This document shows, in pieces, positions 1 through 64,000 of a stretch of DNA of 64,000 nt. The notes under the pieces are model-generated. The model worked only from the letters and a program-made list of their open reading frames with translations, did not search any database and was not told the DNA's origin. Made by a program: the position numbers and the translations under genes. Position 1 is the stretch's first letter, and each line of letters opens with the position of its first letter. The DNA lies in NCBI RefSeq assembly GCF_000003815.2, contig NC_049992.1, positions 17,225,780 through 17,289,779 on the forward strand. The letters run 5' to 3'. This DNA is from Branchiostoma floridae (lineage: Eukaryota > Chordata > Leptocardii > Amphioxiformes > Branchiostomatidae).

Positions 1-440
1 GAACTTTGTTCGTTAAAAGGTTGCCACCTCATTGGGAATGCAGATATGGGGTACACAGAAGCATAGATTAAGAATTTTAAGAATTAATTCGTTGTAGTGT
101 CTAGTGGTAAATAGTGCAGCAAGTTTCTATGCTGTAAGTCACACACTTTACTTCACTATCCGGTTAAACGTCTTTTCCTAAGCCGGCCGGAGGTTCGAGG
201 TATTACGAAGCAAGTGATATTCTTCTTGCTAGCCATACCACTTAGATTACGTCCTAGGTGCACCTTCCTAAACATGGGACTCCAATACTCCAAATCCGCT
301 ATCACGGCAAACTCCTTTCCCGGCACAAGAGACCATGGACAACGTTAAAAATCGCGGACCAAAGCCCCCCCCCCCCAAAAAAAACAGCCCCGTTCCGAAG
401 ACTGCAAGGGAGTGTAAGACTCCAATACGCTTATGAAGGT
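1..440. other. Intergenic sequence, nothing recognised
   Basis: Mixed-composition sequence without a supportable gene or repeat family, apart from a poly-C/poly-A stretch near 366-384. Confidence 0.5.
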
Positions 441-444
441 TAGA

Positions 445-690
445 AATCCAGGTAAACAATATTCAAATACAATTCAGTCTCTAAAACTGGATAGAAAACG
501 GACATTTACTTCCGGACGTTTCGAGTGACATCCATCACTCTTCTTCATCGTAGTAGATTGAACTGTTTAGCGACGATGAAGAAGACTGATTTATGTCACT
601 CGAAACCGTCCGAAAGTAAATTTCCGTTTTTTTTTATCCAGTTGTAGAGATTGAATTGTATTTGAATGGGACTCCAATTTTAGGTCCTTT
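445..690. repeat. Head-to-head palindrome of a retroelement-like tail with hammerhead-like hairpins
   Basis: The left arm (about 460-560) and right arm (about 570-675) are inverted copies. Each holds a GATGAAGAAGA...CACTCGAAAC unit with a short hairpin, then a conserved tail (GTCCGGAAGTAAAT...TATCCAG...GAATTGTATTTG). The same tail occurs at 48.35 and 49.14 kb. Which element family it belongs to is uncertain; a Penelope-like or LINE 3' end is possible. Confidence 0.6.
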
Positions 691-1965
691 TCGAAAGACT
701 GGTGCAGCCCCAATCGAGATGCCCTTTCCAGGATTTAACCTGGGTCTGCCAGTTACCATCTAATTGGAACAGGAGCTCAACTGCGAAGCTGTCACCAGTT
801 GAATAACCGAGACATTCAATTAGATAGACGAAGTCGAACCAAAAAAAAGTCTACATAAATTGGCACCCAATGAACCAAAGTAAACCAAACCAAACCAGAT
901 CAAACCAGAGTACACCAACCATAACTAGATCGTCTTATATTCCAGTAATAAGCCACTGTGGGTATACAGCAGCAATAAAGTTGTTTTCTTCAAAATAAGT
1001 TGAAGCTCAGTTTTGTTGTAGAACGTTTACGTCAGGGATATGATGTTTTTCTTCTAATATGACAGTCACTGCAGTTCTAGTTTCGTATTCAACTTGGAAG
1101 CAGTCCGTCTCAGTGACACGCACTTGACCTGAACGATGTTTGCAAATATTAATGAATGACAGCCTGGATGAGTGAATGGGTGAATGACTGATTGAATACA
1201 TGCATTGTCCTCCCAACTCAATATCTGCAATGTCTCGGGCAACAGAGATTTGTGGCTTGGATACGACTCGCCTAGTCCCTCTTGGCTTGCAGGCGATTAT
1301 TAGAGAGAAGCCGGGCTCGCCATTTCTGCTCACAGCGCCGTGCAATTTGCACTCGAGTGGACACCATGATTCTCCCGCCGGCTGAACATTAAACCCCCGT
1401 TGTCCTTCCTCACAATACCCGATGCGTCAGGACCAAAGTAACACGGCGGTTTCCATGGAAGTCTATCCCGCTAGCCCGGGGGAAAGCTTTCCGTGGCTTC
1501 TCTTTGATAATACCGCTAGGAACGAGACTCAAGGAAAGGAAAGCCCTTCATTTCAATAGTTATCCACATCTTTCTTTCCTTCTCTTCAGGGTACTTTTCT
1601 TCTTGAGCAATTTATTACCTGCTGCAATAGAGGGATGTTTCTCCCTATAGCAATGCATCAACCTAAGAACTTTCAAGGGCAATGTCCATTGCATGCTTTG
1701 GCATATTGCAATACCCGATAGTTCAGCCTATGTATCTGTTGAGTGATGTACGTATAGATGTTGTCAGCTACGCTCGGTATCGAATTTGGCAAACTACTAC
1801 AATAACCTTTTGAGGAAAATGCTAGATCTTGAATTATTCCCACAGTTGATGTACTGTTATCTGAGAATTGAAGAAGCAGTTAAGCAGTTGTCTTGCTCAT
1901 CTTTACGCAATATCACATACTGCCCTATGGCAATGCTGTATTGGAATGTTTGACGACGTGTAGGG
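690..1965. other. Intergenic sequence, no gene recognised
   Basis: About 1190-1500 is richer in GC and CpG than its flanks and could be a regulatory or exon-edge region, but no splice-bounded coding segment could be supported. The rest is AT-rich, with short AACCA-type low-complexity repeats at 870-925. Confidence 0.4.
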
Positions 1966-2362
1966 TCATGTTGATTCGATTATATGGGTGCCATCCGCGC
2001 GCGCATCAGTTTTCGTATGTTTTAGATCATATATACTTTAAATCGTACAACGTGTTTGCAAAATGAGCAAATAATATGCCGTTAATTACAAAAGATATCG
2101 GACGCTAATGTCGTAGAATGCTAAGACCAATTCAAAAGTCAAAGAAGGAGATGTGAAAGAACCAAAATGAGAGAATTGAGAATCAATTGTTTTGTATACC
2201 GTACTCTGTGAGTTTTGTCCTTTATTTAACCTTCCTGTCCACTTAGATATGTCATAAAGAAGGCAACCTTTTCTTTGGACAAACCTTTTTGTTATTCACA
2301 CGCACGCTTCAGGTTTGGAGTTCCCAAAGGATGACATTCATATAATTGAATCAGCATGGCCT
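1965..2362. mobile_element. Foldback element, ATATGGATGACATC family, copy 1
   Basis: The left end reads CATGTTGATTCGATTATATG then GGTGCCATCCGCGCGCGCAT. The right end carries the inverted ATGACATTCATATAATTGAAT...CATGG. Both ends match the termini at 40.14-41.00 kb and 61.64-62.44 kb. The interior is short, with no coding capacity. Confidence 0.55.
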
Positions 2363-2680
2363 TAATTTGAAATTACGTTTGCATTGTTCTTATCGACTTT
2401 GAACGCCAACATAAGACAGCTCAGTTTGGATGTGTTCGAGTCGATTTATGTCTTTATGGCTGTATATACCAAGACTTTAAATGAAATTCACTAAAAGATA
2501 CTCAAAGCCCCAAAGAAATGCTGATTTGTTCGTTTTTATGATACTTTTTATTAAATATCTCAATAATCTAACGTAAAAATAATGCTTCTGGTGTCTTCAA
2601 ATAGTGGCAGGTACCGTAAGCGCGCTCACCAATGGTAGTCACTTTCTTTTGATCAATCCCAACTCAGAATACAACCTAAC

Positions 2681-2996
2681 TATCAGTTGTGGCAAGAGGT
2701 TTGTTTCAAAGTAGAACTAAAAAAAACTTCTGACGGTTTTTCTTGCTCTGTATAATCTTGAGGAACCAAAAGACGACTCAAAATACAAGCAATCTATCAG
2801 TTGTGGCAAGAGGTTTGTTTCAAAGTAGAACTAAAAAACTTCTGACGGTATTTCTTGCTCTGTATAATCTTGAGGAACCAAAAGACGACTCAAAATACAA
2901 GCAATCTATCAGTTGTGGCAAGAGGTTTGTTTCAAAGTAGAACTAAAAAAACTTCTGACGGTATTTCTTGCTCTGTTACAATCCTGAGGAATAGTC
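2681..2996. repeat. Tandem repeat, about 113-bp unit, 2.8 copies
   Basis: TATCAGTTGTGGCAAGAGG recurs at 2681, 2795 and 2907, with near-identical sequence between (AGTAGAACTAAAAA, CTTGAGGAACCAAAAGACGA). High identity between copies points to recent expansion. Confidence 0.9.
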
Positions 2997-2999
2997 CGT

Positions 3000-3460
3000 T
3001 TGTCGGCATTGCATCCATCAGTCAAGTCCCAGGAAGAATGGCGGCTATTGAGCGAGGTTCACCGTACAGCTGCGCAGCGTCGTTAGTGCTCCCTCATTCA
3101 CTTCAAAAGCACGAGGAGCTGCGGTAGACTGATAACCAGTGCACACAAAAGTACGCCCCCCACATACCTAAACCTGACGAGACTATCGCTTCTTTCTTTT
3201 GGTGACACTCAAAAGAGGCCGCGAGAAAATGGCAGGTACTTGATTGCCGTATAAATCATCAAGCTATTGATACCTTCAATATTCTTCCCCAAAGAGTACC
3301 TTACCGGCCACGACCGTTGTTGTTTAGTTGAGTGTCTTCTTTCTCTGCTATGGAGATTTAAAAGGTAGCAACTTCTCAATGACGTCTTTCGTTCCGTCTC
3401 AAAACGTTTGTTACATCTACAATCGTCGAAAGTCCTTAGGGTGTACCTCTGTAGGTCTTA
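3000..3460. other. Intergenic sequence, nothing recognised
   Basis: Unique-looking, moderately GC-rich sequence without supportable features. Confidence 0.4.
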
Positions 3461-3479
3461 ATGAGCACCGTAATGAAAC

Positions 3480-3715
3480 CGTTTTAACCTGTGGGGAAAT
3501 GTGATGTATGTGGTGCCGGTGTGGGCAAATTTTACTCGCTTCGTGACTGTCGTAAAGTGAGACTTGTTGCCACCAAGTACTGTAGGAGCGTCCTCATTAG
3601 ATAGATTTAAACAACGCTTGCCACTTAATGTGTGACAAGTCGGCCAGTGTAATATAATCAGTGCTGCGCCACGTGCCTTCGAAGCTGCCATGACGGGCTA
3701 TGTAGATACAGATAT
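3480..3715 (+). pseudogene. Decayed 3' end of a LINE (non-LTR retrotransposon) ORF, tail family A
   Basis: The + frame reads FTRFVTVVK-stop-DLLPPSTVGASSLDRFKQRLPL. This is the W-N-x-L-P and xSLxxFKxRL signature at the end of LINE reverse-transcriptase ORFs, with a stop where W-N would be. The 3' sequence (GTAATATAATCAGTGCTGC, GATACAGAT) is shared with the copies at 6.4, 18.6 and 49.1 kb. Non-functional fragment. Confidence 0.7.
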
Positions 3716-3719
3716 TATA

Positions 3720-4600
3720 CATTAACGTATCACGTAGATGAATCAGACCACCAGATCTAAAGTGCAAAAACTGAATATCACATTGGAAACTACAGGAACG
3801 TACGAGACGACCCCCCGAAAGTGCTTAGCCGTCGTTACTATGCGTGGATATAAAGGTTAATGTGGACTTAGGGATAAGCCAAGAGTGCACATGTGGAGAT
3901 ATGGGACACCTAATAGCTTGTCCAATACAGCTGCGAAGGAAATGGCAAAGGTCTAGAGGTTAGGCACGACCAAGTCCGTCAGGTGGCTGGCGGTGAAGGC
4001 TATTGATTGGCCGGCAAACAAGAGAAAATTATTTTTTAACAGCTTCTAGACATTTCTGTGCCCATTAGTATTACATTTTCAAAGAAAGTTATGTGTGTGT
4101 GCGCGCATGCGTGAGGTCTGCGTTTCTCTCCCTCCCTCTTTATGTGTGAACAGAGAAGAAAATCTTTATGATATTTTGTTTGTGTCGTTTACAATATTGG
4201 AAACAATTAGGTTATTAGCCCCCTTTTGATTTTTCTAGGTACTGCAGCAGAACGTTTGGTTTCGATATCTCGTCGCACGTGTGAATGTACTAATGATACC
4301 TTATATCTGTAAAGATTTGCGTGTATATACGATGCACTAAGATGACGCCAGGCTTCTCCAGAGACCACGTCCCCACTGATCTTCCTTCGCAAAGGCGAGC
4401 ACTGATACATTTTGCCTCGAGCTCGCACATTATCCTCCGACTTCACGGTGACCACACGACACATATGCCTCTCCAGGGGCGAAGACGAAGAGTAAGTCAG
4501 CGAGTATTTGCCATGACACCGCGATCTATTTCAAAGGTCTCAGGTGCGAAATTTGGCATCCATGTCTACAGCCGACCTGGCTGAGACTAGAAAAGAACAA
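3720..4600. other. Intergenic sequence, nothing recognised
   Basis: No repeat family or gene identified; a short GTGTGTGCGCGC stretch lies near 4095. Confidence 0.4.
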
Positions 4601-4604
4601 CATA

Positions 4605-4831
4605 GGTAGTATCTCGCTGCACACCGGTGCGAGATAGCTGGGTTCAAAAGATTTCTCGACGAATTTCCGAGATAAATAACGAATTTTCTTACGTTTTGTG
4701 TACTTTGTTGTCTTTTAAGTCATACAGTTACGTGTTACGCAATATCTAAATTATATAATTCTACGAAAATCAGACAACAGTGCTGCAGGGAACGAACCCC
4801 GCAGTGCAGCACCTGTACAGTGAGATACCAA
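4605..4831. mobile_element. MITE, GGTGGTATCTCACTGC family, copy 1
   Basis: Terminal inverted repeats GGTAGTATCTCGCTGC...and...CAGTGAGATACC, with CACCGGTGC near the left end. The interior resembles the copy at 28371-28613 (ACGAATTTTCTTA-GTTTTGTGTACTT). No coding capacity. Confidence 0.75.
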
Positions 4832-4834
4832 CTT

Positions 4835-5345
4835 TAAGGTTGCTTCTTTCTTACTCTAGAACAAAGACCACCAAGGTGTGTCCATATACGTCTTGCTTGT
4901 CAACTTTGCTGTAAGAATTAAGAATAAAGACAGCTTCTCTTTCACCAGAAAGCTTTTTAGCTCAGTTCGGCTTGAAACAATGTGCACACAACGCGGGAAA
5001 TCTTAGAGTTTCGATTGGGATTTGGATTGTCAACATCATACTTTTTTCTGATCCCGAAAAACGACCTGTTGGAATTAGTTATACACACACAGGCACGGTA
5101 GGCATCTTACGTGTTTGGAGTGATTTCTGGTCTTTTATCTTGTCATGCTATGCCTCATTAGGCAGTTTTTGCTCCACGTGCATCCAACTGTTCACAAGGT
5201 AAACGTTTACGTTAATCCCTGTCGCAGCTGGAGCATTGCTTAATGCCTGAGACTTGGGATTTTTCATTATGATTAGTAAAGGTGTGGGGCATAGTGTAAG
5301 CAAGTAAATGTTTTTTTAATCAAGGAATGGAGGTGTAAGAGAGAT
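4835..5345. other. Intergenic sequence, nothing recognised
   Basis: AT-rich sequence without supportable features. Confidence 0.4.
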
Positions 5346-5364
5346 ATTTGAGGCTAAGAGGACT

Positions 5365-5510
5365 CGTGTGTGTGTGTGTGTACGTGTGTGTGTGTGTTTG
5401 TGTGTTTTTCCCTTTCTACTTACATGTATGTGTTAATGCATATGTGAGTGTGTTTCTACCCGAGTATATGTGTGCGCGCTAGATTATGTGTGTACATGCA
5501 TGTGTACGTA

Positions 5511-5563
<53 letters not shown>

Positions 5564-5900
5564 GTATACGTGCTCGTGTAAGTTAGTATGTACATAATAT
5601 GTGTTTCTACGCATGTGTGTAGGTGTATGTGTGTATCTCCCTTTCTGTGTGTGCGTGTGTGTGTGTGTGTTTGTATGTAAGGATTTTTCTATATGTGTGT
5701 GAATGTTTCTTTGTGTGTGTGTATGTGTTCTATGTCTGTGTATGTATGTTTCTCCCTCTCTCTCTGGGAGCATATTTCTATGTGTGTATATTTCTATGGG
5801 TGTGTCTATGTTCCTTTATGCGTATGGGTCTTTATGTTTCTCTCCAACTCCCTCTTCCTGTGAGTGTTTATCTCTCTCTCTCTCTTTGAATGTCTCCCTG
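5365..5900. repeat. Compound microsatellite (TG)n / (TC)n / TATG-rich
   Basis: Imperfect (TG)n runs, a near-perfect (TC)n run at about 5513-5553 and TATGTGTG-type words through about 5900. Long open frames here are artefacts of the repeats. Confidence 0.9.
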
Positions 5901-5904
5901 GATG

Positions 5905-6320
5905 TATGCCAGTCTGTGCCATTATGAATGAATCGATGACTGCGCATTTATAATAGTAACTGCGGGATGAATACAACTTTTGCCGCCCGACGTCCCCTGA
6001 CCATTGCAGGTTTCCTGACTTCCTTGTTAACGATGGCCACCGCGTGGCAGTAATGTGTCCCAGCGGAATACGAACCAAAAATCCTGCTCCCTGCATAAAG
6101 GCGCTGTCGTGATCTTCATAATGATCTGTGGAACTAATGAGGACCGGGGTCCTGCTAATCGGTCCCAAATGACTATTGGTCAGACGTAGCTGTAATTCAT
6201 GATTCCATGTATACGTGCTCTTTGTAGGTTCTTGAAAAATAAAAGTTTGCAAGAAAAAATTGGCTCCCGCAAATGTTAAAACGCCGCTTGTGGTCCGGAT
6301 CCTATAAGTATCTGTATCTG
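5905..6320. other. Unassigned sequence between microsatellite and LINE tail
   Basis: A - strand frame stays open across this stretch but reads through from simple repeat and LINE tail, and shows no known domain. Left unannotated as a gene. Confidence 0.4.
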
Positions 6321-6324
6321 TATC

Positions 6325-6545
6325 CGTATTTATAATTAGTCGGTATAAACGCCCTTCGGCGTAACACACTAGCTTCGAAGGCACGCGGTGCGGCAGCAGC
6401 TGGTTATATTACACCGAAGGACCCGTCACACCTAACTTTTGCACATATATCTGCAAGCGTTCTTTAAAACTATCCAGAGATGATGTCCCTACTGTGTTTG
6501 GTGATAACAAGTACACGAACTACTGTCGCTCCTAAGAGCTATCTC
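6325..6545 (-). pseudogene. LINE 3' end fragment, tail family A (antisense copy)
   Basis: On the - strand: LLSPNTVGTSSLDSFKERLQ, IYVQKLGVTGPSV, stop, then a tail ending in repeated GATACA units. Nearly the same as the + strand copy at 18.6 kb, so both come from one LINE lineage. Severely 5'-truncated. Confidence 0.75.
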
Positions 6546-6554
6546 AGTAGCATG

Positions 6555-6740
6555 CTTTAAACACAAGGTATCAAAATAGCTGCTGCTCTGTAGTACCGAA
6601 GAGGGTCGGTAGGCGGGCCAAAATCTAATAAATTTGAGGTCCCATCAAGACATACCCGCCTAGTCCCTGAATGCGTTCTTGAGTTATCGTGGTCATTGAT
6701 GGACAGACACGGACATGCGCGAACGCTGTCGAAAAATAAC
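6555..6740. repeat. Dispersed repeat with GGGGGCCC core and GACA-type tail, copy 1
   Basis: Contains GGCGGGCCAAAATCTAATAA, CCCATCAAGACATACC and TTCTTGAGTTATCGTGGTCA, then GGACAGACACGGACA. The same succession is found at 24.2-24.45 kb, where it ends in (GACA)n. Confidence 0.6.
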
Positions 6741-7074
6741 CATGTTCGCAAAAGTGAAAAGCTGTGAAAGTGTTATTTTATGGTCGGTGTAATATACTTA
6801 ATATTTGATATGTCATCTTTCTACATTTATACCTTATTTTATGGATGTCTTTATTCTCAATAAATCGTTCTTGGCCATCACAGTAATTTTCATCCTGTAT
6901 CTATGATTTAGAATGATCTATCTATATTTCCTTCTTAGGAGAGGGTTCATTGCAAATATTTTGTAATAAATTCTGCCCCATTGTCAGGAAATGAATGTGA
7001 ATAAAATGAAATGAATTTTGGGGCAATGTCAAACATAACCTTCAATTTTATGACCCTACCCTCCTATCAATATC

Positions 7075-7125
7075 TTTAGAGAGAGAGAGACAAAGACAGA
7101 GATAGAGACAAAGACACTCTCTCTA
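7075..7125. repeat. (GA)n-rich simple repeat
   Basis: GAGAGAGAGACAAAGACAGAGA-type low-complexity stretch closed by CTCTCTCT. Confidence 0.8.
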
Positions 7126-7690
7126 CTGTTAATCTAACGGAAAGTCCCCAGATAACGCTGAAAGTAACAAGCTGTGCGCGCTGGGTGATAACATCAACAT
7201 TGACGCCTTCAAACGCCGACATCTTCAAAGGCCGCCAAGCGAATACAGGGAAGACAATACGTTAAGTACGTGCAGGTGAACACAGGGTTTTAAGTAATCA
7301 AAAACGCTTGTGCTGAAGCCTCCCGAGAAAAAACATCCCTTTGAAGTTATCGTGAAAGTCAGGGGCAATTATGTCTGTTGAAAATTGCTCTGACAAATGG
7401 ACCAATTTGAGTGTTGCATGACTGTATCGTATTTGAAGATGGCTAAAATCGCTCTAGACTGTAAATGCGTTCTTTAACGCTTGTTAAATGGTTGCTACAT
7501 CGCGACCTCTTTTGTGCTTAGTGTTGCAATTTTCGGAGACTTTTCCACTATGTAACCATTATGGTAACTGCTTGGCACCCACGCACAGCTTTATAACGTG
7601 GCAATTTGATGCCCACCGTGTAATTCACTGCAATTTCATGCTGGGCAAATTAGTTAACCATAAGAAAAAAAAACTCCGCAATTTCAGAGC
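7126..7690. other. Intergenic sequence, nothing recognised
   Basis: No gene or repeat family could be supported here. Confidence 0.4.
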
Positions 7691-7694
7691 AAGC

Positions 7695-7925
7695 TGCTAG
7701 GGGCCCCAAATCTAATCACTTCTTGATTCTATCAAAAACCACCTACCACCAATATTTAATCAAGAGCATAGCATGTCCAGAACAAAAGATACACAAACCG
7801 GAATTTCTTCTGCAGTACCAATGCCAAACATTAGGGGGCCCGAAATCAACATTGACCTTCGTCTTCCCAAGATCTACACATAAACAAACTTCAATCACAA
7901 TCAATCCAGAGGTTCTTAAGTTTTG
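7695..7925. repeat. Dispersed GGGGGCCC-core repeat, copy 2
   Basis: TAGGGGCCCCAAATCTAATC, CAGTACCAATGCCAAACATT and AGGGGGCCCGAAATC, followed by a GACCTTCGTCTTCCC segment, match the unit at 24.2-24.45 kb. It abuts the LINE fragment that follows. Confidence 0.6.
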
Positions 7926-7927
7926 CT

Positions 7928-8435
7928 GACTACAAATAGCCGGAAAAAGAGGAGGAAGAACGCCAGACTCATTACCATGTACAAAATCATCCATAACAAC
8001 ATTTCTGTCCCACATGCATCCAAGCTGGTCCTGGCGACTCGATGCTCCCGCCGCACCAACCACGCTTTCAAGCTACAGGCCATCGCGAGCAAATCCAACT
8101 TCTATAGGCTCTCGTTCTTCCCTCGTGCCACCAGGAGTGGAATGAACTTGAGCCTGGTGTGGCGGAGGCGGGGTCTCTCTCCCAGTTCAAAACTGAACTG
8201 GGGAGGGCCCTGCTGCATTGAGTCCTTGTATATATGTACATAACACTAACCCACCGCATTCACTTGTCTTGTCCCTTGCACCAATCAGTTGTTATGTCCC
8301 TTTGTGTTTTTGCCTTTATTTTCCCTATGTTTTAAGGCACTATCACCTGTAACTAACAAAACATGCGCACTGCTATTAATCCCCGTCAAGGGGGCTGAGC
8401 AGTAGAAAAGAAGAAAAAAATAAGAAAAACACACT
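7928..8435 (+). pseudogene. 3' end of a LINE ORF with one frameshift, plus 3' tail
   Basis: The frame reads RKKRRKNARLITMYKIIHNN, then a basic linker to SFFPRATR. After a one-base frame change it continues EWNELEPGVAEAGSLSQFKT, ELGRALLH and stop at 8219-8221. MYKI-x-H-N, SFFPRT.R.WN.L and SL..FK..L are the conserved end of CR1/Jockey-like reverse-transcriptase ORFs. The tail runs to a CCCCGTCAAGGGGGCTGAGC hairpin and an A-rich end. No complete reverse transcriptase is present. Confidence 0.8.
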
Positions 8436-8698
8436 CACACACACCCAAACCGATTTTTTCATGGAGTTGATATGCTGATAAAGATTCTGTTTTGTCTCCA
8501 CTATCAGGTGGTTCAACAACAGATCCACTACTTTACAGAGGAAGAGCCGACTAGATAAGATAGTATGAGATTCAACAGCTACCTGACACTTACTTCGCAG
8601 CCTGAGGCATTGGAAGAGCATATGTTACATATAGGCTGAACCTTAACATCCGTCAAGTTGGTCTGTGTATCATCAACTCGTGATATGTCCACGCGTTA

Positions 8699-9008
8699 AG
8701 GTGGGGTCACACGTGCGTATATATTTAAGTCCGTATGAGGCGCGCATAGGAGTATTTGCCTCCACCAGGCTCCACAGGTCGTTGTAAAAACAATAGAAAT
8801 TGGACAAACGTAAACAGGTAACATGTCAGACGAGCTAGCTGGGTCGATAACCATACTTCTCGGTCGGCTAACTCATCTGGCATGTTATATATCTATATTT
8901 GTCCAATTTGTACTATTTTTACCGCGACCTGTGGAGCCTGGTAGAGACTAAGAGCGTCATACGCACCACAAACGGACTTAAATATATACGCACGTGTTAA
9001 CCCACCTT
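8699..9008. mobile_element. Palindromic MITE, GGTGGGGTCACACGTGCGTA family, copy 1
   Basis: The two halves are inverted copies: ends AAGGTGGGGTCACACGTGCG / CGCACGTGTTAACCCACCTT, then TTTAAGTCCGTATG, CTCCACAGGTCG and ATTGGACAAA with their complements. The whole 310-bp unit would fold into one long imperfect hairpin. Confidence 0.85.
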
Positions 9009-9011
9009 TAT

Positions 9012-9200
9012 AGGCCCCATTTCACTAGACGGCGATCGCGTTGCGACTTCGCTGTGACCTAAACAAGATTTGCGTAACCTTTGATTTCATGCAAAATGTA
9101 AAAGTATGACTGAAAAGTGAACAAAACACGAAAGGCGTAAAAATCGTTTTCATCTAGTAAAAGTATAAAATTCGTTGAGTGCTTTTGTTAAGTCACCCCC
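9012..9200. mobile_element. Half of a GCGATCGC-ended repeat
   Basis: CCCATTTCACTAGACGGCGA followed by TCGCGTTGCGACTTCGCTGTG resembles the left end of the nested element at 14069 (ATTCCACAAGACCGCGATCG). It also shares AAAATGTAAAAGTATGA...TGAAAAG. The right end was not found. Confidence 0.5.
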
Positions 9201-9433
9201 TTTTGTGGAATGGGGTGTCACGTGCCATACATGCACCGTCCGAAAACTGCATGACCGATGAAGAGGGGTTTATCCCTGAGGAAATGGAGCAGTTTTCAAC
9301 CATGGTAAATGGCCGCTTTCCGGCGCCATTTGTCTGACTTTGGATGTAAAAAAAACTGCTAACGACTTGCAGCAGTCCCGAATCTGGTACTCATACAACC
9401 ACAGTCTGCATAAATACATACCATTCAGGCTTA

Positions 9434-10215
9434 TTCAGAAGGAGGCATGATTTTCGTAGCTTGTGCACAATCTACATCAAGTTGTTACTGGAAAGATTTG
9501 GCTAAATAGCTTGGTCCAATCAAGCTACAAGAGAACTAAATCGCTAAGCATAGACAAGCTTGGACAGTAATCATTAAATTTGCATTATCACGTCAAACCA
9601 CAAACGTAAACGTACGGCTAAAATAACTTGACACTAGTCTCCTGAAACGTTACATTTTTAAAACTAGAATCGGTCCAATCAAGCGAACTGAATCGCTAAG
9701 CATAGACAACCTTGGACCAAAATCCTCGAAAACGCACAATCACATCAAACCACAAACGTAAACGTACGGCGAACGAACCTTCAAACTAGCCAGTGAAATG
9801 AAACGACAGATTTCTGCTTAATCAGAAGGAGGCATGATTTTCTAAGCTTGTGTACAACCTACATCAAGTTATTTGCGAAGGAATTCGGCGAAATAGCTTG
9901 GTCAAATCAAGCTACAAGTGAACTAATCGCTAAGCATATAGGCAAACTTGGACAGTAATCCTCGAAAACGCATAATCACATCAAACCACAAACGTAAACG
10001 TACGGCAAACAAACCGTTAAACTAGTGTCCTAAAACGTTAGATTTTTTAGTTAGAATTAGTCCAATCAAGCTACAACCGAACTAATTCGCTAAGCATAGA
10101 CCACCTTGGAACATAATCCTCGACAAAGTGTAATCATACCAAACCACAAACGTAAAAGCACAGCTAACAAACCGTAAAACTAGCCAGTGCCCTGAAACGT
10201 TAGATTTCTGGCCAG
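9434..10215. repeat. Higher-order ABAB tandem repeat (about 388-bp period)
   Basis: The long unit starts TCAGAAGGAGGCATGATTTT at 9434 and 9822. Each is followed by a shorter unit that shares TCGCTAAGCATAGAC and CAAACCACAAACGTAAACGT. The latter word thus occurs four times in intact or mutated form. The copies are diverged, so the array is old. Confidence 0.85.
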
Positions 10216-11130
10216 GATAGGATCTTCAGATGAATAATAGATCATGGATGTACGTACTCCAAGAGGCTGCCCGTATACTTTATTCCTCCAACTCAAACAA
10301 CCCCATTTCCGCCCGCCTATTTCCGCACATAGAGTGTCCAGATCCGGTCATTTCCGTGCAAACTAAAATGGTTTCAGGGAGCGACTTTACTGAGTGACTC
10401 TATTGAGAATTACCAATCAAATAGAGTGATTATCATTAACAAGGCCTGTGTGTTTAGGGCTGTACGACAAAAATTAACTACGTGGGCACAAGGGCATATT
10501 AAAAGGTTTTATGAAAATTCGTCACACAAGCGTTAAGAGTGGTTGTAGAAAGAATCGATTTTGAAAGTTTGCCGGTACAACAAATTTTCGAAAGCCCTCT
10601 TCTACTTCGCTCTTTTCTTTTTCTTCGACCAGTATGATCAAAAACACACCAACGCCTGCCGGTATAATCTGTTTATTTTCTAATTGGTGTAAAATCCGGT
10701 CCACTGATTTTTCCAGGTCCGTTCTATTCCGACCAGTCCAACAATAAAAACAACCGCTTCTGTACCGGTACCGGTACCCACCCCTAATTTGTACATTTTC
10801 TTTAGCTACGCATCTCTTTCTTCCAACAGTCGGAATATGGATTTTGCCGGAGAGAGGAAATCGAAGCTTGCGTGCGTTTTGATAGATTGCACCGTCTTCT
10901 GAAATAATGGGCGGGTGTGATCACAGGAGAGCAGAAGTCAAACATCTTTTCCCGGGCCAGGCTGAAAGCGGCTGGTTCCATCCCGTCACACAATGATTGG
11001 ACCTTCTGTCATTGCATGCCTCTTGATGTTGGGATTCGCTGACGTAAACTCAATATGCGTGACAAGGTGTGCGTAGATTAGCTTGTTTTACACAATCACT
11101 CGCTGTCGTGCTTGTTGGGCCTCCTCCCTA
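10216..11130. other. Intergenic sequence with a probable decayed element
   Basis: 10440-10790 includes CTGTACGACAAA at one side and GTACCGGTACCGGTACCC at the other, reminiscent of the 40.3-40.76 kb unit. Boundaries cannot be defined. No gene recognised. Confidence 0.35.
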
Positions 11131-11342
11131 AAGGTGGTATCTCACTGCAATTGGGCACCGGTGCGGCACTGCGGGGTTTGCGACACTGTTTTGTTATTAG
11201 ATATTACGTCAAAGTATGGGGTAGAAGACAACAAAATTCGTAAAGCGTAAGAAACTCGTTCCTTATCTCTGAAATTTGTTTAGTAATCTTTCGAATCCAG
11301 CAGTGCCGCACCGGTGCCCCAAGTGCTGTGAGATACCACCTT
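11131..11342. mobile_element. MITE, GGTGGTATCTCACTGC family, copy 2
   Basis: Ends AAGGTGGTATCTCACTGC and GCTGTGAGATACCACCTT. Subterminal GGGCACCGGTGCGGCACTGC is inverted near the right end as GCAGTGCCGCACCGGTGCCC. 212 bp, no coding capacity. Confidence 0.85.
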
Positions 11343-11631
11343 AGTAGCTTGGGCCAACTCTGGCTCGAGAGAACCATTACCTTTCCTAGAGACACCAATA
11401 GGAACTCAGGATTCTTAATCACTTTCAAAAGTAGTCCAATGGGAACTCAGGATTCTCTGTCACCATAGAAACCAGTCATCACAGCCTGCGTCACCCAGGT
11501 AACAGACAGTTCTCTGTCTGACAGTAATTGGTCGATGTTAGCACAATGCATAAATCAACAGAATAAGGATTTTCCCAATTCTTCTTACTTAGATGTACAT
11601 GTGTTGGCTATTTACATCAAGCTTTTAGGTA

Positions 11632-11723
11632 GCCTGAGTACCATCGTATTTCTACCGGGGCTCCCTACACTCGCTGCCCTAACCATCCTATTTGTACCGG
11701 TAGAAATAGAATTGTACTCAGGC
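11632..11723. mobile_element. Short TA-type MITE, GCCTGGGTACCATC family, diverged copy
   Basis: GCCTGAGTACCATCGTATTT...AATTGTACTCAGGC form inverted ends similar to those at 16.78 and 25.65 kb, with inner CTACCGG/CCGGTAG also inverted. The left flank is TA, the right one is mutated (CA). Confidence 0.55.
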
Positions 11724-11769
11724 CAGATTTTAGGGGCCTGGCTTGTGGAAAGGCTGCTAGAACCATGAT

Positions 11770-12970
11770 TTAGTTAGGCTAGATGTATTATCAACTGCCA
11801 TCAAATTCTCTTTAAAAGGTCACCACCATAAATAAGTTTAGAGGACTCTAATGGAGGCTTTAACTATGCTCGTTTTAAAAACAAAATACAAAGAAAAACG
11901 AGTTCATATAGTGAAAGTTTGCAAATTTCTATCACGCACGTTCTCTTTATCGGTGTTGAATATATTTTCTGGCTCTGATTATCTTTAACATTTGTGTCAC
12001 ATTAATATTTCATACACTTGTTCACGGTCGCGTCCCTGCTGGAAGCTTTTCATTTCGCAAAATCAAGTTATCCTCGATAAAATTAGGTACGCTATTATGA
12101 GACGGCAAGCAAACTTTCAATTAAAGGTAGCCATAAGAAAAGAGGATACTAATAGTATATATATCAGGAATCATTCTAAATATATCACGACAAGATGCAG
12201 GTATTTTCAAGGTCAGTCAATATTTTTACCCGACAGCGTTCCGAATTACCCGCACTATCTGACGCCCTTCACTTGACCAAATCGATAGTGTTAGCGATGC
12301 ATTTTCGGCAATGCATACCTCTATCTATTAGAGATGTCCATATCCATTGCTGTATGTTGCACTACCCCAAAGGCAGCTGCCTACCGAGCGCGCCCGTGTG
12401 TCGTGACACCCCGCCGTGAGCGATAGCCGGGATTGGAGTATTGAAGTGTAGGCAAAAGGCCGTGATGCATTACCTTTTATGTGCTATTTGATGTCCCTCA
12501 ATAGTCAAAAGTCGCATCGAATTTTACACCACAATGGCCTCGTTGCGCTCCCAAATGCACCACTTCAAAAGCACCAATCCAGCCAGCGTAGTCTCGAGCG
12601 ATTCGCGGACCCGCATTAGCGTAATGTTGATCTACACTACAAAGATGTCTATTCGTATAACACTTTCCAATTTTATGACCATATTAGAGGGCTCCCTTCT
12701 GTGACAATTATTGCACTGGTAGTCAAAAACTCGTGGCGAGAATTATTGGCCTACACGTGAGAATGTATTTGTGAGAATAATAGACGGCGCAGAGTGAAAA
12801 GTGGTACGATAGTGTATTGAAAATCTACTGGCTTAGAGATAGTGGATTGGCTAATGGTGTTGAGCTTGCGTTACACACGATTCAAACAGAGTGAGAGAGA
12901 GGGGGGATTTTGGCAAGAAAAATTAACGCCGTCGTCAATTGGTCTATCCTGAATAGAAGCAGACGGAGAA
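11770..12970. other. Intergenic sequence, nothing recognised
   Basis: Unique-looking sequence. If the minus-strand exon at 12983-13052 is real, this is its intron. Confidence 0.4.
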
Positions 12971-12982
12971 AAAGGGACTTAC

Positions 12983-13052
12983 CTCTGTTTTGTAGCAGGC
13001 TGATGGAGACAAAACCGCAAAACACGCGTAGAACTGTTGCACGGCACGCCAT
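12983..13052 (-). CDS. Possible first coding exon of an unidentified minus-strand gene (signal-peptide-like)
   Basis: On the - strand an ATG at 13052 opens 23 codons (MACRATVLRVFCGFVSISLL, then QNR) followed directly by a consensus donor AG|GTAAGT (12983|12982). The peptide has an Arg-containing start and a hydrophobic core, like a secretory signal peptide. The exon sits at the edge of a CpG-richer stretch (about 12970-13400) that could be its promoter side. No downstream exon was found in 1-12980, so the gene would need to continue past the window edge or through unrecognised exons. A chance match is quite possible. Confidence 0.25.
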
Positions 13053-13059
13053 TTGCTGG

Positions 13060-14065
13060 TAAAGTCCTGTGGTTGCGCACCACTACTGTTGTGGTCGCAC
13101 ACACGAAACCACTAAACACCGGCCTGTTAAATGGCTAGCAGATGGGTAATTTTCGTGCGAACGCTGATGACACCTCTTGGGTGACGGGCGTAAACGTGTT
13201 CTTCACCGCCTTCCAGTCAGATACGTTACGGTAGTCCCACCGCACCGGCACGGAAAATCGGCGTGTAACCAGACAGTCGGTGGTGTCAGCGCGTTTCCTG
13301 ACTTCTCATCCCCGCATGATTAGTGTCCCTCTTCGCGTGCACGCCGCTAATTACTTACAGTCCCTTCGCTACGAAAAATCCCCGCAGCGCAGTTGGCAGT
13401 TCTGAGAGCACACTTTAGCCCTAAAACTGTTCTGTACGGTTCAAAACTGTTACATCGCGAATAAAAGACTTATCAACACCAAGAGATTGTCGGCTTCCGG
13501 AATAAACTCTCAGTGTGGTTGAACGAAAGGTAAAGAAGTTGACAGTTCAAAGGAATTGTTTGCGAACGCCACACGCTATAACATCACACAAATCAGTACC
13601 CCGGACAGTACGAAAAGCAGTGCACACGCTGTGCCTGCCTGAGGGCTACTGTTGACTGACGCATCTGGACGATACCATTTGAACAACTCTCGAAGGGGAC
13701 GCATAGAATAATCCGAGAGCGGGCGGTCAGCCTGGCTTGTGAATTCTTTGTATTGTATTCATCAATAATCAGTGACACAAAGTCAACTTGCAACGACTGT
13801 TAGACATAGTAAATCAGTTGCGATGTGTTATCAGGGATGCCGAGTTTATAGTTACACCAGAACCCATCATAGTATATGACGGATGTTTGGTCAATGTTGC
13901 ATCGTATTCGTATGGTTACGATCTCTTCTCCGTCACAACGTATATTGGACACTATTTACGGGGAGGGGGGATACTCGTATCATTACATAAATACGTGAAG
14001 ACGACCTTATACGGCCGGGCTGAAGTAGATACGTTATGGCTACGTACTGGGACGCAAAATAGTAC
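13060..14065. other. CpG-richer unique sequence upstream (minus-strand sense) of the possible first exon
   Basis: 13060-13400 has noticeably more CpG than the surroundings and could be a promoter region for the candidate minus-strand exon. No core promoter motif was identified; the rest holds nothing recognised. Confidence 0.3.
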
Positions 14066-14068
14066 GCA

Positions 14069-14595
14069 CAAGTCCCCCATTCCACAAGACCGCGATCGCA
14101 CTGCGCCCTTGCTGTGACTAAAATTGGATTTGTAGAATATCAGTATATTTTACAAAATGTTAAAGTATGATTGAAAGGCAACAATTCGCACAAAAAAGTA
14201 AAATAAAAAGCTTAAGGGGGGTCACACGTGCGTACATATTTAAGTCTGTATAGGGTAGTCTTAGCCTCTACCAGGATCCACAGTTCACTTGAAAACTTGT
14301 AGAAATTGGACAAATATGGACATATAGCACGCTACGCTAGCGATCTGCTAACTCCTCTGGTATGTTCTCTGGCTATATATATATGTGTGTGTTTGCCAGA
14401 TTTCTACTATTTCTTTAGTGACCTGTGGAACCTGGTAGAGGCTAGGACTTCCATATGGACCTCATACGGACTTGAATATATACGCACGTGTGAACCCACC
14501 TTTATTCTTTTACTCTATGGAATTCATTCGTTGAGCGCGCTGCCAAAATTTGGTCGCATCGCGATCGTAGCGAGGTCGCCCGTGACTTGGTAGAA
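14069..14595. mobile_element. GCGATCGC-ended element interrupted by a palindromic MITE
   Basis: The outer left part (ATTCCACAAGACCGCGATCG) and outer right part (CGCATCGCGATCGTAGCGAG...GTAGAATGG) are inverted relatives and match the repeat at 9012. Between them lies a complete GGTCACACGTGCGTA-family MITE (14214-14503), listed separately. Confidence 0.6.
14214..14503. mobile_element. Palindromic MITE, GGTCACACGTGCGTA family, copy 2 (nested)
   Basis: AAGGGGGGTCACACGTGCGT / ACGCACGTGTGAACCCACCT ends, TTTAAGTCTGTAT/GACTTGAATATAT subterminal inverted repeats and the CCACAG...CTGTGG pair seen in the other copies. Confidence 0.8.
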
Positions 14596-14599
14596 TGGT

Positions 14600-15200
14600 A
14601 GTCGTGATCAGGAGCAGACAGACTCCACTCTACTACGTCTCTAGGGACCAGACCGTTTCCGCCGGCAGTCAGCAAGAAAAGACACAGACTCCGTCAACGT
14701 AATCCCGCCAGTATCCTTTTCATACTACATATTGCAACACTCAGTCCATTTAAATGCCAAAGGAATAAAAACAAATGTCGAGGCAAAGCTGTTATATTCT
14801 GTACGGTACATGTTTATTGTCGGTAAGAAGACTCTGTTGTGCTAAAGTTGTAAGTATTACATATTGGGTTGGTATTTGCTTTGCTTTGAATTATGATGAA
14901 ATATCGCTGATATTCAGATATAGATCGACATCTCCATCTTGAAGATAGCGTGGTACAGTCCATTTAAATACCTGTCATTTCCTAATGGTAGCCTGTGTTG
15001 TACAAGCTGGGGTCAATTACTATAGTTACTCCCCAAGCAGAGGTTAGAATCTAGCTTGCCTCGGTTACTTAGTGATGTAACGAACAACACATAAAAGGAA
15101 ACGGAGGTAAAGAATTGTTCTTGTCTGTAGCCGCTGATTGAACATGTGCACTCGAGGCAGTTGAACTTTCTGGGCCCTATCCTGCGCATGCCCGAAGATG
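14600..15200. other. Intergenic sequence with one CCAAGCAGAGGTT terminal motif
   Basis: CCCCAAGCAGAGGTTAG near 15032 matches a word found at or near several element ends in the window. No complete element or gene was seen. Confidence 0.35.
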
Positions 15201-15204
15201 AACG

Positions 15205-15425
15205 TGCCAATATCTATATCTATATCTATCTTTACATACCAACACAAGGCAAACGCGAACGAGGACGCCAAACTATCTCGTATCTACAGAATGTTTGACA
15301 GTGCCCAGAATATTTTAATGGCCAGATCAACGTAAAGCAGACCCGCCGTCTAGCTGCCTACAAAAGGGCCTGGAAGAAATTAACAGTCGCCTGCGCTGCA
15401 AACGACCGATAATGAATGAATGAAT
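15205..15425 (+). pseudogene. LINE 3' end fragment with (TGAA)n tail
   Basis: Frames read GKRERGRQTISYLQNV, and further on KQTRRLAAYKRAWKKLTVAC, AANDR, stop, followed by repeated TGAA. R-G-R...Y-L near the end and a final A-W-K-K-L-T..C motif are typical of the C-terminus of some LINE ORFs. Two or more frame breaks. The lineage differs from the family A copies. Confidence 0.55.
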
Positions 15426-15429
15426 GAAG

Positions 15430-15895
15430 ACCTTTATATTGTACATTCATACCCACTGGGTTCAGTACAGGTCACAATAAATGATACAACATGATATAAT
15501 GATACAATGAATCTACACTACTCAAGAATCGTATTCTACTGCGTACATTCGGCTTCTTCTCGTTTCTTTGTGATATTGAAAATGTAAGAACAGATATGAT
15601 TTATAAGTAAAGGTTTGTCTAGATTCATAAGGAATATAAATTTGTCTATATTACTCAGTCGTATGATGATGATGATCGACGGTAGAGATGGTACCAAAAA
15701 TCTTAGCCCACACCGCAAGCACCTCAATTACTTCACGGAGGTTTCTGTTCTACAGACTCTTGATTTTCTGGAATCTACTTTTAGCTTAATATCAATTTTT
15801 TTGGCTTCCTCCGGGGGCCATTGTTTAGTCTGCTTGCCCGTGGTTTGCCTGGAACGTCTCTAATACTTTGACACGTTTGCTTCCCAATGCCCACT
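15430..15895. other. AT-rich intergenic sequence, nothing recognised
   Basis: Contains a short (GAT)n run near 15664; no supportable features. Confidence 0.4.
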
Positions 15896-15899
15896 TAAA

Positions 15900-16498
15900 G
15901 CCCCCTTCACATGAGAGAACGAATGAGCCGGAATGCCGTCCGAATGAAATTTTTTTTCTATTTGTTGCAATTCCTCGCAATTCGTACTGTATTCTAAACA
16001 TTCTTACTGCATTCCAGATATTTGTGGCCGTTCTTTTGGCTAGACCGAAAGTTTTTGACATGTTAAAAACTGTCGAGGTGCATTCGAAGTGGAGAAATAT
16101 CGAATGGCATTCATAGTGAATTCTAAGCGTATTCTAACTATTCTAATTGCAGTCTTACCGCATTCTGCGGCATTCCAACTTTATTCGAAACATATGCATT
16201 CTTATCTCATTCGATGGAGAACCGAAACGCCAAGCCATCTCGAATCCTGCCAGAATGCGGCCAAAAGAATATCTCGAATGCAGTGAGAATGTCTAGAATA
16301 CACTACGAATTCCCAGGAATAGAAAAGAATTTTCATTCTGACGGTATTCTGGCTCATTCCTTCTCGTGTGAAGGGGATATCAAGTCCATTTGGAATTTCC
16401 CACTCGGAACGGCCCAGAATGTGTTACGAATTTTGCAAATAATTCATTCCGGCTGGTTCTGCTTGATTCCTGCTGATTCGATTTCAGTGTGAAGGCCC
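15900..16498. mobile_element. Foldback element built of GAATGC/ATTCT words, with TIR CCCTTCACATGAGAGAACGA
   Basis: The left end CCCCTTCACATGAGAGAACG...GAATGAGCCGGAATGCCGTC is inverted at 16336-16376 (CATTCTGACGGTATTCTGGC...CTCGTGTGAAGGGG). The interior is a series of ATTCTAA/GAATGC words that pair with each other. A second GTGTGAAGG end near 16490 suggests two overlapping or nested copies. Confidence 0.65.
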
Positions 16499-16776
16499 TA
16501 TTACGATGCACATGCCAGCTCTTACCGGTGCCTGGCAAGATAATCGTTTTTCCACCAACTGTCAATCACGTTTGAATGGTAGGCGGGTATCCGTTATTCC
16601 GAACCGTTATCGTTCCTTTGCTCCTACCGCTCTCCCCTGCATGTGAAAAATTGATTGTAGCGATGTTTCCTAGAAATCGACTGATTGCCCCCACTGCTGT
16701 CAGGGTAAAAGGCATGGGCGCTCACTCACTTCAACGATTCGACGTTGTCGTTTTCTGTGTTGTACAAAAAAAAGTA

Positions 16777-16930
16777 GCCTGGGTACCATCCGGATAGTAG
16801 TTCGCACCGACGTTTATTATACATTATATGCAGTCACTTTTCTCTCTGAACTTTATTATACACTATATACAGTTGCTTCTCTGCTATTCCAAAAGCAGAA
16901 GCGACCATAGGAGCCTGATGGTACTCAGGC
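16777..16930. mobile_element. TA-flanked MITE, GCCTGGGTACCATC family
   Basis: GCCTGGGTACCATCCGGATA...GATGGTACTCAGGC inverted ends, flanked by TA on both sides (16775-16776, 16931-16932), as expected for Tc1/mariner-type insertion. Interior duplicated TTTATTATACA-TATA-CAGT words. Confidence 0.75.
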
Positions 16931-16934
16931 TACA

Positions 16935-17260
16935 TCTTTTGTACAAAGTCTCTTCAAACTCCGTATACAAGTTAGTAAAATATCGTTGAAATATCGAGTT
17001 CTATCGCGAGATCCAGACTAGGTCATTCTCCTTGAGCAAGAAGATGGACTGATGACGGCCGTCGAAAAGTTTATGTAAAAACTTTTTACAAAATTTGGAG
17101 TAACCTTAGTGAAATATCATTTTAATGAGTGAAAAGTTCTCCATTCTAATCTGTTCTATTTTTGTTTCGTGGAACCGTTATGCAAATCACCTTTAAACGT
17201 AACACACCAGTTTCGTACAGTATCTAGATGCTGTGAAATACAGGGCTAAGGTTTGATGCA
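16935..17260. other. Intergenic sequence, nothing recognised
   Basis: AT-rich, no supportable features. Confidence 0.4.
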
Positions 17261-17269
17261 CTCACACAG

Positions 17270-17460
17270 GGAAGGACCAACTCTTTCAATACGGTTCTTT
17301 TACGAGCTCGAGGTGTAGCCCTCGAACACGGAACCTCTGGCCTTTTTTCCCATCTGAGAGAAAGCCTCTAGCCAAAGCTAAGCTCTCATTTTCACTAAAG
17401 TCTGGCCAGGAAATGGATGTAAAGTGCCTTTCCCACGGGCACAACATTCAAGCCTGCTAC
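17270..17460 (-). repeat. Possible tRNA-like SINE relic
   Basis: TCGAACACGGAACCTCTGG (B-box-like on the - strand) is followed by AAAGTGCCTTTCCCACGGGC. That combination also appears, more clearly, at 19.48 and 43.02 kb. Diverged; no intact A box. Confidence 0.4.
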
Positions 17461-17464
17461 GAAT

Positions 17465-18275
17465 CTCTCCTATATATACTCTAAGTGCAAGCGGCATTGC
17501 TATGCACCTCTGTCGTAACTGTGCAATTTCATGTGGTTCATCGACACTTCAAAAAAAAGAGACGAATCTTCAAATTTGATAGATAAATCCACAGGCCGGC
17601 ACCCCTGTCATCGGTTGGCAGCGAGAGATCTATAGTTATCGTGCGGGAATATAACTCATTCTGACCGCCTGGTCTATGTGATTTTCCCGCCTGCCTTGGG
17701 GAGTAGATTGCTACCAACTCGATGTCGAAGGAAAGGACATTGGATCTCCATCATTTCAGTATCCTGATATGTTGTGCCCTGCTGTGATTGCTATAGGTGA
17801 TCCTTGTGCATGGTTCGGAATAAGCAAGTCATACACACGCCTGGAGGTATGCTCACATTCTAAATAAAACATTGAGAAATTATTCTGAGGTCTGCGGAAT
17901 GTTTTACCTTTATGGTCTGTTAAATAAAAGCTACAATTTTCAAGTTCACAAATATCAGAGCTTAAAAAATGGTTTATTCCTAAAAAATACAAGCTACGTA
18001 CTAAAATGCGGTATTTTGCTATGATTATAGTATGAGTAACAAAATATTGAGCGATAAAGGTACCTTAAGCCTCGGATTTGATGGAAACCAATTCAATAAC
18101 GTTGAATCATGTGGATCATTGGAATGTGCCATAGGTGCGGTAATGGCTCTTCCTGGATTTGATCGTATTTTCCTGGATTTGACCCGCGCGCGCTCGATTG
18201 CATGTATTGAAAGGTATGGAATAATTTTGCAGGACCAATTTAGATGGACCTTGGCCTGTGACGGATACGATATGA
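17465..18275. other. Intergenic sequence, nothing recognised
   Basis: Unique-looking sequence; a short internal repeat of TTCCTGGATTTGA at about 18150-18182. Confidence 0.4.
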
Positions 18276-18279
18276 TATT

Positions 18280-18480
18280 TTAATATCTCTCTATCTATCT
18301 ATCTATCTACCTGTCGGTCCCTTCATCCACCCATCCATCCATTCATCCGCCTATCTATGTATGTATGTATGTATCTAAATTTAATATCTAAAATTCTTTC
18401 TATCTATTTATCCATCTAATTATATATTTATATATCGATCTATCAATTGATGTATCTCACTATCTGTCTAACTGAAAATG
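18280..18480. repeat. (TATC)n / (ATCC)n / (TATG)n microsatellite
   Basis: Runs of CTAT, CATC and GTAT tetranucleotides. Confidence 0.85.
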
Positions 18481-18544
18481 ATTCAATCTATCCTTCCAAA
18501 AAGAACAAGAAACAGTCATTCCTTAAATACCAGAATTACCAACC

Positions 18545-18790
18545 TAGGATGATGTGTTCGAAAATACGCACTTTCCCAGAACTATCGTAGAGTGGAATTT
18601 GTTATCACCAAGTACAGTAGGTTCATCTTTTCTGGATAGTTTTAAAGAACGCTTGCAGATAGATGTACAAAAGTTAAGTGTGACGGATCGTTCGGTGTAA
18701 TATAACCAGCTGCTGCCGCGCCGCGTGCCTGCGAAGCTGGTGTGTTGCGCCGAGCTGGCTATACAGATACAGATCTATTTCTCCATTCAT
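18545..18790 (+). pseudogene. LINE 3' end fragment, tail family A (best preserved copy)
   Basis: Reads HFPRTIVEWNLLSPSTVGSS, FLDSFKERLQIDVQKLSV, TDRSV, stop. It then has the tail shared with the 3.6 and 6.4 kb copies (TCGGTGTAATATAACCAGCT, ending CAGATACAGATC). F-P-R-T-I-V-E-W-N-x-L and S-F-K-E-R-L are the terminal motifs of LINE reverse-transcriptase ORFs. The frame is intact over about 60 codons but truncated on the 5' side. Confidence 0.8.
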
Positions 18791-18945
18791 CCATCCATCC
18801 ATCTAAATCTATATAAGGCTATCCAACAATCTAACTATGTATGTATCTATCTATTCATTTATCTAGTTGGTGTCTATCTACCTGTTCGTCAATTTATTAA
18901 TCCATCTATCGCTACATCTATCCTTCTACCTGTCTATCTATTTTC
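18780..18945. repeat. (ATCC)n/(ATCT)n microsatellite at a LINE tail
   Basis: Starts directly where the LINE tail ends in GATACAGATC, so it probably grew from the retroelement's short terminal repeat. Confidence 0.75.
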
Positions 18946-18949
18946 AATA

Positions 18950-19465
18950 TGGTCCAGCCTGTACCATATTTGCAGGCTGAGACGTATTGTAACGTTAGTG
19001 CACGTACTAAATGTTAGATGTGTCATTTCAGTAATGTTAACGTTGCCCTACATTTAGAGTGCTTTGAAAAACTCGTGCAGAAAACAAGAGTGTCATAAAG
19101 CACACTCTAAAACCTTTCTCCAAGCGGTACAAATGCTTTGAAATGCCAATACAGTCATGATGAATTTGTACAGAGACATTCAAAAACCATTTGTACGTCT
19201 GAACTGTTTGCTGTTCTGAAAGCTTTGTTCAAGGGCAGTTTTGACTAACTTATGAGTCTATTTTTCAAAATGGAGATACCATCACTTCAACAAAAGAGCC
19301 ACAAACTTCTTTTTATTTGCTTTCGGATATACCTGGGCATATACTTGGACACTCGATTTAGTAACTTCTATCAGGCCAAGATACACAGTGCCACATACAC
19401 AATACAGACAGAAGGTAGTCTTTTTCATCCTCAACCGAAGTCAGATACCCATTTGTATTGAGTGA
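18950..19465. other. Intergenic sequence, nothing recognised
   Basis: No supportable gene or repeat. Confidence 0.4.
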
Positions 19466-19469
19466 AGTG

Positions 19470-19590
19470 AGGAAGGTCGTGTAAAGTGCCTTTCCCAAGG
19501 ACACAACGTCGGGGCATGGCCAGTATCGAACTCAGGACGTCTGAGGTTTCGACCCAAACACTCTATCAGTTACGCCACACAGGACGCCAC
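19470..19590 (-). repeat. tRNA-derived SINE fragment
   Basis: On the - strand TGGCGTAACTGATAGAGTG fits the tRNA A box (TRGCNNARYGG) at 10 of 11 positions. About 45 bp further is GAGTTCGATAC, fitting a B box, then GTGTCCTTGGGAAAGGCACT. The acceptor ends do not pair, so this is a SINE head and not a tRNA gene. Confidence 0.65.
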
Positions 19591-19594
19591 GAAG

Positions 19595-20015
19595 CCACAA
19601 AAAATTTGCATTGCACAACAACATTCACTCCTGTCACGTAGGACAACTCTAAAGCTCTGTGAGAAGTTACGTATTGAGTAATAAGATTCTTTGCACACAA
19701 CCAATTGTCCTATTCAACCAGCGTTACGGTAGTGGCAGATGCACCCGTTGGATATAGGAGCCCGGGCACCTTAGCCATGAATCGTCATGAGGGGGAAATA
19801 GGTACTTTCCAAGCAGAGGTTGGAGAGTAGAAATAGGCACAGTCACGATTGTGGCCGCATTATTGAACAGAAGTACATTATAATTATTGCTCTGTTATGA
19901 TTATTAATTGACAATCGGTATGTATAATAATACACTACTACGCTTGGTGCTGCATTGTAGATATCACATTATGAACTAATATGTAGATATGTAAATTCTT
20001 TACGTTTGGGACGGC
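19595..20015. other. Intergenic sequence with one CCAAGCAGAGGTT motif
   Basis: TTTCCAAGCAGAGGTTGG near 19808; otherwise nothing recognised. Confidence 0.35.
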
Positions 20016-20019
20016 ATAT

Positions 20020-20110
20020 GTAAGCAGCGACATCTATGCTGCAGTACAATGTGAACCAGTCAGAATTGTCCTGAGGATGGGGCGTTTTTGTGTAAATCTT
20101 TCAAAGACGA
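20020..20110 (+). repeat. Tail fragment with AGCGACA hairpin, diverged copy
   Basis: GTAAGCAGCGACATCTATGC...CCAGTCAGAATTGTCCTGAG matches the structured tail at 34.7 kb (- strand) and 54.55-54.68 kb (+). The second hairpin is decayed. Confidence 0.55.
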
Positions 20111-20114
20111 CTAC

Positions 20115-21010
20115 TGAAGAAAGGAGCGACAGATTTTCATGAATTTGGATATGTAGATGACTTAGACAGAGCTGGGTATTATGAAATGCCAATTAATGAG
20201 AAAATTCTACCATATCACTGATTTCAATGTATCGTTCACCCTGGTTTGAAACTTTCCAGTGAGTGAGGGCTGTATTGCGCAAGATACGAGAAAACCAATA
20301 TATTACAGACTGGTGCAGTCAGATAACCGGTCAAGTACATTGATTTTGTTCTGAATGCCGATATCGCGATATTAATGTGTACAGAGGGCAAAACCTTCAC
20401 ACGATTCCTTTGTTATGTCGCATGCTGGCACAGTTTGCCCCCCTCCCCAAGGACACGCACAAGCACATTAGGTAAACAGTAATGATGATGATAGCTCGCT
20501 GTGTTTGCCGGTAGATATCCCCGCACACTGCCGCCCTCATCCCGGAGGCCAAACGTCGGCACACGGCGGTGATGACATTGATAGTGAGTCATCAATCATT
20601 CGAACGACCAGTCAGTGCACCTGGGACGCTGACGTCATCTAAGCTGCCAACCCCGCCACCTATGGTTGTCTATCAGCGTAGCTTGGAGGGGATCTGTGCC
20701 GGAGGGAGGTCTGTTTGGCCGGGGGAGTAGATCTCAGGTGGCCGCGCACATCGGTGTACCTCCCGAAACGCTTTTATCATGATACGACATTCTTCTTTTG
20801 TGTCTGTCTTACTTTCTTCTCTCAGTTCTGAAACTCTGTGTCTCTTATGCTTCGGGTAGCATGTTTTGGGTCTAGCTATCGTGTGCATGTGGTTATGCAC
20901 AGTCGTACACATCCTACAGTGAATTCTAACTGTTTATTCCTTGTTTATTCCTTGTATCTCGGCAACCCGTTATCCATCGTCAAGCCCTCCTTTGATTCTT
21001 TTATCCTGCT
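20115..21010. other. Intergenic sequence, nothing recognised
   Basis: Contains a TGACGTCA palindrome near 20632 and a moderately GC-rich stretch (20400-20760); no gene could be supported. Confidence 0.4.
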
Positions 21011-21015
21011 CACTT

Positions 21016-21060
21016 GCACACACACACACACACACGCACGCACGCACACAGAGAGAGAGA

Positions 21061-21101
<41 letters not shown>

Positions 21102-21207
21102 GAAGACGAACACGCACGCACACGCACACACACAGGTACACACACGCACACACACACGTACTCACACACATATACTTACACAGTCACGCATACTGTAATA
21201 CACACAG

Positions 21208-21254
<47 letters not shown>

Positions 21255-21275
21255 GTCAGACACACGCACATACAT

Positions 21276-21319
<44 letters not shown>

Positions 21320-21320
21320 C
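21016..21320. repeat. Long compound (CA)n / (GA)n microsatellite
   Basis: (CA)n, then (GA)n at about 21051-21098, then further (CA)n runs to about 21318. Open frames across it on both strands are low-complexity artefacts. Confidence 0.95.
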
Positions 21321-21800
21321 CACAACCATAATGTACATTCCCAAACACACACTCGGTCTATTTGTCTAGACGTATCCCTCCATCTTCCCCTCATCCATAA
21401 ATCATGTGTTTTGTCTGTCTCCATATGCCCTTCCACTTTTCTCTCGGCACATCTCCCCCGTCCATTACTCCGGTACCATCTATTCTCACTTCTCCGGCTA
21501 AGTACTGTAGTTTGATAGAGCCACATGCTTCTAACAACCGGGAAGCGAAGTGGGGCCGGCTCACTCCTCCCGCAGGTGCTATTCAGTTCCACGCCGTCTG
21601 TCATGAACACAGGATAACAACTCACTTTATAAAGTACTATACAAGCCTGAAAATGGACGTACTCCCATCGCAGACGCTGCGTGTCCACTTATGATACTTT
21701 GTTTGAAAGTTGCATCGCCTGTGGTGCCGTCGGATGACACCCGCCTATTACACCACCTTTCTACTAGTTCGGAGACTACGCTGCGATCGAGCTACCGGTC
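21321..21800. other. Intergenic sequence, nothing recognised
   Basis: No supportable feature. Confidence 0.4.
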
Positions 21801-21802
21801 TA

Positions 21803-22123
21803 AAGGTGGGGTCACACCTGCGTACATATTCAAGTCCGTATGAGGCGCGCATGGGAGTAATTGCCTCCACCAGGCTCCACAGGTCGTTGTAGAAATAATA
21901 GAAATTGGACAAACGTAAACAGGTAACATGTCAGACGAGTTAGCTGGGTCGCTAGCCATACTAGCTTCTCGGTCAGCTAACTCATCTGGCATGTTATGTA
22001 TCTATATTTGTCCAATTTGTACTATTTTTCCCGCGACCTGTACATGTGGAGCCTGGTAGAGACTAAGAGCGTCATACGCACCTCAAACGGACTTGAATAT
22101 ATACGCATGTGTGAACCCACCTT
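21803..22123. mobile_element. Palindromic MITE, GGTGGGGTCACAC family, copy 3
   Basis: AAGGTGGGGTCACACCTGCG...CGCATGTGTGAACCCACCTT with the full internal palindrome. Close to copy 1 at 8.7 kb in sequence, including AGACTAAGAGCGTCATACGC. Confidence 0.85.
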
Positions 22124-22437
22124 CAAGGGGGTTCACACGCACGTATGTATTCCGTACGAGTCCGTATGAGGCCTCTACCGTGGGCTCTACAGGTCACTTT
22201 TGACTTCTTGACTTCATCTTGAAAAATAGTAGAAATTGGACAAATATAGACATATAACATGTCAGGATAGTTAGCTGTCAGAGGAGTATAATGGTTTGCG
22301 ACTAGCTATAAGCTAACTCAGCTGGCAAGTTATATTTGTCCAATTTCAATTTTTCCAGCAACGTGTGGAGCCTGGAAAAGGGTACGCCTTCCATACGGAT
22401 CTCATACGGACCTGACATATACGCACGTGTGAACCAA
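22124..22437. mobile_element. Palindromic MITE, GGTCACACGTGCGTA family, copy 4 (right end truncated)
   Basis: Begins immediately after copy 3 with CAAGGGGGTTCACACGCACG and ends at ACGCACGTGTGAACC, without the final CACCTT. Same internal palindrome but a different subfamily from copy 3. Confidence 0.75.
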
Positions 22438-22439
22438 AC

Positions 22440-23420
22440 AGAGAACTCAACTGGTGATGATCTTTGTTTGCTTTTTGTTACCCATGGGCCATTGAAATGT
22501 ACACATGGACATTCATTTATATAGAGCAATGACATTTATAATTAGACCCAAATTACAAATGAAATTAAAAAAAAACCTATAAAACCAATTGTACATAAGT
22601 TAAAATATTCAATATAAGGCCAGAATGAAAATGATAGTAATGTACTAATGCACTCAGCCACGTGAATAAAAGTGACGTCATACAACCTGCACATGGACAT
22701 GAACATAAACAGACGGGGAAATAGACAACAATTATTACAAAATGAATAATAACGAATTTCTTAAAGACGAAAACAAAAATATTGTCACGCTTTGAATACT
22801 TTCTATGCACTTTGTATGCGTTCTAGTTGAATTGCGGGCCTCAGAAACTAGACTAAGTGCTCAAATATAGCGGGATTTCCCATTTTTGTGTTGGCTTACA
22901 CTGAAGTAGATACTTTATGAAAATCTATATGCTCCGGTGAAGGTTTTGTGTAAGATAGATTGTGCGCATTTCCGAGCACTTACAACAAGAAAACCGGTTT
23001 ATTCAATTTTCTTATAAACGTAACGTCCTAGACCTTTGTTTCTATCACTGCATTTATTTCTCAATCGCTTTGACGTATTTTTGATAAATCCATTTCAGTT
23101 CCTAAAACTAGAGTTCAACGAACACATACCTTTGCCAAATAAACCAGGTTTGTTATGTAGAATGATGTCTGTAGACATAAATGTGTTACTCATTACATTT
23201 TATTTTATATGCCTGGAGTTGGTTCATAACATTTCGCCATTGCTTATGCAAATTAGATCCCTATGTAGATTAGATTCACATAATAATATTAAATTGTATC
23301 AAGCATCATTTAAGCTATCAGCATACCAAAAATCATGATGATCCTTTCATCCCTTATTCTCTTTCAAAGTAGGAAACTGCAGTTCAAGAAAAGACGTTAA
23401 GCGGAACCAAACATTCACCT
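22440..23420. other. AT-rich intergenic sequence, nothing recognised
   Basis: No supportable features. Confidence 0.4.
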
Positions 23421-23439
23421 CTTATTCTCTGCCATCTTT

Positions 23440-24110
23440 CTCAGTTACATATGTGACAAGTTTGAAAGTCCTATCACGGAATGCAGTGGATTTATCTTTC
23501 CTCATTAATCATGCAGATTAGCTGTTAATTTGCATAACTAGTATCTCATTATGTAAGTTTTTACTTCGGCTATCTACATACCAAAAATCATGACGATCCG
23601 TCAATACGTTCATGTTTTGCTATCAATCATGCAAATGAGATCATCATTTGCATAATAAATCTGTATTGATATTTCCTGCTTTCTTAGCTAAAAATGTGAC
23701 AAGTTTGAAAGTCCTATAAGGAATGCAGTGGATTTACTCATCACTTTTCTCATTAATTATGCAAATTAGCAGTCGATTTGCATAATTATAATTCCATCAT
23801 GTAAGTCTTCCCTTTGGCTATCTACATACCAAAAACCATGACGATCCGTCAACACGTTTATATTTTCTCATTAATTATGCAAATGAGACCTTCATTTGTA
23901 TAATTAATATGCATTGATATTTCTCTCTTCCTCATCTATATATGTGACAAGTTTGAAAGTCCTATCATGAAATGCAGTGGATTTATAAACTTTCCTCATT
24001 AATTATGCAAATTAGTTGCTGATTTACATAATTGTATTCCATTGTGTACATTGTTACTTGGGCTATCTACATACCAAAAACCATGACGATCCATCAACAC
24101 GTTCTCGAGT
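23440..24110. repeat. Tandem repeat, about 245-bp unit, three copies
   Basis: TGTGACAAGTTTGAAAGTCC recurs at about 23452, 23695 and 23943. Each copy carries ATTATGCAAATTAG, a mirrored TTTGCATAATTA, and GGCTATCTACATACCAAAAA. Confidence 0.85.
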
Positions 24111-24159
24111 TATTCTCGTCCAAAGTTTGAAAGGAAATCGGCGACTGCAGTTCCAAACA

Positions 24160-24400
24160 AGCCGCTAGGGGGTCCAAACTTAAAGCACTTACTCTCTGCC
24201 CCAAGGGCTATCTACCACTCAAAAATCATAACCACAGCAGGTCCAGAACACGAGATAAAAAAATTGAGGTTTTGCTGCAGTACCTTAGCAAGCCGCTAGG
24301 GGGCCCATTATCGAACTTGACCTTCGTTTTCCCGACCCCTACCCACCTACCAAATATTATCGGGATCCATCAAAGGCTTCTTGAGTTATACTGTTAACAC

Positions 24401-24431
<31 letters not shown>

Positions 24432-24482
24432 CACAGACTCACAAGCCCAAAACATAACCTTAGCCATTCTGGCAAAGGTAAT
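24160..24482 (+). repeat. Dispersed GGGGGCCC-core repeat ending in (GACA)n, most complete copy
   Basis: Twice AAGCCGCTAGGGGG, then GACCTTCGTTTTCCCGACCC, CTTCTTGAGTTATACTG, (GACA)n at about 24397-24437 and the end CCCAAAACATAACCTTAGCC...GCAAAGGTAAT. Likely the 3' part of a retroposon, flush with the tandem array before it. Confidence 0.65.
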
Positions 24483-24484
24483 TA

Positions 24485-25645
24485 GACTCGATTCTCTAGC
24501 ACGCACCGCTGTTAGACATGAACTTCAAAATTGCGCCTCTTAAAAGAGTTCTTGTCAGATAGCGGAGCCGTCAGTGCGAGTTAGCCGCGGTTCTGACATG
24601 CGTCGACAACCGGTCAGGGTTAAACGTCGGAACGTGAGTCGCCATTAGCACGCTTTTCTCTTCCCCGACACTGACCAGCGCGTCCCGACTAATTCAAACC
24701 GACTTTTAATCGATCCACGTCCGTTGAATCATTTATGGCTCGTGCAAGGGGAAGCCTTTATTTGTCAGCAAGACGCATGAGCGCGCTCCGAACTGTTGGA
24801 CAAGAGGGAGAGAGAGGAACTAGCTATGAACTCGTGCCAAATCAATATCCATTTGGACTTAACAGCGTCGTTTTCGCCTGGGAACAGGAAAAGTTATTGG
24901 TACTTAACTCTGTCCTAGCTCAGAAAAGCGCCAATTACGGTTTTACCGATAATTATCACCACAAATTTGCTTACTTGCAGTGTTAGCAAACCAGAAATGG
25001 GATGTTTTGAACTATAGTCTGACGTAATATCATGATTTTTAGATAAGTTGGAACAGTAAAATGTGGTAGTTGACGCACGGGGTTATATACCGCACCGTAA
25101 AAATATAGGTATCATATTGATGACACGAATGATAAAATATAATAATAATCTTTATTGCAAACTCATGCCCGAAGGCTAATTGCAAAAATACATGCATGAA
25201 AGTACAATGATGATAGTGATACAATAACAAAGTGGACATTAAGAGAAATAGGGGTCACAAACGAGTGATACTTCTAATCTAAAATGCTAAAATATAATAT
25301 GTAAATAATCACTAAAGTTTTCTATATAGCAAATATAGATCAAGCTAGTTTTGTTGGGTTTGACTTCTTTTGAAGCAATGGAATACATCTTTCCCACGTC
25401 TTTCATAATACATGTGGGATCTTTGATTTTGATGTAGAATTGGTTTCTCATGCTGAGTAACAGTGGGAAAGAAAGTATCTATTTTGAAAAAAAATTGTAG
25501 ATATGTATCTTATTATCATAATCAAATCATCAGCTAGAATAAAATGGCCTGCGTCTTTCATTGCACTAGAATTAAGAGCAGTATTTACAAATCTTCTCCG
25601 ATACAGATAGTTTCAAATATCACTTTTTCCAATCTATAGGGGGTG
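24485..25645. other. Intergenic sequence, nothing recognised
   Basis: 24540-24720 is richer in CpG than its flanks, but no spliced coding segment could be supported; the remainder is AT-rich. Confidence 0.4.
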
Positions 25646-25651
25646 GGCATA

Positions 25652-25814
25652 GCCTGGGTACCATCCGGATAGTAGTTCGCTCCTACGTTCGCTTCTGCAC
25701 TGAAACACAGTGAAGCGACTGTATATAGTGTATAATGAATGTCAGAGCTAGAAGCGACTGTATATAGTATATAATGAACGCCGGAGCGAACTACTTTCCG
25801 GATGGTACCCAGGC
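25652..25814. mobile_element. TA-flanked MITE, GCCTGGGTACCATC family, near-intact copy
   Basis: GCCTGGGTACCATCCGGATA...TTTCCGGATGGTACCCAGGC, TA on both sides (25650-25651, 25815-25816). AGTTCGCTCC / GGAGCGAACT are also inverted. Internally GAAGCGACTGTATATAGT is duplicated. Confidence 0.85.
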
Positions 25815-25990
25815 TAGGGTGGGCACTAATTCTGTAATATGCAGAGGTAATTCTATACGAAAGTATGAGGACAACACCCGAAACTTTCCAAGTAATTCGA
25901 GCGCAACAATAAAAAGTAACACTATATATCTATAGGTACCATAGAGGACCATTAATGTAAGTGTAACGTAAGGGCAAATCATGATATATA

Positions 25991-27744
25991 CGAGGGTGCT
26001 TCAAAAAGTAATGTCACTAGTTTGATAACAGGCTCATTTTTTCATCGAATGAGTTGAAATTTGGTACAGAGGTAAAGGTATATATCCTTTTTAGATTAGG
26101 ATATCTCAATTTGTTGTTCAGATTTTTATAAGCAACTGAGTTGATTTCAAGATAACCATACCCCTGGAAGCTTGTCAGAAGATCAGTTCTTCTAGATCTG
26201 ACCCTTTTATAACTACTTTAGGAAGCCGAAATTGCACCTATATAATAACAAATGTCTCTATAGGTCACATGCTAATTTTCATTTCTGAACTTCCAATGGT
26301 TCATATTTTACAGCTGCTAGAAAGGAGCGAGTCACTACATTTTTTTTTTTATTCACATTTCTTTAAAGAGGATGAGACGGAAAGCAGACCCTGCTTATCG
26401 AGGTCTTCTCCTCATGTACATAAACAAAATAAGGACACACATACAGGACTACAAAACGCAAAATAACAAAGTCAAGAGATAATGATAACGACATGAAATA
26501 AAACAACAAGGAATCAAATAACAAAGTGACGTGTAGCTGGCATACAAACTTAGAAGTAATCAAATAAGGTTATAAATCAACTTAAACAACCTGTCTATTG
26601 AACACAAGACATAACTACATGAAAATAAACAAGGAATCAAATAACAGAGTGACATATGGCTGATAAACAAACTTAGAAATAATGATCAAATAAGGTTCAG
26701 CTGAAACGATCTGTCTGTTTGATGAACTTAAACACAACATCAAATAAATGACAGTTCTGAATGGTAGATAGTACTGGGTTTCCCCTGAGTAAGGTTGAAC
26801 ATAAAATATTTTCAGTGGTGTGTCTTGGGTCAAATGGTAAGATAGTGGTTAAAGATGACAACATATCAAGTCTTGCATCATTGTATAGAGGACAGTGTAG
26901 AAAATAATGTATAGTTGATTCGTTAGGGTGGCCACAATTACACATAGGACTATTTACACATTTATGTTGGAACAGGTGGAAATTCAACTGACCGAAGTTA
27001 AGTCTAAGTCTAGTGAGATGGATTGCTGGGTATCTGGGACCATGCGAGAAGTGCAGGTGGGTAGGAGGTCTATAGAAAAAATACTCCAACTCATTTTTGA
27101 AGCTAGCAACAGAGGGAGATACTCTGGTAGTGAGCGGTAGTTGATTCCAAGTCACTACATTGCACGCATTTTGATTAATAGCCAAATGCGTGATTTATTT
27201 ATTAAAGGTATTGTAGACTAATTTTCCATCAACCAAAAGATACGAAACTTGGCACAGTTATTGGCTGTTCCAAGACCAATAGGTTTGCAAATTTTGGTTT
27301 CTTTTATTGTATGAAAAAGTCCACTACATAAACTTTAATCAGCCCACCCCTGATTAACGACACTGATGACCGGGGTCATACCTCACTTCACCCAAGGAAC
27401 GAAAAAAAGAAACATGATTGGATCTCAAAGGTGAAAATTGTTATGTGCCTTATTAAGAAATGGAACTTGATACATGTGCAGTTTCAGCTTCATACAATAG
27501 CTACAAGTGAGTCAGGGATATTATCAATTGCATATTAATTGAATCTCTAATTTCTTTCGACGGGATAACAAGGGTGTGGTCATCTTGACCTCAACTCGGT
27601 CACTCATAAAAACGTGAACAACAAAGTGAGATATCTCAATCTGAAAAAGAGATATGGCTTTACCTTTGTGCCAAATTTGAACTCATTCGATGAAAAAATG
27701 AACCTGTTATAAAACTAGTGACATTACTTTTTGAAGCGCCCTCG
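25991..27744. mobile_element. Long-TIR, TA-flanked Tc1/mariner-type element carrying a nested LINE
   Basis: Ends CGAGGGTGCTTCAAAAAGTA and TACTTTTTGAAGCGCCCTCG, flanked by TA at 25989-25990 and 27745-27746. The inverted similarity runs about 190 bp inward (CATCGAATGAGTTGAAATTT etc.). CGAGGG..TTCAAAAAGTAATG is typical of mariner-like termini. No transposase fragment was recognised; the middle is occupied by a LINE insertion (26341-27149). Confidence 0.8.
26341..27149 (-). pseudogene. 5'-truncated LINE copy with 11-bp target-site duplication
   Basis: Minus-strand ORF remnant from 27149 to a stop at 26697: starts exactly at WNQLPLTTRVSPSVASFKNE and contains LTRLRLNFGQLNFHLFQHKC, then the C-x-C...H-x-x-x-H-C zinc-knuckle-like CNCGHPNESTIHYFLHCPLY common at LINE C-termini. 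Its poly-A tail appears as poly-T at 26341-26350. The TSD AGTCACTACAT is present at 26330-26340 and 27150-27160. The 3' UTR holds a duplicated stretch (CAAGGAATCAAATAACA at about 26507 and 26631). Confidence 0.85.
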
Positions 27745-27749
27745 TAGCA

Positions 27750-28070
27750 TGCCAAAAATGCATTTCGAGTTAGACAGCCCTTCTCTGGAAAAAGGACAAT
27801 TTTTTTCATTTGGAAAACACGATGAATTGGAATATTTCGAAACAGGTCACTCCTGTTGGCGATTTTTGCGACACCTTTATTAAGATCACCATCAGGTCAC
27901 CAACAGGCGCAAATTTGTCAAAAAAAGTTGCAATTAGCGCTTGAAAGTGTCTCGAATGGCATGGGTCAAAACTAGACGCGACTATCTAAGTAGTCACCAA
28001 CGGGCACAATCACTACACACCCCTTAATCATTGGAACGGTAGTTCTGAGTTTATTCACATGGTAACCTCC
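27750..28070. other. Intergenic sequence, nothing recognised
   Basis: No supportable feature apart from AGTCACCAACGGGCACA-like words shared with the GATCACCATCAGGTCACCA region just before. Confidence 0.35.
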
Positions 28071-28074
28071 TTTA

Positions 28075-28235
28075 GTTGTTTAAAAAAACAGATATTTAGG
28101 GATATCTAGTCGACGGAAGTTGAGTTCAAATTACAATATTTTCATATCATTCCAGTCTGTGGATTTGATATCTCTAAATACTCCGATTTTATATACAACG
28201 GATAAAGTTTGCCAGGCGAATAAAGGTGAACTAGC
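28075..28235. mobile_element. Fragment of the AACGTTAGTTCACCTTTATC family
   Basis: ATATTTAGGGATATCTAGTC...GAATAAAGGTGAACTAGCGT matches one end and the interior of the elements at 33.2, 37.9 and 39.77 kb. Confidence 0.55.
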
Positions 28236-28370
28236 GTTACATTATTGTCATACTCGAATATGTCCAAAAACTGATTCCCGGAATGTGTCTATCTCGAATA
28301 TGTCTCGTAATTCTAACGGAATATGAATCCGGAAACAAGAAACTTCAATAACGCGTCAGTCTGCATAAAT

Positions 28371-28613
28371 GTGGTATCTCACTGCACTTGGGGCACCGGT
28401 GCGGCACTGCGGGGTTTGAAAAATAATTCAACGAATTTCAGAGACAAAGAACGAATTTTCTTATGTTTTGTGTACTTAACTGTCTTCTTAGTCATACTCT
28501 TATGTATTACGCAGTATTTAAATTATAAAAACAATGGCGAAAATAACACAACAGTGCGGCAGTGAACGAACCCCGCAGTGCTGCACCGGTACCCCAAGTG
28601 CAGTGAGATACCA
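28371..28613. mobile_element. MITE, GGTGGTATCTCACTGC family, copy 3
   Basis: GTGGTATCTCACTGCACTTG, GGGCACCGGTGCGGCACTGC and inverted GCAGTGCTGCACCGGTACCC...GTGCAGTGAGATACC. The interior resembles the 4.6 kb copy. Confidence 0.85.
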
Positions 28614-28619
28614 GCTCGA

Positions 28620-29550
28620 GAGGGAGGGGAGCTGTGAATGGTATCTTATAATTGGACACCTCGTTATCTAAGTAAAGCGCAGCTCGGAAAATGTCAATAA
28701 AATCCACCATTTATCCACATTACACCACACAAGTAGCAAGAGGCGTCGCGACCTCTAACCCTTAGCAATCAAACTTCCCAGTATAGGAGTGCGACACCCG
28801 TGGCGTGTCAAGGGTTAATGGCAATCAATGACTACTTAACATGCAGGAACGAGCGCTTTAGGTTCAGATCTTTTAGCTTGCAAACTGATTATGATTCCTT
28901 TCAATGGGAACGGTTTGACCGTAAGGGCCTTCGCTAACTACGAAAATGTCCTGTTGGCAATTTTAGGGCAATTACGTTGGGTAGAGGAAATTGCCAGTAG
29001 ATTGCTTGAATTGCATGGCTTACGTTTAACGTTAGAGGTTGGACTAATATTTTGAGTTAAATGTATGCAGTTTACTGTGCTCTTGAGTATATACGAACTG
29101 CGAAGAATCCGGACAAAATGGCGCCATTCCTATAGAACTAGATGGTCATTATTAAGGACGACGCCGGTGAATTTATTATTTACGTGTGTCGCGACTCCAC
29201 TGGATGACGTCATAGCAAGTGATTGACAGCTCATTCGGACGAAAAGTTTACCTCTGATGAGGTAATCGCCAAGGCCTCTACTGGCACTTACCCGGGGTTT
29301 ATGAGGCATTATCATATGGCCAGGCGCCGTGGTCCAATCCGAAGGCCCCATTCCTCGTTGGATGTGACGCTTCGCTCACTCGGTGGTTTTATTCGGTGGT
29401 TTTAGCAAAGGACCAGGCGTTATGACACCATATACACCTCGGGGTGGGTCATGGGTGATGCTTGTGTCTCTCTATAGGTAAATGTTTGGCTGAAAGACAT
29501 GAAGAAAACTGCGCAAAAAAGAAATCTTGATAAAAACGCCTAAAATCACT
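28620..29550. other. Intergenic sequence, nothing recognised
   Basis: 29150-29410 is GC-richer and contains a TGACGTCA site, without supportable coding structure. Confidence 0.4.
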
Positions 29551-29569
29551 TTAAAAAAACCCAAGGAAA

Positions 29570-29690
29570 CAGTAGCCTCCATAGCAGGCTCTCTATGGCC
29601 TTTTTTGGCACTTTTGCTGGCCATTTCTTTTTGTACTGGGTCGCTGATTGCTGGTCTTTTCTGACAGCCGAACCTCTGCTTGGAAAGTAG
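29570..29690 (-). mobile_element. Solo arm of the TAGCCTCCATAGCAGGC hAT-like MITE
   Basis: TAGCCTCCATAGCAGGCTCT...TTGCTGGCCATTTC...GGTCGCTGATTGCTGGT matches the arms of the complete element at 53701-54181; the second arm is missing. CTCTGCTTGGAAAGTAG, another element-end word, follows at once. Confidence 0.6.
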
Positions 29691-29699
29691 GGCAAGCTG

Positions 29700-30805
29700 G
29701 AACGTACCATATGATCTCCCATTCAATCCTCTCCTTTCAACACACAACAGTGATTCGAGTAGACGCCTTGGCGTCTTGTTTTACATGGTGGGGATAATCC
29801 GAGATTCTCCGGCAGTATGCGAGGTAGGATTTCGGGCTCACGTCGAGCCCCCAGTCTGAACTCCCCCCATCAATCTCTGTCGCACCGTAGGTCACACCTA
29901 GGGGGCCTTGTCGGCATCCCCAACTCATCAATAAATCAACATCCGGGACCTGACAGTACGGTGCCAGTCTCTGCCAAGGCTAGAGTTTTGAATACGAAAA
30001 TGACTAACATCTATTACCATAATACCGCCAGGTTCACTGCAATTTCTCAAGGGATAATAATTTAGCAAATGACCAACGCATTTATGGATGTCTGAAGTGT
30101 GCATATCTAGGAAATTACTGTTTTTTGCACTAGTAGATCTCCTTAAAATCAACGTTTACTTTATTTGGTGTTATTATGATTAGTGGCGGTATTATGGTAG
30201 GGGATATTAGAGCGGTAACGTTCGCAAGGAAATACATAGTGTTTACCTTCATGTGTTTTGGTTTGGTTTATCATCTTTCGTTCATTCTTATAAACAGTAT
30301 AACCCTGCTCAAACACATTGAAGTTTATGTATTTATTTACCAGCCATTCCAGCTCTGTCCTGCCACTTGCAATTGCTGCATTATGTAAATGAACAACAAA
30401 GGGTGTCTGCTACAAGTAATCATGGTGACGTCAGTTGTCTGGTTCAGGTCATTGACCAATAGATTTGTTTGGAACGGATAAAGAAAAAGAAGAAGAAGAA
30501 ACGAAGCAAAAACAACCTGTTTGCTTTCCCTGAAGGTGAACATAAATATCTCCACTCTTAAAGTACTACTATAAACTCTGGTATATATGAATAATGATAC
30601 TGTAGCATTGTGTAAACGCTGGATAGAAACATTGACAAAACGTGGCTTAAGAACGCAGGTTGTCCTTTGTACCTTGTGAGAACGCAGTTAGGCGTATTTG
30701 TACGTCGCCAATAGTCTGCTCTCCCCTGATATTTAAAGCCGGGTGAACTTTAGCATCCTTGACAAGTTGTTGAATACTCCCCGCGCTACATGCTGGCAGG
30801 GGTCC
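29700..30805. other. Intergenic sequence, nothing recognised
   Basis: No gene or repeat family could be supported. Confidence 0.4.
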
Positions 30806-30809
30806 GATG

Positions 30810-31326
<517 letters not shown>

Positions 31327-31329
31327 TGG

Positions 31330-33220
31330 TTTATTTATTTAAACACACAATGTCGTGTACAATATTATAGTCCGAGGACTAAATTGCCTCGTACATTCTA
31401 CAGGAGAGGCTGGCGCTTAGGACTAAAACAATGGAATGTCCTGCCTAAGTGCATTAATCTAAATATACTTATCACAATTTTCACTAAACTTTACAATTTA
31501 AAAGTGTGGATATGCACACCATCAGGTAAATATATATCTATGTCAATCATAAAATCGATCTCATTCTGAATGATTAAAATGTGACTTATTCATCTGTCAG
31601 GAAGGCGAGGAAAAGTTTTCTGTTCGTCTTAAATCGTAAGCGTTCCTTGCCATTTTGAAGATTCACTACACTTTGAAATTTTCAGCCTTGTCAGCTTTCA
31701 TTTCGATATTTAGTTATTACATGTTGTATTACTTCAATAGCCGATGGCACGCTCATAAATATAACATGGCCTTCGTACGGTGGGGACGAGTGTTTTGATG
31801 GATCGTCGTTTGAATATTTAATGTGCCGAGTCATTTATGATGAACTGTTAATTTAGATATCAATTATCATCTGTCATGCTCGCAACCAGGGCAGAGAAAA
31901 TGAGGGTAGTTTGTAACTTTTAATTTGTTGTAGGTCTTTTAATGGACTTTGAAGAGGGGTATTTAAAAGAGAAAGGAAATACGGAATACGACATATTAGT
32001 ATCCGTTTTTTAATACGGCATATAATTTTTATTTGGCTCATTTTGCATCTGCTTTGTACAGTTTACAGTATGTTTTACTTGTTTTTGCAACGAACTAAAA
32101 TTAATGTGCGTGTGGATGTTAATAACATTGTTACCCATATAGTGGAATCAAAATGGCCTAATTCTATTAGTTAATGATTTCAGAAAATGTTACCATTGTC
32201 GTCTTTTGAAGAATCTGTCACGGTAGAAAACACTCAGCCAGGGAAAAAACAGTTAGTGAAGTTCGCCAAACTATTACGCGAAATGTTATTCTTAAATCGA
32301 TTCCTTCACATTTGCCGGCTTATATCGTCAAAGTGTGCGATATTTGGAGGCTTGCGCGGCGTTAAATCCATGCATACATCACTATTGCCTTACAATCTGC
32401 ATCCAAAGGGCAAACGCGCACCCATGATCGATGGATCCTGGAATATATGAGCTATCGTCCTTGGCTGGGTGGTTTATAGCCACAGCTTCCACTGTATGCT
32501 TAAGTGGGTACCCTCACTGGGTCGCAACTGCATGTGGCAACGGTGACAAATTATTGGGACAACGTTGCAAATTTTCCGCCAATTGTCCCTTGTTTGTTTG
32601 TTTATTAAGGATATTCATTAGTGTTGACATACAACCACTACTCTTCCTGGAGTCCTCTTCTATAAAATACAATAAATTATATAATAACTACTGTTTGCGA
32701 AACGTTGTCGTGCTAACACTTATCATCCACTAATTACAATAAAATGAATTACAGGTTTGATATCAATCAATAACATCATTTAGCAACGTTACATGGTGCA
32801 ATTTTAATCTGAATTATCATTGGAATTCCCTTGTTGTCACGCCGATGGGTGAGATACGAGAGAGTTTTGGCCCCAAATTATATACATGCACATGGTAACT
32901 TTATTGGAAATCTCAATGTTGCTACTAAATTAAAAAAACCAACGTGCAAAGATTCATCAAAAAGAGATTTGCAGTGAACGCACCTGTTGCCTGTTGGCGT
33001 CTAGTTTGCCACATTTTGCCCATTGCAATTTTCTTTAAATTTGAAAAAAAAATTTGTCAAATTCACGACAAGTTTGCGACTGTTAGCGAATGCCTCTAGA
33101 TAATGTCGTAAACAGTGAGGTACCCGCTTACCCGTTTCATATTCAAGGCATTTAAGTATTACCATTACATTACAAAGGTGTTAATGGCATAAAGTAATGT
33201 TTATAGGCTAAACAGGTACA
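31330..33220. other. AT-rich intergenic sequence
   Basis: Around 32030-32160 words of the ATATGGATGACATC family interior are visible (GGCTCATTTTGCATC, GTGGAATCAAAATGGCC), suggesting an old fragment. The rest shows nothing supportable. Confidence 0.35.
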
Positions 33221-33228
33221 TTGTATAA

Positions 33229-33445
33229 CGTTAGTTCATCTTTATCAGTTGTATATAAAAATTGGGTATTTGGGAATCGTTAAAAATTAAGCCGATGAAA
33301 GGTAGTTTCCCATTGCAATATTTTGAAAATGTTAACATTTGAAACCCCACGTCGTTAACCTGAAATCTCTATAATATTTTATTTGCAACAACGAATCTAG
33401 GTTACCCCACGGATAAAGGTGAGGTAGCATTAACCTTTATAAGCA
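33229..33445. mobile_element. AACGTTAGTTCACCTTTATC family element, diverged
   Basis: AACGTTAGTTCATCTTTATC at the left, and GGTTACCCCACGGATAAAGG then TGAGGTAGCATTAACC at the right, in inverted orientation; ATTGGGTATTTGGGAAT is shared with the 37.9 kb copy. Confidence 0.6.
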
Positions 33446-33717
33446 ATGGTAGCCGGACGTTCGTGGGTGGCAAGAAATGCCTCATTCTAAGGTCCAGTTG
33501 TATCATCTACCCAATAAATGCAGTGACCTTGTACATGTAATCTTCCATCGATGGGGGATGCCTGGTGGCATTTCAACGTTATCGCTGTCGTATTGCGATT
33601 GCTTTTTTAAATTCTTCTTTTGCTCACGGTGTGCTCCACTTATGACAAATGCTGTGGACATGAAAGTCACCGAAACGCTATGATAGAAAAGGAAAAGTTT
33701 TTACCAAGCACCGCATG

Positions 33718-34310
33718 TCGTAATCTCCAAGCAGATCCTACGGTAGCACAAGATAGTATCAAACGCTACCAGAGACTGAAGCCGGCCTAGGAGTGTGTTT
33801 GGCTACGAAGCGCGGAATTAGCTACTCCAAAACTCCTGACAGAGCGTCTGCTGACCGAGACAACACTCCACCAAACCGAATTAGCCGGGCGCCTGCTGAC
33901 CGAGGCTACTCCCCACCAAACGCAGAATTAGCTCCTCCATAACTCCTGACAGAGCGTTGAGCCGCCGTGTGACTGCTGACCGAGTCTACTCCCCACCAAA
34001 CGTGGAATTAGCTCCTCCATAACTCCTGACAGAGCGTTGAGCCGCCGTGCGCCTGCTGACCGAGGCTACTTCCCACCAAACGCAGAATTAGCTACTCTAT
34101 ATACACTTCTGACAGAGCGCCTGTTGACCGAGGCTACTCCGCACCAAACGTAGAATTAGCTACTCCATAACTCCTGACAGAGTGCCTGCTGACCGAGGCT
34201 ACTCCCCACTAACGCAGAATTAGCCGCGCGCCTGCTGACCGAGTCTACTCCCCACCAAACGCAGAATTAGCTCCTCCATAACTCCTGACAGAGCGCTGAG
34301 CCGTCGTGCT
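33718..34310. repeat. Minisatellite (about 65-78-bp unit, 7-8 copies) beside a hAT-like MITE end
   Basis: AGAATTAGC...CTCCTGACAGAGCG...CTGCTGACCGAGGCTACTCC...CACCAAACG recurs from 33810 to 34310, some units with an extra GAGCCGCCGTGC. The array follows TAATCTCCAAGCAGATCC...GATAGTATCAAA (33718-33770), which matches the left end of the complete MITE at 37590; no right end follows. Confidence 0.85.
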
Positions 34311-34319
34311 GTGAATTAT

Positions 34320-34655
34320 TGATGTGACTCCATGTTATCCATTTACGAGCGGGATTTACAGGTGGAGGGGAGATTATGAAGTAGTCTGATTTATGGCAGC
34401 CCTGATTGATATTGTTGGTTGACATTCTCGTCTTTATTGATTTTAACCTCTAGTTGGTTCAAAGTTGCTTCTATCTAGATCAGTACAGATTTTGGCGGGA
34501 CTGGGAAATATCACAGAAAATGTCTGACGTGATAGTTTTTTTGTCCGTGTGCGGCAATTGCGTATCCCTGGAGATTAAATTGATAAATGTATCTTTAAAG
34601 TTACATCCGCCATCTGTCCTTGAATAGTTTCATCAGGTCGGTGCGTCACTGAGAA
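34320..34655. other. Intergenic sequence, nothing recognised
   Basis: No supportable feature. Confidence 0.4.
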
Positions 34656-34659
34656 AAGA

Positions 34660-34860
34660 GACTATTTTTTTTCTTACACAATCACTGCTTTATTTCCACC
34701 GACGTTTCGGTGACCGTCTGTCACCTTCGTCAGGGCGATTCTGACTTGTCAACATTGTACTGCAGCGACAGGTGTCGCTGCTTACAGATGCGGAAACAAA
34801 CGCCAAGTTACGTTTGGGACCGCATTTTCAGAAAGTGGATGAACTAGTTGCACCGTCTCT
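34660..34860 (-). repeat. Retroelement-like tail with two perfect hairpins and hammerhead-like core
   Basis: On the - strand: AGCGACACCTGTCGCT (perfect hairpin), then CCTGACGAAGGTGACAGACG, GTCACCGAAACGTCGG and GTGGAAATAAAGCAGTGATT. CTGACGA and GAAAC flank a GGTGAC/GTCACC stem. The same order is seen at 54.55-54.69 kb (+) and partly at 20.02 kb (+). A further piece (GACAGATGGTCACCGA) lies at about 35015 in the other orientation. The parent element is unidentified. Confidence 0.6.
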
Positions 34861-35059
34861 ATAGGTTTATTTATCTATTCAACTAACGACCGTTGTATTT
34901 GTATATATTATACAACTTTACACTTAGAAAGGCCGAAACACCGAAAAGACCATTGCAACGTTATATACTAGTATGTAAATGCAATGAACCAGCCAGAATT
35001 GGCAAGAAGAAGTTGACAGATGGTCACCGAATTGTCAGAAGAAATAAAGCAATGGTTGG

Positions 35060-35705
35060 AAAGATCACTAACGTTTATAACACTTATGATGGCAAATTTT
35101 ATGAATATACGTAAGTCCCAAAGTAGATTACTCATAAGATTTGGAAAAATATCTGGATTTAAATCGAGTCGTAGGATTTTTTTAATGGATTTCTTACATC
35201 TTGGAGTCTTTTAATCCAATCGCAAGCTTTTGAACGTGCACAAAATAAACAACCGATCTTTTAATTTTGTGTGATTCAAAAGTAAGACCTGCTCGATAAT
35301 TTCAACCGCCACACTTCAAACAAGATCTCAGGGAAACTGGCATCATATTTTACGGAATCATTCGCACCAAATTGAAGATGACAGAAAGAGACATTTTGTT
35401 AGATGATATGCTAAGTAGCAATAAAGAGGACGGATTTAAAGTTGCGAGGATTCGTCCCTGTGCGGAAGGACTCCAAAGCTCTTAACGACACATTAAGCTC
35501 AGTGCTCGGCGCTTTTACTCAAATACTTGTTCGCCATCGCCTATATCTAGCTACATGGGCAAGGTTCTATCTAGTGGGCATAGTGCTTGTCTTGTACGCA
35601 GGAGTTTACACAAGCTTCATTGACTCGACAAAAAAGTACAGTGGCTTTTGTCTGGTCAACTATGAACTACAAAAAAGGAATATAGTATACCTCTTGAAAT
35701 TCTAC
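35060..35705. other. Intergenic sequence, nothing recognised
   Basis: No supportable feature. Confidence 0.4.
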
Positions 35706-35712
35706 TAATTAA

Positions 35713-36071
35713 AGGCAACCTAAGCAATATTACAGCGTCAAAGTGGAAAAATTCTGAATAAGGCAATCTGCATGACATTGACATCTACTGCACTGTATTC
35801 TCACATTTACACCATAATTTGATACTTTGAGTGGTTAAAAACAGCCCAGAGACAAGTTGCATGAGGATATTCCTTATTATTGTACCCCCAAAAAATAAGG
35901 ACTTGATCTGGAATCCTTGTGCATAACTCATTCCCGTGCTGTTTTTAACGGCTCAATTTATGAAATAATGATGTAAATGTGCTAAAATAGTGCATTAGAT
36001 GTCAATATTATACAGACTGCCTTATTCAGAATATGTCCACTTTTAACAATGTGATATTGCTTAGGTTGCCT
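35713..36071. mobile_element. TTAA-flanked foldback MITE with about 165-bp arms
   Basis: AGGCAACCTAAGCAATATTA and the inverted ATTGCTTAGGTTGCCT bound the unit, flanked by TTAA at 35709-35712 and 36072-36075. Inverted similarity covers almost the whole 359 bp (GAATAAGGCA, GACATCTACTGCAC and others). TTAA TSDs are typical of piggyBac or Kolobok superfamilies; which one is unclear. Confidence 0.85.
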
Positions 36072-36299
36072 TTAAACAACATAGGATGATAAAATTCTAC
36101 AAATCTAACAATATGTATATATGTATGTATAGGATTATAAGAAAACCTCCATACAATCAGGGAGGGCTTGACGCGGGTGTCACTATCTTTTCTAATTACA
36201 AAGCAATCTTTTATGTATTTACCTATCTTCGCGTTATGATAGCTGTCGGATCTAAAGATTTAGTCAAATCTACTTCTGGTATCTAGAGAATGAACAGCT

Positions 36300-36430
36300 G
36301 TGCGGCCCAAGGGCTTCAGAAGGGCGCGGCCATATAACCAGTAGTCTATGTATTACAAACTCTGCTGTCGGAGCTATTGGGCGGGCTGCTACAAGCGAGA
36401 TTTAATCAGGCTAATATACCACATAGCGTG
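36300..36430. repeat. Dispersed repeat, GCGGGCTGCTACAAGCGAGA family, copy 1
   Basis: CTGTCGGAGCTATTGGGCGG then GCTGCTACAAGCGAGATTTA and ATCAGGCT is found in inverse orientation at 43877-43960. Confidence 0.6.
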
Positions 36431-36815
36431 GAAAAACATCAACTTTTCTTACAAGGCTGTCGCAAATTTAAATGTTACAAACTTGAAATGAACTTTGATG
36501 AAAACGCAGATCATAAGCAGTAATAAATGTATCTAATAATAATTAGATTTTAAGCTGCATCTATTACAATGTTTTGATTTACGTAATGTTTATGACTACA
36601 CGATATCTCGCTCGTTCCAGTTTTAAGATTGTTATCTAGAAATATATAAACACATACATTAAGAGGCTTATAAACGTGCGATAACGTTAATGCATTCACG
36701 TTATACGTGATCAGCATGGAAAATGAATAACGATAAGAAAACTCGGCTTTTATAAAAAAAAAGAGGGGGGCAAGACTATAGCATGCCTAAGACAACAGTT
36801 ACAAAACAAAGAAAG
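36430..36815. other. AT-rich intergenic sequence, nothing recognised
   Basis: No supportable feature. Confidence 0.4.
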
Positions 36816-36819
36816 TCCT

Positions 36820-37025
36820 GGTGCAGTACTAAGGTCAGTCACCAGGAGGCCGCAATGGACCTCGACCTTCGGGTATACCAAATTAATTCATAATATCATA
36901 GCAATAGGGTAAACTTTAGAACCTATGGAGGGATTGTGATAATGTAGGGTGTTACTGTTGGGAAGACAAAGGTCAAGGTCGATTTTGGGCCGTCTGGTGT
37001 ATGACTTTGGTACTGCAGGAGAGCT
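36820..37025. repeat. Dispersed GGGGGCCC-core repeat, diverged foldback copy
   Basis: TGGTGCAGTACTAAGGTCAG...GACCTCGACCTTCGG at the left and CAAGGTCGATTTTGGGCCGT...TTTGGTACTGCAGGA at the right are inverted, both related to the 7.8 and 24.2 kb units. Confidence 0.45.
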
Positions 37026-37029
37026 TCCG

Positions 37030-37580
37030 TGTATTGTATCGCTAACCATGGACATGGTATTGTCTTGATATTTTCACGACGAATTGCTTTTTATGTAAGG
37101 AACAAGTCTGGTAGGCTTGCGTCCCCTTGTAGCTTGCTCTGGAATTGCAGTGGTATTTTCCCGGAAGTTTTTCAGCAACTCACTCTCTCTCAAGTCTCAA
37201 TACATGAAGGAAACAGTTACGTCGAGTTTACATGCGATTGGTTTCCGCCTATAGGTGATTTAATTATTCTCGCTTCATGGAGTACGTAAGAAGAATTACC
37301 ACTTCGTGAGGACGATTTTTCACACTTAGATCCGTAAGATAACGGTTCACTTTAGATAGGCTTTCTTTGCGGAAGGGGGCCATTTGAAAGTAATTCGTGG
37401 AAATCGTCACGAACGAAAAAGGAATTTATTGTAGAGTTGTGCATGAATGGATTCACTGGAAAACTGTGGATTTAGGACAATATTGTAGTAAGGTACTACT
37501 CAAATACTTGTGTTGGTTATATCCATACAAGGCTCGGTTTCTTTATTGGAAATAGGGAAAGACGAAAAGTCTTACTTTGT
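37030..37580. other. Intergenic sequence, nothing recognised
   Basis: No supportable feature. Confidence 0.4.
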
Positions 37581-37589
37581 TATAATTTG

Positions 37590-37766
37590 TAGTCTCCAAG
37601 CAGACCAAACGGTGCCTTAGAGATAGTATCAAAGCTGGCAAAGGAGTATAGCCGGCCAAAGGGAGATAGCCGGCTAAGGGAGTCAAACGGGCACCGGTGC
37701 CGCTACCAAGTCCCTGGCCAGCTTTGATACTATTTCTAAGGCACCGTTGGGTCTGCTTGGAGACTA
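37590..37766. mobile_element. hAT-like MITE with 8-bp TSD ATAATTTG, TIR TAGTCTCCAAGCAGACC
   Basis: A 177-bp near-perfect hairpin: TAGTCTCCAAGCAGACC / GGTCTGCTTGGAGACTA ends, GGTGCCTTAGAGATAGTATC / GATACTATTTCTAAGGCACC inside. ATAATTTG is repeated at 37582-37589 and 37767-37774, giving exact boundaries. Confidence 0.92.
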
Positions 37767-37889
37767 ATAATTTGTGGGTTCTGTGTTTTTGAAGTGACTT
37801 AAATCCTCTTCGTATGTGAATGTGGGGAAGTTGGGATAGGTCGTGGTGACTTCTTTAAACAGTGTGGTCTCTTTCGTTGGTCAAATGAA

Positions 37890-38085
37890 CAATTGGAAAT
37901 AACGCTAGTTCACCTTTATACGCGGGGAAACCTAAGTCCGCTGTTTTTAAAAAGAGGGTATTCAGGGATATCAATTCGACGGACAGTTGTTTCAAACTGA
38001 ATACCCAATTTTAAAAGGAACGGATATAGATTACCCCTCGGATAAAGGTGAACTAACGTTACAGTACTTACAAGTTCTTTTGAAT
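37890..38085. mobile_element. MITE, AACGTTAGTTCACCTTTATC family
   Basis: AACGCTAGTTCACCTTTATA / GGATAAAGGTGAACTAACGT inverted ends. Inner GGGTATTCAGGGATATC and ACTGAATACCC also pair. Confidence 0.75.
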
Positions 38086-38119
38086 ACTGGTAATCGGGTC
38101 AACGCAGATAATTACAGCC

Positions 38120-38280
38120 TTAGGCCACAGCAAGTAAATTTTATGGATGACATCAGCGCGCGCATTAATTTTCGCCTGATTTCAGAAAAAAAAACAAGAA
38201 TTTTTTTCTTCTGCAGGGATGGTTAACATGACGATAAAGTACCAAAATGAGCAAATATTTGTGTTGTAGCCTAATAGCTG
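38120..38280. mobile_element. Fragment of the ATATGGATGACATC family
   Basis: TTTTATGGATGACATCAGCG then CGCGCATTAATTTTCGCC, followed by ACCAAAATGAGCAAATA, as in the copy at 1.97 kb. Confidence 0.5.
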
Positions 38281-38289
38281 TACTTGTAG

Positions 38290-39510
38290 AAGTGACACTT
38301 GCAAGGTATCCGAGACTGTAGTTGTAGAAATGAAACTTATTTGATAGTTGTAAAAGTGACACCGATATGGAAGCTATGAGTGTGGTTACCAACTTTGTTG
38401 GTGATGCCAGTCTACCACACTAGTGCCACTTTTACCACACCAGTACATGTCTTAGATACAGGAATGAATGCCTTGTTGGCTCTGATACCATGTTTTTTTT
38501 GTCCCTTAATTTCTTTTTACAACAGTCATCACAACTTTATGGTTTTTTTCCGCCCTATCGCACTATTTTTGTAATCTGCTGAGGATGTCATCCATAAAAT
38601 TTATTTGCTGTGGCCTTAGAGACCTGTAAATTACTACCAAAATTCAGTTAAAGCTCAACAGAACGATTGTATCTATAACAGTGTAGTCCACTGTGAGGTA
38701 ATAATAGCAGTGCTGTACGATGACGTATTCGCATTAGGGCCGTTTCTACCGCACAAATTGCCGTGAGAAAGGGTGCGGAGTACTCTCCAAGCAGAGATTG
38801 ATGGAAAAATTGTGACCAGTTTATTACATGGCCCGTTTTCTGTCCCATCTTCCCACCAAGTGCGTATGTGATGAGAAAAATGTCGCATTAGATGCCATAA
38901 TATCGTCATAGGAGCAAAACTACTTGAGTTCAAAGTGATTTAAATGGATGAACTAACCAACGCAGCATCGGTTATCCCGAAGTATATACACTACGGATAT
39001 TTAACGATAGATGTTCAAGACAATATTGAGAAGGACTCTATGATAATGTTTAGTTTTGTTGTTAGTTCATTTGCGCAGAGTCATACTAGTACTCTGTATA
39101 GACAGTAGTATTGGTAACCGGTGGAATTCTGAGTACTTCATGTTACTTGTCAATTAACATCAAAGTGTAGTCTATTACTCAGTTAGTACAGTATATAATT
39201 ATGTTATCATCTATTACACTAAACATGCCAGGAATTTGCTTTCGATTTTTTCTTCCAGGACACCGGTCTGGCCCTCAGTGGTACACATGAAACTCTGAAA
39301 AATTCTACATCGCCGACCGATCATGATAAAAACTTTCTATCTCAATTGATTTCGCATTCCGTACAAAGTGTAAATGTACACCTTCCTCCGAGACATGAAT
39401 TACTGCAGTGCAGTTCTATGTCGCATGAGGGCGCGCGTAAGTGGTCCCGTCGCGCGACAGGTGCATGCACGAAAGGCCGATGGGGGAGATATGGAGATCA
39501 CATGGAGAAA
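38290..39510. other. Intergenic sequence, nothing recognised
   Basis: Contains one CTCCAAGCAGAGATTG element-end word near 38786; no gene recognised. Confidence 0.4.
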
Positions 39511-39523
39511 CCGTCGTATTAAT

Positions 39524-39650
39524 CTCAAAGCAGATTTACCGGTGGCATAAAGGTCCAAAAACAGTATGTTGTATTTGAATACTGTTTTGATCCTTTTGAC
39601 ACTGTCTTATGATCTTTTATACCACCGGTAAATCATTTAAACAAATCTAA
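39524..39650. mobile_element. Diverged relative of the CTCCAAGCAGA hAT-like MITE
   Basis: TAATCTCAAAGCAGATTTAC then CGGTGGCATAAAGG, inverted later as ACCACCGGTAAATCATTTAA; AACAGTAT...ATACTGTTTTGATCC also pairs. Confidence 0.6.
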
Positions 39651-39759
39651 TTGAAGATCACATACAGACACTGTCTAGAAATATTGGCTTTGCTGTATCT
39701 TTTACAGTGTCTCAGTTATAAATTGGACCTTGCCTGATTATCTCCTTAAAAAACAACAA

Positions 39760-39945
39760 CTGAGAACTTTAGTTCACCTTTATCCGCTGCATACTAGTAA
39801 CCTATATTCGTCGTTAAAAAAACAAAAAAAAAACTGGGTATTCAGGGATATTAAGTCAGCGGACTTTGGTTTCATATTGCAATGTTTTCAAAACATTATT
39901 GTCATGACGTAATTGCATTGTTACAAGTAACGTTATGTCAACATT
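39760..39945. mobile_element. AACGTTAGTTCACCTTTATC family, diverged copy
   Basis: TTTAGTTCACCTTTATCCGC, CTGGGTATTCAGGGATAT and a closing AAGTAACGTTA match the 37.9 kb element. Confidence 0.55.
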
Positions 39946-40139
39946 TCCCAGACTTATTTGATTATTGCGTATTTGATATTTATTATTTACATCCCTATTA
40001 AAATGGGGAGGGGGATGAAATATTTCGTTTTGTGGTGTGCGTCTGTGGCACTGTGTGTGCGTGTACGTGTGTTTTCCACACTCCTTCGTATCCAAAGCTC
40101 CTTTGTATTCATTGCATTATTTCCGGACGGGCAAATTGA

Positions 40140-41003
40140 CAGGATTTTGATTATATGGATGACATCCTCTGGGAACTCCGGAACTGATGCGAGCGAGCGA
40201 ATAAAAAAAAAGTTTGGCAAAAAAAAAGGTGACTTCAGTATGAAATCAAAGTGGCCAGGAAGGTTGAACATAGGACTAAAAACACATAGTATGATATACC
40301 AACAGTTAGGTATTGGGACCAGTACATCGTACAGGTGCAAAACGTTTTTTCTTCTTCTTGGACCGATCCGAAAAAAAAAAGACCTGAAAAAAATCAGTGG
40401 AACCGGTTTAGCCAATTAGAAAATGGACACACTATGTCAGCAAGCGTTTGGGGTCTTACCGGGTTAAGAAGACAACAAGAGCGAAGTCGAGTAGAGTTTA
40501 TAGTCATTTGCACCAAGTTTCTACAGTCAAAGGTACAGAAACTTGATTACTTGGAGATGGGATTTTAAAACGCCAGTGGGAGTCAGATAATCCACCAAAT
40601 AGATTCCTTTGTATCAAAATTGACCAATTATCATTGTTTTGAGTATAGCAAATTCTCAAGTTTCCACAGACAATCAGGTTCATGTCCGGATCTGGAAATG
40701 ATCCTCTGGACCTGAATGGAACCTGTACCTAAATTTTCTGTACTGGTACCTACCCCTACCAACAATAGATTTTTTTCACATCTTATTCTTTGACTTCAGA
40801 CTTATTTTGGCATTCTATGGCATTAGTTATCTGTTTTCTGATACTTTTTTTCCCAATCTACGGCATATATGTGCTCATTTTACAGCTGCTTTGCACAATT
40901 TACTGTGTGGTCAAAAACTTTTTGTCAAAAACTTTTTTTTTGGAAATGGCCGAAAATTGGTGCGAGCGCGGATGTCATCCATATAATCAAATCAACATGG
41001 CCT
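40140..41003. mobile_element. Foldback element, ATATGGATGACATC family, copy 2
   Basis: TTTTGATTATATGGATGACA then TCCTCTGGG at the left and GCGGATGTCATCCATATAAT then CAAATCAACATGGCC at the right form inverted ends, with TGATGCGAGCGAGCG / GGTGCGAGCGCGG also inverted. No transposase recognised in the 860 bp between. Confidence 0.65.
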
Positions 41004-41009
41004 AACATA

Positions 41010-41608
41010 GTACCCAAAAATCTTACTAAGGACAGGAAAGTCCTGTCATCATGTGTATCACCCAAAATAGGACTTTTTCCAGAAGGGTGTGGCTATTGAC
41101 ACGTTGCTCCAGTCATGGACATTCTGTCAATAGTGCGAAGAATACTCTTATTGACAGAAACGTCCTATCAATGATAAATCTTATTGACAGGAACTTCGCC
41201 TCCGCCTTTCCAGAAACCTGAAATGATATTTCTTCCAGTCTTTGTGTATTGCCGCCAATTCTGACGTCACCAGGTCAGAGGTCACCATGCGACCTGGAGC
41301 GTGTGGGAACAAAGCAGCGTGCCATAGTTGTTGTCTTGGCGCCTTTCTTGTGAACAACAAATCCCGTCTTTTCCTTCGCGTATTCTCCTGACATGACTCG
41401 CTCAACGACTTCACGACGTTTCATTATTATATGAGGAATCTTTTTAAAAGATTTTCAAGCCCAGTCGCAACCGGAAAAGTCGTTTTCTTGGCATTCTGCA
41501 AGGTGTGCAAAAAAATCGTTGGACTGAACTTAGGTGCGCCATCTTTGTTTACTTTAACCACCTAAACTTTTAATTTTTACCTGCTGGACTTTGTTGTGGG
41601 TCACCAGG
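41010..41608 (+). promoter_or_regulatory. Presumed 5' flank / 5' UTR of the gene
   Basis: Non-repetitive sequence between the last transposon end (about 41003) and the ATG. It includes the CRE-like site and a short set of repeated CTATTGACA/TTATTGACAG words at 41090-41195. An in-frame TGA at 41525 bounds the reading frame upstream. No core promoter motif is convincing. Confidence 0.4.
41262..41269 (+). promoter_or_regulatory. Perfect CRE-type palindrome TGACGTCA upstream of the gene
   Basis: TGACGTCA is the consensus CREB/ATF site. It lies about 340 bp upstream of the start codon, a plausible proximal-promoter distance. No TATA box was identified; the transcription start probably lies between about 41450 and 41600. 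The octamer also occurs by chance elsewhere in the window (for example about 20632 and 29204), so function is only a possibility. Confidence 0.3.
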
Positions 41609-41946
41609 ATGCCGAAAGGAGGAGGGAAGGTTCGGAAGAGGCAGGATTCGGCTTCGTCGGGAGCGGGAGACGGTGGTAATAACGGGGAGAGTGCGAGCAA
41701 CCAGTCGGCGAAGAACTCGAGTAGTACCAACGGGGATGTCCGCGCGGGCTCGCCGGAGAAGGGGTGCTGCCATCCCGTTAACTGCTCCTGTGACGACCCG
41801 CTGGACTTGTCGAAGAACGCCGTGAAGGTGATCTGTAGTAACGAGGGCTGCCCGGAGAGCTCCTACATGCACGACAGATGTTTTGACAAGTGGGAGGACA
41901 GTGTTTTAGACCATCTCTCGTGCGCGCCTCGCATCGTTACAGGAAG
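41609..41946 (+). CDS. Exon 1 of the Headcase/UBA/RRM/CCCH gene
   Basis: Encodes residues 1-112 and two bases of codon 113. The start is the first ATG after an in-frame TGA at 41525, with A at -3 (AGGATG). The first 50 residues are Gly/Ser/Asn-rich and basic. From residue 53 come the paired Cys/His motifs of the HECA_N domain, including MHDRCFDKWEDSVL, the equivalent of the MH..CF..WE segment of Headcase proteins. The donor AAG|GTATGG falls at 41947. The reading frame stays open past the donor to 42010, but homology resumes only in exon 2, so that extension is intronic. This exon is CpG-rich compared with its AT-rich flanks. Confidence 0.85.
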
Positions 41947-44900
41947 GTATGGCCCTTTGGACTTCCGCAATCCAAGCAGAACTTCCTCTTTACTTCCATG
42001 TTTCTTTTAAAAATTATACATAAAGAACATATTTTTAACAGACCTAACAAGGAGGTGTCAACGAGGATAGCGTATAAGCTTGTAAAAATGTTCTTGGTCC
42101 CAAATTGTAAATTAAATTCCGGGGATTTTCGGGACCGCAGAGTGACCTTTTGGTGTTGTAAACAGATGTATATGGTCTTCATTTGAATAACAACATTTGA
42201 TAGAAACCAAATCCCTTTCTTACGATTTCTAAGTTTAATGTATTTGATTGCAAGTAAATGTATCAGTAGACTATACTACGTTTGTTTTTTGTGCAAAAGT
42301 AGACTAGGAGTAAGTTTTTTTATACATTTTTTTTCAAAAGTTTTGTTAACCGTTATATTTAGAAAGAAAATTAAGATGATTTATAAGAAGGTACCACTTT
42401 CTTTTTGTATGTTCTTCTAGGTTTCTTCGATGGCCTAAGGAGAAACGCCGTGAGAGCCTGTGGACCATACGAGGGTATGACCTGGTTAAGAAGGCGCACG
42501 TTGAGGTTAGTCTTGAGAACTTAACATTTTATCTTCAAGAATCTTGTTGCCATGACATTGCAAATGCATGCGGTGTACATGAATCTCTAACACAGTACAG
42601 GGATATTATATAGTCCCGGGCAAGTGAAAATGCCAATCGGGCAAGTGCATGTCCTTCCCCACTTGCCCGATCGGACAAGTTAGCTTTTCTCCATTGATTG
42701 AGTGAGATTTTGATGTACTTGCTACTTTTCAAAGTCATGACATCAAGCATTGATTAACACAGAAAATAGAGCCAATAACAAAATTCCATTGAAGGCCATG
42801 AATATACATAGAAAAATGTCATTTAGATTTCGGGCAAGTGAAAAGTTGGTTCGGGCAAGTAAATTTTTTAAGTACTTGCCCGATAGGACAAGTCAATTTT
42901 AGAAAACTTGTCCAATCCTGCAGAATGAGAGGAGGTGCCCAAGTTTCAATTTTTTTCTGTATGGCTATACTCTAGTGGCTGTGAAGAAATGTAGGTGAGA
43001 ATCCTGGATGTAACTTGTAAAGTGCCTTTCCTAAGGGCACAATTTTGGGGTCATCGATTGAACCCTGGACCTCTTGGTTCTTGGCCAGGGCTCGAAATTC
43101 ATTTTTGGGATTAGGTGCACTGGTGCACCCAGCTTAAAAAATTGGGTGCACCAAAAAAGTTTTGGGTGCACCACTGAAATTAAAGTAAAAACCTAATAAC
43201 AAAACTTAGTTATAAGCTTTCAAATTCTTAAACAACTACCATGAGTCCATGACAGACAATTTTATTTTCTTTCTAACACTTAAGATGTGAAGAATATGAG
43301 ATATACTGGTATACTTGATATCTTTCCATATATAAACCTAAGAAAATATTTGGGTGCACCCTGTGCACCCATTGAAAAAAAATGGGTGCACAGTTCCAAT
43401 TTTGGGTGCACCTGGGTGCACATGTACCCAGTATTTCGAGCCCTGTTGGCCCAACACTCTAACCATTACGTCACGCTGAGGCCACCAACACTAGTTTCAA
43501 GTAGCAGAAATGTAGCTGAAAGACTCAAGTTTGTCATGAGAATACCTACTTCACCTTTTGATACGTAAAGGACAGATAAGGAGTAAGTCATTATCAGGAC
43601 ATTCTCATGATTCTCACGTCAGAACAGTTTGGCCCCAGACCTAGGATGGTTCAGCAGCCAGGGTTAGGGTGTCCTGCTTTCCGAGCAGAGGTTCGGCTCT
43701 GGCTGTTTGTCTTCTTGCGTTTTTGTCAAAATTTCTATTTTGTACCATTTCTTTTAAAGTTTTATGTCTTGCACACAAACTTTAGGTCGTGACTCGTGAG
43801 ACATTAAGAAACGGTACAAGATAGAAAGCCTGATGGAAAAATGCCTAAGAAAAAACCAAAAAAAACCCCAGACATTAGCCTGATTAAATCTCGCTTATAG
43901 CAGCCCGCCAAGGGGAGGGGCCAGTTAGAGCCCTGGACAGCGGAGTTTGTGTTACACAGACTAACCAGACATGGCCTAAGGGTGTCCTGACTTGGACAAG
44001 TTGGTGCCGAATCGTCCCAAACGACTAGGTGCCAAACTGTCAATTGTCAATGTGTGGAAAGATCTGGAATCAGTCTCTGAGCCTGAGCCTTGTACAACCA
44101 AACACATGTGTACAAATCTGTTCTTGTGTTAGTGCTTTTACATTGATTCGTTCTACAACTTCTAGTCTTATCCTGGACATCTGAAACCGGTTTTTGTGGG
44201 CTCTGGGGCTCTGCTTATTCTTTAAGTTTAACTGCTTATTCTTATTATATCACGAACAACCGAGCTCAATGTTGAACCTGTTGCATTGGGATATCCGGAT
44301 GTGTTACAGAGATTTGTCATCCTTGTCCAGAACATGACAACTTACAAGCCTCCATACACTAGTCAGTCTTGTGTTTACATGTATGTTACTGGGTGTTTTG
44401 TGCTTTGGGGCCTAGTAGTAGTAGAGTACTGTTTTTCTACTGTAATAATTAATGTACAGCAGAGCTGATAATACCCCTGAGCAACCTGTGGTGGGCCAGA
44501 CGATTTTGAGATTGCAAAAGAGGGATGTACATAACTAACAACATGAACTCACCAACCTACATACATATACAATGTATATGGCCTCCTTCTATCAATATTG
44601 ACCATTGTAAAATTCTAATTGACAAACATGTACACAAACAAACACACATGTACACACACACACACACACTTGCTGGCTTGCTCGATCACTCAATCAATCA
44701 CTCACTCATCCTTATGATCCCATCTCTATGTACCTCTATCTGTCTGTCTTTGTTATTACCTATCTGTCTATCCAGCCCAAAACACTATTTTTGGTCCCTG
44801 TAGTGTAACGGTACAGTAGTGTAGTAAAGTCCGAATACCTCAGAAAAATCAGAATACACTTCTAAGAAGGCTGCATAAAATTTATAGATGTATTCATCAA

Positions 44901-47900
44901 GTCACTGGCTAATCATGAATTACAATAGGCATTTTTCTAGGATTTTGTTACAATAGGCCTCTTTGTCTCCTTGCAAATTACTTATCCCAGGGTTCTAGCC
45001 AGGATTTCATTTTAGCGTAGTAGGAAAGGCATGGTAGCGAAGCGACCAATCAGGAGATTGGTGTGGAAGGGGGGTCTTGGCCACTCCACGGTGAGATTTT
45101 GACAATGTAGAGTTAAAAGTTTCCACTCTGTTAACTTCACATGTAATTTGAAGGATTTTTTGTTCAGTTTTGAGTGGCATATCATCATTTTTCATTGTTT
45201 AGACATTGATTAGACATTGTTGAACAAGAAAATGATAGCAAAGCACTACTACACTAGTTAAAAATTAGCGTAGTGGCCCTTATGTTAGCGTAGTGGTCAC
45301 AAATTTTAGCGTAGTGGCCCACTACGCTAAAATGCACTAGCTAGAACCCTGTATCCATGCATTACAATATCAATGGAGACCTTTATTGTACATGCAAAAC
45401 CTTCTGAGGTTAAACAAGAAGAGATACTGTTACTTATATTTGAGTGGTCTTTAGTTAAGTGTAAGCTTATGGTACCAATTATAATCTCAGGACACTGCAC
45501 CTGGATACCTGAAAGGTAGCAAAACAGTGATATACAGCATGTCTATACTAGAAAGGACAAGAAAATGTATATATAATGTATTAGAAGAGAAATAACAGCT
45601 ATTCTAAATCTATTTCAAGGGTTCTACTTCTTTTCTGCATTCAGTGGGAGAAATATTGACCTTTTTTTGTTGACAAACAGATTTAACAGAAGACTATTTT
45701 TTGTTGATTGGAAAGCTGTGAAAAAATTATGGAAAATTCTATGAATAATTTATTCACAGCTTGAATCTGGTTCACAGTTAGCAGCTAAAGAATACATGTA
45801 CTAGATAAAAAAACAGATCCATCCAAACTGCTTTCAAAATCCAAGGACGTTATATAACGCCATTGCAAAATCCAGGTCTTATGTGAAATCCCTTCATGTT
45901 GGCCCACTTGTTTGGACTACTGTAAAATGAGAAATGTTTGTGTTGGTTTTATGTTTCAATTTTTCACATATCCTCAAAGATTTTGCTTTTTACAGTAAAA
46001 CCTGGCATGGCAGTTTTAACACCGCTCAAACACTCTATTTTCAGCCTTACCGCGTAATTAAATCCCCACAAATATTACATCTTTTACAGTACTTTGTACC
46101 AAGGAGATTTTGTTTGCCCCAATGACATGCACGTTGTAACAAAGTTCAAAAGTTGATACAATGTAAATGATTAAACCACCATGTTTCAAACTTATCGCTG
46201 CCACCCCTGGCAAAGTACTACGTAGCTGAAAATACCTGTGAGTATTAATATTTTTGTTATCAATGCATACAATAAAACAAAAAAGAAATTCCTTACATTT
46301 TAGGGAGTAGAACAGTTAATAACATTGCTTTTTTTTGTCTGAAAAAGTGTTGTTTGATTTGAGTTTTATTCGAAAACAAAATGGAAAAGGTAGTCCTTAC
46401 CATATGTTTGAATTTTAATGCAACTTTCAAGTTGCCTTTGTAAGAAAAGAGTCACAAATATGACTTTCAATACTGTAAATGTTAAAATTTTTCCAGGCGT
46501 TTTATGATCGCTATCGTTAGGAGTCTTCAATGCGAACATTCATACCACNNNNNNNNNNNNNNNNNNNNNNNNNNNNNNNNNNNNNNNNNNNNNNNNNNNN
46601 NNNNNNNNNNNNNNNNNNNNNNNNNNNNNNNNNNNNNNNNNNNNNNNNGATAAAAACGACTAAAAAAAAAACGTTAAAAACAGCCGGAGCCTAACCTCTG
46701 CTTGGAGAGTATTTGAAGTATTGATAAATGCAGACTTGTTTGATTTAGTCTGAAAATGTTGCATTGGGGTGTCTTGAACACTTTAAAAATAGTGCGACAC
46801 ATTATGAAGCATTTAAAAATCGCACTAGTACTAGTAGCATGGTATTTTATTTTTGACGGTATACTTTAACAGGACAGGTGTCAACTGCTATGTGAAACCT
46901 GGACACACCCTTTTCCCAATGTAACTTGTGACCCAAATTATATACAACACAGCACCTGTAAACAACAGTCAGTATCATGCCTCCAGGCATATAATCCAGC
47001 AATATGTAGAAACAGTGATTGACAGCGTCTGAAGTCTCTTTGTAGCACACCTGCAACTGTATGTTCCTGCTTGGCCAGGCTTTTAGCTAGGATTTTATAA
47101 TAGGGAGTCCAAACTTATTGGTGAGTCGCGGTAAGTGACTATTGTAGGGGGATCTGGGGGCATCCACCTTGCATGGTGCAGAGTTTTTGATGATTTTAAG
47201 TTAAAATAGTGCATTCTAAGGTATCCCAAGAGGCAAAAATACTGTTACAGATGTCACAGTAGAAGACAGTGACCACAGATGACCTGGTAGCATCCCTGGT
47301 CAATCAGAATTTCATGCTTGTCAGAGGATTTTCTCCCCAGTATAGGGAGTCTAGGGGCATCAAATTTCTTGCTATTCTAAGAAAAGTGCATCCAGATGAC
47401 GCGATGACGCATGCCTGGCTAAAAGCCTGTGCTTGGCTATCTTCGTACATTGTAATTGTTTGAAATATACACTGATGTTTGGAAATGTATGTTAAATGTT
47501 TCATATCATAAGGGATATGCAAAAAGTAATGACACTGTTTCGGAGATAGAAACGCAAAGACTTCGATTAAAATGCCTGGTGGGTTTTCTTCTTTCTTTGT
47601 TGTCTTCCGTCCCCTTTATAGTGCTACTGTAAATGCAGAAACATTCGTGGTGTTTTAATATCCGTGGTTTTCAGGGTGGCCACTTCACTGCAAACTTAAT
47701 GCTTGTTTTGTCTTCGGCCGGCCTAACCCTCTGTTTCAACCGCGAACTAGAATAACTCCATTTCCTATGTAGCGAAATTAAATCTCTGCACTAACAGACT
47801 TTCAAGTTACAGTTGTGTGTTAGCACGTCGACCAATGATGATGATGTTACAGTACATTTATCAAAATTTATGGAGGTTAGATATCCAGGTAAACTCTCTC

Positions 47901-50900
47901 TCTCTCGATTTAACATCCGTTGTTCCCAGGCTTTTAGCTAGGATTTTATAATAGGGAGTCCAAATTTATTGTTGAGTCGTGGTAAGTGACTGTTGTAGGG
48001 GGGTCCGGGGGCATCCACCTTGCATGGTGCAGAGTTTTTGATGATCTTAAGTTTAAAAAGTGCATTCTAAGGTATCCTAAGAGGTGAAAATACTGTTATA
48101 GAGGTCACAGAAGAAGACTGTGACCACAGATGACCTGGTAGCATCCCTGGTCAATCAGAATTTCATGCCTGTCAGAGGATTTTTTCCCCAGTGTAAGGGC
48201 GTCCAGAGCGTCAAATTTCTTGTTATTCTAAGAAAAGTGCGTCCAGATGACGCGTTGATGCATGCCTTGCTATGTTCCCTGTCTTACGAGGGTTGGACAT
48301 TGCGGGATAAAATAAATATATAAAAAATATTCAAATGCAGTTTGATCTCCAAAACTGAACTAAAAGTGGAGAATTACTTTGGGACGCTTCGAGTGACATC
48401 CATCACTCTTCTTCAGCATCACTATAATGTGAGTGACAGATGCCGCTCGAAATGTCCTTTTTTATCCTGTTGTAGAGATTAAATTGTATTTGTATACAGA
48501 CTTACACTTACAGCATTTCCTCTCTATGATATACTACCGTAGTGCATTGAACCTTATGCATGTGCATGTGCATATTACAGATTCCAGTCCATCGCTTCAT
48601 ATGCTTCAAGAATTTAGTTCAGTTGTGGCCGGGAGCGGTTTCCTTGATGTATGCCATATTTTGTTTGTGGGGTGTGTGTATTGTCTCGACGTCACATACT
48701 CCTGTTGACACCTGTTTAGAGTGACAATGTTTACAACGAATGGTGCAAAAAAAGTGTTGCGCTATAAAAAAAAATGTTTTACTATGAAAAAGTGTGGCCC
48801 TATTTTATGCAAATGAGTTCATAGCAGTTCACAACCAGTGATGCAGAAAAACAAAAGTGTTGTACTAGGAAAAAAGTGCTGTACTATGAAAAAATGTACT
48901 ATCCCAAAAGTGTGGCCCTATTTTATGCAAATGAGTTCATAGTACATTGTACCACACATTTTTAATAGTACCTCACTATTGTGCACTATGGGTATATATA
49001 TAAACACTGTAATTGAAGGACTCTGATTGGCTGAGGGGTATTTAGATGAATTTCTGTCTGTATCTGTATCTATATAGCCAGTATAACCGACTTCGGCGTA
49101 ACACACCAGCTAATTGGCGTAACACACCAGCAATTTAGGCTTGTGTAAAGACATTTCAGTCTCTACAAGTGGATAAGGTTCAGAGATAACTTCCAGACAT
49201 TTCAAGTGACATCCATCACTCTTCTTCAGTGTCCTGGAATAAACTGGTACATGTAGAACATAGGGCAGTCATACTTGTGGGTATACCAAGTCTGTGTGAC
49301 AGTTTTTTTTGGGCCCAAGTACAGTCTGTGACAGAAAAGCGTCAAAGGAAGGAAAAAAATTCCCTGCAAACTTGACCAAAGCAAAAAAGGCAATAAATAA
49401 TCAGGGGTCGAAATACACATACTTAACTTGCAATTTGCACATAATTTTTGAGATTTGCATGTAAAAAATATTCTGAACTTGCAATATTGCATGTTGAAAA
49501 TACCTGGCCTATAGTAAAAATACTGAGGCCATGGTGCCTTTGTTTGTCTGACGGGGATCGTCACCGGTTGTCAGTAGGTGTTATAAATAATCAAATTTGG
49601 CTTTGCTGCAAACTTACATGCTGATTATGTGGATATCTTTCCAAAATTTCAAGTTCTGTCTATACTTTCATGCGCCAATTTCTGTCAACCAAAAGTGACA
49701 GAATGGGCAAAATTCTTATCTGTCTTGAGCAACAAAATTCTGCCAAAGGACGGAATGATAGATGCTGGCTAGAACATTGCAGTATTTTGCATGTAAATTT
49801 TTCAAATTGCACGTAAAATTTTTGCCAACTTGCAATTTTGCATGTAGCAAAAAAAATGTATTTCGACCCCTGCATAATTCATAAGGACTTGATTAATACG
49901 CAAGTGGGATCCCCCTCTTAGGAGACACCCCCCCCCCCCTAGCTAGATGAGAGAAAGCAAAATTGACATGATGTCTACTAGTAAATATTATCAGAGTGTT
50001 ATCAATTTGGTTCTTCTATACTTCCTTTGTAGAGAGCACAGGACGTCTAGCTGATAATTCAACATGGAATTTGAGATGTCACCTGGACAGGAAGAAGATT
50101 ATGATTGCATTTATTATTCAAGCAGGGGAGGAAATGAAGCCCTCAGAATCTTTCCTGACACACCTGTCTGGCCTTGGAGACATTTGTATATCAAGGCAGT
50201 CATGTTTGGTTGAAGGTAAAACTAGAAAGCCCACATTTTCAAAGAAAATGCAGGATGTTTCCAAAGGGAAAAGAAAAATCGTCAGAAAAGAACAAAGGCT
50301 GATTGTCAAACATGCGATGCCCTGTTCACAAGATGAAAGTGTTGTGTAGATATATCTTGATGAGAAAAAAGAGAAGAATAGATAGAAAATGTCCAAGGTG
50401 TAGGGCTGTGTACCTAAATACCCGTACCTGTACCATACCTTAAAAAATTGTTTAGGTACAGGTCCGGACCTAAACATCTGTATACCTGTACCTGTACCTA
50501 AACAAACTAAATCACTATTAAGTTAAACACTACTTTTTAAGACTACTGGAGTAGTAAATCCTTAATCAACAATGACAATGGTAATAATCTTGCAATTGAA
50601 ACTTAAGAAAACTTGCAAAGAAATTGTTTTGAGATTCAAATATGTAATTCCCCAAACAAAGATGACAATTTATCACTAGAAAACAGTTAGCTACATGTTT
50701 AACGTACAATTACTTGGTTAAACTTTTTTAGGTACAGGTGCAGGTCCGGACCTGTACCTAAACCCGTGTAACTGTACCTTTACCTGTACCTGAAATTTGT
50801 TTAGGTACACAGCCCTACCAAGGTGGGACACAAACCTCCGTCCTACCTTGCACATATGGTTCCTTTGCTGGTTGAGCTTAACTTGTACTTGTGTTGTGTA

Positions 50901-53900
50901 ATGGCGATTTTTTAAATGTTATAAACGGTCCCAGTTCTGAGTTTTCTTTGGCTGACGCTGGAAAAAGAACACAGGCCAGTATGCCAATAAAAACAATATG
51001 TTTTCCTTTGGAAGCATTAATATTCAAAGCCCAGTTGTTTAAGAGGTTTGATTCAATTGAATACAACCACTACACTGGTACATGTATGTCTTTGATTGTG
51101 TATAGAGAAGGTTTATAACCACTGTGGTATTAGTGACTGTGGTATCAGTCAGTGTACCCACTATGAAACCGAAAGAAACACATTATTTCAAACAGTTGCC
51201 ACTATTTCACCAAGCTTTTACCACCTAAATGATCACCAAAAGACTACATTTCTACTAAAAGCACAAAATCCCACCATCCTACAGAATGTGGGACAGTTCA
51301 TTAACCACTGCCTTCAAAGAAGAAGTCAAACCCGACAATAGTATTCATACTCATAGTATCATGTAGTTGATTAGACACTAGTTTTATGTATTTACCTCTC
51401 TTAGTTCTTGAGACTGTATGTGCAATTAGCCCTCGGGCATGATTTTGCAAATAAACATCTTATTATTGCGTTCATAAATTGCATGTGTAACTTGTAGAAC
51501 TTTGTAGCTGTCAGAAAAGTAAACTAACAGTTAGTAACATACTTTGAATCAACAATATGTAACTGTAACTAGTGTAAGCAAAATATTATAAGGGTGAGAG
51601 TTAAAATTCAAGATGTTTTGCACTTTCAGGCTGGCCTCTCTTTTCTTGGACTGTAACCAGAACAAAGCTTGAAGTACGTTAGGATAAACTATTTATCAAA
51701 CCCTGCCATGGTTACGTGCTGAACTGCATGCTGTAGACACAGGTTAAAGTTCACCTTTGTGAACTTCAGTCATGGTCGATAAGTTTGTTTACCGTGTACA
51801 TCCGGTAAGGTCTGAAGGACTGACTTGCACAACTACTTTGAGCTATACTTAGTCATGGCTACTCCCAGTTTTTGGTCATTTTTTGTACATCATAGATACA
51901 TAATCTAGACATTTTTCTTCGAAATTGGTCCGTTGTACTGTACTCTCACCTCTCAAATAAAAGTACCGGTACGTTTATTTTTTTCAGCCTCAAAATCCAC
52001 CCGGTACGTCCTTATTTTAGACGGTACGTTTATTTTTATTTTTTCAAATTGTGGCTTTCTTTACTAACCAGGGACCCCAAAAATATTGAAAGTTTGGTAT
52101 TTTCTGCCCATATTTCCGCGGTATTTTTGCTTAAAATTCACTATTTTTCGGACGAGGCAGCGCGGATTTCCCTGCCGCTAGCACTATGACCCAAACGCAG
52201 GACCGGTTCTGGACTTGCAAAAACGTTTCGGTTCAGGTCGAAAAATACCGAAACCCAGGTGATTCGGTACTGGACTCGTAAAAAAATATATCCTTTTCGT
52301 TTTAGACCATCTTTAACCTTCCAAAAATCTTGAAATTTGCGCTGAACAAAGACGAAAACATCGCCAAACATCGAGGTCACATGCTACACACACAGTCACT
52401 TACTCCCGTAAATTCTCTATAAAAACACAGAAATTAACCACCAACCAAACAAATTAAAAAGTTACCAATACTTTTCCATTATTTTTCACCTGTAGTCAAC
52501 TTGTTTTAATGTTCCAGCAACGAAAAAATCCTTCCAAAATAAAGCATAGCGTTCAATCGGCTCGAAAACATCCGCCATGTTGGATTCATCAACTCACGCC
52601 GAATCTCGCGACATTTTTCTGCAGTACCGTTATTTCTCGATAGGGGCAGTGTCTATGGCCTCATTGGTTTCTGCAACATTGAAAATAGCACAAGTGGTGA
52701 ATAAGGTATTCTAAGTTGGAATGTTTCTTCAAAATGTTATTTTGTAACAATGATAATAAAATAAACTTCTTTTTTTATTTCCTCAATTTTTATTTTCATT
52801 CATTTTTTTACTCAGATAAAGAAATTATGTGCAATAACATAGGAATTATTCTGTTAATTACTTGTACAATTAACTGATATGGTACTGATGCATAAATAAA
52901 TAAAAGGAGCCTACCTGCTTATCATATTGTCTTGGACTGAAGTAGCATGGACACAGTTTACATGTCAATTTGGTATTTTTCCGGGGGGTACTTTTATTCC
53001 AGGGGGTACTTTTATTAGATTTTGAAGATTTGTCCGGGGGGTACAGTACTTTTATTCCAGGGGGTACTTCTATTTGAGAGGTGAGAGTAGATCCGTGACA
53101 CCAGCACCTGTGGTAGTTGTTTGCTCAGAATCTGAAAGCTGTACTCTTCTGTATTTTGTATATATATATATATAGACCTCTATCACGCCTAACCTTTTGC
53201 ACATTGCACATCTACTTTCTAATTGTAGGCGCCGTTGATTTATCTAGTGAGGGTGCTATTTCAGAACTTGGTGGAAGGGAGTTTCTCTCTATGATAGTTT
53301 CTAGGGGAAAATTTTTTTATTCTGGGTTGTTAACTAGGGTAGTACTAATTTTGGTAACTGTCCTGTATGTAAGAAAATAGAGTTGTTCTGAGATTTCTCA
53401 AGCTTAACAGAAAATTCACAAATGTGCATAAATGTTAGGTCACAAGATTGGCTTTTAACAAAAGATGCAAACTTAAACGAATGGCAAATATTTCAGATTT
53501 TCAGTATACTATAATATTGTATATGTGTGTAATAGAACTAATACCTAATGGAGAACATACTAACATTAATGAATGGGGAAGGTACTTGCACAAAGAGAGC
53601 TGTGAATGGCATTCCAATTTCTGAAGCACCAGGGAGCTAATTAATTTGGGTGACTTCACAAAAGCTTTTGAAAATTTTATGTACATATATAGGAGCCTCA
53701 TAGCCTCCATATCAGGCTTTCTGGGGCCTTTTTTTTGCTCATAATACACTTTTGCTGGCCATTTCTGTACTCGGTCGCTGATTGCTGGCGTTTTCTGATT
53801 GCCGGCCTCCGAAAGCCGGCATCCAGACGGCGCATGGAAGTGGTAGAAAAAACGTTTAGCCATTCATCTGCCCTATTAACACATATGTTAGGAATAATTC

Positions 53901-56900
53901 GCAACTCCTTGAGAGGCAATTCGCATGTCGGCTGCAAGCGCTCTGTCCGGTAGAAATGCGTGCAGTTTATTAGCCGTCCACGGCAGGCAGGAAATTCACA
54001 CCTCCTAGTTAATCGCCCTAATCGTTTTTTAATATCACTTTCATGCGCCGTTTGGATGCAGGCTTTTGGAGGCCGGCAATCAGAAAACGCCAGCAATCAG
54101 CGACCGAGTACAAATAGAAATGGCCAGCAAAAGTGTATCATGAGCCAAAAAAAGGCCCTAGAAAGCCTGCTATGGAGGCTAGAGCCTCACTGGTTATGCA
54201 AGGGCTGATCATATGTAGGTGGTACCTATAAATACACAATGTACACCCAGCTATATATACACAGGCTACATGTGTACATGAAGTAAAGACTGTCATTTGT
54301 GCATATATGATCTCTCATTCTGAAGGTTAAATTTCTTACTAGTAAGTGGGTCTTCCAAGATATCTTATTATGTGTATAATGTTGTATTCATGGCTGTATT
54401 GTGCCTCCAGATATGTAAATATTGTGAATTATGGCTAAATTAGGGAATATACATGTATATTTTTTTATGGATCGTAATACAGGTCATTTTGTGATTTAAC
54501 TGATGTTTTTGGTGACCATCTGTAACCTTCCTCTGGCCAATTCTGATTGGTTTACTTTGTATGTTTGTGACCGCAACTGTTAGCAGCGACACCTATCGCT
54601 GCAGTTCAATGTAAACCGGTCAGAATTGCCTTGAGGAAGGTGACAAAAAGTCATCGGTGAAAATCAAGTTGCGGTTGTGTAAAAAGAGTCTCTTTATTCA
54701 GTGCAGGGTTGTAGCCAGCCTGAGATCATTTTCAGTCCCCTTGATTTTGAATGGGAATCCTATCGAGCACCGAAGGCATGGCGTGACGTTGCGCGTCATT
54801 TCTAGGGGTCTGGGTCCCAGAAAATTTTTAGACCCCCAGAAACACTATTTCCTGCATTTTGAGGTGCAAATTTTGCTTGTAGACTAAGCTGTTCAATGGC
54901 ATCTGTTTTGGTGAAGAAGAACAATGGTTTCAATGGTTTTCAAGGGTTTCAATTTTTTTTATATCTTTACATATCAATTTTTGTCTGTCCCAGGGGATGG
55001 AATGGGGAAAACTTTTTTCCATCCCCAGCTGCAAAATTCCTTCAAAGGACTGAAGGAAAGGTACTGGCTACAACCCTGATTCAGTGATTTACATGTTTGA
55101 CATCTGTCTGTTTTGTCTGACCTTGATGTTGTCCATCCCCTGCAGGTTTGTAAGTGCAGATGTGGGAAAGGCTACTTGCGGAAGGACACAGAGTGGCGTC
55201 CAGAAGAAGACACCACTGCTAAAAAGAAGAAACAGAAGAAGGGTGGATCCTCCCAACAGCAGGAACAACAAAAACAACAACACAAACAACAGCAGCAGAA
55301 AGAACAACAACAACAGCAGCAGAAAGAACAACAACCACCAACACAACAACAACAACAAGTCAAGCAAGCGAAACCTACCCTGAACCACCCTGTAGTGAAG
55401 TGGCCTGCTCCATACATGCTGCCTATTTCTGAAAGGTCGACCCCTCCCATACCGGAACATTACATTCCTGGCCTTAATTTTGAGGAGCAGAACGGACAGA
55501 AGAAAAAGAAGAAGAAGAAAAGGTCAAAGTCGGGGAAAAGCGAGACATCCTCCCAGAACTCTGAGTCCAAACCTCCCACTCCTGACGATCTTGAGAGCCA
55601 GGATGTAGAGGAGATAGTAGAAACTGTTGATAAGGAAGAGGGTGTGGTAGAGCAACTAGTAGAGTTGGGTTTCTCCAGACAGGCTAGTGAGGAAGCCGTA
55701 CAAATACATGGTTCCATGGAGGAAGCTTTAGATTCCCTCCTTAAATCCTCTTCCTCTAAAACAAATGGTGATAATAAAATAGTTGATAAAGAATTAAGCA
55801 CCGTTGTGGCGCCGCCACCAAGAAAGGTAGACAGCAACGGTAACCTTACTGTGCCTTACCCAGTACAGGAACTTATGTCCCTGGGTTTTTCGAGAGAAGA
55901 CAGCGAGGCTGCTTTAAGAATTCACGAGTCTTTAGGTTCTGCTGTAGAATATCTAATGGCGCAGCGTCAGTCTGCTCGTTATAGGAATAATCCGCTCGGA
56001 AATGGTTTTGTTGCTAGTCAGCCGCTCGCTCCCACTGTCTTTACACCACGGCCTCTTGATCAATTTTTTCCGCAAAATGGTCCCGCTTTCCCCCAGCAGC
56101 AATTATTTCTTCAGCAAAACGTTGAAGTTCCCATCTCCCAAATCCCCACTCCGTATTCTAACCCGACATCCCAGCTCTTTCCGAGTTTACCCCCGGGGTT
56201 TCTTCAACACCAAGTCCCCACCCCACCCCAGCCCCCACCCAGTGTTCCCTCAATCGACGACCACGTCCCCCTTGAGGCTCCTGCAGTTAAAACTAATGAT
56301 AAAACAGACATGTCTCACGCCATGCAGCGTTTAATGGACATGGGCTTTTCTTATAGACAGAGCGAGGCGGCCTTTAAACAACACGGCCATTTAGATTCAG
56401 CCCTGGATGCTTTAATATCTGGTGAGTTTGACGATTTTAATTGGGAAACGCAGCCCAAACGTAACGCCAATAAAACCGACCCCTTTACCAACAAGGTGCT
56501 AATAGAAAACTCAAGTTCCGAAGCCGATACTACTAACCAGGGTGGCACTTTTCCCTCCTGGCATCCTATGCAGAGTCAGAATTTTATATCCTCTTTAGAT
56601 ACTTTTTCCCTCCCATCCAAAGTGCCTATTGGAACGCCAGCATCTGATAAACAGGGCATGCCAGAGGATCCCATAACGGCCATCTCCGTCAAAGTCCTGA
56701 CAGACATGGGCTTCACTTCGGAGCAGAGCTACAAAGCAATAAAAGAACACGGGACTGTGGAAGCAGCCCTGAACTCTTTAATAACCTCTGCCTTTAACCA
56801 AAGTGGCTCTCTTGATACTGAAGTGTATATGTCTGACGAAGAGGATTTTCCAGAGAGTCTAAGCCCGCCCAAGTTGAACCACTCGAGGTCTGCGTTCCAG

Positions 56901-57584
56901 CCGGTAGCGCCAAGAGCCACGCAGGTTGGACCACGGCTTACCAAAAGTGCCATGTTCCCACATGCTGCTACTGCTCAAGCGCCAGTCTCCTTACCCAAAC
57001 AGCAGCCGACATTTTCCATGCGTGCGTCTGCGCCGGTTGCGGCAAGGCCGGCAGCGCCGAAGGTCGTCGCCATGAACGGCCATCACGGGAAGGCCCCCGG
57101 AGCAACCCCGACCCCGTGCGCCGCCCTATGGGTGGGGAACGTCACCGCCAAAGTCAGCCAGGCCGACCTCCAGACCATCTTCGGCAAGTACGGCCGCATC
57201 CTGAGCATCAAGATCATGCACGCCAAAACCTGTGCCTTCGTGAACTTCACAAACATGGCGGACGCCACCAGGGCGCGCGACGGGCTCCAGGGGACGGAGA
57301 TCGGAGGGATGGAGCTGGTCATCCGTTTCCCGGACAACCCGATCATCAACGCCGACGGCAACTTCCTCATGATGAAGTCCAAACTGAAGACCGGTAACCA
57401 GACGGGAGGCCAGTCAGCCGGGAAAGTCAGCCAATCACAGAGCTCGTACCAGCAGGGGAAGATGAAGGGTCCCGTGGAGACGGAGTTCGGAGAGGAGTGC
57501 TTCTTCTATCGCACCACCGGCTGCCATTTTGGAAAGAACTGTTCCTACTTACATATCTCCCACCATAAGGGAGTTGATCTTTGA
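41609..57584 (+). CDS. Headcase-domain / 4xUBA / RRM / CCCH zinc-finger protein, three exons, 953 aa
   Basis: Spliced model: exons 41609-41946, 42421-42505 and 55146-57584, introns GT-AG, phases 2 and 0. Domains by residue: Ser/Gly-rich basic N-terminus 1-50; HECA_N-like Cys/His domain about 53-161 (CCHPVNCSC, CSNEGCPESSYMHDRCF, SLWTIRGYDL, then CKCRCGKGYLRKD); poly-Q 178-215; Lys-rich patch 260-272, a likely nuclear localisation signal; UBA-like repeats at about 303-343, 380-417, 530-567 and 650-690, each with an LGFS/MGFS/MGFT loop; RRM 799-875 (RNP2 LWVGNV, RNP1-like CAFVNF); CCCH finger C926-C934-C940-H944 (spacing C-x7-C-x5-C-x3-H). Known of the families: Headcase is a growth and differentiation regulator that binds the CCCH protein Unkempt; UBA domains bind ubiquitin; RRM and CCCH bind RNA. 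Inferred role: RNA-bound regulator coupled to ubiquitin. The C-terminal Headcase domain of human HECA is not seen, so I do not use that symbol. The splice model is strong; the function is inferred. Confidence 0.88.
41947..42420 (+). other. Intron 1 (474 bp, phase 2)
   Basis: GT...AG intron between exons 1 and 2, AT-rich with a long T-rich stretch (42290-42418) before the TTCTTCTAG acceptor. No repeat or other feature was recognised in it. Confidence 0.8.
42421..42505 (+). CDS. Exon 2 of the Headcase/UBA/RRM/CCCH gene
   Basis: An 85-bp exon with acceptor TTCTTCTAG|G and donor GAG|GTTAGT. Its first base completes codon 113 (Arg); 28 codons follow, ending in phase 0 at residue 141. It encodes FLRWPKEKRRESLWTIRGYD and then LVKKAHVE. 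This matches the Headcase segment that reads roughly N-[LM]-W-T-K-K-G-Y-D-L and joins directly to the C-x-C-R-C-G motif in exon 3. The exon is too short to show up as an open reading frame and was found by homology and phase. Confidence 0.82.
42590..42912. mobile_element. MITE built of GGGCAAGT/ACTTGCCC palindromes (intron 2)
   Basis: CAGGGATATTATATAGTCCC, then GGGCAAGTGAAAA; later TTCGGGCAAGT, ACTTGCCCGATAGGACAAGT and AACTTGTCCAATCCTG. Repeated GGGCAAGT and its complement would pair extensively. Boundaries are approximate. Confidence 0.55.
43010..43485 (-). repeat. tRNA-like SINE split by a MITE (intron 2)
   Basis: On the - strand an A-box-like TGACGTAATGGTTAGAGTG lies at 43455-43473 and a B-box-like GGTCCAGGGTTCAATCG near 43053-43068, followed by the GTGCCCTTAGGAAAGGCACT core also found at 19.48 kb. 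A 360-bp MITE (43086-43445) sits between the two boxes. Confidence 0.7.
43086..43445. mobile_element. CAGGGCTCGAAAT-ended MITE made of GGTGCACC repeats (intron 2)
   Basis: CAGGGCTCGAAATTC / GTATTTCGAGCCCTG ends; the interior holds many TGGGTGCACC words and their complements. TTGGC flanks both sides (43081-43085, 43446-43450), a candidate 5-bp TSD. CAGGG ends fit hAT-like elements. Confidence 0.82.
43877..43965. repeat. Dispersed repeat, GCGGGCTGCTACAAGCGAGA family, copy 2
   Basis: AGCCTGATTAAATCTCGCTT then ATAGCAGCCCGCC is the inverse of 36370-36425. Confidence 0.6.
44640..44780. repeat. (CA)n and (CTGT)n simple repeat
   Basis: CACACATGTACACACACACA then ATCTGTCTGTCT runs. Confidence 0.7.
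44988..45351. mobile_element. CAGGGTTCTAGC-ended MITE (intron 2)
   Basis: CAGGGTTCTAGCCAGGATTT and inverted CTAGCTAGAACCCTG. Next to the ends, TTTTAGCGTAGTAGG and CCACTACGCTAAAAT are also inverted, and GTAGTGG is repeated. TATCC flanks both sides (44983-44987, 45352-45356), a candidate 5-bp TSD. Confidence 0.8.
46549..46648. other. Assembly gap (100 N)
   Basis: Exactly 100 undetermined bases inside intron 2, the usual placeholder for a gap of unknown size. Confidence 0.98.
47079..47412. repeat. Dispersed repeat copy A (GGCTTTTAGCTAGGATTTTA)
   Basis: About 335 bp that is about 90% identical by eye to 47928-48264, in the same orientation. Begins GGCTTTTAGCTAGGATTTTA and ends near CCAGATGACGCGATGACGCA. 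GGTTCTAGCCAGGATTT-like ends suggest kinship with the CAGGGTTCTAGC MITEs, but the right terminus (GCATGCCTGGCTAAAAGCCT) is clear only in this copy. Confidence 0.75.
47928..48264. repeat. Dispersed repeat copy B (GGCTTTTAGCTAGGATTTTA)
   Basis: Second copy of the unit at 47079. Unlike copy A it lacks the closing GGCTAAAAGCC, so its right end is truncated. Confidence 0.75.
48345..48495. repeat. Palindromic retroelement-like tail with hammerhead-like hairpin (intron 2)
   Basis: - strand: GCTGAAGAAGAGTGATGGAT then GTCACTCGAAGCGTCC; + strand: GTGAGTGACAGATGCCGCTC then GAAATGTCC, followed by the same TATCCTGTTGTAGAGATTAA tail as at 640-665. Confidence 0.6.
49045..49140 (-). pseudogene. LINE tail family A, very short fragment (intron 2)
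   Basis: Only the 3' tail: GTGTGTTACGCCGAAGTCGG, TTATACTGGCTATATAG and GATACAGATACAGAC, as at 6.35 and 18.74 kb. TGGTGTGTTACGCC is duplicated. Confidence 0.6.
49140..49240 (-). repeat. Retroelement-like tail with hammerhead-like hairpin (intron 2)
   Basis: - strand: CACTGAAGAAGAGTGATGGA then TGTCACTTGAAATGTCTGGA, followed by TATCCACTTGTAGAGACTGA. Confidence 0.6.
49402..49872. mobile_element. CAGGGGTCGAAATACA-ended MITE (intron 2)
   Basis: CAGGGGTCGAAATACA and TGTATTTCGACCCCTG ends. Subterminal ACTTGCAATTTGCACATAAT / ACGTAAAATTT...AACTTGCAATTTTGCATGTA repeats. Ends are similar to the 43086 element, so the two probably share a transposase source. The flanks (ATAAT / CATAAT) do not give an exact TSD. 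Confidence 0.8.
50401..50817. mobile_element. hAT-like MITE with 8-bp TSD CCAAGGTG (intron 2)
   Basis: TAGGGCTGTGTACCTAAA / TTTAGGTACACAGCCCTA ends; multiple GTACAGGTCCGGACCT and GTACCTGTACC palindromic words. CCAAGGTG duplicated at 50393-50400 and 50818-50825 fixes the 417-bp unit. Confidence 0.92.
51943..53087. mobile_element. TA-flanked element with CTCTCACCTCTCAAATA TIRs, 1.15 kb (intron 2)
   Basis: CTCTCACCTCTCAAATAAAA at the left, CTTCTATTTGAGAGGTGAGA at the right, TA on both sides. GGTACTTTTATT and GTACGTTTATTTTT words cluster near both ends. The interior has no frame with a known domain; a non-autonomous mariner-like element is likely. Confidence 0.78.
53701..54181. mobile_element. 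hAT-like MITE with 8-bp TSD GAGCCTCA and about 165-bp TIRs (intron 2)
   Basis: TAGCCTCCATATCAGGCTTT...GGCCATTTCTGTACTCGGTC...GCTGATTGCTGGCGTTTTCT and its inverse at 54020-54181. GAGCCTCA at 53693-53700 and 54182-54189. The 200-bp centre is unique. A solo arm lies at 29.57 kb. Confidence 0.93.
54480..54695 (+). repeat. Structured retroelement-like tail (intron 2)
   Basis: GTTAGCAGCGACACCTATCG then CTGCAGT, TAAACCGGTCAGAATTGCCT, GAGGAAGGTGACAAAAAGTC and ATCGGTGAAAATCAAG. Same order as the - strand unit at 34.7 kb; the second hairpin and GAAAC are partly decayed here. Confidence 0.55.
54704..55078. mobile_element. hAT-like MITE with 8-bp TSD ATTCAGTG, 67 bp before exon 3
   Basis: CAGGGTTGTAGCCAGCC / GTACTGGCTACAACCCTG ends; ATTCAGTG at 54696-54703 and 55079-55086. 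The interior has words such as GGGGTCTGGGTCCCAG. It ends 67 bp upstream of the exon 3 splice junction. Confidence 0.93.
55146..57584 (+). CDS. Exon 3 (terminal coding exon) of the Headcase/UBA/RRM/CCCH gene
   Basis: A 2,439-bp exon that codes for residues 142-953 without interruption. The acceptor is CCATCCCCTGCAG|GTTTGT with a CTGAC branch-like sequence upstream. The open frame starts 33 bp earlier at an ATG (55113), but that ATG lies inside the polypyrimidine/acceptor region and is not used in this model. The exon carries the CRCG end of the Headcase domain, the poly-Q tract, the basic patch, four UBA-like repeats separated by 35-110-residue Pro/Ser/Gln-rich linkers, the RRM and the CCCH finger, which ends nine residues before the stop. 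From about 57000 to the end, third codon positions become strongly G/C, unlike the earlier part. Confidence 0.9.
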   Translation, partial: VCKCRCGKGYLRKDTEWRPEEDTTAKKKKQKKGGSSQQQEQQKQQHKQQQQKEQQQQQQKEQQPPTQQQQQVKQAKPTLNHPVVKWPAPYMLPISERSTPPIPEHYIPGLNFEEQNGQKKKKKKKRSKSGKSETSSQNSESKPPTPDDLESQDVEEIVETVDKEEGVVEQLVELGFSRQASEEAVQIHGSMEEALDSLLKSSSSKTNGDNKIVDKELSTVVAPPPRKVDSNGNLTVPYPVQELMSLGFSREDSEAALRIHESLGSAVEYLMAQRQSARYRNNPLGNGFVASQPLAPTVFTPRPLDQFFPQNGPAFPQQQLFLQQNVEVPISQIPTPYSNPTSQLFPSLPPGFLQHQVPTPPQPPPSVPSIDDHVPLEAPAVKTNDKTDMSHAMQRLMDMGFSYRQSEAAFKQHGHLDSALDALISGEFDDFNWETQPKRNANKTDPFTNKVLIENSSSEADTTNQGGTFPSWHPMQSQNFISSLDTFSLPSKVPIGTPASDKQGMPEDPITAISVKVLTDMGFTSEQSYKAIKEHGTVEAALNSLITSAFNQSGSLDTEVYMSDEEDFPESLSPPKLNHSRSAFQPVAPRATQVGPRLTKSAMFPHAATAQAPVSLPKQQPTFSMRASAPVAARPAAPKVVAMNGHHGKAPGATPTPCAALWVGNVTAKVSQADLQTIFGKYGRILSIKIMHAKTCAFVNFTNMADATRARDGLQGTEIGGMELVIRFPDNPIINADGNFLMMKSKLKTGNQTGGQSAGKVSQSQSSYQQGKMKGPVETEFGEECFFYRTTGCHFGKNCSYLHISHHKGVDL

Positions 57585-58343
57585 AGCTTTTTGTTATACC
57601 GTATATTATAGAATTCTACCAGGGCTTGGCTTGCAAGATAACTTTGGGGACCAAAGCTGCTTCAACTTCAAGTACCTTTGACATTAAAACTACGTAAACT
57701 AATTATAACGCATTCACAATATGATTTTCTTGAAATACATGTATCTCCATAGTCCATGCTGGCGTATTGGGGATGTGAGTAGAAGTGTATCTCGAAGAAA
57801 CTACTGTAGACCTTTATGGAAAGTCCTTAAGTTTGATAAAGGATGGTGGCTTGGAAAGTCTTCTCCTTGTATTTTGAAAGATTGTTGCAATGTGCCTCAA
57901 GTCTCAGAAAACAGGAACACAGTTGATACTTGTAGAAGTATGGTATTCAGAAACTGTTAGGGGCTGCATAGGCATGGGCATTCCAAATCCTTTTTCTGTC
58001 AAAATAAGGGACCAAAAATGTGCGCAGAGGAAGGTGTTTTTTTATAATTGTGTTTGTTGCCTCCTATCAGTGCCAAGTCTTGGTGACCAGGTTTTACCCA
58101 CTTTTGGGCTTGATAAAAGAGTATCTATTTTTTCATGTGATTTGTCTAAAAAGTAAACTGGTGACCCAATGGCTGAAATAGTAAGTGTTAGATGTGATGA
58201 GTAGTGTTTACAGTTTGAGTTTTCTGTTTAGTTTAAGTGTCTTTAAGCTGAATTCTTCTTTTGTTGTGATGTTCATTGGAACTAATTAGTAGTTGGGAAT
58301 TTGCAACACTTGCCCATATAGGACAGTTTTCCATTACATATTT

Positions 58344-58349
58344 AATAAA
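58344..58349 (+). terminator. Candidate proximal polyadenylation signal AATAAA
   Basis: Canonical AATAAA about 760 bp after the stop codon. No clear GT-rich downstream element was seen, so it is weaker than the distal one. Confidence 0.3.
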
Positions 58350-59470
58350 TGCATTAAACTTTCAACTTTGCAAGTAACTACTTACCATATCTTAGCGATT
58401 TCTGTCTATGATTTACAGGCACAAATACCAGTGACGAAATGTTAAATTGTGTTTAACATGTAGGCAGGAAGACCACCTTGTAATGCAATAAGTTTTCATG
58501 CTGAACTGACTTGTTAAAAGTAACTCTTCAACAGCTTGGTTTGCAGACAGTAACAGTTGTACAAAAAGACAAAACCACAGAAAAACAGTCATGAATGATA
58601 TTCTTCATATTTTTTTCAGACTAGAGGCAGTGTATCGTCTTTTTGTAGTCATGTTAGTTTGCACATATATTGTTTACTTCATTAAAGAATCCAACATGAT
58701 ACTGTTTCAGACTTAAACAAAATTTGTGATATAAGACAGAAGGTATAGTGCACTTCAGTTGGTAGTTCGTAGCTTAAAAGAGGTTTGCTTCATAATTACC
58801 TTTATGTTTTTATTGATACATCAGACAACCTGCTACTTACGTTGCATTGTTATAATCAGCTATACAAACCTAGACATTTCGACACTGAAAATGTCTGCAA
58901 TGGACACATTTAATTTACTATTTTAGTAGCTCTAAAGAATGGTTTCATGGAATTTGAACTAGCTAGAGGTACTAGTATATACATGCATGTATAGATCCAC
59001 ATGCCATGGGAAAGCTACTCTGTTATTTTACCAACCTATAGGTCACCCAATGTATGGGTGTACAAAACTGAGGTTTATGTAATGACTTGTCCCTGCAAGA
59101 CTACTAATAGTACATGTAGTGTTCTGTTATGACACTGGGCTAAGTACAGTGTTGTATTGCTAGTCCATTTTAGTTTGTCATTTGTGTACACAAACCAAAC
59201 ACGTAACTGTAATTTGCAATTTCTACTTTAAGTATTACTAATAAGTCTTGAAAGCTATATGCTGCCAGGTCTAGAACTGTGCCGACTGGTAAAGTTTGCT
59301 GGACAGCTACTGTAGCACAGAATTAGTTGATGATTCAAAGATGTTGGAGGCTTTGTTTTTAGACCTCGCTGCTAACTTCTCTAAAGCCTTTGGAACTAAT
59401 GATATTTAATTCAGTTGATGTATGTTCTTCCATTATTATGTACTGTACGCATCAGTTTGCTGGTATTTTG

Positions 59471-59476
59471 AATAAA
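59471..59476 (+). terminator. Candidate distal polyadenylation signal AATAAA
   Basis: AATAAA followed within 20 bp by a GT-rich stretch (CATGGTTGTTCATG). It lies just before the first transposon-like unit downstream of the gene, so the unique sequence between stop and signal reads as one long 3' UTR. Confidence 0.45.
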
Positions 59477-59547
59477 GTCATGGTTGTTCATGTAATACTT
59501 GTCAAAGAAGTAGTTTTTTAGTATCTCTGTGAAAGTAAGTAGATGTC

Positions 59548-60053
59548 ATGCCCGTAGCCAGGGGGGGTTCGGAAGAACCCCCCCACACACTCAAAAGGTC
59601 TGCTTTTTCAGGCTCGAATGTCCACTTTTTCATGTCCAAGATTTTTTTTCAAAGGCATGACTGGTTTGCATTTTTCCCAGATAGACATTTCAGCCAAACG
59701 TAGTGAGTCTATCAGCAAAATTTGCCCCAGAAAGTGCAGGAAATGGCTTTTCAGAGGGTCCAGAATTCAAAATTTCCCCAGACCTCCATTGCGACGCCTC
59801 ACGCCTTTGGTGTTGGACATGATGAAAATATGTCGAGGGAGTTGGCCTCAAAGACTTACGCGAAAGCCTTGTCCTTTAATAGAAATTCCATTAAACTTCA
59901 CAAGCGATTTTTGCCCGTCAAAATGCAGGAAATGGCGTTTCAGAGGGTCAAAATTTCAATTTCATGCTCCCCCGGACAGCTCACGTGCTCGATGGTCCCA
60001 CAATTACTAAAAAGAACCCCCCCCCCCCACCAAAATCCTGGCTACGGGCATGC
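59548..60053. mobile_element. CATGCCCGTAGCCAGG-ended element downstream of the gene
   Basis: CATGCCCGTAGCCAGGGGGG / ATCCTGGCTACGGGCATG inverted ends, each followed by GAACCCCCC runs. Internal direct repeat GCAGGAAATGGCTTTTCAGA then GGGTC at about 59737 and 59925. Confidence 0.8.
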
Positions 60054-60059
60054 GTTTGT

Positions 60060-60455
60060 TTTGGTGAGTCTGCAGTTACATGTACATGCACATAGAATTA
60101 CATATATATGAATATTGGCAAGAAGTACAAACAAATGTACAAGTTTGTAAGGTAGAAGTGGTGTGAAAGGATACTTGGAAATACAGGTATAGTTTGGCTC
60201 ATTTCATTTTGATTTACATGCAGGACTTTGGAGTTAAAATTGAAAGGAACCTCCAATCTTTTTGACTGTAGAAAACATTTTATTATGTTCATTATCTACA
60301 GGACTGGTATACATACAGTCTGTCAAGGGATTCACAACTTTATTAAGTTAGGACAAGCAGTTAATTTTAGTATCTGATCGAATCCGAGCTTATTGTCCTT
60401 AAAGAGACTTGAAAATGATGCTGAAAATGAACAGTTGCATGACACAACATTCGTC
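60060..60455. other. Intergenic sequence, nothing recognised
   Basis: AT-rich; no supportable feature. Confidence 0.4.
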
Positions 60456-60600
60456 GATGTAGGTTGGACATCCAGGTAATAAGATACACCAAAAAGTAGT
60501 TACTCAAGCAACTGAATATGGTTTGGGAAACGGTCAGACGTTTCAACCGGCATCCACCAGTTTTCATCAGTGACACTGAAGTGATCTGGAAGAAACAGGC
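60455..60600 (-). repeat. Retroelement-like tail with the best hammerhead-like core
   Basis: - strand: CACTGATGAAAACTGGTGGA then TGCCGGTTGAAACGTCTGAC. CTGATGA and GAAAC flank an AACTGG/CCGGTT stem. It then runs to TTACCTGGATGTCCAACCTA, a tail also seen near 430-460 and 47.87 kb. Confidence 0.6.
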
Positions 60601-60839
60601 CTTTTATACCCTGACTATGAATGAAGTCAAAAGTTGGACAGTTTTGGCCAATAGGAAAGGTTGTATGTAAGGCAATACTTTTTGGCGTACATCACAACAT
60701 TCTGAACCTGCCTGTATCATCTGGTTTTTAGGGTACTTCCACTTCTGTTTTGACTCTTTAAGGACCCAAAAGACATTTCCTGATATCAAAATATACACTG
60801 TACAACTTCTTCATTACCTTTTCTCTACTGCATAACCTT

Positions 60840-61056
60840 AGAGGGGGTTCACACTTGTGCACATATCAAGTGCATACAAGCCTTTTTTGGCTTAGATAAA
60901 GTTTGTGTCAAGAAGTTGTTGTTCACTTTGACCCACTCTTGTTCACCCTGGTTATCAAACCAAAATTAAATCACTGTCTTCTTTAGCTACAAACTTTACC
61001 TACAGTCAATACGGAACTCCTACAGACTTTATTTACGGACAAATGTGAACCCTTAG
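60840..61056. mobile_element. Distant relative of the palindromic GGTTCACACGTGCGTA MITEs
   Basis: GAGGGGGTTCACACTTGTGC...ACGGACAAATGTGAACCCTT inverted ends. The interior AAAGTTTGT / ACAAACTTTACC pairs. Shorter and more diverged than the copies at 8.7, 14.2 and 21.8-22.4 kb. Confidence 0.6.
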
Positions 61057-61059
61057 TGA

Positions 61060-61635
61060 CTTATAAATTTGGGGCCAAAGGAGAAGGTTGATAAAATATA
61101 ATTGACATAAACTACTTTCAGGAAAGTGTAGAATGGTCAAAGCAGCTTTTTACTAATTTTAGTCACCTAAAAATCTGACAGGCATCTGAACAGTTTATAC
61201 ATTATATATGAGCACCATAACATGGTAATGAATTTGATTTCTGATCATTTCAGATGACTGTTCCTTGAATCATCCTGGTATTTTGAGTTCTTCTGATCTT
61301 GACTTGAAGAAAGACATTTCCGGAAGAAAAGGCTGGACACGACTGTTTTAACATCTTCAAGTTCATGTTCACCTAACTTGTTAAAAGTGTACTGGCAGTG
61401 TTAATTGATATCAGCTATATAATAGTATATAAAAGCACCCATTCAACAGTCATTGATGTAATGACTGTATAATATATAGACCATACATTTGGTAGATCAG
61501 AAAGTTTAGTGTCACTTCATCATAGTTCAAAATTACAATTACAAGTTATAATGTGCCATGACTTTTAGTGGTGTTGTACTGACAAATCTGTATTCTGTTA
61601 AAGGCAAAACTAATGCTTATTGGATCCCATAGTAA
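61060..61635. other. Intergenic sequence, nothing recognised
   Basis: AT-rich; no supportable feature. Confidence 0.4.
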
Positions 61636-61654
61636 GATCATGTTGATTTGATTA

Positions 61655-61831
61655 CAGTCAAACGAGTCTATAGTGGCCACTCAAGGGACCAGACAAATTT
61701 GGCCACTATAGACAGTGGCCCCTGTATAGAGGTGATAACTTGTAGATAAAATACCCAAGGGACCGACAAAAAGTGGCCACTATGGACAGGTGGCCCCTCT
61801 GTAGAGGTGGCCCCTAATACAGGTTTGACTG
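61655..61831. mobile_element. TA-flanked CAGTCAAACCTGTC MITE, copy 1 (nested)
   Basis: CAGTCAAACGAGTCTATAGT / AATACAGGTTTGACTG ends, TA at 61653-61654 and 61832-61833. The inside is a set of GGCCACT / AGTGGCC and TAGAGGTGG words. Confidence 0.88.
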
Positions 61832-61954
61832 TACATGTTTATGGATGACATCTTGGAACCCTAAAACTGATGCATGTGAAGAAAAAAAATTACCTTAACT
61901 ATACAAAAGTGGTTAGGAAGGTTAAAATAACTAAGCACAGTATTGTATAAAGTA

Positions 61955-62132
61955 CAGTCAAACCTGTCTATAGCGGCCACTCAAGGGACCGGACAAATTT
62001 GGCCACTATAGACAGGTGGCCTCTGTATAGAGGTGGCAACTTGTAGATAAAATACCCAAGGGACCGACAAAAAGTGGCCACTAAGGACAGGTGGCCCCTC
62101 TGTAGAGGTGGCCCCTAATACAGGTTTGACTG
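61955..62132. mobile_element. TA-flanked CAGTCAAACCTGTC MITE, copy 2 (nested)
   Basis: CAGTCAAACCTGTCTATAGC...CCTAATACAGGTTTGACTG, TA on both sides (61953-61954, 62133-62134). Over 90% identical by eye to copy 1, same orientation. Confidence 0.9.
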
Positions 62133-62469
62133 TATTGTATTATTTCACCTACTTTCTTTAACTTTCGATTTGGCCAATATTTATACAGAAGTTTTCGTTT
62201 TCCGATATTTCTTTGCAATTTACAGCATACTAGTAGTCATACAAGAGCGACTGAAGTCAAGGTGGACCTACAATGTAAGATGGACGAAAAACAACAGCAA
62301 TAATTATTATTTTCTCATTTGTAGCTGCTTTAATTTACTGTGATTTATATTATGGTCAGAAACTTTCTTTTGGGAATGGAAAAAAAAAACTTGATGCGCA
62401 CACAGACATCATCCATATATTCCAAGCAACATGGCCTAAAAGATGTTTAAACTGACTGTTCAAACTTAA

Positions 62470-63020
62470 AGGGGCATTCCACTGCAGAAGGGAGTGTTAT
62501 TTCCCAAGATAATGTATCAATGAATATATGATCAGTCGACCTTTTATGGAATTCCACTTGTGGCGAATTACGTAACGTGTGTTTGTAAAACAATATGACA
62601 CTCACTAAACCCATGCAGACCCTACCCATGTATTCCCTATACGTGTAGACACTTCCTTTATCGTGAATATTTTCGGCATAAATGAGGGGCGCTAACCACA
62701 CCAAGAAGGTCAATTGTTCATAAGATATCAAAGAGCATACAAAATGTATATCAATACGTGTTTTTCTTAGCACCCCTGAAGTTAGCTTTGTATCCTAACT
62801 TAAGTCAGCTGTTGTCAGGCACATTGTTTTCAGCCATACGATGAGATTGATTTGATTTAATTAGAGGGTACTTGGGGAGTTTTGTAGAAGACTGAATGCT
62901 TTTTGATGCACGTGGGGCTAATGTCTTCTCTATCGTATAATGATACGTAGCATACATTTGTGACTTCTACAATTAATATCTATCGGAAAATAACAGTCCC
63001 GTCTGGAGTGGAATGCCCCT
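62470..63020. mobile_element. TTAA-flanked MITE with AGGGGCATTCCACT TIRs
   Basis: AGGGGCATTCCACTGCAGAA...AGTGTTATTT and inverted AATAACAGTCCCGTC...AGTGGAATGCCCCT; TTAA at 62466-62469 and 63021-63024. 551 bp. The interior has no coding capacity. Confidence 0.88.
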
Positions 63021-63024
63021 TTAA

Positions 63025-63412
63025 GAAAAACAGAATCCATTAGTTTCAATGTCTGATCCTCACACTTGAAAAAATGTCAACATTGTATTGCTGGCTGTGC
63101 CTGTGAAATGTTACTGTATATCATATACCTTCATCCTTTTTCATTGTTTTTACAAATTCTCAGGAAAATATCTCAGATAAACTAAATGAAAACGTTTCAC
63201 GCGTCATAATGGTAAGTGATCAAGATATACAGATAGGGTAAAGCTCAGTTTATTGACGATATTGCAGTGTGTGTGGGTCAATGGAAAGTCATATGCTGTC
63301 AGTGCCTCATCATGTAATACTGGAATTTACTTTTAACCATACACAGGAAATTTGTAATGAACTTTCCACGAGTAATCGAAAATCATCATACTCCTTTTTT
63401 TTTAAATGTCTT
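63025..63412. other. Intergenic sequence, nothing recognised
   Basis: No supportable feature. Confidence 0.4.
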
Positions 63413-63420
63413 GCTCAACA

Positions 63421-63697
63421 CATCCTATGCAGGGACATCCAACAGCCAAACTGCCTGTCTGGATGTGCCCTGCTCTTTCAACCGTCACCCTTAGTTCCCT
63501 GACCGCCCTGCTTATAAATATTAATGAGGTTACCCTTATACATGCGAGACAGCTTTTTGAAAACGGAAAGCCTATTCTCTGATTGGCTGACAGCTGGTTT
63601 GGGGGGGACGTCCACAGGAACTAAGAGTGACGGTTGAAAGAGCAGGGCACATCCAGACAGGCAGTTTGGCTGTTGGATGTCCCTGCGTAGAAGGATG
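63421..63697. mobile_element. hAT-like MITE with 8-bp TSD GCTCAACA and about 80-bp TIRs
   Basis: CATCCTATGCAGGGACATCC...TGTGCCCTGCTCTTTCAACC and its inverse at 63614-63697 with very few differences. GCTCAACA at 63413-63420 and 63698-63705. The near-identity of the arms suggests a recent insertion. Confidence 0.9.
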
Positions 63698-63705
63698 GCT
63701 CAACA

Positions 63706-64000
63706 CTATGGAATATAGTATACCCAGTTTTATAGATTAGTTACATATACAGTCCATCCTTCATTATGATTCATAAACTCAAAGCCATCTTTATGTTTCA
63801 GACTGGTATCAGACAAAAATTACTGTTTTGACACTTTCGTACTGTTAGTCAGTGCAAAGTCAAGAAAAAATAGACATTAAAAGGAAGTGTTTTACTATAG
63901 TATGAGTGCAACAAGAATGTCCCATGTTTCTTGATAAATCGACCTCAAACCTTCCTTACAATCTCACCTGAAAAAAATCCACCTTCTTCCCCATAGTTGA
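63706..64000. other. Window end, nothing recognised
   Basis: AT-rich sequence to the end of the window. Confidence 0.4.

Follow-up and report, generated by a model that had tools for sequence, protein, structure and literature searches.

Unkempt is a CCCH/RING protein, and Headcase is a regulator of growth. In the fly, Unkempt is bound by Headcase, and Headcase acts with Unkempt downstream of mTOR (PMC4161320). Human HECA is reported to contact components of mTORC1 (PMC7895379). The gene described here lies in the window, which is the whole 64,000-nucleotide stretch of Branchiostoma floridae DNA that was analysed. It has the HECA_N domain in common with canonical Headcase/HECA over the whole length of the domain, with all nine cysteines of this genome's own canonical copy conserved, but it carries UBA, RRM and CCCH modules in place of the Headcase domain (PF16002) of the canonical protein. 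CCCH-type RNA binding is an idea common to the window gene and to Unkempt, whose link to Headcase is one of partnership. The two are likened by description and not by sequence; the window gene has one CCCH finger and no RING.

The window gene is a new domain arrangement of known parts. Among the matches listed by literature searches on Headcase, HECA, Unkempt, mTORC1 and the domains, no title or abstract opening describes this arrangement, and no title among those listed for HECA_N by name concerns the domain itself. The search for headcase in amphioxus found no papers.

Gene model and HECA_N domain

The spliced model of 2862 nt codes for 953 amino acids and a stop in three forward-strand exons (41609-41946, 42421-42505 and 55146-57584). 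Both introns are of the GT/AG type, with the borders AAG/gtatgg and ttctag/G for intron 1 and GAG/gttagt and ctgcag/G for intron 2. Exon 1 contains the start codon, a Ser/Gly-rich leader and the first part of HECA_N, as judged from its translation, the donor AAG/gtatgg and the match to canonical HECA. Exon 2, delimited by its splice borders and the canonical HECA match, codes for the middle of the domain. Intron 2 (42506-55145, forward strand) is 12.6 kb long and contains a 100-N assembly gap at 46549-46648. Exon 3 is a single open frame of 812 codons and a stop, which codes for the end of HECA_N, a Q/K-rich linker, four UBA domains, the RRM and the CCCH finger and is unbroken through all the modules of the tail. 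The Q-rich part of the linker (55254-55370, forward strand) is coded by a CAA/CAG-rich repeat. The first methionine of exon 3 is residue 91 of the exon, or residue 232 of the protein.

The first-pass annotation had placed HECA_N, UBA, RRM and CCCH parts in a single three-exon gene and proposed a profile search of its 953 residues. This search, now run against Pfam, finds HECA_N (PF15353) at residues 53-158, covering positions 2-102 of the 102 in the profile with 94.9 bits (cut-off 27). UBA and RRM also score above their cut-offs, and the proposed architecture is borne out, apart from the profile score of the CCCH finger. Translated alone, exons 1 and 2 give 76.4 bits and cover positions 2-86; the last 16 profile positions are reached only when exon 3 is added. 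They correspond to the motif CxCxCGxGxLRKDxxW at 55146-55196 (forward strand), an assignment based on the gain in bit score and on a match to canonical HECA with an E value of 1.3e-6. That match comes from a tblastn search of the full window with the HECA_N domain of canonical Headcase, run up to E 1 with the low-complexity filter off, which gave four matches. Three of them follow one another in the expected order, at 41765-41932 (E 3.6e-14), 42413-42496 (E 2e-5) and 55143-55214 (E 1.3e-6), and the fourth and last is on the other strand, at 10714-10803 (E 0.21). The window HECA_N is 48% identical to the canonical one over 102 aligned positions and keeps 10 of its 12 Cys/His residues (9/9 Cys and 1/3 His). 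With the HECA_N-bearing end as query, a PDB search gave two matches (E 0.74 and 0.79) and no clear relative.

Compared with other HECA_N copies, the window domain has an excess of four residues at the junction of exons 2 and 3. Because of this excess, the exact donor of exon 2 is either 42505 or the alternative at 42499, which looks weaker by eye. In the second of two HECA_N copies on C19 (C19b), one exon begins, as exon 3 does, in phase 0 and three residues ahead of CxCG, when the residues are counted back from this motif by eye; in the automatic alignment, the two exon starts fall in different columns owing to the four extra residues of the window gene.

The long-range join between exons 2 and 3 would by itself be weak, given the 12.6 kb and the 100-N gap that separate them. 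The fusion is independent of that join because the end of HECA_N shares the frame of exon 3 with the UBA, RRM and CCCH modules. Exon 3 was also considered as a separate gene and rejected, as the end of HECA_N lies inside it. The sequence thus supports the fusion of HECA_N, UBA, RRM and CCCH modules in one predicted chain of a probable gene, and the case for one chain is firmer than it was when first claimed. Whether domain shuffling in lancelets is real or an artefact of annotation is disputed (PMC4967905; reportedly also PMC4284660), and a fusion for which the evidence lies within a single exon bears on this dispute.

HECA_N genes elsewhere in the genome

A genome search with HECA_N gave at least five matches at no fewer than four loci, namely one on C177, one in the window and two on C19 (all ten candidates scored). 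The search with PF16002 found one match, on C177, with 255.4 bits (all six candidates scored), a count that is a lower bound. Neither search gave a match in any of the 14 control genomes. On C177, HECA_N scores 162.7 bits and the Headcase domain follows 1.7 kb beyond it on the same strand. The sequence of this locus is that of a canonical two-domain Headcase gene, separate from the window gene. PF16002 is absent from the 953 residues (Pfam, E up to 1), and a search of the window with the Headcase open frame of C177, up to E 1, found nothing. The window gene is not a Headcase orthologue, because a domain that defines the family is missing from it and the genome has a canonical gene as well. The possibility that it is the only Headcase of this genome was rejected in view of the C177 gene.

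In the 40 kb around the C177 gene, about 38 kb of which lie downstream of its HECA_N, nothing significantly resembles the UBA/RRM/CCCH tail of the window gene; the two matches obtained (E 3.1 and 4.1) are unrelated. The first-pass annotation had gone on to suggest that the function of the Headcase family is directly linked to RNA. This suggestion is not supported, given the canonical HECA_N and Headcase gene on C177, the lack of a tail match in its 40 kb and a window gene devoid of PF16002.

The two C19 copies resemble the window gene in having HECA_N with no Headcase domain found nearby, and in C19b an exon also starts equally far ahead of CxCG. The 20 kb of sequence examined for each copy contain neither a Headcase domain nor a tail of the window type. 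They differ from the window gene in the Trp-rich open frame that comes next on the strand of HECA_N, at a distance of about 4 kb in C19a (4040510-4041022, reverse strand) and of about 0.7 kb in C19b (15060233-15060787, forward strand). Each frame has two Trp-rich, WWxxxGW-like motifs, and the two frames match each other with a pairwise E value of 1.4e-8; a Pfam search up to E 0.1 gives no family for them. From their position and double occurrence, we infer that each frame is part of the HECA_N gene that it follows, and the Trp-rich C-terminus is perhaps an undescribed domain tied to HECA_N. HECA_N seems to be carried on three different C-termini in one genome: Headcase, Trp-rich and UBA-RRM-CCCH. 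Three such C-termini would make the true partner of the domain directly testable.

The UBA-RRM-CCCH tail and its relative on C4

The first-pass annotation had counted four UBA repeats. Pfam detects the fold with 61 bits as UBA_7 and 50.7 bits as UBA, and by either model three stretches, not four, pass alone; the single UBA of a gene on C4, described below, matches all four places in exon 3 (from 55662, 55881, 56337 and 56703). All four lie on the forward strand. UBA 1 (55638-55733) has an LGF loop, contains the best UBA_7 stretch (residues 306-337) and is 63% identical to the C4 UBA over 27 residues. UBA 2 (55863-55949), also with an LGF loop, contains the best stretch of the Pfam UBA model (residues 381-409) and matches the C4 UBA with an E value of 0.002. 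The loop is MGF in UBA 3 (56322-56423; C4 match from 56337, E 3.6e-5) and in UBA 4 (56688-56789), the copy collinear with the single UBA of C4. Over 29 residues each, the copies are 28-48% alike among themselves and 41-59% alike to the C4 UBA, and their multiplication is therefore not recent. UBA 4 is connected to the RRM by a linker with the sequence EVYMSDEE (56820-56843, forward strand), and the C4 gene has EVYLSDEE at the equivalent place.

The RRM (57126-57317, forward strand; RRM_1, residues 802-865, 54.8 bits, cut-off 20.7) has LWVGNV as RNP2 and KTCAFVNF as RNP1. Among its 60 best PDB matches of 68, the first are RBM9/RBFOX and PABP chains, and RBM22 is also present. RNP2 and most of RNP1 are kept, and the third position of RNP1 is a cysteine, as it is in C4. 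Most RNA-binding RRMs have an aromatic residue at this position; the RRM of RBM22 has a cysteine there too. Judged from this residue, RNA binding by the window RRM may be weak or unusual. The CCCH finger (57498-57554, forward strand) has the exact spacing C-x7-C-x5-C-x3-H noted in the first pass, and this spacing is identical in the C4 paralogue, to which the finger and its flanks are 57.5% identical over 40 residues. The spacing thus stands, but the profile does not confirm the finger: zf-CCCH scores 10.1 bits, below its cut-off of 20.5.

Nine NCBIfam families match exon 3 at E up to 0.01, all below their own cut-offs: seven are RNA-binding models, one is for a polymerase subunit and lies over the linker, and RuvA lies over a UBA. 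Pfam finds no TPR family in the 953 residues at E up to 1. An AlphaFold model of the RRM-CCCH region calculated from one sequence is too poor for use (mean pLDDT 35.7); it has the RRM order of strands and helices, without confidence.

A genome search with exon 3 gave three matches among 14 candidates, all of which were scored: exon 3 itself, the C4 gene and an RRM on C3. The C3 match was rejected as a relative of the whole tail, as it covers the RRM only (45% over 64 residues) and looks hnRNP C-like by eye. The C4 gene, which we take to be TTC31-like (TTC31 family), has three TPR, UBA, RRM and CCCH parts at C4:17337260-17348678. Its tail is encoded by eight exons bounded by AG acceptors and GT donors, with the stop at the end of the final exon, and codes for UBA, EVYLSDEE, RRM and CCCH in the same order as the window gene. 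The two tails align with an E value of 4.7e-43 and 30% identity over 346 columns, and their local score of 354 compares with a maximum of 66 in 500 shuffles. Searched without a filter, the C4 tail also hit the Q-rich linker and further stretches of low complexity in the window, at E 6e-4 or weaker; these matches were given no weight.

The C4 gene and the window gene are thus collinear over UBA, the EVYxSDEE linker, RRM and CCCH. They differ in that the C4 gene has one detected UBA where the window gene has four, has TPRs and no HECA_N, and has seven introns in its tail, none of which is present in exon 3. Upstream of the C4 tail, on the same strand, there are a K/E-rich stretch and pieces that code for three TPRs; joined by eye, these pieces reach 61.9 bits with TPR_2. 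A DnaJ piece (33.8 bits, cut-off 27.8), possibly part of the same gene, lies about 5 kb ahead of the first of them. Human TTC31 is described as having a coiled coil, then three TPRs, and a C-terminus that is disordered (PMC7279152), and the front part of the C4 gene, K/E-rich with three TPRs, fits that description. If human TTC31 is without a UBA-RRM-CCCH tail, half of the gene, the part that would bind RNA, may have been lost in vertebrates.

The lack of all seven C4 introns in exon 3 would be most simply explained if the tail were a retroposed intronless cassette joined to a HECA_N paralogue. The C4 gene could also have gained its introns, or the window gene could have lost them.

Possible mechanism, alternatives and surroundings of the gene

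By combining these observations, it is possible to outline how the window gene might have arisen and what its product might do. The gene is probably a domain-shuffled Headcase paralogue with a tail from a TPR-UBA-RRM-CCCH homologue, and its product would act as an RNA-bound adaptor; this is the explanation that we favour with good, though not full, confidence. The N-terminal, Cys/His-rich HECA_N would derive from a HECA_N gene. The C-terminal half, homologous to the tail of the C4 gene, probably entered a HECA_N exon as an intronless retroposed cassette, and its UBA would have multiplied from one to four. In the protein, the RRM and the CCCH finger would bind RNA, the latter presumably with zinc, the four UBA domains would bind the ubiquitin carried by client proteins or factors, and a docking surface may be offered by HECA_N. 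The RNA-bound adaptor would then bring ubiquitin-marked proteins, perhaps partners from the Headcase/mTOR pathway, to chosen transcripts. Every functional step of this mechanism is inferred from the sequence.

A natural fusion points to activities that may work together with HECA_N, here the binding of RNA and of ubiquitin. The presence of RNA and ubiquitin parts beside HECA_N fits both the Headcase-Unkempt complex and the contact of HECA with mTORC1 that are reported in PMC4161320 and PMC7895379. A bolder speculation, which we regard as improbable, is that HECA_N is a mobile recruitment module, placed here on an RNA- and ubiquitin-binding chassis, and that the product is a single-chain counterpart of Headcase-Unkempt through which nutrient (mTOR) control would reach chosen mRNAs without Unkempt.

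The architecture itself would be an artefact if the gene model had misjoined two neighbouring genes, a HECA_N gene (exons 1 and 2) and a UBA-RRM-CCCH gene (exon 3). What looks like a new order of domains in a lancelet can be the product of a prediction that merged adjacent genes, and PMC4967905 gives a lancelet example in its section 12; here, exons 2 and 3 are indeed separated by the 12.6 kb intron with its 100-N gap. An artefact of that type does not cover the present fusion, because the join falls within one exon. The end of HECA_N is in frame at the splice acceptor of exon 3, at the same position as in C19b by eye, and translation from the first methionine of exon 3 would leave it untranslated, which makes a misjoined model very unlikely. 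A chimera of the assembly inside exon 3, uniting a HECA_N exon with an unrelated exon, for example by way of the CAA/CAG repeat, would place the error exactly where that repeat sits, between the end of HECA_N and the first UBA. The frame is nevertheless open through the repeat to the stop, and the genome search with exon 3 revealed no second high-identity copy of the whole tail among the 14 candidates scored; such a chimera is very improbable.

If the chain is accepted as real, HECA_N might still be a functionless remnant and the protein a second TTC31-like RNA-binding protein. The divergence of the domain from the canonical one and the four extra residues near its end are in agreement with such a remnant; the canonical Cys/His residues that it keeps and its intact reading frame speak against it, and we consider it an unlikely reading. 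The HECA_N-UBA-RRM-CCCH protein may otherwise represent an old animal family that was later lost in vertebrates, instead of a fusion in the lancelet line. The low similarity of the UBA copies to each other and the roughly 30% identity of the tail to C4 indicate that the event was not recent, but no title or abstract opening among the literature matches listed describes such a family, and this origin seems somewhat doubtful. It overlaps with the domain-shuffled adaptor that we favour, which leaves the age of the fusion unfixed, and the age is independent of the mechanism.

Rfam and tRNA scans of the window gave no matches. An open frame at 26700-27194 (reverse strand) resembles by eye, unscored, the Cys/His end of non-LTR reverse transcriptases. 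Intron 2 contains a 273-nt direct repeat (47075-47347 and 47926-48198), the copies of which are 93% alike and 851 nt apart; it may be a mobile element or a tandem one. Further along the intron, two pairs of inverted repeats lie next to each other (53701-53852 and 54026-54181); with 87 nt 92% and 66 nt 94% complementary, they have the shape of a small DNA transposon.
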